The notes beneath the pieces were generated by a model that saw only the letters and a program-made list of their open reading frames with translations, searched no databases and was not told where the DNA came from. Shown one piece after another: positions 1 through 64,000 of a DNA stretch of 64,000 nucleotides. The stretch is taken from positions 558,001 to 622,000 of the forward strand of contig JAAVVG010000006.1 of the NCBI GenBank assembly GCA_012976225.1. The letters run 5' to 3'. A program made the position numbers and the translations under genes. This stretch comes from Golubevia sp. BC0850. Its lineage: Eukaryota > Basidiomycota > Exobasidiomycetes > Golubeviales > Golubeviaceae. Numbering within the stretch: the stretch's first letter is position 1; every line of letters starts with the position of its first letter.

Positions 1-2767
1 TGTCGGGAGAACCACCATCACTATCGCTCACAGGCTCTCTACTATCAAGAAGGCTGACAACATCATCGTCATGGGAAAAGGTCGTATTCTCGAACAAGGG
101 ACTCACGACGAGCTGCTCAGCAATCTAAACGGACCTTACTCTTCACTCGTCAACGCTCAAAAGATCAGAGCTAACGCAGGCACTGAGCAGAACATCTACG
201 AACACGATGATGAAGTCGAAGCTGAGAAAGCTCAGGTTCAAAAGGAGTTGGAGCAGGAGGCGGCTCAAATGCCTGAACTTGGAGCTAAGCTCTCTAGGTC
301 TAAGAGCATCACCAGTGTTATCATGGCTCAGAGGGCTGAGAAGAAAGAAGGAAAGGAGAAGATGCACGGCACTCTCTACCTCCTTCGTCGTTTGGCTTTG
401 ATTAACAAGGAATACATTGTGAGTTTGACGCTGGGCGAAAGTGCTTCTTCAAAGAGACGCTTGAAGCTCACTTTGCTTTTTATCCTTGTTGTTTTCTACA
501 GTGGACTCTCTACGTTCCTGGATTCATCGCCTCTGTCTGTGCTGGAGGTTAGTATCCCCTCAACTTCGTCGGTTTCGTCGAGTTCTCGAGCTTCCGCTGA
601 CATCGCGTCTTTCTCTTATCTCCCCCATAGCTGTCTACCCTGCTTTCAGTATCTTATTCGGTCGCTCTCTTCAGAACTTCTCTCTTTGTGCCGCCACTGG
701 TTCAGACGACCAGACCATCCCCTGCCCCGAGCCTTTCCGTTCGGTGATGAGACACGATGCCAACCTCAACGCCCTCTACTTCTTCATTATCTCTCTGATC
801 GCCACTGTGGCAGTCTGCATTCAAACTCATAACTTGATGTTGGCTAGCGCTATCTTGATGGAGAGGCTCAGAAGGCTGTTGCTCAAAGCGTACCTTAGAG
901 CTGACGTCGCTTTCCACGACGAGGACAATCACAGTAGTGGTGCTCTGACAGCTTCCATCGCTGACAGTGCCCAAAAGGTCAATGGTCTGGTCGGAATCAC
1001 TCTCGGAACGATTCTTCAAAGTATCTCTACTCTAGTCGTCGGGTTCGTCATCGCCTTGGCTTATGGATGGAAGCTAGTGAGTATTCGAACTCCCTGCTTC
1101 GCTCTTTCCTGCGTCTACTGACCTTTTTCCGTCTTCGTTGCCCCGAATTCTTCCCAGGCTCTTGTCGTTATTGCCTGTTCACCACTGACCCTCTCTGCCG
1201 GGTTCGTTCGTCTGAAATTGGTGGTTCTCAAGGACGTCAAGATCAAGAAGGCTCACGAACAATCCGCTCAGAAAGCTTGCGAAGCTGCTGCTGCCATCAG
1301 AACTGTAGCCTCTTTGACTAGAGAAGAAGATTGCATGAAGACCTATCGCGAGGCTCTTAGAGCTCCAGCCAAGGTCACTCACGACGCTGCCATCTACTCG
1401 AACATCCTCTACGCCCTCTCTCAATCCTTCGCCTTCTGGGTCATCGCTCTTGGTTTCTGGTATGGTTCTCGTCTTCTTATCAATGGAGAGCTCAACTCAG
1501 CTCACTTCTTCACTGTCTTGACCGCTGTCGTTTTCGGTTCTATCCAAGGTGAGTCTGGAGATCTTTCCGCCGCTCACCCTGCATTTGCTAAGACTTTCTC
1601 CTTTTCTCCTCAGCTGGGAACGTCTTCTCTTTTGCTCCTGATATCTCCAACGCTGCCACTGCCGCCAATGACAGTATCAAGGTCTTGGACTCTAGACCTG
1701 AGATCGATTCGGAGAGTCAGGAAGGTTTGGTCTTGGACGACTGTCAAGGACACATCAAGTTCGAGGGAGTCCATTTCAGATATCCTACTCGTCCTTCTGT
1801 TCGAGTCTTGAGAGGTCTTACGAGTGAGTACCATTGACCGTCTTCGCGAAGTTCGTCTCGGTCGTCGACTAACCGTTCTTCCTCTTCTCGATCTCTCTCC
1901 TTTCACCCTCCCAAATTATAGTGGACATCAAGCCAGGAACTTATACAGGTTTCGTTGGCCAGTCTGGAAGTGGGAAGTCAACCACCATTCAGTTGCTTCA
2001 AAGGTTCTACGATCCTGCAGTGGGACAAGTCACGATCGACGGCCACAACATCCAGGATCTCAACCTCGCTTCGATGCGTAGGCACATCGCTCTGGTCTCT
2101 CAAGAGCCTTCTCTCTACGATGGAACTATCGCATTCAACTTGAGACTTGGAGCTTTCGAAGACGCAGACAAGGTGACAGACGAGATGATGAGGAAGGCTG
2201 CTGCCGACGCCAACATCCTAAACTTCATCGAGTCTCTTCCAAACGGTTTCGAAACCGAGGTCGGTGGAAGAGGAACTCAGCTGAGTGGAGGTCAGAAACA
2301 ACGTATCGCTATCGCTCGTGCGATCATCAGAAACCCCAAGATCCTGCTGCTCGACGAGGCAACCAGTGCTCTCGATTCCGAATCCGAACGAGTGGTGCAG
2401 GATGCTTTGGATACTGCCGCAAAAGGTGAGTGGAAGATAAAGAATATAAGGTTTCATGAGCCTTGGCTGACTTTCCTTCCTCTTTCTCGATCTTTTCGCA
2501 GGACGTACTACGATCGCGATCGCTCACAGATTAAGTTCCATCTCCAAAGCTGACAGAATCTTCGTCCTCAAAGATGGTATAATTGCCGAGCATGGAACGC
2601 ATACATCGCTGTTGCAGCTTCAAGGTCTGTATGCTGAGCTGGTTCAACTTCAAGAGCTTCAAAGTGAGTCAAGCCGTGGAGAAGGCAGAGGTCCCCGTCT
2701 GTCTTCTGCTCTACTTTCCTCACCATTTCTTTTCCCTCCTTTCTTTCTCGTTCAAACAGGAGATTAA
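1..2767 (+). CDS. MDR-type ABC transporter (P-glycoprotein-like), 5' end outside window
   Basis: This is the 3' part of a full-size ABCB exporter that pumps hydrophobic compounds or peptides across a membrane using ATP. Exons read as <2-418, 502-547, 631-1076, 1158-1548, 1614-1823, 1922-2425, 2502-2663 and 2760-2767. The window opens inside the first nucleotide-binding domain ([15 protein letters not shown]). A charged linker and the second membrane domain follow, then a complete second NBD with Walker [10 protein letters not shown], signature LSGGQKQR and Walker [11 protein letters not shown]. The last exon is only 8 nt (Arg-Asp-stop). Its 96-bp intron is a multiple of three and open in frame, so retention would reach the same stop. 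The family also contains pheromone exporters (Ste6). I cannot separate a drug pump from a Ste6-type exporter here. Confidence 0.93.
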
Positions 2768-3162
2768 ACTCTCCATCTTTCCGTTCCCGTCATTATCACT
2801 GCTTGGTTTTCTGTACATGAGACTCTACTTAGTCATTTTGCTTCTCTTTTCAATCGCTCTGGATATTCCCCTTTATTCCCTGTCTCCGTTTCGCTCTGTT
2901 TTCCCGGCTACCTGTAGGATCAATGTCTGCGCTCTTTTTTTTGCCATCTTTGTCGGCTGGACTGAAGAATGAGAGCTTTCTGAGGAGGTGAGCTGCAAGA
3001 CTTCTACGGCCTTCTGTCAATTCATGAAAACACCCATTTATTAAGCGGCCGGAAAGGGAACATAGTAAAATTTGGTCTACCAATATAGAAGAGGATTGCT
3101 TCACAATACAGAGATCAAGCAACGTTTCGAGTCTGACCAGCAGACTCTAACCTCGACTACTT
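2768..3162. other. Convergent intergenic spacer
   Basis: This lies between the 3' ends of the ABC transporter and the lipase. It is pyrimidine-rich at its left side. No supported gene or RNA was seen. Confidence 0.5.
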
Positions 3163-4974
3163 CTAAGCAACACAGTTCATGGTACCTAGCATGGTGACTC
3201 CAAAGTAGTTTCTGGAAAGAGAAGGAGAGGAGAAGTCGAGTTTGAGTAAGCTCACGGACAGGGTTTCCATCGTCGCCACCTCTGCCTCGCCTGTAGTTGT
3301 AATCACACAATCCACTAAGGATCTTGAGATTCTTAATCAGATACGAATACATTTTTTATTTTTTCTCTTTCGATGCTCACCCGAGATGATCTGTGGGTGC
3401 GATATCTTGTTGTTTGACAGAATCGCTACAGTTCTCGTTCTCGAGACCAGGACAGACGACTGCTGAGCTTGGATCGTTGGCCTTCTTCTGCCATATCTGC
3501 ATCGGAAAGAAGGGAATAAGGTTAACGAGAAGTATTGAAGAAGGTCAAGATGTACCTGAGGCTCACTTGCTCTCCTGGAGCCCAAAAGCCGGCATAGCCG
3601 ACGCTCGAGTTAGCAGCTCTCTCAGGTAAGTGAGGGATGATGTCGTTCCCATTTACTATTAATTGTAGTGAGTCCCGTGGCACGCTGTCATTGAGATGTG
3701 AAGGAGAATGGAAGAAGTTGCGAGTGAGATCGCCCGGTTCTCTGAATAGTTTCTGTGCATAAACAACTGACCTTTGAGCCCAGTTCAAGTTACCCTATAG
3801 ATCAGAAAGAGCCGTGAAATTTAGATCAGTGTTAGTAGATAAGAAAGTAGCAGCTTGTAAACCTCTCTTTCAGATGACTTACTGTTCTGGGCGCTCCGAA
3901 CACGATGGCGTCTACTTCAGTCGTTTCAGGCAAATGACACTTGAGATAAACTAAGTCAAACACGCTTACCGCACCACCCAAGGAGTGGCCAGTGATTAGA
4001 ACGCTAGCTGTCGGATTACGGTCGAGAAGAAGTTGCACTGCAAGAAGTGTGAGGCAAAGTGTGAGGGATTGGTAAAAGAGATGAGCGGCGAAGCGAAGGC
4101 GTTCAACAGTCGATACCGTTAGCTCACCAATGCTGGAGATTCCCTCGATTGTCATGTCAAACAGTCTCTGGTATCCGGTGTGAACCAGCGATAAAGGATC
4201 AAGCCTGCATTCTTTGATACGCTTCTCCGGAAACGAAGGCTTGATGTCAACGTTGGCTGAGGGAAGAAGGAGGGGAAGAGGATCGATTCGTAGACCATGA
4301 GAGGCATTGTAACCAAAGGAATGAGAAAGAGGGCTGAGCGATCATACAGCATCGGCCTCTTCTGCTGTTCATCTACTGACCATATACGGCTTGAATTTTG
4401 GTGATGTCGGTCCTGCAGTAGGAGAAAGCGACGGGTAGAAGGGTGAGGAGGGATGAGATCAAGCTGTGTTGACGAGTCGACACAGAGAGTCTCCACAGTG
4501 TCGTTATCTCTACTCCAGGAGAAGCTTTAATCTCTTTGTTCTAGATTTCCTTCGATCTAACCCACCCTTGATGAGCAACCACTATCTTGTCCTGCTCTGG
4601 GTGGTATGCCACAAAAGCGTACGGAGCGGAGTCCCCTGAATTATCAAACCAAGAAAGACTGAGTCAGTCCAGACCCGAATTCCACTGACATCCATGACAG
4701 CTTGACAGTGAAGACTCAGCCACTTCTTTCAATGCTTACCGCCATCTCCAAAAGCTCCATAAACTGTCGCTCCGTTAATTTGGTCCCCGAAGGTATGATT
4801 GCAGTAGACGGCATTGCTCCATATGGCAGCATCCGAATACTTTGAAGTATCTCCTGTAAGTGGAGTCGGCGCCTCTGTTGATTGTCTAGGAACAACATGC
4901 TGTGGGGCAGCATTGACGAAATGGAGAAGTGGAAGAAGAAGAGAAAGTCCTACGACTGATTTGAAGGACATCAT
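3163..4974 (-). CDS. Secreted class-3 (fungal) triacylglycerol lipase
   Basis: The product is a predicted secreted alpha/beta-hydrolase that cleaves acylglycerols. Eight exons on the minus strand (4740-4974, 4566-4635, 4381-4412, 4128-4256, 3883-4037, 3567-3794, 3381-3496, 3163-3211) sum to 337 aa. The first about 23 residues form a signal peptide (hydrophobic LSLLLPLLHFVNA) followed by a PRQ pro-region. The nucleophile elbow GHSLGG lies near residue 175. The acid Asp is in GNDIIPHLP and the catalytic His is in the C-terminal DHLGNYFG. The upstream oxyanion-region motif HQGT is rebuilt only by splicing. The upstream ATG was rejected because the signal peptide starts at 4974. The start of intron 3212-3380 (169 bp) and its length are the least certain junction. 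Confidence 0.9.
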
Positions 4975-5130
4975 GATTGTTGATTGAAGTTTGAAGTCAA
5001 AAGAATGTGAATAATTACGGAGAGAATCGATCTCTGATAGAAAAAGAATAGGTTTCCGGAACCTTGAAAGAAGAACTGAAAAAGACTGAAAAAAGGGAGA
5101 CCGCATGGAATAAAAGTCCTCCTCCCCTGC

Positions 5131-5140
5131 CTTTTATAGG
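5131..5140 (-). promoter_or_regulatory. TATA-like box of the lipase gene
   Basis: The minus strand reads CCTATAAAAG about 160 bp upstream of the lipase ATG, a good match to a TATA box. The assignment is by position only. Confidence 0.45.
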
Positions 5141-5172
5141 TTTCAAGAAAGGAGCTTCTTGACTGAGTTGAT

Positions 5173-6339
5173 TATTCATATTCAAAGACATCTTCTCGTT
5201 CTTGAACCTCTGACGAGAGAAATGGAATGGCCTCGAATTCCGACCCATACCTCAAAGAGTTCGCAGACCCATCTGTTACTCTATTTCGGTGCCTTTGAAC
5301 ATGCCAGCTGTGCCGACTGCTGGGAGGAGACTGCGAGACTGGAGATATGTACAATCAGTCAATCATTTCCTATTGTATACTTTGAAATATGGCTGGATTT
5401 TGTCGATGCGGTGATTAAGTGAAGAGAATTTGGAGAAGTTCTTATCTCTTGAGAAATCCACAGCCCAGGAGGTGACCTCTAAGCACATAGGCGAGTCGGA
5501 GAGTCAACTTAGTGCTGAAATGAGAAGTTGAGGGTAGTAGGTCGGAAGAGAAATAAAGGCGAAATCAAGAGCGAGAGAAGGAAGGAAAATGGGAGAAAGT
5601 CGAATCTTTGCGCCTTCCCTTTTCCCATCTCCTTGGACTTTGATCTTCAGAAGGAACCAACAAAGAATCTTTGCGAGTGAAAGGAGCATATGTACCGAAA
5701 ATAATGTCAATTAAGTTCGATCTTTCGACAAACCTCGGGTAATCAAGAGTTCATACCTCGAATCAATCTGATCTGGCGTTTGTCCACTGAAGGTTTTCGG
5801 CACGGTTCCACTCCATCTCTCACTAGCATCCTCACAGTATTTCTGTCCTAGTGTTTGTAGTGGCCAGTATTTCGCCTGTAGTGGAATGTAGAAAATTGCC
5901 ATGTTGTGTTTGGGAAGCAGCGGGGTGGATCTTTTAAGTACTGGGCTCGCCCTTGAGGCCTTGACGACGTGATTGGCGAGTCACACCCGTCTTCAAGAAC
6001 GCAACCAGCTTAGACGAACAAGCATTTTAAGAATTTTATGGGAACAGCTCCAGCTCCCTCAGGTCAAGTTTGCATCTCTACTTCACTACTTTGAGATTGG
6101 ACAATTGCTGATGGGAAGTCTTTCCACAATGTGAGGTGATCTCTCTTATAATACGTCAAATCCCTCTTTGAGGTCAGGTTAAGCCAGCAAGACTTGGATC
6201 TGCCTTTAAAAAGCGAAGGAACAGACATCTGTCTCTAGTTCTCCCCAAAGAAATCCCCTTGGAATGACTGGATCTACCGCAAATTAGGTGAGCTTCCCAT
6301 CCATGTCCGCCCTTTGGGTGTTACGTTTTCACGTTTCCT
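5173..6339. other. Spacer upstream of the lipase and acetyltransferase-like genes
   Basis: Apart from the weak ORF at 5711-5902 nothing convincing is coded here. A short open stretch ending just before a GTGAGC donor near 6288 may be a remnant first exon of the acetyltransferase-like gene, but its frame does not join the next exon. Confidence 0.35.
5711..5902 (-). CDS. Unrecognised small ORF, possibly the first exon of a gene
   Basis: An ATG at 5902 opens a 63-codon minus-strand frame beginning MAIFYIPLQAKYWPLQ. A GTATGA sequence near 5750 could be a donor site, so this may be a first exon. The downstream region to about 5170 has several AG acceptors but no frame I can recognise. There is no signal peptide or known motif. 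It could be a random ORF. Confidence 0.18.
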   Translation of the reverse strand: MAIFYIPLQAKYWPLQTLGQKYCEDASERWSGTVPKTFSGQTPDQIDSRYELLITRGLSKDRT

Positions 6340-7866
6340 AGATATCCTTATCCTATTGCTTCCAACTCTCGATCTGATTCCTTCAAAGATCTACTAGAAA
6401 GGTATTGGGTCGCTGCTGAGAATTTGGGGTTCTTGTCAATCATCAATCTTATCGGTTCGATCTCCAGAGTCTCGGAATCAGCTCAAACCATAGAGGATTA
6501 AGCGGAAGAAATCCGAAGGATGCTAACCGAGAGAATAGAGAGTATTTTAATTGATGCACCCCTGCTGGCCTCAAAGGTCGTCGACACCAAGTCTCGAGAG
6601 CCGAAGTGGTGCAAGTCCACTGCCATCACGACAGAAGAGATACTGAAAGTAACCCAAATGGAGAGTGAGATAGGATTAGAAGGATTATTAGAACATCAAC
6701 GGGAGACAGGGATGTCAATTTTAAGCATTTCTAAAAGCCCACTGTTCCGAGTTTTCCTCTACCAAACCGACAATCGACTGCTCGTCGGTCCATCTATCCA
6801 TCACTGTCTGCCCGATGGGAAAGGAGCTTCAGATCTCTTCGAATTTCTTTTATCAAGTAACCAAGATTTCAAATCGAAGTTACCTTCACTTTCAGGGTTT
6901 AAAAGGTTTCCAGAAGCTACCGATGTTTACTTCGATTTGAGACCAAGCTGGAAAGTCCTAACTCTGGTGATTTACAAAGCTCTACTTGTACCAATTTTAC
7001 CTAAGTTCTTGAAGTCTAAACTCGAGGATAAGCCTTTCTGGCCTTTCGAGGCCTGAAAGACTCCCGCTTTCTGCAAACCAAAGCTAATTCTACTTCAATT
7101 CACCGAGACGAGATTTCTTCAAGATCTAAAAGGAGTTAGTCAAAAGATGGGAGTCAAAACCATTCATCCAGTCATCCATGCTGCAATTCTAGCTGCTCTA
7201 AGTGCTTCGGTGATGAATAGAGAAGAGCGTATCGGAGATGAAACTTGTTGTCAATTTATCCCAATCAAAAGTGACACCCCTATTAATCTTAGAACTTCAG
7301 GAAATGGTTTGATATTCGGAAATTTCGTTTCAAACCTCATTTGGATGAAGATACAAGAACATACTAGATTCTGGCAAGCAGCAAAAGATTATGATCAACA
7401 ACTGAATTCAAAAGAGGGTAGAGCCATCGCCAAGAGCGTAGTAGGGATGTTGGCTTACATTCCAGATCAGGAGAAGGTCGAATCGGAGAAGACTGATAAA
7501 GAATCTACTCAATGGGAAAGTTTCTTTTGGAGGGAAAGTCTAAAGAAACCTATGCCGTTCGGTGGTAGCTTTTCTGTTTCTAATTTAGGGGCTCTCAATC
7601 CAAGTAGTAGCATTGGAGGTACAAATCTTCGTTTGGATCAAGTGGCGTTCTGTCAATCTCCTTCGCCATTTAGCGATGCTCACTTTTTTGATGTTTGCGG
7701 ATTTAGGCAGGAAGATGGAGTTGGAGGTGGGCTTTCAATCTCGGTGGGCTGGAGAGACGGAGCGTTGGAGAATTCTCAGGTCGAAGAGATTGCTAGAAGA
7801 GTAGAATCAACTTTGCAGAAAGTTTCGAGAGGAGAAGTAAGAGAGTTGATGATTTTCAAGACCTGA
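6340..7866 (+). pseudogene. Alcohol acetyltransferase-like (HXXXD acyltransferase) gene interrupted by two in-frame stops
   Basis: One frame from about 6340 to the TGA at 7866 reads like an AATase/condensation-fold acyltransferase, which transfers acyl groups from CoA to alcohols or amines. The start shows LERYWVAAENLGF, typical of the N-terminal helix. The catalytic HXXXD motif appears as HHCLPDG, and the C-terminal half holds FGGSFSVSNLGAL. The frame is broken by TAA at 6499-6501 and TGA at 7054-7056. Sequence on both sides of each stop remains family-like and in the same frame, and I see no GT-AG intron that removes either. The 5' exon cannot be joined in frame. A recent pseudogene is the simplest reading. 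Assembly error or stop readthrough would be alternatives. Confidence 0.7.
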
Positions 7867-8132
7867 TGTAGTGGCTGTATAGATTGTGTAATAGATTGTG
7901 TAGCTCGGTGATTATTTTTGACTGTAACTTAGTTCTTGAGTTTATCCGTCCCTGATCGAGACGTAAGCCACATTATCGAGAAAGGTCGGAGTAGATTTGA
8001 ATCGGGAACTCAAACAATCTTCAAAGGACTAAAAATGAGCTCTCCAATTAGAAAAGCAGGTGTGTCAACTACAGAACATTGATTTGGTCGAGGAAATTGA
8101 AGACCTTCTACAAAAGATCGAAGTCGTTCGCT

Positions 8133-8652
8133 CTAAGCAGGTCTCTCGAAAGAATGTGCCTCTTTGAAGTCCTCAGAGCGTTGTTGAAGAGCCTCCTTCT
8201 TGGGGTAGTAGTCGTAATAGTTCAATCCAGGGTATTTTTTCTCCCAAGAAGCTTTAGCAGCTACATCAGCCAACTTGTTGACAAGACGCTTCTCCATGTC
8301 TGTAGCGTTGAACTCTCTGCTGTCAATAGCCTGAAGACGGTAGAAAAACAGAGAGGCCAGAAGATTATTCAACCAACGATGAGTTAAAGGTCACGACGTC
8401 GACTTGAGACGGTATTGTACTTACTGAACCATCGGTAAGACCGATCATGAATGCTGGATTCGATCTCTTGTCGACAGCAGACTCTTGGACCTGCGGAAAG
8501 GTAAGAATGGTGGTGAAGATTTTCTCAGTGAGAACACTCGCTCATACAGAATGAAGAACTTTGATCTTCTTAACTCACCTTGGTCGGAGCGCAGGAATTA
8601 GGGTTGAAGCGAAAGCAAGAGAGAGGGCGATCCCAGAAAGTTGAATTTGCAT
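8133..8652 (-). CDS. Small secreted protein, unknown function
   Basis: Three minus-strand pieces are supported: a signal-peptide exon starting at ATG 8652 (MQIQLSGIALSLAFASTLIP), a 66-nt exon at 8425-8490, and a terminal exon at 8133-8330. The mature part is rich in Lys, Glu and Tyr and contains two KR dibasic sites (VDKRSN, MEKRLV) that could be Kex2 cleavage points. A Tyr cluster (LNYYDYYPKK) lies near the end. Exons 2 and 3 join cleanly in phase 0. Exon 1 ends at its only GT donor with two bases over, so the first junction does not close in frame with canonical sites. Either the signal exon is different from my choice or the gene carries a one-base shift. I do not recognise the family. Confidence 0.5.
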
Positions 8653-9491
8653 TTTCCAGGCAGTTCAAAAGAAGAAAGGAAGAGAAGAGAATAGAGAGAT
8701 TGAGAAGAGCGAAGAAGTAAGAAACGAAGTAGCCAGGTACATTTGAAGTTGAAGTTGAATTGAAGGGGTGAAGTTGCCTCGAGGGGAAGACGAAAGTGGA
8801 ATCTGCAGCTCCCTCTTACATGTACACTTTCAAGCGATTGAAGACTCGAAAAATTAAAGGCCTTATCGCCTTATCTACTCCTGTGGATTTGTCAAATCGA
8901 ACTTGAGGCTCGGAGATCGCCTTTCCTCCACGCCTCTTTCAGCGCAAGTTCTTCAATTCTGTAAGGGAAAAGAAGACCATTCCCCGACATCTGAGTAACA
9001 TCAGAACATGCTCAGCTAATTTCCTTGTTCCATGGCGAGCAAACCATGGAAGAGAAGAGAAGGTTGAAACACAGAGAGACAGAGAGAGATCAACAGAACA
9101 CAAGCAAAAATCTGCGAAAGTAAAGGAAGTCTCAAAGAGAGAGACTTGTTGCAGAAGTAGCCAAAGGTTGATTCTGCTTGGTGGCAAAAAGTAGCGGGAC
9201 AAGTTCACAACTTCGCAATTCCGACCGACTATCCTTGTGGAGGAGAAATGGAAAGGACAAAATCGTCTCGGAAAGAACTGTTTCGAACTTCCGTCAAGTG
9301 AATTAGAGTTTTCTTCAGTGTTTGATTTCCTGTGCGAACTAAAAGCAGGACAAAGCCACACGCGCTAGTGCAAGGAGTTCCATGATGTGGAAAAGGTATA
9401 AGAAGAGCTTCGAGATTTGAACTCTTCAATCTCCAACAATTCTTCTCTTTTTACTTCTCTTTTTCCTTCCAATCACTCAAACTTTCAAAGA
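8653..9491. other. Divergent spacer between two secreted-protein genes
   Basis: Low-complexity purine runs (GA-rich around 9055-9090) and short frames on both strands are present. No gene is supported other than the TATA-like site at 9397. Confidence 0.4.
9397..9405 (+). promoter_or_regulatory. TATA-like box
   Basis: TATAAGAAG lies 95 bp upstream of the ATG at 9492, in the spacing usual for a fungal TATA element. Confidence 0.4.
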
Positions 9492-10245
9492 ATGCAATCA
9501 TTCAGCTCTCTTCTCTCAACCATCTACTTGACCCTACTAGTCTCTTCAGTCTCAAGTAGTCCTGTCAAAAGAGCTGACGACGTTGTCTGTGAAGACCTTG
9601 GAACTGCTTTCTTAACCCTGCAGACCAAGCTCAGCAGTCATGGTGCAGGTTCTGACAATCCCTATTTCCCTGTCGGACTTTCAACCCCTGACAAAACTGG
9701 AGCCACCAGCAAATTCCTGACTACCAAACGTTCGGACGGTAAATCTTTAGACGCAAACTTCTCCTTCTACTCCTGCGATTCAAAATACATGAATTACCAG
9801 ACCCAAACAGTTGGACCAGGAGAGTTTGACCATCCCAGTGTCACGAGTAACCTAGAGGTTTCCAAAATTGAAGGGGTGGCGTTCTTTGGCAAAACTAACT
9901 TTTCTCCTCCTTTTCTTTTACTCACCAGTGACCTACGGTCATATCACACCAGTCGTTAAAGGTGGTAACCCAAAGCACTGTCTCACTTGGGGAACCAATC
10001 GTGATGATCCAACTTTGATTTCAGACGACATTTGTTCGTTCTAAGACGATGAATCTCAATCTGCCAACTTCTTCTCTACCGTCACCTATTCCGACGACGC
10101 TGTGGTGTTTATGGGTGGCCCCAATGGAACTTCATTCGATTATTACATCACTATGAGTGAAGACGGAGCTGTTCATCTAAACCCAGGAACTGCTTCTGAA
10201 GGAACTACCGTATACTACCTCGGAAACCCTCCATTCACCGATTAA
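9492..10245 (+). pseudogene. Secreted protein gene with an in-frame stop
   Basis: The ATG at 9492 begins a clear signal peptide (LLSTIYLTLLVSSVSSS) followed by VKRADD, a likely Kex2 site. One intron (9847-9928, with an ACTAAC branch-like sequence) joins 9492-9846 to 9929-10245. The frame meets TAA at 10042-10044 after DDICSF. The following 67 codons (DDESQSANFFSTVTYSDDA onward) stay open and look like the same domain, ending at TAA 10243-10245. The pattern of YGHITP, CLTW, a Cys, then DDESQ..F resembles beta-trefoil-like secreted proteins of basidiomycetes, but this is a weak resemblance. It may be a truncated functional protein of about 156 aa or a young pseudogene. Confidence 0.6.
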
Positions 10246-10572
10246 ACTTTTTGATGTAGATTCTTACTCTTTTTTCTCAGCTTCTCGAGACTTTTTCACT
10301 CGTACTCATCCAAGGACAATCATTCTCCCAAACCAAACCACTATTCACTGTATTGTAGTTCACACGTGCCTTTGTTCCATTTTTTTTGTTCATTCATTGC
10401 TTTATCCTCTCTTGACAATCAATTCCTGTGACCGATCCCTCTGATCCAAACTTCGAGATCCAAACTTCGACCTTAGTCGCAGACTCGTTAAAAGCGACAA
10501 TGCCCTGACCGCTTAAAAAACAAAGGATCTATTGCGATCTGTTACCATCTTTCTATCTTACAACCCCACTTT
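10246..10572. other. Convergent spacer
   Basis: AT-rich and T-rich sequence lies between the secreted-protein gene and MOG1. A short direct repeat (ATCCAAACTTCGA twice near 10444-10470) is the only structure seen. Confidence 0.4.
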
Positions 10573-11627
10573 CTAATTAGCAAACAACCCCCAATCTTTA
10601 ATCTCCAAACTCTCACAAGCTTTCTCAAACATCTCTCTAGCTTCACTTTCATTTTCACTTTGATTTGAAATCTCCTTTACAGTCCCCTCCCTGTTCTCTT
10701 CGTCCTCCTTTGGAGGTTCCACAACCCTCAAAGGTTCATTAACGCTCAGAACTAAATCCACATTCTTAGTAGGAGACAACCTCCACAAAGCCAACCAAAT
10801 CCTAACTTTGTCCAATCCACCCCCTCGATCTTCTTTTCTTCCAAATTTGGAAATCTCTTGGATTCCGTAACATAGGATCGGAGAAGGGGTTATAGAAGTT
10901 GAGGTTGATGTTGAGAGAGTATAGATTTTGGAGATGTTGGAAGTTGTGGCGTTGTTGTCGTTAGCTAGAGAGGCGAAGTGGAATCTGGGAGGGGGTTGGA
11001 GGGAGAAGAGGTGAGAGACTGAAGATAATGAAAGCTTGATGAGAGATTCTAAGGCATCGGGGTGACCAGGCTCCCTGACACCACAGATCTCGAAAATTGA
11101 GATTGCAAGAAGAAATACTACCTGCTGGGAGAACTCTTGAGAGGATGACTACAAGAACCTTGTCTCGAATTGAGCTTTTCTTCCCTGTCTCTGTCTGTCA
11201 CGATCCTTGCTCTCATTCTCATTTTCATTCTCATTCTCCTGAAGCCTCCACTCACTTGATAGCTTCCTCCAAGATCCTGTCAGCCCCATTCTCAGAGACG
11301 CATTCCAGAACTTCCAAGATTGCAGTGATGTCTGAATCTGGGGATAGCAAGACTTCCTGTGTGTCTGGCACCTGCCTTAGATCGCTGATGACATTGAAGA
11401 TCAAAAGAAAAAGTAATTGATGAGTATTGAAAACCGAAGAAAGGGCTAGGAGCGGTTTGCTCACCTACTTGGACATTGAAGAGAAATGAGTCTAATTTTC
11501 CTTGAAATGGAGCTGGGAGGAGTGAAAGGTTGAAAATTGCTCACCTTGCGTCTAGCATGTTAGAAGGAAAGACTGATTGAATTGCACCACCAAAAAGGTT
11601 TCGATTGGAAGAAGTTGAAGAAGTCAT
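10573..11627 (-). CDS. MOG1: Ran-binding nuclear import factor Mog1
   Basis: Mog1 binds the GTPase Ran/Gsp1 and promotes nucleotide release in nuclear protein import. Exons 11545-11627, 11256-11384 and 10573-11074 give 237 aa, close to the family size. The N-terminus shows LFGGAIQSVFP, and the hallmark LRQVPDTQEV follows directly after the first splice (DASDLRQVP). The middle part has FHFASLANDNNA, equivalent to the FHFxDLAxxN motif of the family. The C-terminal strand is VRIWLALWRL followed by VDLVLSVNEPL. A Ser/Thr-rich stretch near residue 120 and an acidic Glu-rich segment near residue 195 are loop extensions. It shares a 75-bp divergent promoter with UPF3. Confidence 0.9.
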
Positions 11628-11702
11628 GTGGAATGTTGTTGCAGTTGGGAAGAGAACAGAAGAAAGAAGCCTTCTCCTTCCCTCAGCCTCAACCACCCAA
11701 AG

Positions 11703-13813
11703 ATGAGCGAAGCAGTAGCCACAACTGTTCCCTCCAGCGACAACTCAAAGACAGACAAACCAAAAAGGGAAAGAGTCAGAAAACCTCGAGGAGACAAAGA
11801 CAAATCCAGAGACAATGACAAAGCAGCTCAATCAGATCAAGACAACTCCAAATCGAAGCCCAAGCCAGCGAAACCAGTTCCAACTCCTGCTGAAATTGAA
11901 AAGAAGAAATTGAAAGAACAGCAGAAGAAGGAGAAGAAAGAAGCTGAATTGTTAAAGAAGAAAGAAAAGGACGAAAGGAAGAAGAGAGCAAAGTTGGAGA
12001 ATGCAGCTCCAAAACCTAGAGTCAAGGTCATCGTTAGAAGGTTACCTCCGAATCTGCCTGAAGAAATCTTTTGGAAAAGTGTAGAACCTTGGGTTAGGTT
12101 CGATTTGAATTTTGAGAAGGGAGAGGGTGAAGATGGGAAGAACGAGGGGCAGGATCAAGCTGTTGCTCCCGCTGCAGCCCCTCAAGCTTCTGCTTCCACT
12201 TCTGGTCAACTGGTTCCAACTGCGGATTGGAGAAAGTTCGTTAAGGGAAAGTTGAGTGACAAGTGAGTAGTCGTTGAGGTTTGAGAAGATGAGAGAGTGT
12301 CACCTTTGGGAAAACAGATTAGACATTCTGCCAGAGCTCTCGAAGGGTACCAGCAGCCTCCTTAGCTAGAACAATGTTTCCAAGCTCAACTTGGATCGGA
12401 AACTCGTGATGGAGATTGTCTTATCAGGATCTCTCTCATGACAGAGCCAAGCTGACGCTCCGACCTTCATCGCCTTGTCTTCCTTCAGTCCAACTGGAAC
12501 CAAACCTTCAGTCTTCTCCAGAGCTTACATCAAGTTCAAAGATCAAACCAGCTTGGTCGAGTTCAGCAGGGCCTTCGACGGTCACATCTTTAGAGACTCG
12601 AAAGGAAACGAAACAGTCGCAGTAGTAGAATTCGCTCCTTATCAAAGAAGTCCAGTCGATGGAAACGTTTCTGGGAAGAAGTTCAAAAAGGATACCAGGA
12701 GTGGGACTATCGAAGAAGGCGAGTTCAGGTTTTGAACCTTTTTCTGTTAGAACTTTGGAGCACAATAAGATCTCAATTTGAGAAATTAAATTCAGAATGT
12801 ATGCTGATCCCTTTCCACCTCGTTTCCTCCTCTCCTCTCTAGATTCGGACTATCGAAACTTCCTAGCTTCAATCGCAGAAAAGAAATCAGATCCTTCAAA
12901 AGATGCAACTGAAAAGAGTGATGCTCAATTAATGGCACATCTGACTGCTTCAACAACTTCACTCTCATTAGAAGCTCAACAAGCAAGAGCAAAATCAACT
13001 CCTCTATTAGAATATCTACGAGCCCAAAATTTGGAGAAGAAAGCTATCCAAATTCAAAGTAGAGCTCCCAAGTCTAAGAATGGAAAGGAGAAAATGACTA
13101 GAAAGGAAGCTTTGAATTTGGCTAACAATCAAATTCAAGCTGCTACCAACGCTGCTACTGCTCCTTCTTCGTCGAAGGAGAAAGGGAAAAAGAAATTGGA
13201 AACTGGAGGAAGTAATAGAGCTTGGACTCAAGCCGTTGCTTCGGCGGGTAACTCTGGTCAGGTTAAGAAAGAGAAAGAAAAGGAGAGAAGGAATAGAGAT
13301 AAGAAAGAGAAGGAGAAAGAAACAGGGAAAGGAAAGGGTAAGGATGAATCGAAAAGTGGAACTCCTTCTTCTGATCTCGCAAGTTCAAGTACTAATGCTG
13401 GAGGTGGAAATACAAATGATCAAAATCAAAACATTCCAAAAGGTCCAAGAAAGGATAAGGAGAAATCTTCCAAATCTTCTCAACAAGCTCGAAATCCAAA
13501 ATCATCAGCTACTTCAGTCTCTCAGCCAATCGCAATTTTAAAAAGAGATCCTCCTACTGCACAAACTCAAGCACAAGCTCAATCACAATTACAATCTCAA
13601 CCTTCATCCTCTGCTGCTACTTCTTCGACTCCCAAACCTCCTTCTGGACCTTCTGGTTCTGTCCCTACTGGTCCAAAGAATCCGAAGAACTCGAATGGGA
13701 ATGGAGGCCAACCCCCTTCTGGTCCAAAAGCTGGGACTAGAGGCAGAGGCAGAGGTGGGGGCGGTGGGACAAAAGAAAGTAAAGATCAAGGTGGACAGGC
13801 CAAGAAAAGTTAG
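11703..13813 (+). CDS. UPF3: Nonsense-mediated decay factor Upf3
   Basis: Upf3 links the exon-junction complex or terminating ribosome to Upf2 and Upf1 in nonsense-mediated mRNA decay. Exons 11703-12262, 12489-12718 and 12843-13813 give 586 aa. A long Lys/Glu-rich N-terminal region (about residues 15-100) precedes the RNP-like Smg4/UPF3 domain, seen as VKVIVRRLPPNLPEE, SVFSRAYIKF, FDGHIFRDSKG and VEFAPYQRSP. The C-terminal half is low-complexity, with Lys/Glu and Ser/Pro/Gly runs ending in RGRGRGGGGG, an RGG-like RNA-binding tail. The second intron is best fitted as GC-AG (12719-12842), because it yields the conserved GTIEEDSDYRNFL. A GT donor at 12731 would also stay in frame but loses that motif. 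Confidence 0.92.
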
Positions 13814-14364
13814 AGAAGTTTAAGTCTATCCTGTCTGACCTTTTTGAGCAGGAACTTCAGTTCAACTTCTTTCCTGCTCTTCCATTTCTTCCCGCATTTC
13901 ATCCCTTCAGACGTCGCTTCCAGCTTCGCGAGTGGTATCGCTCTTTCCTTTTCTGTGTAGCTCATTGTCAGTCTCAAAAACATGTTGATATCAACGTTTC
14001 CCGAATCAATTGAAGTTGAACGACTCGGATGCCAAAATGCTGTCTGATGAGTTCTGTGTGAAGTTAGGTGATGTCCTTGTGAGTCAAAGTTCATCGAAGA
14101 GCAGACAAGAGAAATGTCACGTTTGAAATCGTTTGAACAGACTTTAATATATTTGACAATTGACATTTGAAATGAGAAGAAAGTATATAGAGAAAGAGGG
14201 AAAAAGAAGAGAGCTAGGGATCGAAAGAAACCAATTTCAGAAGAAGGGGGAAAAACTGAGAAGGACTTCAAAAGAAAGGACAAAAGCAAAAGAAAGACGT
14301 GACTATAGGAAAGAGGAGGGATTCATTGAGGTCTAGGGAATTCCATTAGCCTTGGGTAAAGATG
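13814..14364. other. Convergent spacer UPF3/VMA1
   Basis: This is 3'-untranslated sequence of two convergent genes. Frames here are short and not gene-like. Confidence 0.5.
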
Positions 14365-17240
14365 TTAATCAGTTAGAGAACGGAACGATTCAGTCATTTG
14401 TTGATTTAGAGCGTCGTATTTCTTAGTGATAGCATCTTCTCCGTCCTTTGGAGATTCGAACTGAAGATGGGATAGAGGAAGAAAAACAGGTCAGTGTGAA
14501 TGTCTTTTGACTTTCGAAGGGAAGTCTGAGGACTCTCGGAAAACTCTCTCTCTCTCTCTGTGAGAATCTCACCTTCTGTTGTGTTAGACCGTAAATAATT
14601 TCCGAGCAATGTTCCTTAATCTTACTCCAAGTCATATCAGGGTTATTAGCAATAGCAGCTTGAGCTTTGTCATGGAAATCCACCATATTTCTCAACATAC
14701 CCGAAGTCTTGTAGAAAGGACAATATTGATCATATTCAGAGATACCATTTTGTTGAAGATAATCATTTTTAATGATATTAGCAACTTCCAAAGTGACTTT
14801 ATCAGGTTCACCCAAAGCAGATTTCCCAACCAATTGAACGATTTCAGCCAATTCAGAATCCTTTTGTAAAAGAGCTTTAGCAGTAGTTCTTAAACTAATG
14901 AAACCTTTATAATTAGTTTCATAATAAGGTTCCAAAGTGGAAACGTAATCAGAATAAGAAACGTCCCAATTAACAGAAGGGAAATGTTTTCTTTGAGCTA
15001 ATTTTTTATCTAAACCCCAGAATGCACCTACGATACCTAAAGTTGCTGAAGTGACTGGATCTGAGAAATCTCCTCCTGGTGGTGAAACTGCTCCAACAAT
15101 TGAAACTGATCCGTTACGATTTGGTGAACCTAAACAAGTAACTTTACCAGCTCTTTCATAGAAGGAAGCTAATTTTGCACCTAAATAAGCTGGATAACCA
15201 GAATCAGCTGGCATTTCAGCTAATCTACCAGAGATTTCTCTTAAAGCTTCTGCCCATCTTGAAGTTGAATCTGCCATCATGGCGACATTATAACCTTGAT
15301 CTCTGAAATATTCTGAAAGGGTGATACCGGTATAAATAGAAGCTTCTCTAGCAGCTACTGGCATGTTTGAAGTGTTAGCAACCAAAGTAGTACGTTTCAT
15401 AATCGGTTGTTCCTTTCCATCTCTCATCAAAGTCAATTCTGGGAATTCAGCTAAAACCTCTGCCATCTCGTTTCCTCTTTCTCCACAACCAACGTAAGTG
15501 ATAATGTCTGAATTTGAGAATTTGGATAAGGCTTGAGAAATGACTGTCTTTCCACATCCGAAAGCTCCTGGAATGGCAGTCGTACCTCCTTGAACACATG
15601 GGAAGAGAGAATCTAGAATTCTCTGTCCAGTTAGAAGTGGGGTGTCGGCGATGAGTTTCTCTGCAGTTGGACGAGGAGCTCTGACTGGCCATAATTGACA
15701 CATTGTGTGTTTGGTTGTCTTTCCTTCGAATTCAGTCTCTAGAATGACGTCATCGACAGTGTAAGCTCCCTTCTCGGCGATGTGTTTGATCGTTCCACGA
15801 GCTCTTGGTCCTAACATGATCTTATGTTCGTTGAGGAGCGAGTTTTCGTAGACGTCTCCGTAAATATCTCCTCCAGAAATGTGATCACCGACCTGAGAAG
15901 ATGCGGAATGTTTCATGGAAGGTAAGTTTTCAAAAGACTCACAAGACAACGAACAAACCCTGCTGAGAAACTCACGTGGTAGTTGACTGGGTTGAAGTCC
16001 CATTGGATCTCACGGTCCAAAGCTTGAGTACTGATTCCACGAGCTGAAGGGGATAAGAAGTTGAAAAATAATCAGAATCAGAACATCGAGTCAATTCTTG
16101 ATCTCAATCGATGAGTATCAGGGAGAACGCGAGTTCGACTTTGAGGAGGAAGGACAGGGGTTGAAGTAAAGTTCGCTGCTCGAGACTCACGAATATAGAT
16201 CCCTCCACTCTTTTTCTGAATACTTTCTAGAGGACGTTGAATACCTGAAATAGAGTGAGAGATGGGTTTCGAAGAAGGGAATTGCGAGTCAGTGCGAGAG
16301 TAGGAGTTGAAGCTGTGGAGGAGCTGATAAGGAACAAAGAGCTTGTCCCGAGAACTCTCTCGCTAGCCACCGAGGTTTGAAAGAGTGAACTACCCATATG
16401 ATTTTCACAGAGCTTCTTCAGATCGTATAATCGAACCGTTCGAACTGGAAGGACTACAACGTGCGCTCGAAGCAGTTTGAAAACAGGCATCACCACTTCC
16501 AGTAGCTTCATGATACCCTAGCTCTTCAAGTCTCTACCATCTCCAGATTACCTCAAATTCCCACCTCCTCGCCCTACTCCTCCTTCTAAGCACCCCCTCC
16601 CATCCTCAGCTCCCTTCCCCTGTCCTACCATCCTCAAACTCACCATCATAAATGTTACTCATCAAACCCGGACCCAATTCCACACTCAAAGGTTTCCCAC
16701 TGGACATGACTGGATCTCCAACTGAAACACCCGAGGTCTCTTCGTAGACTTGAATGGTGACCTTGTCTGCGTCGATTCTAATGATTTCACCGACTAGCTC
16801 GTCATGTCCTACACGAACTAATTCGTACATCTGAGAACCGATCATGTTCTCTGCTACCACTACTGGACCTGAAACTCCAAAGACTGTTCCGTATTCATGT
16901 TCGGAGTCGGCGTCACGGATCTGGGAAGGGACAGGAGAGGAGAGGAGAGGAGGGGAGAGAGGAAAGGGGGAGAGGTATACGAGAGGAAAGGATGTAGGAT
17001 TAGTTACATGACTATTGCCGCTTGAATTGATAAATTGATAGAATTGAATCTGTTCTACTTGAAGTTGATTTAGAGGAATGTTGATCTCTGGTTGAAGCCA
17101 ATCTTGACCTTGGCCTTGCCTTGGGTTGCTGTGATGGCTGAAGATCAGAGGCCCCTCCCCTCGCACTCTAGTCTGTTGTATTTGTGCTTTGATTTGCTCA
17201 CCTTTGGAAGATCTTTCTTTGCGTTCTGTAAAGTAGTCAT
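14365..17240 (-). CDS. VMA1: V-type proton ATPase catalytic subunit A
   Basis: This is the ATP-hydrolysing A subunit of the V1 sector that acidifies vacuoles and endosomes. Exons 17202-17240, 16644-16920, 16191-16244, 15976-16043, 14573-15892 and 14365-14460 sum to exactly 617 aa, the standard length. The N-terminus [13 protein letters not shown] joins to [20 protein letters not shown]. The P-loop is GAFGCGKT, followed by [16 protein letters not shown] and later [10 protein letters not shown]. The site that hosts the VMA intein in some yeasts (around the GCGER region) is uninterrupted. Introns of 281 and 399 bp near the 5' end are long for this window. A longer frame starting at 17415 was rejected because it fails to splice in phase. 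The promoter is shared with RPT1 (237 bp). Confidence 0.97.
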
Positions 17241-17477
17241 ATTTCTCTTGAATTAGGAGAGAAGTGGTAGTCAAGTCAACTTCTCCTGAAGGCTGCTCCT
17301 CCTTATTCTTCGTCTTCTCGGGAGTACACGCCAGTTTCTCAGCGTCTCTCTCTCTGATCTCTCCACTACAGTCTCGATCAGTCGTCGTCACTTGCAACTT
17401 GTCGCCCAATCTCATCCTAATCTTCTTTCAAACCACCTCATTCAAATCTCATCCTTAAACCTTGAAATTCCTTCGCA

Positions 17478-19694
<2,217 letters not shown>

Positions 19695-20239
19695 GAGTTT
19701 CTCAGAAACAAAATCAAAAACAGCTCTAGAATTCTCATTGGGAAGGTTGCGAATGATTTGGCAGTGTATAGTTTCTCTTCCAATAATGAATCTTTTTCCA
19801 AATCGATCCAGCTGTCCGCTGTCTGGACCTGAGTATCCCGAATTGAATTTTCCTATCTCCTTCTCTTCCCTGGTTTCTCTTCATATCATCAAAGCACGAG
19901 GCGGGGTTCAAGATGTTGTGAATCGCGTCGTTTGATTTTGGACCACTCTGATTGGAGGATCTAGTCCGTTCGCAGTTGAAAAGTGACATTACTTGAACAA
20001 AAAATTCGGATATATCCAATACATAAAGCAACAGTGAAGGACGATTAGAGGGGCCGACCCTCAACAAAGAGGAGAAGAAAAGCAAAGCGGATCGAAGTAA
20101 AAGTGAGGAGAAAGATTTTGAAACGATGAGGCAGTGAAAGAATCTAGCAAGAAAGGAATTAAGTACAAAAAGGAGAAGAAGAGTTGAAAGTGATAAAGAA
20201 GAAAGCATTGGAAGTGATAGAGGACGAATTCTTAGAGGA
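19695..20239. other. Convergent spacer RPT1/NDC80
   Basis: Both neighbouring genes end here. Minus-strand open frames in this interval are low-complexity and not supported as a gene. Confidence 0.5.
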
Positions 20240-23024
20240 TTAATCATCTTCGCAACATCTCTCAGCGACGCTTTCCAGATCCTTGAGCCTCTCTTCACAT
20301 TGACCTTTCACCTTGATGAGAAGAGTGATCGCTTCGAGTGTTTGATTGTAGCTTGATTCATGGAAGGCTTCGTTGGTCCTTTGGACTTGGCGTAGACTGT
20401 GAAAGGAAAGAGGAGGGGGAGGATGGGAAAGTTAGAAAAAGAAACTCAACTTTGAAAGAGTCAATCTGCAGTTCTATTTACCGTTCTTCGTAAGCGCCAG
20501 CCTTAGCCGCCCATTGCTCCAGGGATATGTGAGCGGCCATGTCTGTCCTGTTGATCAAGTCATTTAATCTAACTTGCTCCATAGTAGCTAGCTCTGCTTC
20601 GGTACGAGTTGACTGTAAAGTAGAAAGAGGATGCCAGGGAAAGGTCGGTGAAGGCAGCGAGAGCGACACCAATTTTTTTTGCTTTGCTTCGATACTCACA
20701 TTAGACAGATCATCGGCGATTTTGGTGAAATCGATTCTTCTAGCTTCTAGGTTCTCATTCTCACTGCTGGTTGCCTCCGACCGTTCGACTAGTTCCTCGA
20801 ATTCACTTTGGTCCTTCAACTTGATGTCGGAAACTTGCCTGTACTTGTCTGTTGTTCTCTTTCTCAAGTCAGCAATCTCAGGTTTGATGACTCTCTTCAT
20901 GTCGACTCCAGTCTGAAGCATGGTGTCGATGTTCGAATGGACAATTTCCAGTTCCAGAAGCTCGGTTTCGACTCCATCGGCATTGATCGTCATTGGGAAC
21001 AGACCAACTTCTGCCGCCAAAGCGTTGAAGGCTTTGACTTCCTTCTCCAGAGCATCTTGCTTTGAGCTCAATTTGAGCTCTAAAGTCCACCCCCTACCGC
21101 TCTCCTCTGATTCGGAAGTCTCGAGGTCTAGCTTTTGCTTGTCTAAGGTATCTCTCTCGGTAGTCATCCGTTCGAATTCTTCATGAGAGATCTCTTGAGC
21201 GTCTACTTGGGCTTGAAGGTCGGTCTTGTCGGCTTCCTTCTTGGCGATGTCAGACACTGTTCGAGGAGGTTAGAGATAGGAGATGTGAGCTGCCGATTTG
21301 GGAGGAATCTGGGGCACACAATAGAATCTAATTCCTGCACTCACCAGTCTCTGCGATTTGACTCTTGAGCAGCTCGATCTGCTTCCTTGTCTTCTCCAAC
21401 TTCGGATCCAAAGTAGATTCTCTGTAGACCTTGAACTTCTTGGTGTCGCTGGTCAAGATTAGATTCCTCTTCTGTTCTCTAGCCAGAGGCGAATCATCCT
21501 CAAGATAGACAGCCAAATCTTCGGACAACTTCAACGACTCAGCCTCTAGCTCACGGATTTCCTCTGAAAGTTGATGATTCGCTCTACCGAACTGTTCTCC
21601 TAGAGCAGCCATTTCCTCTGGGTATTCGTCTTGGTTCAACCAGAACTTGTTGTAGGTCTTCCATAAATGTGGGAAGATTAAACCTTGTTGTTGTTCTTCG
21701 TCTGGTTCGAAAGCTGCTTCACGTTCGAGAGGTCCAACGGGGATATCAGCGACTTGCTCCTGAGAAGACGAAGGTTGAAAAGGTTCAAAGGGAGGTCAGA
21801 AAGAGAATTACGAAAAGGTGAGAATTGCACAAGCCAAAAAAGAACGTCGAGTTCGTACGTTCAACTCACTCCCAAGTTCACCATCCAGTCAAAGATCAAA
21901 AGTATGCTAGGCCAGTTCTGAGCGGAACCTGCACTAGATAGCTTCGTCTTCGAGATGTCATCGACAGTTGGATACCTCCATTCCTTCAGCAAAGTAATAA
22001 CCTCTTCTTCGAACTTCTTTCCCTCCTGACCGAATTGGAAGTCTTCGTCCATGAATCGGTTGTAGATGAACTTGAACATTAGAACGAATTGCTGTTGAGT
22101 CGGCTCATAGGTCAAGCGATTGGTAAACCCATTCATGATGAAGCCATGCTGCTGCAGAACTGTGTGGAGCCTGTCTGACATGGAAGCACGGAAGACCTTA
22201 TCTCTCAGTGGACGAGGTTCTTGTATCTTTGGGATCGGTCCACCTCCCATCATTGAAGCTCCTGGGGCTAGAGATTGACGACCTCCCATAGATCGACGCA
22301 TGCTGAAGGAGAGGAGGAGGTGAGAAGTGGTGAGATGGCGATAGCTTCCGAGCAACTCCTGGCAAGCGCATAGCAATATAAAGTAGATGACATGAAATTA
22401 TTCTATTCAACTCCGTGACATCGGAGAGGGCAGTCTGCTGTGCTTGAAGCTGATCTGCTTGCCAACTGGAAGGCTGCAACATCTTCACGACTCCTTTTTC
22501 CTTCGATCCAGCCTCAATTCCTCCCCAACGCGATCCCATTTTGTCTTTATCTTTGCACATACGCACTTCGGAGTACCAGCTACGCTCTGCCTTCCCGCGT
22601 TGCTCTCCTTCTGGTAGGCGTTGTTGTTCTGAGCCACGCTCTGCCTCCTTGCATTTCCACCAGCAGCACTCTGAGAGGAGCCTAATCCTGGAGTGTTGAG
22701 ATTATGAATAGAAGTTGGACCACCTTGATCATCGTATTGACTGTAATGATTCTGAGAACTCTGAGGAGCGTAGCTCTGTCTGGAGTTGAAGCCACCACCA
22801 GTGGACCTGGCACCAGCAGAGGAAGCTGGTTGGCTGCCCAAGGGAGCACCGTAAGCGTTGGATGCGCGTTGAGAGAGTGCTTGTTGTTGTTGATACTGAT
22901 TCGAATTGGAAGAGCTTAGGTGTCTTTGAGATTTGATGGCTGAGGATGGGACTGGAATCGATGAACCTGGATTGCTGTTCTCCAACGTTGCTAGAGTCGA
23001 CCTTCGACCGGCTGAAGGTGGCAT
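20240..23024 (-). CDS. NDC80: Kinetochore protein Ndc80/Hec1
   Basis: Ndc80 is the microtubule-binding subunit of the outer-kinetochore Ndc80 complex. Exons 22567-23024, 21870-22302, 21345-21759, 20700-21256, 20482-20612 and 20240-20396 give 716 aa. An unstructured Ser/Gln/Asn-rich tail (residues 1-155) carries repeated RRS/RQS sites such as RRQSV and GRQSVAG. In other species this tail is the Aurora B target. The calponin-homology domain spans about residues 170-310, with RPLRDKVFRASM, ILLIFDWMVNLG and LIFPHLWKTYNKFWLNQDEYP. Long coiled coil fills the rest (EEIRELEAESLKLSEDL onward). The first junction (donor GTGCGT) is the least certain. Confidence 0.93.
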
Positions 23025-23534
23025 CGACGGAGATCTAGATGGTTTTTCGAATAGATTTGAGGTTGAAGATGAGGGTAGTTCAAGAAAAGGAGGAGAAGCA
23101 AGAGGAAGTGTCAAAAATGTGGTGATGTTTGAAAGGATATCTCCTCTCCTCTCTCTGCGGAAATGCGTGTTGGGATTTGAGTGATGGGTCACGTGGCACC
23201 CTCTCGAATCGGATCGTTCTTCTCCAGTTGAATTCTACCGAAAGGAAAGCAAAGTTAGGTAAAATGCGGAAAGTGAGAGGGAACTGACGAGGGAGGAGCG
23301 AAACGATGGTATTCCTCTCTTCCCTTGGGGGTCTCTCTGACTGTCGCGATCCCTTGCCTTCGGAAACAATCTACTGAGTGATGGAAATGAATTAATGATG
23401 AGATGTTCTATTACATGAAAGAGCTGACGTGCCAAATTATTGAATATTTCTTTTCTCTATACCTTACAGACCAACTTCGCTGTTCTTCCTCCCACCCTCT
23501 CTCCCAACTCCGTGCTGCGAGGCTCAAACTACGC
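23025..23534. other. NDC80 promoter side spacer
   Basis: This holds NDC80 upstream sequence and the 3' flank of the next minus-strand gene. No further feature is supported. Confidence 0.4.
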
Positions 23535-24700
23535 TCATGCACCCTTGTAGTTATACTTCATTCCAGTCAGACCAGTAGCTGCTCTGTCTGATTTGAGAAT
23601 CATCCACTCAGCCAAAGTCAAACATCCCAGAGCCAAAGTAGCGAAAGCCCACCAACCAGCGTTGGTGAAGGATCCGGTTCCAAAGGTCATGAGAGGTAGT
23701 GGAAGACTGGCGATAAATAGAACTGTAAGATAGAGAAGTCTTGGCTCCATTGTTGTAGCGACGGTTGGTCCCAAACCAGTATCTCCATCGGTCCTTCCTC
23801 CAACGTGAGAAGGGTGGAATCTGATGTCGGATAGAGCTGGAACCAGCCATCTTGGAGCGGTACCGAACCTGTGGGGTTGAGCTGGGAAGACTTGACCAGC
23901 TACCTTGACCAGACCCATCTTCTCAGCGATGTCGTAACCAGCAGCCCAGACTAGCCATCCTTGAATCGAGAGGAAGAGGAGGTAGAAAGGCAAAGCTGGA
24001 AGATAGAGAAGATCTTCGTGGGTTCCGTCTGCGTGGTTCGAAGAGAAGAACATGGTCAAGTGATTCTCTGGATGAGTTCCCATCACATAAGCTGGAATCG
24101 GCGTGAGATATCTGCAGAAGGGAGAAAGGGGCAGAGAATTGTAATGTCAGAGATGGGAGATGGCTTCGTGCTAGCGAGAACGTTGCTCAGAACCTAAAGA
24201 AAAGAGTTTCATTCATTTCAAAAGATTTATGTGCGGAAAGGGGATGGAAAAGGCCATCAACAAACACTCACAGGAAAAGGACCATGCCGAGAACGACGAG
24301 CATTAGAGCCCTGTAGATGTAATTGCTCTTCTCATTCGACTCCTGCAATGCTTTGATGATTCGTTCTTGCTCTGCGACAGATGCAGAAGCAGCAGATTGG
24401 ACGCAAGGGGGAAGGAAAGAGGGAGAAAGGGAGAGAGGAGCCGAAGAAGGATCCGGAAGAGGAAAGAAAGGAAAAGGTCGAATTAGAACCGTAGGCAGCA
24501 CCGAAACGAAGAATTAAATGGAAACGAAGGGATGGAATGAAGAAATCGCAAAACCCAAAAAGATGCAACTCACCAGCATTGTCCAAAGGTTCAGCCGAGG
24601 CATCCTCGTTCAGCAGAGCGAGAGGATCATCCTCCTTGCCCTTTCCAGCCCCTTGCTCCGAAGTATCCTGAAACGCGTTCCTTCTGACAGCACCAGACAT
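23535..24700 (-). CDS. Predicted four-segment membrane protein, function unknown
   Basis: Exons 24574-24700, 24272-24371 and 23535-24111 give 267 aa. The N-terminus is hydrophilic and acidic (GKGKEDDPLALLNEDASAE), followed by a short helix EQERIIKALQESNEKSNYIY. Four hydrophobic stretches follow at about residues 57-80 (LMLVVLGMVLFLYLTPIPAY), 110-132 (ALPFYLLFLSIQGWLVWAAG), 185-205 (LLYLTVLFIASLPLPLMTFG) and 218-240 (GWWAFATLALGCLTLAEWMI). No signal peptide is present. I do not recognise the family. The splice phases close cleanly and the product looks conserved rather than random. The topology suggests an ER or organelle membrane protein, which is inference. Confidence 0.75.
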
Positions 24701-25302
24701 CAAAAAAAAGTTTGTTGATGTAGGGAAAGAAGGGGGGGATTTGATGAGTTGGGTTGCGAAATAGATTTTCTTGATTCCTTTCTTCTTGCGGAAGGAAACT
24801 GATCGCTCGACTAACGCCGAAGGAGGATACGCGTCCCCGCCCTCACCCCCTTGCATGGATTCGCGGCTTCGTGGGACTCTCCTTCATTTCATCCCCTTTT
24901 CTTGATTAGTTCCTCCCTTTCCTCACTCGTCAGCGCTCAGCAAGTTGACCCAAAAACCTCCTTGCTGCTCGAAACCAAGGCCTCCTTGCTTGGTTCCTTT
25001 TTTGGGCTTGATGTTTCGAGCTAAGGAAGACGGAGACTTCCCTTGTCAAGCTCACCCCCAACCCCCTTTCCCTCTTGAGAAATCGACTTAAAAGGGAGTC
25101 GTCTTGATCCCAGTTTTCTTTTCCCTCTCTTCATCTTCTCAGCTCTCTCTCTCTCCCTTCTCCCATCTTCTCTCGGTCGACTTTCTCTTACATACTCCTC
25201 AGCTCTTCAGCTTTAAGCCACCGTCTCTTCCCACTTCTCTTTCTTTTCAAGTCTCTCGCGTACCACCCAACTTCTCATCTCTTAATCTTCCAAGCTATCA
25301 AC
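24701..25302. promoter_or_regulatory. Promoter region of the GHN-repeat gene
   Basis: A TATA-like TTAAAAGG lies at 25088-25095, followed by about 180 bp of strongly pyrimidine-rich leader up to the ATG at 25303. CT-rich leaders are common before highly expressed fungal genes. Strong expression is inferred, not shown. Confidence 0.4.
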
Positions 25303-27250
25303 ATGATCGCCTTCCAACTATCTTTCATCGCTCTTGCGATGTCTTCTGCCTTGGCAACCCCAACCTTCTCCAGGGAGAATCTTGGCCACAATGGTGAGTT
25401 TTTGTGTGGCGGTCACTCTCACGCTAGGTCGCAGTTCGGTCGCTCAACCTCTCTTTTCCTTCTTCCTCTTTTCCAGTCAAGAACATCAATGACAACGACC
25501 TAGTCGATGCCAAGAACCTCAAACTCGATCTCGACGTTCTCAAGCGTGAGCAATCTGACTTCAGCCTGGACGTGAGTATCCCTTTCTCTCCTCCAACTCT
25601 CCCTGCGAACTTCTCGCTGACGCTCTTCCCCTTCCGCTCTTTTTACAGCTCATTCGTCGCGGTCACTCGTACTCCGGAGGCCACAACGTCTTCAACTACA
25701 ACGATGACGATCTCATCGACGCCAAAGATATCCTAGCTGCCATTGACAGTGAGTATTGAGAAGCTGATGAGAAGCTGTGGCAACCAACTCGGAAGCTCAT
25801 CCTTTCTTCGCGTTTCCCCCCTTCTAATCTTCAGTTCTCAAGAGAGCCAACTTCAACTACGCTCCAGAATCTTGGAAACGTGGAATTGAAGGAGCCGACA
25901 GACTTTTCCTTCGTGGATCTGACGACGATGACTGTGTCTGCAAGTCCAAGCCATTTACTCCTCCCTCCGATGGAGACTGCGATGCTCCAGACGAGCCAAC
26001 TCCTTCCAACACCTACGTTCCACCTCACTCTTTCCCAGCTAAACCAACCACTACCACCAAGAAGCACCACCACCAAACTACCGCAAAGACCTCCAAGTTC
26101 AGCACTAAGACCAAGTCTCACCCCGCTACCTCTGCTACCCCAACTCACAGCAAGTCTAAGACTCATCACCATCACTCTTCTGAATCTTCCGTCAAAACCA
26201 AGACTCGTACCCACACCAAGACTTCCTCTTCCACCGCCACCGCTTCTTCTACCCAGTCCCACTCTTCCACCAAGACCAAGACTCACTCTCACACTCCAAC
26301 CGCCACCTGTTCTCCTGGATTCACCTACGTCAACGGAGGTCACAACGGTTAGTATTTTGGCTCATTTCGCCTCTGCTTGCTCCTCCTTTTGGCTCAATTA
26401 CTTACCATCGCTTCTCCCCACTCCCCCTCTCTTTTCCAGTCGTCAACAAGAACGACAACGACCTACTCGACCTCAAGAATCTCTCCATCGATCTCAACAT
26501 CCTCTCTTTGGGCGGAAAGACATCTAAGTCCACTACTACCACCGACAAGGACTACAAGTGCGAATCTGACGAAGGCTGCTGCGTCAAGGTTTCTCACGGG
26601 CACGGTTCGGATTCATGCCAATCTGGTTACACCTTCGTCGATGAGGGACACAACGTCTACAACTACAACGACAACGACCTACTCGATCTCAAAGGACTAA
26701 CTATCGATTTGAACATTCTTTCTTCCGGAGAAAAGAAGACCACTACCAACAAGTCTTACAAGGCTCCAAAGGGAGGTTGTTGCGCAAAGACTTCTTGGGA
26801 CGATGCCACTTGCAAGTCTGGATACACCTACATTAACAAAGGGCACAACAGTGAGTGAAATCTTCTTTTTCTTCTCCCATTTTCGGTGTCTCTCGCTTTG
26901 GTCTCCTTCCTTCGCCAGTAGCTGACTCTTCACTTCTTCTCTCTGTTCCCCTTTTCTCAGTTGTCAACGAGAATGACAACGACCTTCTCGATCTCAAGGA
27001 CATCACTATCGACATCAACATCTTGTCTTCCACCCCAAAGAAGGAGACCAAGAAAGCTGACAAGGCCGACAAGTGCTCAGGAGACGCTGGATGCTGTGTC
27101 AAGATTGTCGATGGAGGTCACAACGTGAAGAACACCAACGACAACGATCTAGTTGATGCCAAAGGACTCAATCTCAGCCTCAACCTACTCAACGGAAACG
27201 GAAATGGAGGAGGGCTTCTCAGCGGACTTCTAGGAGGTCTAGGTCTTTAA
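25303..27250 (+). CDS. Secreted protein with six GHN/NDNDL repeats and a Ser/Thr/His/Lys-rich linker
   Basis: Exons 25303-25393, 25477-25571, 25649-25748, 25835-26347, 26440-26850 and 26961-27250 give 499 aa. A signal peptide covers residues 1-18. Six copies of a roughly 25-residue unit, GHNVxNxNDNDLxDxK plus a strand such as LxIDLNIL, lie at about residues 28-53, 73-97, 264-289, 336-361, 401-426 and 456-481. Copies 3-5 are preceded by a Cys-containing lead such as CxSGYTYVNxGHN. Gly-Cys-Cys motifs (GCCVK, GCCAK) recur between copies. Residues about 150-255 form a Thr/Ser/Lys/His-rich linker with HHHH runs. Dibasic KR/RR sites near residues 55, 66 and 99 suggest Kex2 processing. Copies 1, 3 and 5 have a phase-1 intron exactly after GHN; copies 2, 4 and 6 do not. 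The function is unknown; a cell-surface or matrix protein is inferred. Confidence 0.88.
26331..27197 (+). repeat. Tandem coding repeats, copies 3-6 of the GHN/NDNDL unit
   Basis: Four of the six units fall here, arranged as two pairs (3+4 and 5+6). Each pair begins with an intron-containing copy and ends with an intronless one, so the duplicated module was probably a pair. Confidence 0.8.
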
Positions 27251-27995
27251 ACGGATCTCAAACTTTCTCTCTTAGGACTCTACAACTTCTTCATCCCTGC
27301 TCTACTACCTTCTCTTTCTCGCGGTCGGTCGCTTCTCAAAAGTGATTCGGTAGCATGTTGAAAGTTTTGGTCAAAGGTCCCTCGTTTCAGTTCTCGTTTC
27401 TCTCTCGTTTTGGGTTACATTCTCTTCAACATCTTTCAGCGCTCAGGTCGTTTGGAATCACTCAAAGTATATACACATACCTCAAACACTCTCCCTACCT
27501 TCTTCCAAACCTCTTTCTGGATGATTTCCTATCTCCGTCGTCACTTTCTTTAGATTTTCTGTCTCTGTCTCGTTCCTTAACCACTGTATCCTTAGCCTGC
27601 CTTTCTAGGAATTATCTCGAATCGAACAATCTCTCTTTCAATCTTTTTGTTGTGTCCGTGAAGCTCAGAGCTCAGCCGGTCGAAACGGCTGGCGAGCCTC
27701 CCTTTTGAGAAGCTTTGTAGTGACTCGTGGCTCGAACTTGAAGTCTTCTACCGCGTGAGAGACTTCGCTTTTTCGATTGAGACCTTCGCGGTACAAGGGT
27801 TCAAAGTCTTTAGAGTTCGACTCGAGAAGAAAAGATTCGAAAAGGCTGCAGTTGGTAAAGAAGAAGCGGTTCTGGCGACACAAATCAAAGAGAGTAACGA
27901 GAGTGCTTCAGGTGGCAAATACATCTTTTCAAACCCAAGGAAGCTTGAAGAAACGAAACGTATTGACAAATTACATGTTTACAAGTCTCAGAAAA
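27251..27995. other. Convergent spacer
   Basis: This contains 3' flanks of the GHN-repeat and reductase genes. Two open frames on the plus strand overlap the reductase antisense and have no recognisable content. Confidence 0.4.
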
Positions 27996-30020
27996 TTAGT
28001 TCATGATAGGATAGCCAGCTTGGACGATTCCCTTCTCGCCGAGTTCGTGCGCCTTCTTCCCGAATTCTCTGAAGATGGATTCGAACTTGGCAACTTGAGG
28101 CTCGTCAGAAGAGTCGAAGGGTTGAACTCCCCTTCCTACCTGATACATCTGGGTCCCACTTGCCACACCAGTTATTGCGTAGTCACTCTCATCAAGGTCT
28201 GAATTGATAGCAGATGAGACTTCGCCAGAGAGAAGCTTCTTTGGAAGATCAAACTCCACAGTGATGGGTCTACCGAGACCAATTCCATGGGTAGATCCAG
28301 ATTGAATCGCAGAGACCATGGCGGGGGCGGTACGAAATCCACCGGTCACCCAAGTTTTGGCTTGAGGAGGTAGAGCTTTGACGACGACGTCCGAAAATTC
28401 GAGGAAGAAGGCTTCACGTTTCTTGGTTGATTCACGTTTGTGCAAAGCCATGCTGAAGAGGGTTGAGAGGGGTACGAGACAACGTGGGCGAGAGATAATC
28501 AGCGTCCAGCTAGGTTTCTTTCTGAGATGAACCAGATCAGATCAACTTCTTTAAAACAGGAATCTTTTGCCATTGTCGTTACCCACGATTCATAAGTTCC
28601 TCCAGAGAGCTCGATGAAAGTTACTCCTTCTTCGGCTAGCTTCGAAACCACGTCGCGACACTCTTCAGGTCGGAATCCTCCTTCTTGGAACTCCATGGAA
28701 TTGATCTTGATATCAAGAATGAATTCTTTGGTAGCAGAAGGAATCCTCTTCTTGATTTCGTCGATGATCTCGAAGATGATTCTAGAACGGTTCTCGAGAG
28801 AACCTCCGTATTGGTCGGTACGCTTGTTGGTGGTTCTGAGACATGGATGAGAAGAGCGGATGAGAACGTGGAGACAAGGAAAGGGAGGACAAGAGCCAAA
28901 GAAGAAGTTGGTAGAGAGGAAGAGTCCAGACTCACGGAGCCAAAAATTCTGAAGAGAGAAGAGAGAGAGACGAAAAGAGGCAGGAGGTCAGAGACATTCT
29001 TTCTTTCTTTCTTTCTTCTCGCCTTTTCAACGTCGAAAGAGACCTACGTGCGAGCAAATATCCGTGACTAGCATGGAGTTGTACTCCGTCAGCTCCAGTC
29101 TTGTAAGCGTATTCAGCTGCAGAAGCGAAAGAATTGACGAACTCCTTGATCCCCTCGATGGAGAGAGGCTCAGGCTTTCCATAGCACTGTCCCATCTTTC
29201 CGTCTAGTAATTGAACATCTGAAGCTGATACTGGGTTTGGGTTGATATGTTTACCAACTTGTCTTCCAGCGTGGGAGAGTTGTACGACATAGAGGGATCC
29301 GTGAGCCTGCGCCACTGATGCCATCATCTTGAAGGCTTCCAAGCGTTCCGGCTCATCTCCACCGAAAGTTGCGTTGCCAGCACCTTCGAGGTCAACTTGA
29401 TTCACCATGGTGTTCTGGAGATAGGGAGGAAAGGAAGAGAGCCGAGGAGAAGGATGCGAAGATGAAGGAGAAAAGACAGTCAGCTTGTGCCCATGCAAGC
29501 AAGACCACACTCAAGTTGCTACTGACACCAGAGAGAATGATTCCATATCTAAAGGTTGAAAGTAAAGACGAAAGAAAGAAAGGTAGTGATTCTCTTCTGT
29601 TCGAAGATCTGCTCGAGGGAACAAAACTCACCCTCCTCGACCCCATTGTTCGTAAACCTTGATGAGCTCCTCTGAAGGGACACCTCTTTTGCTTGGATCG
29701 TTCTGATCCCAGCTACTGATACGTTCAGTTAAGGCAGCTTTAAGGAAACAGTTCTGCGCAGAGACTCGAGGACTTAGCTCGATGGGCTGATTAAGAATTT
29801 TGAGCTCATCTGCCTCTAACTTTCTGCAGTCGAAACGTTTTGCACCTTGAGCTGAGGCGGAGACCATGGTTGATAAAAGATTTGGGTCGAGGAAGAGACT
29901 TGTTGGGAGGAAGAAAGGACTAGGTTCTCACCTTTTGTAGACAACCACTCCATCCTGATTTGGTAAGAAAGACACGATTTGCGGGCGAAGTACACGCTCG
30001 CTCCACTTGAAACGTGACAT
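27996..30020 (-). CDS. NADH:flavin oxidoreductase, old yellow enzyme family
   Basis: This is an FMN-dependent ene-reductase-like TIM-barrel protein. Exons 29932-30020, 29632-29823, 29527-29548, 29048-29414, 28936-28948, 28587-28835 and 27996-28452 give 462 aa. Family signatures are FLKAALTE, IILSGNTMV, QLSHAGRQ, GVQLHASHGYLLAQFLAP (with the paired active-site His), TNKRTDQYGGS and the C-terminal WVTGGFRT. Two internal micro-exons are required: 22 nt encoding YGIILSG and 13 nt encoding QFLAP. The first intron is ambiguous. An acceptor at 29899 would make a 33-bp intron and add 25 in-frame residues. The 105-bp choice given here is more usual in size. The exon 6 donor GTGGGT was chosen because it restores TYES-MALHKREST. 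Confidence 0.9.
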
Positions 30021-31519
30021 TAGAGAGGAGCCAAGAAGAGAAACGGACAACCCTTTTCCGCGCAGCACTTCTACGTCATCGGGCTGTAAGGGATCGTCGG
30101 TTTGACTTTTGAGATCTGAGGTTCCCGGAAGGAAGATTGCTCAGATCATTAACCATTCTTGTAACGGAACGAGTGACCGAGTTCCTAAGTGGGAAATGAT
30201 CGATGAATTTCGGGTCTCAAAATCTTGAAAGTTGAAGGCATGGCAAGTGGCAAACACTCCTCTGCGAATGCTGGGCGTTGAAAGTCAAAAGTGGGGAACT
30301 CGAATTCACTGTGTGGAGAACTGATCAAAAATGAATGAGAATCGAAAGTGAGTCATGGATGAAAGGGCAGGCTAGAAAGAAAGGAGCGAAGATATCGAAG
30401 AAGGCAAGAAGTTAGAAGGCCCCCTCAGCTGGAAAAGTCAAACCCACGTTTGCCAAGTGAATCAAAAGTGACTACTTGATTTACGGACTTCAGCTTGAGT
30501 GGGTACTAGTCTCCTTGTTGTAGTCGTCTTCCCTTTCTTTTTACTTTAAAAGCCCGACCCATTTTCATTGGCACGAAAGAGACTCACAAGTATGACTGCT
30601 CCTCCATATGTGATACCAGTGACACTATTGAGACCTCTACTCCTTCACGATCGCAGAGTAGAGGCGAGAATGAGAGTGGAAGTTCAAACGATCATGAAAG
30701 TCCAACTTCATTACGAAGACATTCTTCGTTGACTCACCTCTATGACTCTACTAGCTCTTCTCAAGTGCATTTCAAAGTCACTTCTTTCTACTCTAATTCT
30801 CAAAACTTCGACCTTCTCGAACTTTCTACGACTCTGATTCCATCCAAGCAGTCTTCATGATTGCCCTCTCCCTTGTTTCTTTAAAGACCACGATATCGAC
30901 TAGAGCTCTCTAGAAGGCTTCAGCCTTCTAAATTAAAATACTTATAAGTGATGATCGATGAGGTGTGAAAAGAGAGCAAAGGAAGAGAGAGTAAAGGTTT
31001 CATTGGCATCTGAACGTGACTGCGGAACGACGTGAGAGAGCGAGAATTTGCGTGAAAGATCTTTGAGAGGCCGAGAAGTAGGCAAAGCGAGGTTTGGGAA
31101 GAAGCTGAGTTGTGGAAGAGATTTGGGAGAAAAGGAGGAAGCGAGGAAGTAGAACTTGAAGTCTTTTAAAACCTTGCTTCATTCAAAGGTGAGCTGCACA
31201 CCTCCCAATTGCTAGTGCACTTCCAGCTCGTCTCTCCCCTCAAAAACTGTCAAGGCTTGAAGCGCTGTGAGGATCGGCCTGCTTGCTTTCTACTTCTTGA
31301 TGCTCCCCACTTCGCAGCTTAGACACGATTTTCTGCTAGGAATTCAGCATCTTTTCCTTGCGATTTATGAACCCAGGTTCCTTCTCCTTGGTGTCATTCC
31401 TTGTGGCCCGACCTTACTGAACGACTCTTGCTGAACATTGTGGACTGTCAAGTCCAGTCCAGTCCAGTCTAGGCTCTAGCTCCGCTTTCTCCATTCCCTC
31501 TGCTCTGCCTTTCCCCCGC
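30021..31519. other. Divergent promoter region, reductase and Mig1-type repressor
   Basis: A 1.5-kb interval between two divergent genes. A 46-codon ORF at 30592-30732 (MTAPPYVIPVTLLRPLLL) follows a TTTAAAAG near 30544 but has no other support. AGTCC is repeated three times near 31451-31467. No RNA gene was recognised. Confidence 0.4.
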
Positions 31520-32950
31520 ATGTTTCCTCCATCTTTCTTTCCATCAAGTCCTAATCTCTTACCAATTACAAGTCAGACTCAAAGCATGACACGATCTCAA
31601 TCAATTAGGAGTAAGCGCAATCCCATTACTCAGCAACCAGCAGCTACTGGAACTGGAACTGCATCTGGATCAACATGCAATAGTAACCAATCATCTTCTA
31701 CCACTGCCACCACAATTAATCCTGATTGGATGGATTGGTCAACATCAAATAATACTTCAATTTCAACTTCAACCACTTCAACAGATTCAACTTCACCAGC
31801 TGAAGATGATACTTCCAATCCTGATCCACCAAGACCTTATAAATGCAATTTATGCGAAAAGGCTTTCTTTCGATTAGAGCATCAAACCAGACACTTAAGA
31901 ACTCATACAGGAGAGAAACCATTCCTATGTCAATTCCCTGGATGTGAAAAAAAGTTTAGTAGATCAGATGAAGTTACCAGACATGCTAAGATTCATCCAG
32001 ATTTCAATCACCCCAAAGTAGTTAACAATCCCAAAACTTCAAAGTCGACTCCAACGACAAAAGGTAAACGAAAGAGTTCTATTAGTAAAGAAGTTTTAAC
32101 AGGGAGAAAGGGAAAGAAAGCTAGTCCAAAAGTTGAGGTCAAGGTTGAAGTCAAGGAAGAGGATGGGGATGAACCAGAAGAAGAGGAGGAAGAGGAAGAC
32201 TCGGCAACTGATTCTGATGATGACGATCACTTAGCAATGGATGCAGATGAAGTTGGAAAGGGAAAGGCAGTCGTTCAGGAAGAAGTTGATCCTTTGGAAG
32301 GTCTCTCGAGTGTTGGAATACCTCAAACTAAGAGAGAGGATGGGAATCATCAAGTCGTTGGGGTACACCACCACCACCACCTAGCTTCCTCTTCATGCTA
32401 CCAACTTCCTTCTTCAAACACTCCTCCCAACCCTTATCTATCAAATTCAAGATCTGGTTATCCAACTGAGTACGAATTACAAAGGTATAGAGCTCTCGAA
32501 GGTCAAGGTCAACATCAACAATTCAATCTCCAGTATCAAAATCACGGAAGAATCAACCCAAACCTACAACCACGCAATGTTTCTCAACCTCAACAACTTC
32601 AATATGAACATTACTACCAGGGTGGAAATAACTCAAATATGAATGGTCTTTCTTATCCTTCTATGACTTTCAACAATTGTCAATTTTATGCTCCTGCTCC
32701 TCCTCCACCTACTTTCAATCATGGTCCTTATCAAGGATATGATTCAAGTTTGAATAATTTGTATATGCTTCCTTCTACTTCTACTTCTTTACTAGAACAA
32801 TCCAACAGAATGATTCAGAATGGAGGTTTAGGAAATGAAGAGGTTAAATTCTCATCAAATGAAGAATTGTCAGGTGGGGAAAAAGAGATGAATCGCCTGG
32901 TTGATGAATTCATTTCGGAATTCGGCAATAAGGGAATTCCGGTGGAATGA
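31520..32950 (+). CDS. MIG1: C2H2 zinc-finger repressor of the Mig1/CreA carbon-catabolite type
   Basis: A single exon encodes 476 aa. Two adjacent C2H2 fingers at about residues 106-165 read [19 protein letters not shown] and [21 protein letters not shown]. They are preceded by PRP and joined by the TGEKP linker, the diagnostic arrangement of Mig1/CreA, which represses alternative-carbon genes when glucose is present. A Thr/Ser-rich N-terminus, a basic stretch, an acidic run ([17 protein letters not shown]) and a His run follow. The C-terminus ends in an amphipathic [13 protein letters not shown]. The start at 31520 is the first ATG; an internal ATG at 31585 is possible. Orthology to MIG1 is inferred from the fingers only. 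Confidence 0.88.
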
Positions 32951-34417
32951 GAAAGGTTGGATCTACAAGTCACTTCCTACAGCTGTTCCACTAGCAGGTG
33001 TTGGAATATTGTTCAAGATCTACTCTTTTTCTCTGTCAAATCCAACTCCTCTTCCCTCTCCCCTTCCAAGTCCTTCATCTAGTCTCGAATACCATCCTCT
33101 TCTTCCAATTATACCCCTCTCACTATCCGCTACTTGCATCAATCCAAACTTTCAGAAACACATTCTCCTTCAAAATCCCAAATGCACCCTAAAGCACCCT
33201 TCATCAACATCTTCTTCTTCCATTCTTCTTCTTCCTTCTCAAATCTTACTAAGGAAACACTGGAGAGTGATCAAAGGTTATTCGATATGGAGAATTTTAG
33301 ATTGTCCTTCAAAACCCCTCAAAATCTCAACGCTCCTAAGACCTCAAGGGGATGAAGACAAGCAAAGGTTTGAAGAACGACAGTGAGTTCACACATGTTC
33401 GGAATGCGAAATAAAAACTTTCCAGAGAACCGATTCTGATCTTAGACTTCATCCTCACAGACCAATAATCTTCAATCCGACCTTCTCTCGCCTCAAGTCG
33501 AAAAAAACCCATTGAACGCCATGAACAAAACCAACGGAGTTCAACCCCAAATTTTCAACCCTCTTCAAATTTCTAGCACATTTACCAAAACTCCAATTTC
33601 CGCCATTCCAAGAAGCCCATCCTCTACTTTTGAACTAAGGGTGTATGCCAGTCGATTGCCCTCTTTCTAGCCTTTCAATTCCCCAGTTCTTCTCTTTCCC
33701 TCGTTCTTTTGTTTATAGTCGTCCTCGTTTCTTTACCTCGGTCTAGTTCTTTCTCTTCTCTTCCTTTGCTTCTCTCTTTCATTCTTCCAACTTCTTTTCC
33801 CTAGTAAATCTGTACTGCTCCCGCGCTCCTGCCTCTCGCCTTCGACGTTTCCTGTGTCATTGTCGTCTAATTCTCAATACCTCTCTGCTTTTCGTTGCTC
33901 TCTATGGCTAAGAGAGTCGTGTGTTCTGACGGCGCTACTTGTCCGTGTAGGCCAAGTGAAGAACGGAGATAGTTCACGACTCGTCGTCGCTTCTAACAGA
34001 CTGCACACATCGCACACAGAATCAGAATCGTAGCAAAGATGACATCGTTGCCAGTATGTACAAGTACGCCGATCGACCTAAGCCCTGGCTCCTATCTCTC
34101 TCCCTCGGACCTCTGGAGTGAAGACGGCTTTCGATGTGTCGACTTGAAGCTTGAAGATTGGAATTACCTTGAAGTCATGACTTGAATTCATGCCCTTCTC
34201 ATCCACCGAAAAGCAAGATGGCTGGTTGGCCAAGAATGAAATGGTTACATTGAACACGACTCTCCTGTTTGAATCCTCTCCTTCCCATCCCACGCGTGAA
34301 CTTAAAGTCTTTTGGAAGGCTCGACTAGAGGAGAGAGAAAAAGAGCGATGGCTCAGAAGGTCTGAAAAATCAAGGAATTGAAGTGGAGGACTAGAAGTTT
34401 ACACTCACGAGCCATGT
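32951..34417. other. Gene-poor spacer
   Basis: About 1.5 kb. The left part is C/T-rich with short frames, and the right part has only antisense shadows of the next locus. Nothing is supported. Confidence 0.4.
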
Positions 34418-35513
34418 TCAGACTTCGATTTCCCAAAACCAAGGTTGCTCATTCGAATCCAACGATTCATCCACGAGCTCCCTGTACTTATCTAATGTCA
34501 GCTCATCGAACTCGTCGAACGGAGTTACGAGCTTCTTGAGAGATTGCATCTTGATTCCACCAACTTCCAATCCAGCGGTGGCGTTGTCTCTTCTAGTCCC
34601 AAGTAACTTCCCGAGGTCACGTCCGTCTGATTGTTCCGCGAATTGAAAGTCAAGGACCTGTAGCTCAGGACATACGTGATCCAAAGCTGACATATACGGC
34701 TGAATCTCGATGATGGAAAGCTCCGAGATGGAAGGTAGTCCTTCATGGATGAAGTGTGACTCAAGCTTCAAGCTGGGAGGAACCAGCATCCAAGTAGGAA
34801 ATATCCAACTGGTTTGTTCGAGGTCGAGGAATTCCAGAGCCGGAAATTGAAGCGGTAGAAGTCCTTCGTCCCCTGTGAACAGCTTGAGGCTGAGATGTCT
34901 GAGGGATAGATGACATCGAGACAGCACCTCTCTCCACGTCGAAGGACTAAAGGTATCCCCGACTTTGAGAGAAACCAGGTTCTCGAAGAGAGCTGGGCGT
35001 TCCGTCGGCAGATTCCAGAGAGAAGGGATCCAGAGCGTTTTGAGGCCTCCAGTCCTTGGTCGAGTCTTTTATTTGAACTGATATTATAGCAGAATCCAGC
35101 AGCTTGAACTCCACGAGATTGGGAGCCTCCAGAAGTACCGAATCTGCAAACGATCTGCGTTGAACATACGGTAGCTTCAGAGAGATCACGAGAAGCGTCG
35201 CTAGAGACTTCTCCATCGTCGCTTTCGACGATTCGAATCGAGAGACATCCGATTGATTCCTTGTTTAACAGCTGCATTCGAAACGAGACCTTCTCCAAAG
35301 TTGATCCGCACCTCTCGTCGAACTGATCCATTGCGTCCTGAGTGTCCTCCATACTTCTGACGTTTGAGATCTCCAGAATCCTCCAGCTCTGTTCTCATTG
35401 ACGAGTTCTAGACATTGCTTGCATACCTCTCTGACTTTGACCACTTGCTGAGGAATCAGACGTTTGAAGGTAGAGAGAAGCGTCTCTGAGAGTAAAAGTC
35501 CATTACTGTTCAT
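34418..35513 (-). pseudogene. F-box/leucine-rich-repeat-like gene, frame-disrupted
   Basis: Three different minus-strand frames hold pieces of what looks like one F-box/LRR-type protein. The N-terminal frame from ATG 35513 reads MNSNGLLLSETLLSTF and EVCKQCLELVNEN. A middle frame has STLEKVSFRMQLLNKES, then another gives LLEAPNLVEFKLLDSA. The last frame, open to TGA at 34418, has ENLVSLKVGD, LRHLSLKLF, PALEFLDLEQTSW and ELQVLDFQF. I found no set of GT-AG introns that joins all of them, so at least two frame changes are likely. Such proteins act as SCF ubiquitin-ligase substrate adaptors. Poor assembly would give the same picture. Confidence 0.5.
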
Positions 35514-37525
35514 GATGGAAGAGCTTGAGGTGCTGGAATGAGGTTTGAAAATGGATCTAGAAGATGGTACTGAGTTTGGATTGAAGAATCAATGTATGCG
35601 TCTGGATCGAGAGGTTGCTTCAGATCAGAGACCGAAAGATCGAGAACTGAGATGGAGATAGAGAAAGGAGCGAGAGATCAAGAAACGGGATCAGGTCAAA
35701 GATCATGTCAATAGAGTATTCTTAATGCGTCGCAGATCTGTCAGAAAGAAGAGGAGGAAGGAAGGGAGAAGAGGGAGGGTCAGAAAAGAGTTGAATCACT
35801 TCGACAAGAAAAAGCCCGGTAACGCGAGCCCTCGACCCTCAGCGAAACCACGAGCTGCTACTGGCAACGGTAGTAGCGTACTCTCCATCTCGTTGCCTCG
35901 TCGAAGGCTGCCATCAACGTCTTTTCCGACCCGGCCACACCCAGCTGCCATCGATCGCAGCCAGCTCTCCGAGCCCCCTCCATCTATGTGACCCTCTTTG
36001 ACACTCAACATTTTTTCACCGAAAAAGAATCTCTCCTCCATCATATGGCAGCCAGGAGGGTGGATAGGAGCTTGTGTTGTGAGATCCCTTCCTTCTGGCC
36101 GCCCTACTTGCGTCCTCACGCCGATGTCCCCACCTAGCCCCATACCCACCTTTTGAAGTGATCTCAGTCAGTATTTGTAACGGTTCAGATGAGCCGATAG
36201 AGACTTGATTGAAGCAAATATGAGAATAGAGGAGTCAGTTTCGATCAGTCCTCTCCTTGAGCTGAGTTTAATCCCTTGCTCGGTTCTTTGTGAAAGCTCG
36301 AATCTTGAGACTGATTTAGATTTGACTGGGAATTGCGATTGAAGCTTGAAGTGAGTCGATAATTAAGTATCAAGGTCTTTAGAAGTAAGAAGCAGCACGC
36401 GTCTTCAAATTCTCAAACAGCATTTTTTTTCGATCCACTCTTCCTTCCGACCATCGCACACCAAAATAGTGAGTTTCAGAGAAAAAGGAATTTCAGGAGA
36501 TCAAGTAGCTGGACACACGGAAGCATTCATAAGGAAGAGGAAGAAAGAGTCAAATCATCCAGCTGGGAGATTCTCCCAATTCTTCTTCTTGAAAGACACC
36601 CCAGTGATTAAATTAACAAACACAGACCTGATCCGATCGCCCCGTCATTGAGGTCTTAAAACCATCTCGATGATGTTGATGGGGAATTGCGGATAATTTT
36701 GTATTGCTAAAATAACCTGATGATGGGGTCACATTCATCAGCTTTGCTCGGAAGAAAGAACTGGAGAGCGAGGTGCACGCAGGGCATTGGACGGGATGAT
36801 GAGAGTGAATGGAACTGGTTCAGTGGGAAAGGGAATAGAACTGAATGAGACAGGGTCAAATGAGAAGGGAAGGGAACAGAGGCAGAGGTGGTGGAGAGAC
36901 TACATCCTCGCTGCGAAGATCCTTCCATTCTTGATCAATTTGTTTAAATCGATCCTCACTTTGCAACTGACCCCTTTATTCTCTCTTTCTTCCTTTCCTT
37001 TCCTGGTCCCTTCAGGGTTTCATTCCTTTTGAGACCTCTTTTCTCCTCCCATCAGAGATATTCCCTTTCCTCACCTTCACCTCTCCTCTCCGGAGGTCGT
37101 GGTCCTTCTGATTTCTGACTCAACCTTGTCCTTTTACTGTACACTGATCCACAAATCACTCTCAATTAAACTTTCAACCAACATGACAGTATCCCTTAGC
37201 CGTGAAAGGAGTGCATGGGTTTGACAGTCGATACGAGACCCTCCTGCCAATTCCTCAAAGTTGTGTTCACTCCAGGTGGAGTTTGGCCAGAGCTCTGATC
37301 GCAAGAGCAGCGACAAATCAGGTGGAAAGTCGAGAGAACAGTTTTATTGGCGTGGTGTTGGCGTTGGTACTTGCGGCTGGTGGCGCGGCTCGACAGCTTT
37401 TTGTTAGAAGAAAGTCGAAAATTCGAGACTCAGGCCGTGCTTTGTCTATGTGCGGATCGATTGTTGGATATTGTTTGCAACTGAAAGGGAGGAGACTGAA
37501 TTGATGGTGAGTATCAGAGGGATTG

Positions 37526-37562
<37 letters not shown>

Positions 37563-37733
37563 TCGATGGAGTTGGCAGTGTCTGCGAAGAAAGATGCTGA
37601 TGCTTGCTGGTCGTTTTAGATATAGAGCGCGAGTGAGTCAAGGGTGGTATGAGCGAGGGGAAAGATATCATAAGAGCCGAAGGAGATGGGAACAAACAGG
37701 CAGAAAGTGATGCGAGCGGTCTAATAGGTGCGA
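35514..37733. other. Gene-poor spacer, 2.2 kb
   Basis: Open frames here are arginine- or serine-rich shadows without motifs. It contains the A35 tract at 37526-37560. No RNA gene or element was recognised. Confidence 0.4.
37526..37560 (+). repeat. Poly-A tract, 35 bp
   Basis: An uninterrupted run of 35 A lies just 5' of nothing coding. It could be a slipped microsatellite or the tail scar of an old retroposed copy. No flanking duplication was seen. Confidence 0.9.
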
Positions 37734-39275
37734 CTAACGACGGAGATGTGATTTTGTCGAGGTGGGTTGAGCCTTACGTGAGGGAGACCATGGGTGAGGA
37801 ATCTCAGCAGAGGTCGATGAGTTCGAGGGTTCAGATGATTGACTGCCAGGACCTGCTGATCTTCTGAAGGTGGTGGAAGTAGACGGATTGGCAAAGTCTC
37901 TTGATGTTGAGGGATGGAATCGTTGCCAGCTTAACCTCGAATGCTCAATGGACGTAAGTTCGACAGGATGGGATAAACGTGGAGAAGGCGCATCAATCGA
38001 GACCAAAGAAGATATTGACATCATACTTTGGCTTCGCTTTCTTGATGGGAGGACCGATTCCCCGAGAGTTTGTGAGGGAGTCCGAGTTGAGGCGTTTTGA
38101 CGACTACTACGGCTAGAGGAAGCGTTCCATTCGAGATGTCCCTGTGTCCTACTGATCTTGGTAGCTGTGATCCTTTCCAATTCCCCCTTCAGCTCCTCCA
38201 GATCTTGCAGGGCTTTCTTTTGAGATTCGCCGGATCGATCCTGGAACGGGCGGAGATCCTCCTCTGTTCCCGAGTCACTCTTTTGACGAAGAAGTTTAGA
38301 CCACTGGAGTCCACATTTGTTGCAGAGGGTTCTCATTCCAGTTGGACCTTTCCTCCACTCTGTAGTTGAAGAAAATCAGAAAACGAGGATAGCAGAGGTC
38401 GACATTTTGAACCGTTGATCATGGCCAAAGAAGCGAACTCTTAAGCAAGATTACTCACCAGGGGTATCGACAGAGCGACAACCGACGCATGGCTCGTGAG
38501 CTTCCAGAGTTCCTTTGCCTTTCCTCCGCACGGACTGATAAGGTGGCAAATTGAGAAAATTATGGTCAGATGCTTTGAGCCGACAAGTCTCAAAAGTAGA
38601 TGCACGCAGAATCTCGAAGACTCACATTTCTTCGTGTCTCTCTTTCCAGCCTCTCAGTTTGCCATTGTCTGAATTCCAGAGAATCTGAAGCTGGACCTTC
38701 CGATTCTGCTCTACTCTTAGGAGAACCAGGATAGGCGGGATCGGAAGGAGACGACACTCTCCATCTCTTCATTCCTTCCAGCTGTTCCTTCGAGGAGACC
38801 TTTCCATCAGCTTCCCCACCGGGATGATTGGAACTATGACTGTAATCTGTTCTGGCTGAAGTTGAAGAGGAAAGGTTGGAGGCTGATGGCATCTGTTCTT
38901 CTCTACTTTTTTTCCAGGCGAAAGAAAGATCCTCTGGAGCTGTTCTCCGAGAGCCTGTTTGGTCTGAAGAAGAAGGAGAAGAGCCAAAGAACCTTTGGTT
39001 GCCTCCCGAATTTCCAGTTCTGGAAGACGCTTGTCTGGATGGGAAGAATTCTTGCGTCGAAAAGGGGACGGATTCGAGAATCGAAGAGATTGGCGGAAGT
39101 CCCAGACTAACGGAGGAGCTGGAGATGCGATCTTGAAGAGGTCGAATAAGTTGAGAAGAAAGAGATGAAGAGACAGAAGTAGTAGAAGTAGAAGAAGATG
39201 AAATGAACCTAGATGAGAACTGTGCGTGGCAACGTCTGTCGACTTTTCAGCTTCACTGGATTTGGAGGCATTCAT
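37734..39275 (-). CDS. GATA-type zinc-finger transcription factor
   Basis: Exons 39209-39275, 38626-39131, 38459-38534 and 37734-38359 give 424 aa if translation begins at ATG 39275. The DNA-binding finger is split across the last two exons: CVGCRSVDTP then EWRKGPTGMRTLCNKC, which gives C-x2-C-x18-C-x2-C. GLQWSKLLRQ follows. A short helix beyond the finger (ALQDLEELKGELERITA) may be coiled coil. The N-terminal half is Ser-rich with LPPISSILESVP, a motif seen in fungal GATA factors. The first intron has a weak GTTCAT donor. The same frame stays open upstream of 39275 (STSILNLLSDS), so another 5' exon may exist. Its target pathway cannot be told. Confidence 0.8.
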
Positions 39276-40677
39276 GAGTGTGTAGATCTGAAGTTGAAGT
39301 TTTGTGCTTTTCGAATCTTGAGCTTTGAAACTTGAATCACTAAGCAAGTTGAGAATGGAGGTTGACTTGGGTCTAGAATGTCCACTACGATGGCTGATAC
39401 TGGCAGGGATTCATAGAATTCCTTTCTTTTTGGTTGAGCTCTTTGATTGGTACGTTGCGAGGAGAGAAAGAGAAAGGAAGAAGAAATTCAGTGGCTTGGC
39501 TTTGAATTTGAGTACTTGAGTTATGCACGTTTGTATCAGATGAATCGCGGCTTTTCTTCCAGCGATGTGAAGATATGGATTCGTTTGCAGAACTCTCGAT
39601 TCGATCCCCCCTCTTCTTTTCGCCCTCGACCCGCAGGAGATAGCAAATCTGCATCAGGACATCTGTATGTAATAAGAAAAGGTCCAACTGTCACTGTTCC
39701 CAGGCGATATTTAGGCGGAATCAGGAAGGAGCTGAAAGATCAGTGATCTTCACAGCTCGGGCCCTCAGAGGCGCTCGGTGTGGAAGGAGTTGGTTTTTGA
39801 CAGCCCATCTCAACATGCTGAATGTAGATCCGAGACAGTTTGTAGACAGGCCGCACAGGCGTTGCCCAGACGTGGAGCCGGTAAGATTACATAAATAGAT
39901 GACTTATGTAAGCTACGTACCTTCTTGAACTAATTCGCCTGTAACGATCTGAGCGGGGGATCTTGATTCCTTTGGTGGGATTCGGCTTATGTATGTACGC
40001 GGTTGTGTTTTCAGCATCCCTGATACGGGCAGGGTGCAACCGGGTAGCAATTGGACTGAGTGCAACATCAGATTTTCACCTTCCAGATATGTAGGAGGTT
40101 GTTCAAAAGATTGCTAAAATTCGAGAATCTGAACTCGAGTTGAAAGCAGTGGTCTAACCAAAGGATCAAGCCGGAGAGAAAGTGGAATCTGAATAGAAGG
40201 AGAGGTTGAGAGTCGATACATAGCTGAAGTTGTTGGGGCATGCTACTATATGTATCGATGTTTCATTGATGAAATTTTCTTTCTGGGAATAGAATCTTCT
40301 TTCCTTCCAATTGGTGCGATAAGAGTGAGATGCTGTTGCGTCTCCTCTACTTTCTTCTCCCTCTTCTGAAACGTCAATCGAATCAAGCCACGTTCTGTTC
40401 TATTAGTGGGTATGGGTAACAAATTTAAGTATTCTTCCCTTCATTCAACAGCTCCACATCATGTGTTCAATCTTTCATCTCAGTTTCTCGTCTCCTATCC
40501 ACCTCCTCCGTCCCCAGTCGAGAGGAGCTCTACTTTCCATGTTGTAACCTTGATCATTGACTATTGAGGGAATGGAGAGATCCAGTAAATTGTTGAAAGG
40601 CAGTTCTCTCCTTTGGACTCGTCACCGACTGGAAAGAGAGGAAGTGAAAAGAGCATCCGAGGTCGTATTTGTATCAC
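39276..40677. other. Spacer upstream of the GATA factor
   Basis: Roughly the first 120 bp are open in the GATA-factor frame and may be coding. The rest shows nothing convincing. Confidence 0.4.
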
Positions 40678-41960
40678 CTACACACCTGTCCCTCCTACCT
40701 CCAAAGTCCTCAACTTGACCCTTCCACTCTTGATCCTCTCGTTCTCTCTTAACACTTCCCTCGATTCTTTCCAAAGTCTGACTGAGCGTGGGGACTTCGC
40801 CTTTTGAGCGATAGTGTCAATTGGCTTAGAAGGAACAACTATCTGCCTCAATTTTGGCAGAGGCACACCTGATATGATAGCCGATAGAAACCTCTCTTCT
40901 TGAAGGTCGTCATCCCTGGGATCAGATAGGTCAAACGCATAGCATGGAAGATGAAAAATCCCCCTAATTCTTTGCTCCACTTTCTTCCCAAACGTCCTCT
41001 GTTGTTGGCAGAACGATCATCCCAGAAAACAATTGGTCTCAAGGCAATTTGTTCGACTTTCGATTAACCTTTAAAGGTTTCTCCAGAAGAAAGTGGTAGC
41101 TGAATAGCGTCAAGTTGAAAGAGAGTGATGCTTGACGTAGATGAGGACAGAAGACCAGGATCCAAATCATGTTCTGAGCGTTCATCGAAGTATCCAGATT
41201 CTAAGGGCTTCCAAGGTATAGTCTTTTCAAAGAGTGCGTCAGGAAATGGAATGGAACCCCTCTCTGCTCCTGGAGAGGGAAGCGGAAGATGCTGCCGACT
41301 AGGTTTAGAGTCTGGAGGTTCCGGCACTTTTCAAGGATAAATCCGATAATCATCCATTCTGCTTCGTTCTGAGTAATTTCCCGTCCAGCAGCGATCTCAC
41401 ATTGTTCCCAGAGCTCTTCAAAGGAAGCGTAGTCCTCTGGCGAAGCATCTTCTGGAAGAGGAATGATGTCGAGGCTCTTGACAAAGAGACCTTTCGGAGC
41501 TTCTCTGCTAAGAAGATGGTGAAGGCAGTGAACATTGATCGACGAGAGAGTGACAGTTTGAAGAAGATGAAGAAGCCGAAGATTGCAACCGGACTTGGAG
41601 CTCGCAGCCAGAGCAGCGAGGGCGGAGTCTCTTGACCTGGTGGAAGGAAGAAGAAGAACAAACGATAGGATTAGAAAGAGTGAAAATATAGAGAACGTTG
41701 CTCAGAAGACGACCACTCACCTTCTCCTTTCTGCTCTCCTGTCTTCCCAATCTGACCCAACGTCCTCTTAATCGGCCCAACTTCTGATCTCTTCGACGAT
41801 CGGGGGAATGACGTCGTCTAAGAGCTAATCTAAGGTCGCTGGTGTCTTCTTTGAGTCGACGATTGCTTGATACATGTTGACGAAAAAATCTGAGAAGATG
41901 GAGTCCGGTCCGAAGCAGATCAAATGGAGGAAGGTCAGCGTCTATTCTGTTGGCTTTGAT
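40678..41960 (-). pseudogene. Second F-box/LRR-like gene with in-frame stops
   Basis: Pieces join with normal introns (41637-41720 and 40999-41068), leaving exons from about 41960 to 41721, then 41069-41636 and 40678-40998. F-box-like sequence (IPPIVEEIRSWAD, SALAALAASSKSG) precedes LRR-like LRLLHLLQTVTLSS, CRNLQTLNLVGS, LKRLYLGSP, ILVFCPHLRQASLSF and GVPLPKLRQIVVPS. The same frame is interrupted by TAA at 41768-41770 and TAG at 41201-41203, with family-like sequence continuing beyond each. Further stops upstream may lie outside the true start. A possible additional upstream exon around 42000-42120 (DDIIRLLFKGRFGYNR) would need a 38-bp intron. It is a likely pseudogene related in type to the locus at 34.4-35.5 kb. 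Confidence 0.55.
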
Positions 41961-42442
41961 GTTCTAAAACAGACCAGAAATCTAAGATTAGTTGATCTCA
42001 CTTGCCTCTTCTTGAGATAACCGTCCGAGGTGAAACTTAAGGACGGTTCTATGGGTACGAAAGCAAGAGAGAATCAAAGCCGACTCCTTGCGATTATATC
42101 CAAAGCGACCTTTGAAAAGCAGCCTGATGATATCATCTGAGCTTTGAACGTGGAATAATCGAGAAAGATGAAGAGGGAATGAGTAAGAGCATTCGACGAA
42201 GCAGGCAATCTCTGACGAATCAGAGAGGAGGTAAAGGTACTCACCAAGATTCTTCTGCTTGAAAGATTTGCAGAGGATTATTTGATGGATCTTCCTTTTA
42301 GATCTAACCTTTGAAAGAAGATAGCGAAACGGATCGAATTGAGTGGTGATGGTTCAGAAGGTGGCGAGATGAGAGAGAAAGTTGGAACTTGAGCTTAACC
42401 ATTCTGCAAGTCGACAAACCATCAGTTGGATTACAAGTTATC
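41961..42442. other. Spacer before IPI3
   Basis: This contains a minus-strand open piece (about 42000-42120) that may belong to the neighbouring F-box-like locus, and the presumed IPI3 promoter. Confidence 0.35.
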
Positions 42443-44855
42443 ATGGCACCAGTGATTGGATCAGATTTGATTTTAATTTCCTTAACACCATCTAATGGTC
42501 TTCCCAATTCTGGATCTTTAAATCTTCAAGACGCATTCAATCCCAAACCGAATCAACCAATCCTTTCATTGAAACAATCTTCTTCAATTGCAAGTCATTG
42601 TCTATCTTCAGTAACTTCAAATCAAAACAAAGCTGGAATAATAGTAGCCTCAGATTGGAATAGAACTGTCTTGAATGTATGGAATTGGCAAAACGTGAGC
42701 AAGAAATGAAAGAGAAAGAGATGCCAGAAGGTGCCATATTTAACTTCCCTTGCCTTCTCCATGCCCTTTCCCTATCCCAGGCAACTCCTCAATCGAAATT
42801 GATTTTACCATCACCATTAACATCTTTATCACTTTCACCTCAAGGCTCTCATCTAGCCTGTGGTTTAGAATCAGGACAACTTCTCTTCTACCATCTCTCA
42901 ACTGGTCAATTACTATCCTCCTTCTCTGCTCATTATAGAGCTATCACTGTCTTGAAGTTCACAAAAGATGGCAAAGGTCTGATCTCAGGTGGGAAAGACA
43001 GTAGGATTAGTGTTTGGAGCGTAGCTAGTTTAGTCAATCATAGAGAATGCACTTCAAATGAAGAAGAAGGTGAAAAAGGAGGAGCAGAGATGTTGATTAA
43101 CCCTTACACCACTTTTAATGATCACTCATTACCTATTACTGATATTTGGGTGGATGAAAATACAGATCTTTTGAAGGGGAAGGTTTGGAGTTGTAGTTTG
43201 GATGGGAGTGTTAAGGTGAGTTTGATGGAAGGGAGGAATGGACTGAAGAAGTGTGAGGTGATACTTTGGGACATAAACAGTGAATTTGTTGGAAGGAAAG
43301 AGAGAGAGAGAGAAGGGGGGGGGAGAACAGATGTGTCTGGAGCTCTTCTTGACTTCTCGCCATCTTCTGGGCTTTCACTAAATCTCAAAATACTTTCCGC
43401 CCCTTCTTTATATTCCTTCCGTATCTCTACCACTGTGATTATCTCCTCTTCGCCTCTCAGTTATGGTCCCTCTCAACGCGTTCCCTAATCTCAACCTTCA
43501 TCTTCCCAACTCCAATTTCAACTTTAATCGTTGATCCAATTGGTAGATTCTTTTTCGCTGCTTCTTCTCCTCCTTCAACTTCTACCTCAGCTTCTACTCC
43601 CAGTTCCAATTTCAAAGGAGGTAAAGCTTATCGAGTAGACCTTTTCAAAAAGAAATTACCAGGTGCAAGACATGGGTTTGAGAAAGTTGGAGGAGGTGGA
43701 ATTGGTGGAGTCGAGAGATGGAAAGAAAAGGAAGTTAGAGTTGGAGGAGATGAGGAAGATGACGAGGATGAGGAGGAAGTGGAGAAGAGAGGAGTTGAGG
43801 GTCATGATGAGGAAGGAGAGGGAATTGGTGGGAGAGGGAAAGTGGTTCTTACTCGGTGAGTCACAGAGCATTGAGTATCGGAGAGAAGATTCGACGTTCG
43901 GAGGAGCGGCTTCAACTTTACATTCTCATTTGAAGGCAGAGGTTTCAAGATCCTCAGCACGAGCGCCAACTTCAGACCCAAAGTTTTCCCCCCTCCCCCT
44001 TTCGGCCATGCTGATCTTACGTTGTTTTTCCCTTTTTTCGAACTTTCCAACAGTCATCCGATTACGTCAATGCTTTTACTACCTTCAACAACTCATCTAC
44101 TACTAGGAACTTCATCTGGAACCTTAAATCTTGCAGATACCAAAACCTGTCAAATCTTGAAATCGACTTCTTTAATTCCAACTACCAATTCAACTTCTAA
44201 TACTCTAATCGATTCAAAACAGAAGACCAAAATGAGTTCTGAATTACCTTTCTCTGCTATCACCAACTTACAATTGGTTCCAAAACCTTATGATTTGAAT
44301 TCGACATCCACTTCAACAAGTTCTAACGAAGCTAGCTTGAATTCTGCAAATGGTTTGGGATGTAATGTTCCTGCTCAACCTTTGAGACCTTTACCACTTA
44401 ATCTAGATAGGATCTTAAGAGTCGAAGGTGACAATTTAGATGATTATCTTCCTGTTAGAATTGAGGAGTTTAAGGAAATTGGCGGAGTCGCTTTTTCGGA
44501 TGGGATGAAAGGATTGGAAGGCTTGAGGGAAACGTTTAGAATGGATGAATTTCAAGAGAGTGAAAGGAAAATCGCTGGCAGTGAGAAGGTTCAAGATCCT
44601 AAATCTCAGGAGAAACAAATTGAGATTGACTGTTTGAGGGATCAATTAGAAGAAGCTAAAAAATTGAATGAGGAAATGTGGAAGAAATTGGTTGAAAGTC
44701 AAGAGAAGGGCAAAGGTAGAGAAATGAATCTAGGAGAGGGGGATGTGGATGTGGCTGTAGAAATGGGGGATCAAGAAAAGGTCACCAAGACGAAAAGTGG
44801 AGAATCTAAGAGCAAGAGTAAAAAGGGCAAGAAGAGAAAAAGTGGAGATGAATAG
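42443..44855 (+). CDS. IPI3: WD40 protein of the Rix1/PELP1 ribosome-assembly complex, Ipi3/WDR18-like
   Basis: Ipi3 acts with Rix1 and Ipi1 in pre-60S maturation and ITS2 processing in the nucleus. Exons 42443-42694, 42781-43215, 43461-43855 and 44054-44855 give 627 aa. WD-type blades include GIIVASDWNRTVLNVWNW, LACGLESGQLLFYHLSTGQL, FTKDGKGLISGGKDSRISVW and VWSCSLDGSVKLWSL. The Ipi3-specific phrase HSLPITDIWVD is present. Acidic low-complexity sequence sits at about residues 315-345. A C-terminal helix (QIEIDCLRDQLEEAKKLNEE) and a Lys-rich tail end the protein. The ATG at 42443 was chosen because no upstream ATG is in frame and the first beta strand begins right after it. Confidence 0.87.
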
Positions 44856-45275
44856 AGTTAAATGAGAAAGGTTTTGTTCACTGGCTTTGACTGGAGAGAT
44901 GCCAACTCTCACCTTCCCACAGCACATTCATCAACCATAAAGTCTTGTTTAATAGAAGGTTGCCTCATTATCATCATACTTTGTAATTTATTTTTCATGC
45001 AATGTAGAACATGCAAGATGGTTCGACCAATCTTGTCTCGTCGAACGAGGCGAGACGAGAAGGTACTCACTTTATGAAAGAAGGGTTCAAGTTGACTTCT
45101 GGATCTAATAGGTTCACCTTATGAATAAGAAGTTTTTGTTGATCATCAAAGTCTTGGAAATCAATCATGTTATTGGTTTGTTGAAGTCATGCATGTCCGT
45201 CCAGGTTACTGAAGAGAGAGTCGCGTTGTCACTTGCGATACTCTTGACCAGCAGCAGCACCACTCATCTCAAGTC
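44856..45275. promoter_or_regulatory. Promoter region of the gelsolin-like gene
   Basis: A 420-bp spacer between two plus-strand genes with no other coding signal. Confidence 0.35.
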
Positions 45276-48200
45276 ATGGCAACTTCAGCCGCAGAGGGGG
45301 AGCTTTCAGCTTGGGTTAAACAGATTCGACAAAATACCGGTAACGCATCTGCCTCTACAGCTCAGAACAGTTCAGATTTAGAGGAGGAGATTCGAAAGAG
45401 TAGATTGGATAGAGCAAAGAGGAGAAGTCGCTTGAGTGGTGAAGGTCTAAGGGGCTTTCCAGTCACTGGTTTACCTACTCAGAATACTGGTGATGGAAAC
45501 GGTGATTCAGCAGAGACCAAGAAAGATGGTTAGTACTCAAGAGGGGGAAGAGAGAGAGAGAGAGCGCGATGAAGGGATGGGGAATGATAGAGATGCTGGG
45601 ATGGCGATTCAGTTACAAGCTATCTTCAGGGCTGCACAAGATTGATTCTGACTTAGTCTTGAATCTTCATTCATATTCCAATGTCCTTCTCATCAGACGC
45701 CACCTCCAGAGAAGACACTTTACGTCGTCTGATGGGTCAAAGGAGTCCCCCTTTCACTTCCCCAACTTCAGAAAGACCTCCTTCTCCAACTCGCAATCAA
45801 TCAACTTCGTCTTCCTCCAACTATCAACCTCAATCCACTTCCACTTCATCCAGAGGAGCAGCTTTACTTTCACGTTATGGAGGTCAAGCAGGTCCAACTG
45901 GAACAGCGAATGCACCAATAGGTCAAAACACTTCTTTAGCTTCTTTCATGGGTGGTAAAGCCTCAGGTCCAAGACTTGGCAAATTATCTGGAGACGGCAG
46001 ATCTGCTCCACCTGAAGCTGGGTTGTTAGATGAAAGTAGATGGGAAACTACTGGTGGAAGAGGGAATCCACTTCCTGGAATGACTTCTGGAGGTGCCAAA
46101 CCTTTGGCTAGCTTCTTGGAAGCAAGATCTGTGGGGAATAGCTCTAGTGGAAGAGTTTCGCCTAGTAAAGAAGAACCGGTAGCTATACCCAGATGGGGAG
46201 GAGGAGGAGCAACTGGAACTGGGACTTCAACTTCAACTCCTCAAAGTAGAAGCACTACAACCGATTATAAGGTTGAACGAAAGGATCGATCTGAATCAAT
46301 GGGCCCACCAACTACTTATACCCCTTCGACTGCTTCAAGAGAACCCACTTCCATCACCTCTAGACCTACTTATTCACCTTCCTCTTCCTATTCTACTAAA
46401 GAGAAAGAATTGGAATCTCCAAAGGTCGAAAAGGCAAGTTTCACTACTCTATATAGAAGTGACTCCTTTGGTAAAAATGGGAATGGTTCTGATTCAAAGA
46501 AAGTTGAAACTGAAGATTTGAAACCAATCAGAAGTTTCGTAGCTTCTCCTAGTCCTTCTGCTACTTCCTTTTCCAAAGAAAAAGAACAATCAGCTTCAGC
46601 TTACTCATCTGCTTACAAAACTTCAATTCTTCCAACTCTATCTCCTCAATCCAATGCTCATGATTTCAAATCAAGTGACTCGTATTCTCAACCTTCTCAA
46701 AACACTACTCCAACAAAATCAGAACCAAGTCCAGCATTCGCAACTTCACCTTCTAACTCAACTGATAAATTACCAACTGCCAGTTTAACTAGATTAAGTG
46801 CTCAAAAAATGGTAGGACAGAGGATTAGAGAAGCTCAAGCTAGAGCTGAAAGTGGAGAGGTTTCTGGTTCTAATTCTTCTAATTCTCTATCTGGTTCTGG
46901 TTCTGGTTCTTCTCCTTCTAAATATGGAATTTCACCTTCTAGTTCAAACAGCAACGTTGGAGGTGGTTTGAGATCTCCACCTGGAAGTGCTGGTGGAATT
47001 AGAGATCGTTGGCCTGCGGGAGGAATGATGACCAACAATTCAACCTCTCAAAACTCAACTTCTAATAACGAAAGAAAACCTTGGACTCCTGGTAGAATGG
47101 GAACTGCTTTACCAGGAATGACTAAACCCTCTACCACTTCTTCTGAAACTCCTTATCGAAGCTCAACTGCTCCAAGTGATTCAAGAAGAGATACTACAGA
47201 TGAAGAAGAGCAAAGATCTAGAGCTCCAATTAGATTACCTGGTTTAGGTGGAGAGAAGTTACCAAATGCCTTTAGGAATCAGAATTCAGTCGAATCTTCT
47301 TTTAGAGATGTGTCTCCTACTAGAAATGAAGGTGCTGTTTCATCTTTGAATGAAGAAGCTCCGAAAGCCAAAGCTTTGGAGCATGTGGTTAAATCTAGAG
47401 CTAGACCTCCGAGGAGAGGTGGTAATGTCAGTTCGACTTCAACTCCAGCTCCAGTGGTTCAATCTGATGACAATTCAGCAATCAATCGAGCTTCGGAAAC
47501 TCAAGTGAGACCACCTTCACCTCACAAAGAGACACATGAAAGAGCTGCTTCCCCGATTAAGAATTATGAGAGAGCTGCTTCTCCGGTCAAGGATTATGAG
47601 AGACCAGCTTCTCCAAGTAGATCCTTCCAAAGACCAGCTTCTCCGATTAAAGAACCTTCTTATGAAAGACCAAGCTCTCCTTTCAAGAGACCCGAATCTC
47701 CAACTAAGAACCCTTCTTATTCATACGAGAGGCCTTCATCTCCTTTCACAGGTTTGGAACGACCTTCCTCTCCTGCAAGAGAGGCCGAACGACCAGCTTC
47801 ACCAATGAAGCCATGGGAAAGACCACGCTCTTCAATGAAATCTCCAATCAAAGTCGGAGGCGAAGAGACTCCTACTAGAAGTTTGACCAATCTTGAAGAA
47901 CATTTGAACACCTTGGAAGGATCTGGATTTAGGAATCAACCGAGCAGACGCTCTACCATCGTCGAAGATCCCGTTCGATCTTCTTCTCCAAAGAAAGGAG
48001 CTTCAACTCCAACTCCAACCCAAACTCAAATGTCTAGTCAGTCCAGGTTCATGGATCCAAAACGAGAGATTCAACTTCTAGTCTCCTCCTCCGAGAATTT
48101 CCAAAGAGTCAATGTCGAATCACTCCTCAACAAAGCCAGTTCAAATTCAGAACCCAACAGCAGTGGACCAACGAAAACGATTGCAATCGAAATTCTTTCT

Positions 48201-49298
48201 ATCTTATCAAGTGGCTCAACAACTGAGATCGATTATGATGAATCGAACATTGTTTACGATAATGAATTGTTGGTGATCATTCATAGGTTTAAAGAAATGA
48301 ATGGATTGACATCTACTAAACTTTACACGAGAGAGGGTAAACAATTTTCCAAGGAAAGGAAAGGCGGACGAAAACAGAAGGAAGAGATGAAGCTCAAAGA
48401 AATCAAAGATCGATATAAAGTGCCAATTGAAGAAGGAGATTCAATTGATCTCTTCAAGACTCTACCGGATGAAGTTTTGATCAAAAGGGATGGAACACGA
48501 AAAACTTGGGATGAGAATAACACATTTATGATGAAAGTTCAAGGAATACCTCAAGGAATTTACCTAGATCAATGCGAGCTAAAATCTGAATCTTTGAATT
48601 CCAACAACTGTTTCGTAATTTCTCTGCTCGGCGATTTGATGATTTGGTTCGGAAATGGTTCTACTAAGTCCGAACAACAGAGAATTCTTAATCTCTTCAA
48701 AGACAAATCCTCAGTTTCAATTTATAAAGAAGGTAAAGAAGATGAATTCTTTTGGACCTTCTTCTCAAATCAGAGTTATCGCAAACCTTTGACTCAAGAT
48801 TCAATCAACTTCAGATCCAAGTTGTCACAGGACCAATTGGTTTCAAATCTTTATCATCTAAAGTCAGCTTCTGAAATTTCAATTTTCAAGACTTCAAATC
48901 CGAATCAATTGTTTAAGAATGGGATTTATCTCTTAGTGACCCCTCTCGAAATTTTCCTTCTGATAGGAGAAGATGCCAGATCTGGAAGGAATCTCATCTC
49001 AATGGGTTTAGACCTAGCTCAACATGTTAAGGATCGAAACTCATCTTTCATCAAGAACGTTCAGGTTTTAATTTTCCCAACTTTACTTCCCACCATTTTG
49101 ACTTCTATCAGAGGTTGGGAAGAGGACGATTTAGACCACTTACAAACTTCTGAAAGGTCAAATAGGTTATTGAATGTGGTTGGATTAGAGAAAGCTAGGA
49201 AAGAATTGAGTAGGAAGTCCTGGTCGTTTGAAGTCTTGAAGGATTTAGATCATCTACCTGTTGGAGTTGGAAGGGATATGTTGCAAAGCCTTGTTTGA
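45276..49298 (+). CDS. Large Ser/Pro-rich protein with C-terminal gelsolin-like repeats
   Basis: Two exons (45276-45528 and 45697-49298) encode 1284 aa. The N-terminus has a basic helical segment (LEEEIRKSRLDRAKRRSRL) and then a very long Ser/Thr/Pro-rich region, probably disordered. Residues about 690-795 hold some ten imperfect copies of a 10-residue phrase like YERPASPxK. From about residue 870 the protein becomes globular: LFKTLPDEVLIKRDGTRKTW, CFVISLLGDLMIWFGNGST, EDEFFWTFF and NGIYLLVTPLEIFLLIGEDA have the spacing of gelsolin/villin repeats. A fungal family of this architecture (DUF4045 plus gelsolin repeats) is known and is thought to act at actin or cell tips. The role here is inferred. 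Confidence 0.78.
47530..47835 (+). repeat. Coding tandem repeat, YERPxSPxK-type phrases
   Basis: About ten degenerate 30-bp units encode phrases such as ERAASPIK, ERPASPSR, ERPSSPFK and ERPSSPFT. Each has a Ser-Pro, most followed by a basic residue, so the array is a candidate proline-directed kinase target or SH3-binding array. Confidence 0.8.
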
Positions 49299-49631
49299 AA
49301 TGGGCTGTGATTAGTTTTCAATTTCACGAAACGACTTGTAATGTTTGTTACTGTTTGTAATTCACGAATCTCGCATCTGACCTTTGGTCACTTCCTGAAT
49401 GGTCTCAGGGCGCCTTCAGAGGAATGAATTCCGGGAACGATCTAAATTTGATTGCTGAAATGTATTTTCGGTTGGCGGAATAAGGTTGAGAGGAGCAATT
49501 AGTGATAAATTGAAGAGCAAAAAATGATGAGGAGGAAGGAAAGAATGGTAGAGGATAAGAAACATGATGTTGGGATCGGAAGCCCTAGTTTTTCGATTCA
49601 TGATCTGAGAGAGACGAGATTTGTGATTCTC
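49299..49631. other. Convergent spacer
   Basis: The 3' flanks of the gelsolin-like and ERG2 genes. Nothing else was seen. Confidence 0.4.
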
Positions 49632-50696
49632 TCAGAATTTACCTGTCAGAGAAGGAAGAGATTGGGCGGAAAAAGAGAAGTCGTGGGGATCATCAGCAAA
49701 CAATCTTTTTTCGATGTCTTTCTCGCTCAAAGTCAACTCACCCTTGAAGAGATTCTTTCCCATTTCTCTAGCGGTGATCCAACAAGTCACACCGAACGTT
49801 GGGAAATCCAAGGTGGAAGAAATGACATCTGCGAGTCCGAAAGGCATCATAGGAGGGATCCAACCTTGAGCGTATTCCAAAGCCCAACATCCTCCTTCTG
49901 GCATCATGTATTGCTTGACTGTTCCGCGGGGTAAGTAATGTTGAGATCCTGGTGGGTAACGCTGGGAGGTAGGCAATAAACAGAAGGGAAGAGCGTGAGA
50001 AAAAGAAAGCCCACAAATCGGGAAAAGAAATGATTTGACACTTCTTTCTTCCAAGACTTACCTCAGCTTCCAATGCGCCAGCTTTGAAGGCGAATTGCTC
50101 TCCAGTCAAAATGTGGAAGAAATCGTCTGCGGTGTGCCTTCCAGTGTGACCCTCAGTTCCGATAGGAGTACCAAAGAAGATCAAATATTCAGTGATTGAA
50201 GCATGTAAGATGAACATTGAACCCATAGCTCCTCCAGCATTGTTGAACATCCATTCTGATTCTTGTTCGATTGAGTGGGTGTTGAGGTAAGGAGACCATT
50301 TTGGGTTGGATTGAAGACGTTGTACGATGTCCTGCATCAAGAAATGAGTAGAGTTGTGGTTTTCAGAAAGCGCTGATAGAGCCACTTGGTGAAGTGATTG
50401 AGGATCGAAAACATAAAAATTTGCCTAGAAATGTCAGGGAGAGATGAGATTGATGGGAGAAGATAAGAGATGGATCAGAAGAAGTCGAAAGACGAGCATG
50501 CTGATCGCAAACAGGCTGCGACTCGAGTGGTAAATTAACTGACCCTGGCGTAGTCTAAAGCAGTGAATACTGCGATGAAGGCGGCCGCAACAATAGAGAA
50601 GAGCATCTTCTTAGACATCGAGGAAGGAGAAGAAGACTTTGACTTGTTGGAAGAAGGTTGAGGAGTGGAAGCACGGGTTTTCTTCCTTCCAGTCAT
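49632..50696 (-). CDS. ERG2: C-8 sterol isomerase
   Basis: Erg2 moves the sterol double bond from C8 to C7 in ergosterol synthesis at the endoplasmic reticulum and is related to the sigma-1 receptor. Exons 50544-50696, 50062-50424, 49742-49961 and 49632-49642 give 248 aa. A Ser/Lys-rich cytosolic head is followed by one membrane anchor at about residues 31-47 (MLFSIVAAAFIAVFTAL). The conserved core is intact: EWMFNNAGGAMGSM, TEYLIFFGTPIGTEGHTGR, HYLPRGTVKQYMMPE, WALEYAQGWIPPMMPFG and STLDF. The final exon is only 11 nt (completing Gly, then Lys-Phe-stop), matching the short family C-terminus. The head is longer than in baker's yeast. Confidence 0.96.
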
Positions 50697-51163
50697 TGTG
50701 TTTGTTGGAGAGGGGTTGAAGGAGAGTTGGAGTAGAGTAGAAGTTTAAAAGAGTGTTACGAGGGAAAGCAAAAGGGAGGGGAATGCCCAAAGAAGGATGG
50801 AGTGGGACGAGGAAAGAATAAAGATCAGAACAAAAAGCGCCCTCATTAATCGTATGATGGCTGGAGCACTGAAGAGGGCTTAAATCCTCCTTGCTCGTCC
50901 GAGCCCTCTTCTTGTCCTTTTTTCTGTCTTTCTCGATCTCCGAAAGCAGATCTAGGACAATCAGGAGATGAAATTCGGTGCCTTGCTTTGTCTATGTAGA
51001 CAAAAAGCTTGGCGGCGTAAAGTCATCACAGTCTAGGTGTTGGTTCCAGAAAAGGGGATGAGGGTTCTCGTTCAGAGAGAGCGTATTTATACATAGCACC
51101 AATTGGGAAAGCAAAAGAGATGGATTCCAACACACTTGAAAGTCGTTGACACGGCTCATACCC
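50697..51163. promoter_or_regulatory. ERG2 promoter region
   Basis: The 467-bp spacer lies between the start of ERG2 and the end of the WDR7-like gene, both minus strand. A sterol-response motif was not evident. Confidence 0.35.
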
Positions 51164-54100
51164 TTAAGCAACGTTGAAATTCATAGAGGCTTGACCAACG
51201 TTCAACCTCACGCTTCTATCGTTCTGCCATTCAAAAGAGACAGCTTCCAGAGCATCCGCAGGAGACAGCGATCCTTCAAGAATCAAGCAAAAGATAGAGA
51301 CGGGAGTCAGTCCCAGCAAGCAACCAGGTTTTCTTTCTCTCCTTCCTCTCCAGACTCACCAGCTTCTCCGATGTTGAAGTCAATGGCCTTGTAAGCGCCA
51401 CTAGGATCGTTGCCGCCTTGTCTAGGCATAGTTCCAGGATTGAATAGACCAGTAAAGCTGTTCCCAACTTTCCAGATCAGCGCTTTTCCCTCTTCGAGAC
51501 TGATGCTGACCAGTCTTCTACCATCTGTTGCAAATTCTAGACCACTGAGAGTATTTCGATGACCTTCCAGAACGTATAGCCTAGTAGCAGTCTTGAGGTC
51601 ATACATGATGATAGCTCCTTCATGAGTACCGACTGCTAACCTCTGAAGCTTGCCGTGGAAGGCTATCGAAGGATAGGCTGAAACGAGTTCGGAGATCATG
51701 ACAGTTGCAGCTTGAACCACCGCCTCCCGCATAGCTGTGTTGGTCGGATCCAAAGACTTCACGACCGCTTCAGCTAGACGTGGTAGATTGGGATACAGAA
51801 TCAGAGGTTTCTGAGATGGACGGAGAAGAAACGGGACGAGTCAGCCCAGTAAGGTAGCAGGTTCAGAGCTCTTGAACGCGAAAACTCACTCTTCGGACCA
51901 TGAAAGCCACGAGTCTCATAGTAGCACTACAATGAGCCGGGGATCTGGCATGTAGAATGTCCAACGATAGCGTAGTCATGAAGAGAGGAGTGTTGTCTGC
52001 TGCTATCTGAAGCGTCGCTTGCCTAGCAAGAGCACGATTCTCAGCGATGGCTCCTGATTCCTTCGAAGTTGATAGAGCAAAGAGAGAACGAACGACCTCC
52101 ATAGCATCGAGATAGTGTTGCCACGTCGAGAAACCTCTGCAACAGAGCTCGATTGCCAGAGCTTGGTGCATCGGTCGGTTCTCATCGTCGATGTAGAGCG
52201 AAATCGAAGAGGCGATGTCCTTGAGAAGACTGGAAAGAAGCAACAATGGAAGTGAAGCACGATTAGTAGAGACAGGTATTGGGATCCGCGAGGGCGAAGC
52301 ACTCACGTTGGAGCTAACATCTTGTAACGCTCTGCTGCGATAAGACCTAGTAGACTGAGAGCCAGTGGCCGAGTCTCTTCTGGCGAATTGGATTTAGAGG
52401 GAACTGAGAAAGTTAAAGAGAGGAAGAGGCTTAGAATCAGTGTCATCGGGACGATTTAGAGAAAGCAGTCGATCAATTGGTGCTCACGAGAATCGTGCCA
52501 AGCTTCACAGAGAGAGTCGATCTCTGTCTGAGACAACCTGTCCAAAGCAGCAGCGAAGAGAGCCCTTGCAGCCTGCTGAATTTCGACTGAAGTTCAGTCC
52601 GATCAGAACAAGGGAAGGAAATGTCAGACCTTGGTCGCTCAAGAGGGGTGGAAATAGTTTTCAACCTCTCCAATCACTCACGGTTTGAATCCATGAAATA
52701 AGAGGCTAGAGCAGGTAAAGAAGATGGCTGGTAAGCTTCTCCGACCACATCTGGAAGATCGATGAGAAGGAAAGTGATGATCGAAGTAGCTGGGACTTCC
52801 AAGTCTTGAGCGTGCGAGAGCACTCCCAGCATGGCGACTAGAGATAGTAGAAGATCCGTAGTGGTAGAAGTTGAAGCCGTCCAGGTGTCATCAGGAGATG
52901 ACAGAACTGCTCGAGCCAAGAATCCTGGAGAGCTGAAAGTTCCAAAAGTTGGATTGGAATCCACCTGCGAAGGACCCATGATCCGGCTGATCGTCTCTTG
53001 AGCGTTCGAAGTGAGTGAACACGAGGGAAGAAGAGCTGATAGAAGCGGTTTGAGAATTGAAAGAGCTTTCTTAGCTCCAGCAGGAGAAGCTTTGGATCTA
53101 CCAGCAGAAGCAATACCACTTCTTCCAATCGTCATGAAGGCATCGGGTGGTGGTAGAGCTAGAGGATCTTCTGAAGCCGACGATTGATTCGGAGCTCCTC
53201 TGATAGAAGCAGTTTGACTGGCAGAAGTCGGATTGACAGCTTTGCTAGCGGCTTCGATAGCTCTTCTCATATCAGCCAGAACGGTAGTGGAAGCCAATCC
53301 TCTGGCGGAAGGAATGACAGAAAGAACTCCGTTGGATCCCTTCTCTCTCTTGGCCATGGTTGGATCAACGTCGTACTGACTCCAAGATCCCTTTCCGTCC
53401 TCCAGCAGGTTTAGCGCTTGCTCCAGTCCGACGCTCCTTCTCAGTTCTTGGCTTCTAGCATCCCAAAGTCTTGCCTTTTGATCATCGTAAAGAAGTAGGA
53501 GCTCGTCTGCTCTGGAAGCTACACGCTCCAGCCTGGCACCAGTTCCCTTAGCTCCTCCTCTGCCTGGGACCATCGAGAGAAACTTGAATCCGTCCAGACC
53601 TATGATCGACATAGTACCGTCGGATGAGATGATGAGTAAGCATCCATGCAATCGAACTGCATTGTCTGAGGAGCCAAATTGAATCACAGTGGTGACGGGG
53701 GAGGTAAAGAGAGACCAGTCCGCTTGAAGTTTCAAAGTTGTCGAATCCCAAATCATCACGTCTCCTTCTTCAGTTCCACCAATGATATGTTTACTTGAAG
53801 TTCTGAGGTTCGAGACCAGCTGCAGGAGAGAGATCGTGCCATTGTACCTAGAAGAGGTCTCGCTTCTGAGATCCGAATCCTTGAGAACGATTTCATCTCG
53901 ATAGGAGCGGCGAGTCGTCAGATCCAAGAGCGGCGAGAGGACGAGCTGGCCAGAGGAGAGGGCTACCACGACTCTTTCCATGCTGAGGGGAAGGATCGAA
54001 ACTACTGAGACCTCCTCCTGTGATCTCTTGACGTCGATATCAGAGTCCGAACCCAGATGGGAGCACCCGTAGACGAGGATCGGCTGCTTGGTTTCCAAGT

Positions 54101-57100
54101 CTGTTCTCCAGATGTTGAGTTTTCCATCACGAGAGCTAGCCCACAAGCTCTCGCCCTTCTCATCACCTTGCGAGACAAAGGAAGAATCGACTGAGGAGAT
54201 TTGCGAAACTTGTGAGTACTCAGAGATGACGATTGAGTCTGCCTTGATGAGCCCTGCTGCTCGGACAGAGTCCTGACGGAATCAAGAAGCAGAGAAGGCA
54301 AGTGAGCATGAGGTTGTGAATCCTCCGTTTCCAGCACCCTTCAAACCGTACTCACATCAAATTGCAGTATGGCCTTCTTTCCGTCTACGGAGAGACGCTT
54401 GATTGAAAGCAAGCTACTGAAATCCAAGGTCGTCACTGCCAATTTCTCAATCTTGTCTCCGAGAAGTTTTGCGACCTATTGATGAATCGATTAGAGAACA
54501 AAAATGATCAGGACCAAACGCCATGTTTGCCTCTCACAGAACTCCGACCAACACTCACCAGCAGCCTGCTCTTACTCCAAATCCATACCAACTCATTCTC
54601 GAGATCGAATTCCACTCCCACGACTTTCCCAATCCTTGAAATTTTCGCCACTTCTCCAAGGTCCTTGATCTCAATCTTCCCTACCTCTTGCACTGGTAAA
54701 GCAGCTGTCCGTTTATCGAGTTGAGAATTTCTCTGAAATGGCAAATGGAAATCGAATCGTTGATTTGTTGAAATGACGCTAGGAGTTGAAGGTTGAGAAT
54801 TGGATTCTAAGATGACTGGTTGAATTTTCGGAGAAGCATTTTGAGACTGAGAGGTACCATTCCCGTTCCCGTTTAGGTTCAAGGTTGAATGGACTGGAGG
54901 TTGATTATTAGAAGTAGGTGGGTTGAGATCGTGGTTGGAGTTCGAATTTGAAGAAATGTTGATATCTGAAATCGGATCGATTATTGATCCTTTTTCGCTT
55001 GAAAGGGGAAATGAAATCGATTGTACATGATCTGATGAATCGAGGTAGAGAATCTCCAGCTTTCTCGAGGATAACTTCTCAGAAGAAATTATAGCCGAGG
55101 GATTCGTCTTCGGCTTGATATGTTGTAGTTGGATGGATTTGAGTAGAGTAGGAGGCTTTTCTGATCTTGGGGACCTTTCGATCTTGAGCAGGCAGGCTCG
55201 TTTGTTGAGAGAGTCGAATGCAAGGAGTAAACCAGTCGTTCCATCTTTCACGAGCTCTTCAACTTCGACTGTCTTCACCTGCTTGAGATAGATGGATTCC
55301 ATTTGAGCGAACCTAGTAGCCGAGCTGATTCTTTCCAGATTCGAGGAACTGGAGTTTTGATTTCCGGTTTTGGATGCCCCAGCATCAGATCCAGCTCTTG
55401 ACCTCCCACCTAGAGGAGTTTCGGATCTCCTTAGAGCAGCCAGAGTGGTTGCCAAAGGCCCAGAGCTAGTAGAAGGAACGGCAATAGTCGGAGCAGGGCT
55501 TTTCTCAGGTTCGTAAAGACTTAGTTTGGAGAGGTTGAGAGTAGAACGGAGAGTTCCATCCTCCAATGACCATTGAGTAAGAGTTCCAGATTCTTGAAGA
55601 ACAACTAGAATAGTGGGTTCTAGTTCTAGCTCTCCTGTTCCTTCTTGACCTTCAGAATTGGGGACTGCATCGGAGAAGAGAGTTGAAATCCCAACAACTT
55701 GCGATCGATCTGAAGTGAAGAACTGGAAAATCGGAGAAAACTGATTCAAGTCTTGAGGAAGCGCTGGAGAGTTCAAAGTTGGGAGTTGGTTGAGATTTGA
55801 TCGATCCAGAGAAGGGGTGTGACTTGATCTACGAATTCCAGATTCCAAACCTTCAGTCTCGATCCTCGGCCCTTGATTCTCTCTCTCTCCATAAGAAAGC
55901 TCTCTCTTGAGCATCTTGGTTTGGGAATAGGAAGTCCGATTCGGTGATAGAGTCCCATTGGTTTCCGTCCTCGAATGAGAATGATGATGACCTTGATACG
56001 TAGAAGAAGTAGGATGACCCAAACCAAGAGCTCCCATCATGCTTTCAACCATTCCACCTTCTTTCTGACCAGCATGATATTGAGCTTCCAATTGACTTTC
56101 GGCATCTTTCATCTTGTGATTCTCGTCCTGGTTATTCTCAGCCATTGCATTGACATTTGAAGTTTCAGGAGTATCTCTCCCACTTGCACTTGAATTGATC
56201 CCAGAGATCGAGGCCGAAGAAGAAGAAGGAGGGTTTGCACTGCTGAATTCACTTGAATCGGTCACTATCTGATTGAGAGAAGTTGAGGCCATTCCAGTTG
56301 GACTGATTGGACTCCCGAAACCAGCAAAAGGAGGATGAGAATGTGATTCTTTGTTCTTTTGATGACTTGGGTTCCTATTGGATTGTCTAGAAGTATGACT
56401 ATGAGTTGAAGGAGTTGGAGAATGAGTTCTAGAAGGCCTGGAGGATCTATCTCTTGTACTTGTTGGAGACATGCTGATAGAGGAAGATGAAGGTGGTAGG
56501 TTCACATCATTTCCTCCACTCCCGTTCGCTTCCTGTTCGAATGCTCCTCCAGATAAATCTCTACTCTTTCCCTTTGAATTGGATTTGTTGGATCTTAGAA
56601 GCCAAACGGTTCCATCTCTCAATCCTAGGGCTATCCTCTCTCCTTCCATTCCTCCCAATCTAGCCTTCCTACCATCACTGGTTCTGGATTGATCATGGTC
56701 CAATTGCTCTCTTAGACCCGATGATTGACTTGTAGGGGATGAAGAGACGTTGATTCGAGGTACGTTACTGAAGGATGATGAAGACCCAGCTTCCCCTTTC
56801 CCTTTCCCTTTCCCTTTCCATTGACCTCCTGCTTGTTGCTGCCAGGATGAGATGCAAGTCACCCATTTCCTCTTGCTCTTGCTCTTGATGGAGCTGGTTG
56901 TGATTGAAGCTTGTTCTTCTTGCCATGGATCTGAAGATGAACTTGATTCGGATGATGAGATTGAGTCTTGATCATCTTCTCGGTCTTGATGATGGTCTTG
57001 ATGATGATTAGTAAAAGAAGAGTGAGAATGATTGGCAGTAGTAGCAGCCGCTGTAGCTGTAGAAGAATTGAATTCTCTGTACCATCTCTTGTGCCAATCT

Positions 57101-57210
57101 AGAGGTGGCGCTGGATTGTTATCGTTTCTGGCTGAGAGTGAATGTGAGTGATTAGGTGAGGAGGTAAGATTGAGTGAGATGGCTAAATTAAGAGGTTTAG
57201 CAGAGGTCAT
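51164..57210 (-). CDS. WDR7/rabconnectin-3-beta-like giant WD40 protein
   Basis: Exons 54559-57210, 54356-54475, 52682-54272, 52488-52586, 52307-52403, 51890-52229, 51360-51810 and 51164-51273 give 1819 aa. N-terminal blades (LGLRDGTVWLLRSNKS, LVWIWSKSRLL, LWASSRDGKLNIWR) are separated by a long Ser/His/Asn-rich insert at about residues 220-480. Middle blades include HIIGGTEEGDVMIWDSTTL. A helical region (QQAARALFAAALDRLSQ, LLGLIAAERYKMLAPTLLKDIASSI) is followed by C-terminal blades (RLAVGTHEGAIIMYDLKTA, ATDGRRLVSISLEEGKALIW). This order is that of WDR7, which in animals regulates V-ATPase assembly and acidification. The last exon was added because it restores SLSPADALEAVSFEWQND. The fungal function is inferred. 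Confidence 0.85.
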
Positions 57211-57325
57211 TGGGAAGAATGAGAGAATGAATGAGACTGGAAGAGAGTATATGAGAGAGAGAAGGAACTTCGATGCTCGACGCTGTCTACTACTACCAAC
57301 TCACTCTCTTCATCCATTCTCGATT

Positions 57326-59053
57326 ATGGCCACTAATGGAACGACATCCAATCCGAATCCAAAAACTCTTATTCATACAACCGATACGTTTCGACCTTTA
57401 CTGAAGAAATTGACTCTTTCTGCAAGTTTACCTTCAATCAATCCATCCTATCCTCCCAAACCTGCAGGGCCAGCTCTATCTCCTTCAGAGCTTCTTGAAC
57501 TATTTCAACATCTCTCAGATCCGAATTTCACTTCTTCTCATTTGAATCATTCTCAAATCGGTTCAGCTCTGACTTCTTTAAGACTAACCGGTTTAGATTC
57601 AACTTCAGTTTCTTTAGCTTGTGCAAGTCAAGTCTTTTTGGCCAGTAGTTATGCTTTGCATGTACCTACTCTACAAACTATAGATAATGGTCGAGAGAAC
57701 TCAGGGACAGAAGCAGAAGCAGAAGGAGGGAATGAAAGTAGGAGTGGCAATGGCAATCAGGAATCATTCAAGATTCAACAGGAAATCGAAAATTATGATG
57801 GAGCTCTAGATTTGGTTGGAACTGGTGGAGATGGACATGATACTTTTAATGTTTCAACTACTGCAGCTATGGTAGCTGCTGGTGTCGAGGGAGTTAGGAT
57901 ATGTAAGGTGAGTCACGGTTCTTGATCCTTGAAGGTGGGAAGAAAGGTTAAAGTTCTGGGACAATTACTTTGGACAAGGTTTAAGAATCACAAGGATAGA
58001 AATCAAGATCGAATTTGTTTCTTCTTTCAAGAAATCAATCTAAAGACGGGGATGTTAGGCAGATAGGGACCGTCGCTGAGAGTAGCAAGAAGCAACCACA
58101 AGGGAAAAATTGAATCTCATTGAAAGAGGCTCCCGAGATCTGATCGGTTGAAACTGTTGCTGACATTCAAGAGTATCAATAGTCTTTGAGAGAAGTTGAT
58201 AATATTGAGAGAAGGTCATATTGGAGGTTCAAGATCAATAAAAGCTTCTTCTGCTGGGTTTTCCTCTACCCTCTTGGACCTCCTTCAGTCTTTGGAGATG
58301 ACCTGGGTAGCACATATCCAACCCAAGGCAAATTCCAGCATTTTAATTTTCTGGGGATCAAAGAACGAGAGCTGAATGCCTTTGGCTATCTAGTTTGAAC
58401 CTTTCTATCCGGAAGGGATTTCGAGACGAGGGGCCTGGGTTTGGAGTGGGGGTCAATTTAGATGGGAAAAGAGGTGCAGAGCCACAGTAATTCTGCTCGT
58501 CTTGGTGACAGCTCTTGGAGAGTCACTGTAGAATCAGCGTGTCTATGAATTGTTGAGACACAAAGCGTTTCACCACATAGACCTCCCAAAAGTTCTCTAA
58601 CTTTAATGCCAACTCTAACTCTCTCCCCTTCCTTCTTCTCTCTTCCCAACACTATCCAGCACGGAGCCAAAGCCTCCTCCTCAACCTCAGGTTCAGCAGA
58701 TCTTCTAATATCACTCTCAATCCCACTACTTTCATTAACTCCATCGATTCTCAAACCATTATTACCAACATGTTCCTTTACATTTCTATTTGCTCAACTT
58801 TTTCATCCATCTCTAGGACCTTTAGGACCTATTAGAAGAGCATTAGGTTTCCCAACGATTTTCAATGTCTTAGGACCTTTGATCAATCCTGCTAAACCTG
58901 GTCGTTGTATTTTAGGAGTTCATTCTCCTGGATTGGGATCCGTTTTTGCGGATGCTTTGTTGAAAAAAGGGATTGGAAGAGCTTGGGTCGTTTGTGGGAA
59001 AGAAGGGTTGGATGAAATTAGTTGTGAGGGGGAAACTGATGTGAGTGAAAAAA

Positions 59054-59091
<38 letters not shown>

Positions 59092-59862
59092 ATTTGGAAT
59101 GGATGGGGGTTTTAGGGTTTTTCGGAATTCTGACACTCATCTCCCACCCCTCGGAATTTTCTTTTGGATTTCCTAACTTCTTTGGGAAACAAACAGGTCT
59201 GGGAATTAAGAGATGGAGAAATCCGACATTTTACAGTTTCACCTTCTGATTTCGGTTTACCTTCACATCCATTAAGTCAAGTGACTTCTTGTTCTTCAAA
59301 TGAGAATGCTTCAATAGTTTTACATATGTTATCATCAGAAGAAGAAAACCTACCTTCAGAATCTTTAAGCAAACCTTTAAGCCTTTCGTCTCAAACACTT
59401 CTTTACAATCAAGATTCTCAAGAAGTTCAACAAGCATCTTCAGCCGATTTCCCAACTTCTCACAACCTACCTCCAATCCCTTCTGGAGTAAATCTTCGAG
59501 CCTTAGCAGATTACACACTTCTACAAACCGCTGCACTTCTTTACGTTGGTGGGAAAGCTTCGAATTTAAAATCAGCGGTTGATTTAGCTAGGAACTCAAT
59601 GAGATCTGGAAATGCTAGAAAGGAAATTGAAAAGTTTGGTAGGTTGAGTAGAGAAGGGGTTAGAAAGAAAGAAGAGGAGGATAGAAAAAGAAAAGAAGAG
59701 GAAAAGATTAAGGAATTCATGAAGGTGAAAAAGGAAAGGGAAAGGGAAAGAATTAGAAGTAGAACTGAAAGCATTGGGGTTGGTGAGAATGGAGCTGGGA
59801 ATGGGGATCAGTATGAATATTATCCTTTACCTACTAAGGAGGCTGGAGTTGGGACGGATTGA
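57326..59862 (+). CDS. TRP4: Anthranilate phosphoribosyltransferase with C-terminal extension
   Basis: This enzyme joins anthranilate to PRPP, the second step of tryptophan synthesis. Exons 57326-57907, 58660-59040 and 59197-59862 give 542 aa, well above the usual 340-380. The PRPP loop is GTGGDGHDTFNVST near residue 165. The KHGAKASSSTSGSADLL motif is formed exactly across the first splice. NVLGPLINPAKP and GVHSPGL follow. Extra length comes from a Gly/Glu-rich insert near residue 130, a Ser/Pro-rich insert near 370-410, and a charged helix at about 474-525 (KEEEDRKRKEEEKIKEFMK). The first intron is 752 bp and the second contains T34. Both are unusual here. The promoter is shared with the WDR7-like gene (115 bp). 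Confidence 0.93.
57908..58659 (+). other. Unusually long TRP4 intron, 752 bp
   Basis: Donor GTGAGT and acceptor CTATCCAG are good and join K|HGAK in phase. It is about five times the typical intron here. I looked for a snoRNA (C and D boxes) and a nested gene and found no convincing one. Confidence 0.7.
59057..59090 (+). repeat. Poly-T tract, 34 bp, inside TRP4 intron 2
   Basis: A run of 34 T begins 16 bp after the donor site. It is not the acceptor polypyrimidine tract, which lies more than 100 bp downstream. Confidence 0.9.
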
Positions 59863-60468
59863 TGGCAGACAGATGAAAAAGATGGAAAGACTGGGACGGG
59901 ACGGGACGGGACTGAGACTCCAGCGCGGCTCTGAGTCGTTCAAAAACTTTAAAACCTATCCATCTTGTAATGTGATTTTCAGAAACAGATGCTTGGCTAA
60001 TTTCCTTGTGATTGACTGGGTGACTTGCGATGTGCGTTCATGAGAGAAAGAGGCGATTTTTCAAGAGAAGCAGGGGAAGCAGGGGAAGCAGGGGAAGCGC
60101 AGCGATCCGCCAATGCCAACCAACCTTTACCCTCTGTTAGACTGGCCCATTCTGTGAAGCTCGATGTCGACTTAGTGTCGCTTTTGATGGAAAATCGGTG
60201 AATCGAGTCAACCAGGTCCAACTTGCAACGGTTTGCCAGTTCCGAGTATGCGAATTGCGATCACCGATTCAAAATCTTGAAATCTCGATTCTTGACCGGC
60301 TCATCTGATTGCGTGGTAACTGTCCGTCCCTTCCAAACCCAAAGACGTTCATTCTGCTTAAGTAGTTGGCACTGATACCCTTTGAAGGTGCATTCATCAA
60401 GTTTGTTCCAACTCAAAAGCAGCAAGTTTGAAAGGTTAGGAGGTCTGCAAAGCACATCCTTTTAGAGA
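59863..60468. other. Spacer TRP4 to Zn2Cys6 regulator
   Basis: This holds two short tandem repeats, GGGAC x4 at about 59893-59912 and the 10-mer GAAGCAGGGG x3 at about 60066-60098. No gene was recognised. Confidence 0.5.
60066..60098 (+). repeat. Short tandem repeat, 10-bp unit GAAGCAGGGG
   Basis: Three complete copies and a partial one are visible directly. It is a minisatellite-like array in noncoding sequence. Confidence 0.8.
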
Positions 60469-63400
60469 ATGAATTCTAATCAGCAACAGCAAGCAACTTA
60501 TTCTGCAAATGGTTATCATCCTTCAACCCAAAAAGATTCTTACTACCCTTCAGATTCAAATTCATTTCAATTACGTCATAATCCTTCACCACCTTTAGCA
60601 GTTTCAGCTTCAGGAGGAGCTTCTCGAAAGAGAACGTCTCCACCTATTGCCTCTGCCTCAAATCCAGCCTCTTCCTCCTCTGTCTCTCCTTCAATAAATC
60701 ATCCAACGCTTTCAGATCATAAAGGAGCTGCTCTAAATACAGAGGAAGAGGGATCGGCAGAACCAGCTGGTCAGGCAAAGAAGAGGAAAAGGAACAGGTC
60801 AGTTACAAAGAGAGAGAGAAATTGGAAACAGCTTGGACAGATTCGAGGGAAACCAGACCTCTTTTTTGCTTATGCCAACCCATTCTCATCACATCAGGGT
60901 GGTTCTATCTTGTACAAATTGTAAAGCTCGAAAGATCAAGGTGAGTCTCTATCCTAAGTGCTTGGTTCAAGTTACCTTGATAACCGATCCAAAGCCTTCC
61001 TTCCTAATTTCCCTCTCTCTCTCTCTTTCAATCTCAGTGCTCCAGGAATGTGCCAGGATGTGATTCTTGTAAGAGGTGAGCTTGATTCATCGAGGTATCA
61101 AGGGAGTCACATGCGGAAAGAGAGGGCAGATAGCTAGGGAGGACAAGAGAGAATCAAAGAAGGAAGGACAAGGTTAGGTGAACAGCTGGGATTCCAAGAA
61201 GAAACTGGAAGATGGGAAAACTTTCCAAGAGATCTTCCAAGTGATTGAACTTCTTCCAAGATCTGAGCCAACGGAATTGGTTATTTAGATTTCAAGGGTG
61301 GAAATCTTCCTAGGACCTGTTTCCGTTGTTTTGAAGACCAGCCAAAACCGGAAACTCACATGGTTCGGAAGAGCAGGGCAGCGGTCGGGAAACGATTTTT
61401 CCCTTCGTTGTCTCCAAAGTCGGGAAATTTCTTTTCTTGACTTTTAACCTGGCCGAGAGATCTGCGAGAGTTTTTTCATCAACCGGACCGAGATCTTATC
61501 CTCCTCTTCTCGACCGCCTAGAAGCGCTCTTTTGATTGACTTGTCGATGCCTTTCTTTCGCCCACTTTTCTCCTTTGCATCCCCCCTACTTTCCAACTGC
61601 ATCGTAGACGAGGATTGGCACATACCTGCAGGTGAGTCACTTCTCTTGCCATTCCAAGATGGCAAGATGGAAGAGCTGGTTCCTTCTAAAAGCCGATTAA
61701 ATCATTTTCTCTTGTCCCCCACGCTGACTTCCACTCCCTCTTTTGATCACGCAATGTGTACTCTTTCTCTGATGCTGTAGATGGGGAGACGAAAGAGAGT
61801 GAGTGAAGCTTCGAGCTGGCTCGTGTCGACGCAGCGTCAAATCTTTTCGCTGACTTGCCTTGTCTCTTCCCTTCTATCTCGACTCCGTCTCGCTTCTTTC
61901 GATCTACCAGCCATGCCTTCCTCGGGAACGTCGAAGAAGCCGAAGCCTTGAAGAATCGAATCACTGAACTCGAATCTTTGGTCCAGAGTCTTCAAAACCG
62001 AAGCGGGAATGGAAACGGAAACAGAAACGAGAATGGTGGTCCAAGACGAACCGAGCAACCATCAGTCAATCGAACCCTCCAGAGTGAAGATGAATCCAAC
62101 GACGAGTCTGACACTGAGGAGGCAGCCTCAGTCTTGGAACAGCTAGCAACTACTGGGCTTCCTAGCCTGAATTCGGAGAGAAAGGCTGCCCTCCTTCTAC
62201 CTAGCGTAAGAGATCTTCCAAACGATAGAAACTACTCAGCTCCGAGGAATGGTACAGCAACGAACGGAAACGGGAAAGATAAAGAATTTCTCACTTTGCC
62301 TTCTCTTCCTAGTTTAAGCAATTTCTCAGCCATGTCTGCTCCTCCTTCAAACCCTGGTTCCCAAGATAGTCAAGTAGAGAATTGTTTGATGCTACTTCCG
62401 AAGATGAAGGATCTACTCGAGGTCTGTAGGTGGTATTTGGAAGAGGTGGATCCCATCTTGGCTTGCCTCAATCGGTGAGTACTTCTGTCTTGTACTGTAG
62501 ATTTTGGATCTTTTCCATCCTGACCTTCCTTTCGTCTCTTCTTCTCCTTTTAGTGTCATCTTCAGGCAGCAACTATCCGAATTCGAGATGGCTTTCAACT
62601 CTAGGATGAATCAGACCAGCTCTCCTTTCAGCGTGGATCTCAGCTTCGTAGCTCTTCTCTTTGCAGTTCTTAGTGCCTCTTCAGAGTACAAGACTTCTAG
62701 AGAATTAGTTCAATGCAATCTAATCCCCAACGAAGAACGGATGGACGAATATTTGGAACGATTCTATTCGATTTCAATTACCATGCTTGGCCTCAGCGAT
62801 TTTGGTGAGCGACCAACTATCAACGGTCTTCAAGCTGTTGCGATGTTGAGCCACTACGCTTTCGCCAGGAGAAAGCAGAAGAGCTATGGTTCGCTCTTAG
62901 TGATGAGCTTAAGGTTAGCAGAGACTCTGGGTCTTCATCGTTTAGGAACAGCGGAAGACGACGCTCGACGATGGGCGGGAGGCTCAAACGATGACAACAG
63001 CTCCAACTCTGGCTCTGCTCTCAATCCATCTTTTACTAAAGTCAAGGATCGAAGATTGAGCTCAACTTCTAAGGACTCAGGCTCTTCTTCTTCTCTTACT
63101 CATTCCTCTGGAGGCAAACCTCATCCTACTTCAAAAACGGTCGGTCAAGGGAAGGAAAAGGAACACCACTCTCTACAAGGCATGTTCCTACCTCCAAATG
63201 TTTTCGGAAGCTACGAAGCTTCCTACTGTGATGGTAGTCACCTTCATAGAGAAACAGCACGAGGAATTTGGCTAGCTTTATGCTGTCTAGAGACTTTTAC
63301 CTCAGCGTCAGTATTAACACCACTGTGAAAGACCAAAAGAGAACACATAGACTCATCTCCCTTTCCATCCCCCTCTCCCAATTCCATCCTCTTCTTTTCT

Positions 63401-64000
63401 CAACCCTTACTTCCTTTAAACTTCCGTAGTTATACTGGTACCAGTACATATCTATCTTCCACAATCGGTCAAACCACAGGTCCGCCAGTCAATCTAGAAG
63501 ACGAAGAGATTCCTTCGTCAGAAATCGGAGATTACGCCATTCATCCTCACCCTTTTGACATTCCTACGAAAAAACGATTCATCCCAATCTTACTGTCCAT
63601 CGGAGTTGTGGCTAGACGCATTGTTGATTCGATGCTCGCCGGTGAAGGCTACTCTTCAATTCTCGACATAGATGCTGAGATGAGAAAGATAAGGGACAAT
63701 CTCCCTCCCTTTTATCGGTACGATGGAGTCTCCGAAAAATCGAAGGAGGTGAAAGCCTTGCACGCTACTCGTCCTTGGCTGGAGCTCCAAAGGATTCTCA
63801 TCTCGGAATGGCTGCATCACAGAAGTCTTCAGATGCATAGATTCTTCTTGTCTAGAGGATACAAGAATCCCAAGTACAAGCTATCTCTCGACAGGTCCAT
63901 TGAAGGAGCTAGAGGTGTGGTAAGTTTTCAATAGCAGAGAGGCGAGGCGAGGGGGGCGGAGGGACAAGAGAAAGAAAAGGGGGGGGTTCCGCCTTCGATC
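60469..64000 (+). CDS. Zn2Cys6 fungal transcription factor, 3' end outside window
   Basis: Exons 60469-60797, 60898-60940, 61038-61075, 61608-61631, 61781-61798, 61911-62474, 62554-63306 and 63430-63919 are in phase, and the gene continues past 64000. A Gln/Ser/Pro-rich head and a KKRKRNR patch precede the binuclear zinc cluster, C-TN-C-KARKIK-C-SRNVPG-C-DS-C-KRRGLAHT-C. The cluster is assembled from three tiny exons (43, 38 and 24 nt), followed by an 18-nt exon giving WGDER. A dimerisation coil (AEALKNRITELESLVQSLQ) comes next. The fungal-specific regulatory domain is then visible (SEYKTSRELVQ, QAVAMLSHYAFAR, SLRLAETLGLHRLG, ARGIWLALCCLETF). It binds DNA as a nuclear regulator. The target pathway is unknown. 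Confidence 0.9.

What the first reader, a model, noticed from the sequence alone, without database searches (positions are those of the whole stretch)
25303..27250. Secreted protein made of a six-copy GHN...NDNDLxDxK repeat
Six copies of a roughly 25-residue unit (core GHNVxNxNDNDLxDxK, then an alternating hydrophobic strand like IDLNIL) form a secreted protein with Cys-Cys pairs and a His/Thr/Lys-rich linker. I do not recognise this repeat from any named family. It has the look of a self-assembling surface or matrix protein.
Basis: partly seen in the sequence, partly recalled or inferred. Interest (0 to 1): 0.75.

Follow-up and report, generated by a model that had tools for sequence, protein, structure and literature searches.

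The report
Fungal secreted six-copy repeat protein
An intron-rich fungal gene appears to make a secreted protein that carries the same short Asn/Asp-rich module six times, two copies of it bracketed by protease cutting sites, and it most likely helps build the fungal cell surface; no relative was found in the collections searched, but fungal proteomes were not among them.

Summary
The gene (25303-27250, +) has six exons and encodes 499 residues with a signal-peptide-like start. Six copies of a 25-residue module (GHN[VI]xNxND[ND]DLxD[AL]K plus an alternating hydrophobic strand) score 77-111 against each other; copy 1 against 300 shuffles reaches 47. Copies differ mainly at synonymous sites. Codon bias exceeds that of 14 other long window ORFs, hinting at high expression. 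The copies are dispersed (spacings 45-191), not tandem. No accepted match in Pfam, NCBIfam, PDB, viral, prokaryote or plasmid sequence; fungal genomes were not searchable. Structure predictions were low-confidence. Best reading: a partly Kex2-processed cell-surface or matrix protein working like Ustilago Rep1/Hum3; membership is unmet or untestable. New variant of a known kind, moderate interest.

The parts
25303..27250 (+). Whole coding region, 6 exons (25303-25393, 25477-25571, 25649-25748, 25835-26347, 26440-26850, 26961-27250), 499 aa
   Evidence: Splice model and single-intron retention test
25303..25356 (+). Signal-peptide-like N-terminus (residues 1-18, probable cut after ALA)
   Evidence: By eye from the translation; coordinates; no predictor run
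25384..25541 (+). Copy 1 (residues 28-52), split by intron 1 between GHN and V
25542..25547 (+). Kex2-type site KR (53-54)
25655..25660 (+). Kex2-type site RR (65-66)
25679..25839 (+). Copy 2 (residues 73-97); intron 3 falls near its end
25840..25845 (+). Kex2-type site KR (98-99)
25876..25881 (+). Kex2-type site KR (110-111)
25933..26313 (+). Linker about residues 129-255, T 24%, S 19%, K 13%, H 11%, with His runs
   Evidence: Composition; coordinates
26338..26504 (+). Copy 3 (264-288), split by intron 4 between GHN and V
26559..26645 (+). Cys segment between copies 3 and 4 (residues 307-335)
26646..26720 (+). Copy 4 (336-360), no intron
26769..26840 (+). Cys segment between copies 4 and 5 (residues 377-400)
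26841..27025 (+). Copy 5 (401-425), split by intron 5 between GHN and I
27074..27115 (+). Cys segment between copies 5 and 6 (residues 442-455)
27116..27190 (+). Copy 6 (456-480), no intron
27191..27247 (+). Gly/Leu/Asn-rich tail (481-499)

Best explanation
A secreted, abundant structural component of the fungal surface or extracellular matrix. The precursor enters the secretory pathway. A Kex2-like protease cuts at four KR/RR sites and frees two short module peptides (36 and 33 residues before trimming) plus two 12-residue spacers. The remaining 388-residue body starts with a probably O-glycosylated Ser/Thr/Lys/His-rich stalk and carries four more copies of the same module alternating with Cys-Cys segments that probably form disulfides. 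The module (an Asn/Asp-rich turn followed by a strand with one greasy and one polar face) would pair edge to edge with other copies, so that peptides and body co-assemble. Shown: open spliced frame, repeats, dibasic sites, Cys, codon bias. Inferred: splicing, secretion, cleavage, expression level, localisation. Assembly is a hypothesis.
For: Repeat well above shuffles. Conserving pattern between copies: dN 0.16-0.46 against dS 0.73-2.62, dN below dS in 14 of 14 pairs for which dS could be computed; in the 15th (copies 2-5) it could not. GC3 0.60, C/(C+T) 0.65, AAG share 0.82, each above all 14 other ORFs compared (0.26-0.53, 0.19-0.56, 0.34-0.70). Four of four KR/RR sites lie in residues 53-111; 8 of 9 Arg lie in residues 24-122 and residues 123-499 hold 42 Lys but 1 Arg (noticed after the fact, hypergeometric 3e-5). 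The strand is amphipathic at beta period. Layout resembles Rep1 and Hum3: amphipathic imperfect repeats of 34-55 and 31-36 residues, all or mostly separated by Kex2 sites, Rep1 also giving one 228-residue piece (PMC4617103, passages seen).
Against: Only two of six copies are released by KR/RR sites; four KK pairs (171, 365, 430, 434) lie in the body, and some definitions count KK as a Kex2 site, so the body need not stay whole. No typical GPI signal is seen by eye, and no wall-binding domain was found. Structure prediction did not support an ordered module: mean pLDDT 44.5 with 3 rows and 56.9 with 6 rows, no secondary structure in the second. No transcript, localisation or relatives. The amphipathic signal holds only for the 8-residue strand; for the 14- and 12-residue segments 899-1112 and 3733-4425 of 5000 permutations reach the value at 170-180 degrees. 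Codon bias may partly reflect composition: the gene's introns have GC 0.46-0.53 against 0.45 for the window.
Confidence: 0.42

Rival explanations
1. A secreted effector or shield: the repeats bind a host or competitor molecule at the hyphal surface, as the non-processed repetitive protein Rsp3 of Ustilago maydis does.
For: Secreted, repetitive, Cys-containing, no known domain; Rsp3 is likewise without predicted domains or GPI anchor and decorates hyphae (PMC5923269, abstract and passages).
Against: The copies show a conserving rather than diversifying pattern; nothing is known of a host; Rsp3 repeats were not compared by sequence.
Confidence: 0.2
2. A cation-binding secreted protein: the NxND[ND]DLxD loop holds Ca2+ somewhat like DxDxDG-type loops, and the His runs and Cys-Cys pairs bind transition metals.
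For: Of the loop residues, N7, N9, D10, D12 and D15 are the same in 6 of 6 copies and N11 in 5 of 6; His is 11% of the linker. The comparison with DxDxDG loops is recalled, not from a call.
Against: No EF-hand, dockerin, TSP3 or RTX model appeared at E up to 10, though HMMER's filters drop most matches above about 0.1; the Gly of the DxDxDG loop and the last acid of the EF-hand loop (both recalled) are absent.
Confidence: 0.17
3. A precursor of signalling peptides of the KEX2-processed repeat protein (KEP) kind; the released copies act as diffusible signals and the C-terminal part is a carrier.
For: KR/RR cuts give a clean repeat-spacer-repeat-spacer pattern of 36, 12, 33 and 12 residues.
Against: Only two repeat copies lie in short fragments between KR/RR sites, below the three needed in PMC6339444; the two copies are 54% identical, whereas KEP repeats are described as identical or nearly identical (abstract); four copies stay in the body.
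Confidence: 0.12

Closest known systems
Rep1 (repellent) of Ustilago maydis
   Same: Secreted precursor, amphipathic imperfect repeats of about 35 residues freed by Kex2-type sites, plus one long piece
   Different: Rep1 has twelve repeats and gives ten short peptides; here two copies are freed and four stay in a Cys-containing body. Rep1 sequence was not at hand, so kinship is untested
Hum3 of Ustilago maydis
   Same: Amphipathic imperfect repeats of 31-36 residues, fourteen of seventeen separated by putative Kex2 motifs, followed by a different C-terminal domain
   Different: Hum3 ends in a hydrophobin domain; here no hydrophobin model matches and the Cys order does not fit
KEX2-processed repeat proteins (KEPs)
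   Same: Signal peptide (by eye), repeats, KR/RR sites
   Different: Two rather than three or more repeat fragments from KR/RR cuts; the module also occurs uncleaved
Rsp3 of Ustilago maydis
   Same: Secreted repetitive protein with a Cys-rich region and no predicted domain
   Different: Different layout (Gln/Pro-rich and Cys-rich parts before a long repeat array); no sequence comparison made

Membership tests
KEP, definition of PMC6339444 | At least three similar fragments after cutting at KR/RR | tested here: not met
   Five fragments, two short ones with the module; the C-terminal piece holds four more copies uncut. The paper's own script was not run
KEP, definition of PMC7329392 | At least 3 tandem repeats of 8 or more residues between KR, KK, RK or RR sites, repeats not over 100 residues | tested here: inconclusive
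   With KK counted, 5 of 9 fragments hold the module (1,1,2,1,1 copies), but one is 194 residues and the paper's repeat finder was not rerun
Repellents (Rep1/Hum3) | Amphipathic repeats of about 31-55 residues separated by Kex2 sites | tested here: inconclusive
   Kex2-type sites flank copies 1-2 only; amphipathicity shown for the 8-residue strand only
[quoted passage not shown]
   Needs peptide chemistry and microscopy
Repellents (Rep1/Hum3) | Sequence homology to Rep1 or Hum3 repeats | not tested
   Sequences not at hand; two primary Rep1 papers not held
Hydrophobin | Eight-Cys order C-CC-C-C-CC-C (recalled) and Pfam match | tested here: not met
   Cys at 129,131,144,254,307,313,314,326,380,381,391,442,448,449. 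The nearest run, C326-CC-C391-C442-CC, has seven of the eight but no last Cys and wide gaps (53 and 50 residues); no hydrophobin model at E up to 10
DxDxDG-type Ca2+ loops (EF-hand, dockerin, TSP3, RTX) | Family profile match | tested here: not met
   None listed at E up to 10

The most novel reading that the evidence does not exclude
A new, so far undescribed extracellular beta module (GHN-NDND module) that one gene delivers in two physical states: as free Kex2-cut peptides and as a multi-copy, disulfide-braced body, so that the free peptides nucleate or cap assembly of the body and set matrix growth by their ratio, fixed at 2:4 in the gene.
Probability: 0.1. Interest if true: 0.65.

Novelty: new variant of a known kind. 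Interest (0 to 1): 0.36.

Why it matters
If right, it adds a surface-protein type beside hydrophobins and repellents, with a repeat for which Pfam-A and NCBIfam gave no model, and a layout mixing cleaved and retained copies of one module. It also offers a small case of intragenic duplication in which introns sit at one position of the module in three of six copies. If it proves a lineage-specific wall protein of familiar type, it is ordinary fungal biology.

Tried and rejected
Known domain: Pfam-A on the spliced protein gives three families below cut-off, mainly on the linker (best SOG2 E 0.039, 13.8 bits against 26.9); on the C-terminal part ChlamPMP_M E 0.0074, 16.8 bits against 25, and LacZ_4 E 1; on the N-terminal part none. 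These are taken as chance. NCBIfam: 11 families, all on the linker, none near its cut-off. PDB: fibrinogen alpha E 2.1 and 2.5 with the repeat profile, CSL3 E 6.4 with the C-terminal part, taken as chance.

Relatives elsewhere: viral contigs 75 and 135 pattern stretches, none confirmed by tblastn; prokaryote genomes 110 stretches, none confirmed; plasmids none. One search used a 29-residue query, for which E up to 1e-3 is hard to reach; searches used the C-terminal part. The phage collection was not searched. The window's genome is not held. No collection of fungal genomes or proteins was on hand, so absence of relatives in fungi is not claimed.

Structure: two low-confidence models; no fold search was made because such models give meaningless matches.

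Literature: six motif strings found in no paper; a looser search gave 5 papers, judged unrelated from the listing only. The papers used came from searches; searches gave nothing that I used beyond these. A bacterial promoter and terminator scan of the upstream region found nothing and is not suited to fungi. Rfam and tRNA scans of the window were empty.

Full report
What is there. Read with five GT-AG introns (77-110 nt) the frame is open from ATG 25303 to TAA 27250 and gives 499 residues; retaining intron 1, 2, 3, 4 or 5 alone gives a stop at residue 67, 117, 99, 268 or 406. The first 18 residues look like a signal peptide (by eye). Six copies of the module follow, starting at residues 28, 73, 264, 336, 401 and 456. 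Eleven of 29 aligned columns are the same in 6 of 6.

Is it more than chance. The 15 pairwise scores between copies are 77-111; copy 1 against 300 shuffled versions of the chain reaches at most 47. A HMM of the copies finds six places in the six-frame window, all in this gene, and the next is at E 1.1; the HMM was built from those copies, so their own scores are by construction. At the DNA level no tandem array of the module's length is seen at score 30 or more, and identical residues are often coded by different codons. dN is below dS in 14 of 14 computable pairs; for copies 2-5 dS could not be computed. The units compared are 26 codons long, so single values are rough. The copies are therefore likely old and kept for their protein sequence (inference).

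Layout. The copies are dispersed, 45-191 residues apart from start to start. Copies 1 and 2 are followed by KR, and two 12-residue spacers end in RR and KR: fragments of 36, 12, 33 and 12 residues and a body of residues 112-499. All four KR/RR sites lie in residues 53-111; four KK pairs lie later. Of 9 Arg, 8 lie between 24 and 122; residues 123-499 have 42 Lys and 1 Arg. This was noticed after the fact, so it is not a planned test. The body has a linker of about 127 residues rich in Thr, Ser, Lys and His, then copies 3-6 separated by short segments with Cys-Cys pairs and, before copies 3, 4 and 5, the motif CxxG[YF]T[YF][VI], and a Gly/Leu/Asn-rich tail.

Introns. Introns 1, 4 and 5 split the codon after GHN, in phase 1, in copies 1, 3 and 5; copies 4 and 6 have none, and copy 2 has an intron at another place near its end. 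Such a pattern fits duplication of a two-copy unit carrying one intron. Three introns can fall on six copies in 20 ways, and two of these alternate strictly, so this is not strong evidence.

Expression hint. GC3 is 0.60, C among C/T-ending codons 0.65, AAG among Lys codons 0.82. Fourteen other ORFs of 250 aa or more give 0.26-0.53, 0.19-0.56 and 0.34-0.70 (for 13, for the fourteenth). They are 14 of the 15 ORFs listed; the one left out, 25760-26527, is an out-of-frame ORF inside this gene (0.42, 0.45, 0.50). The ORFs are mechanical and include non-coding ends, and the V-ATPase A subunit ORF, an expected well-expressed gene, is among the low ones (GC3 0.30), so high expression is an inference only and the set of preferred codons was not established.

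What kind of organism. Probably a fungus: a Fungal_trans domain lies in the ORF at 62501-63325, just above its cut-off (23.5 against 23 bits). The V-ATPase A subunit piece scores higher with 6vq6 (720 bits; an animal entry, as recalled) than with the yeast protein 5bw9 (684 bits), which with the many introns suits a basidiomycete but does not prove it. Nearest neighbours: three minus-strand ORFs upstream without a Pfam match at E 0.01, and an NADH:flavin oxidoreductase piece on the minus strand downstream.

Relatives. No accepted family match in Pfam-A or NCBIfam, no solved structure by sequence, and no confirmed place in viral, prokaryote or plasmid sequence. Six motif strings occur in no paper of the library. 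Apart from Pfam and the PDB, none of this speaks about fungi, which were not searchable.

How it most likely works. See the best explanation. The layout, amphipathic strand and codon bias point to a bulk surface or matrix component of the kind of Rep1 and Hum3, described in the review PMC4617103 (passages); PMC6339444 states that the Rep1 peptides control hyphal wall properties (abstract, section 24 and passages seen). By the definition in that paper the protein is not a KEP; by that of PMC7329392 (abstract and section 13) it is undecided. PMC9769878 was seen in its search listing and passages and PMC5923269 in abstract and passages.

Against the reading. The structure predictions gave no ordered module (3 and 6 rows, all from this gene, so the method had little to work with). 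The amphipathic signal is limited to the 8-residue strand and is the best of nine uncorrected tests by segment and angle. The effector and cation-binding rivals remain open.

Noticed in passing
25394-25476, 26348-26439, 26851-26960: Introns 1, 4 and 5 split the same codon of the module in phase 1 in copies 1, 3 and 5; exons 4 and 5 are symmetric 1-1 exons.
   Followed up: partly
   Followed up: partly
28502-28987: Piece of an NADH:flavin oxidoreductase (PF00724) on the minus strand downstream, convergent with the gene.
   Followed up: no
14426-16009: V-ATPase catalytic subunit A piece (minus strand) with mostly A/T-ending codons (GC3 0.30), in contrast to the repeat gene.
   Followed up: no
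31421-32947: C2H2 zinc-finger protein ORF on the plus strand.
   Followed up: no
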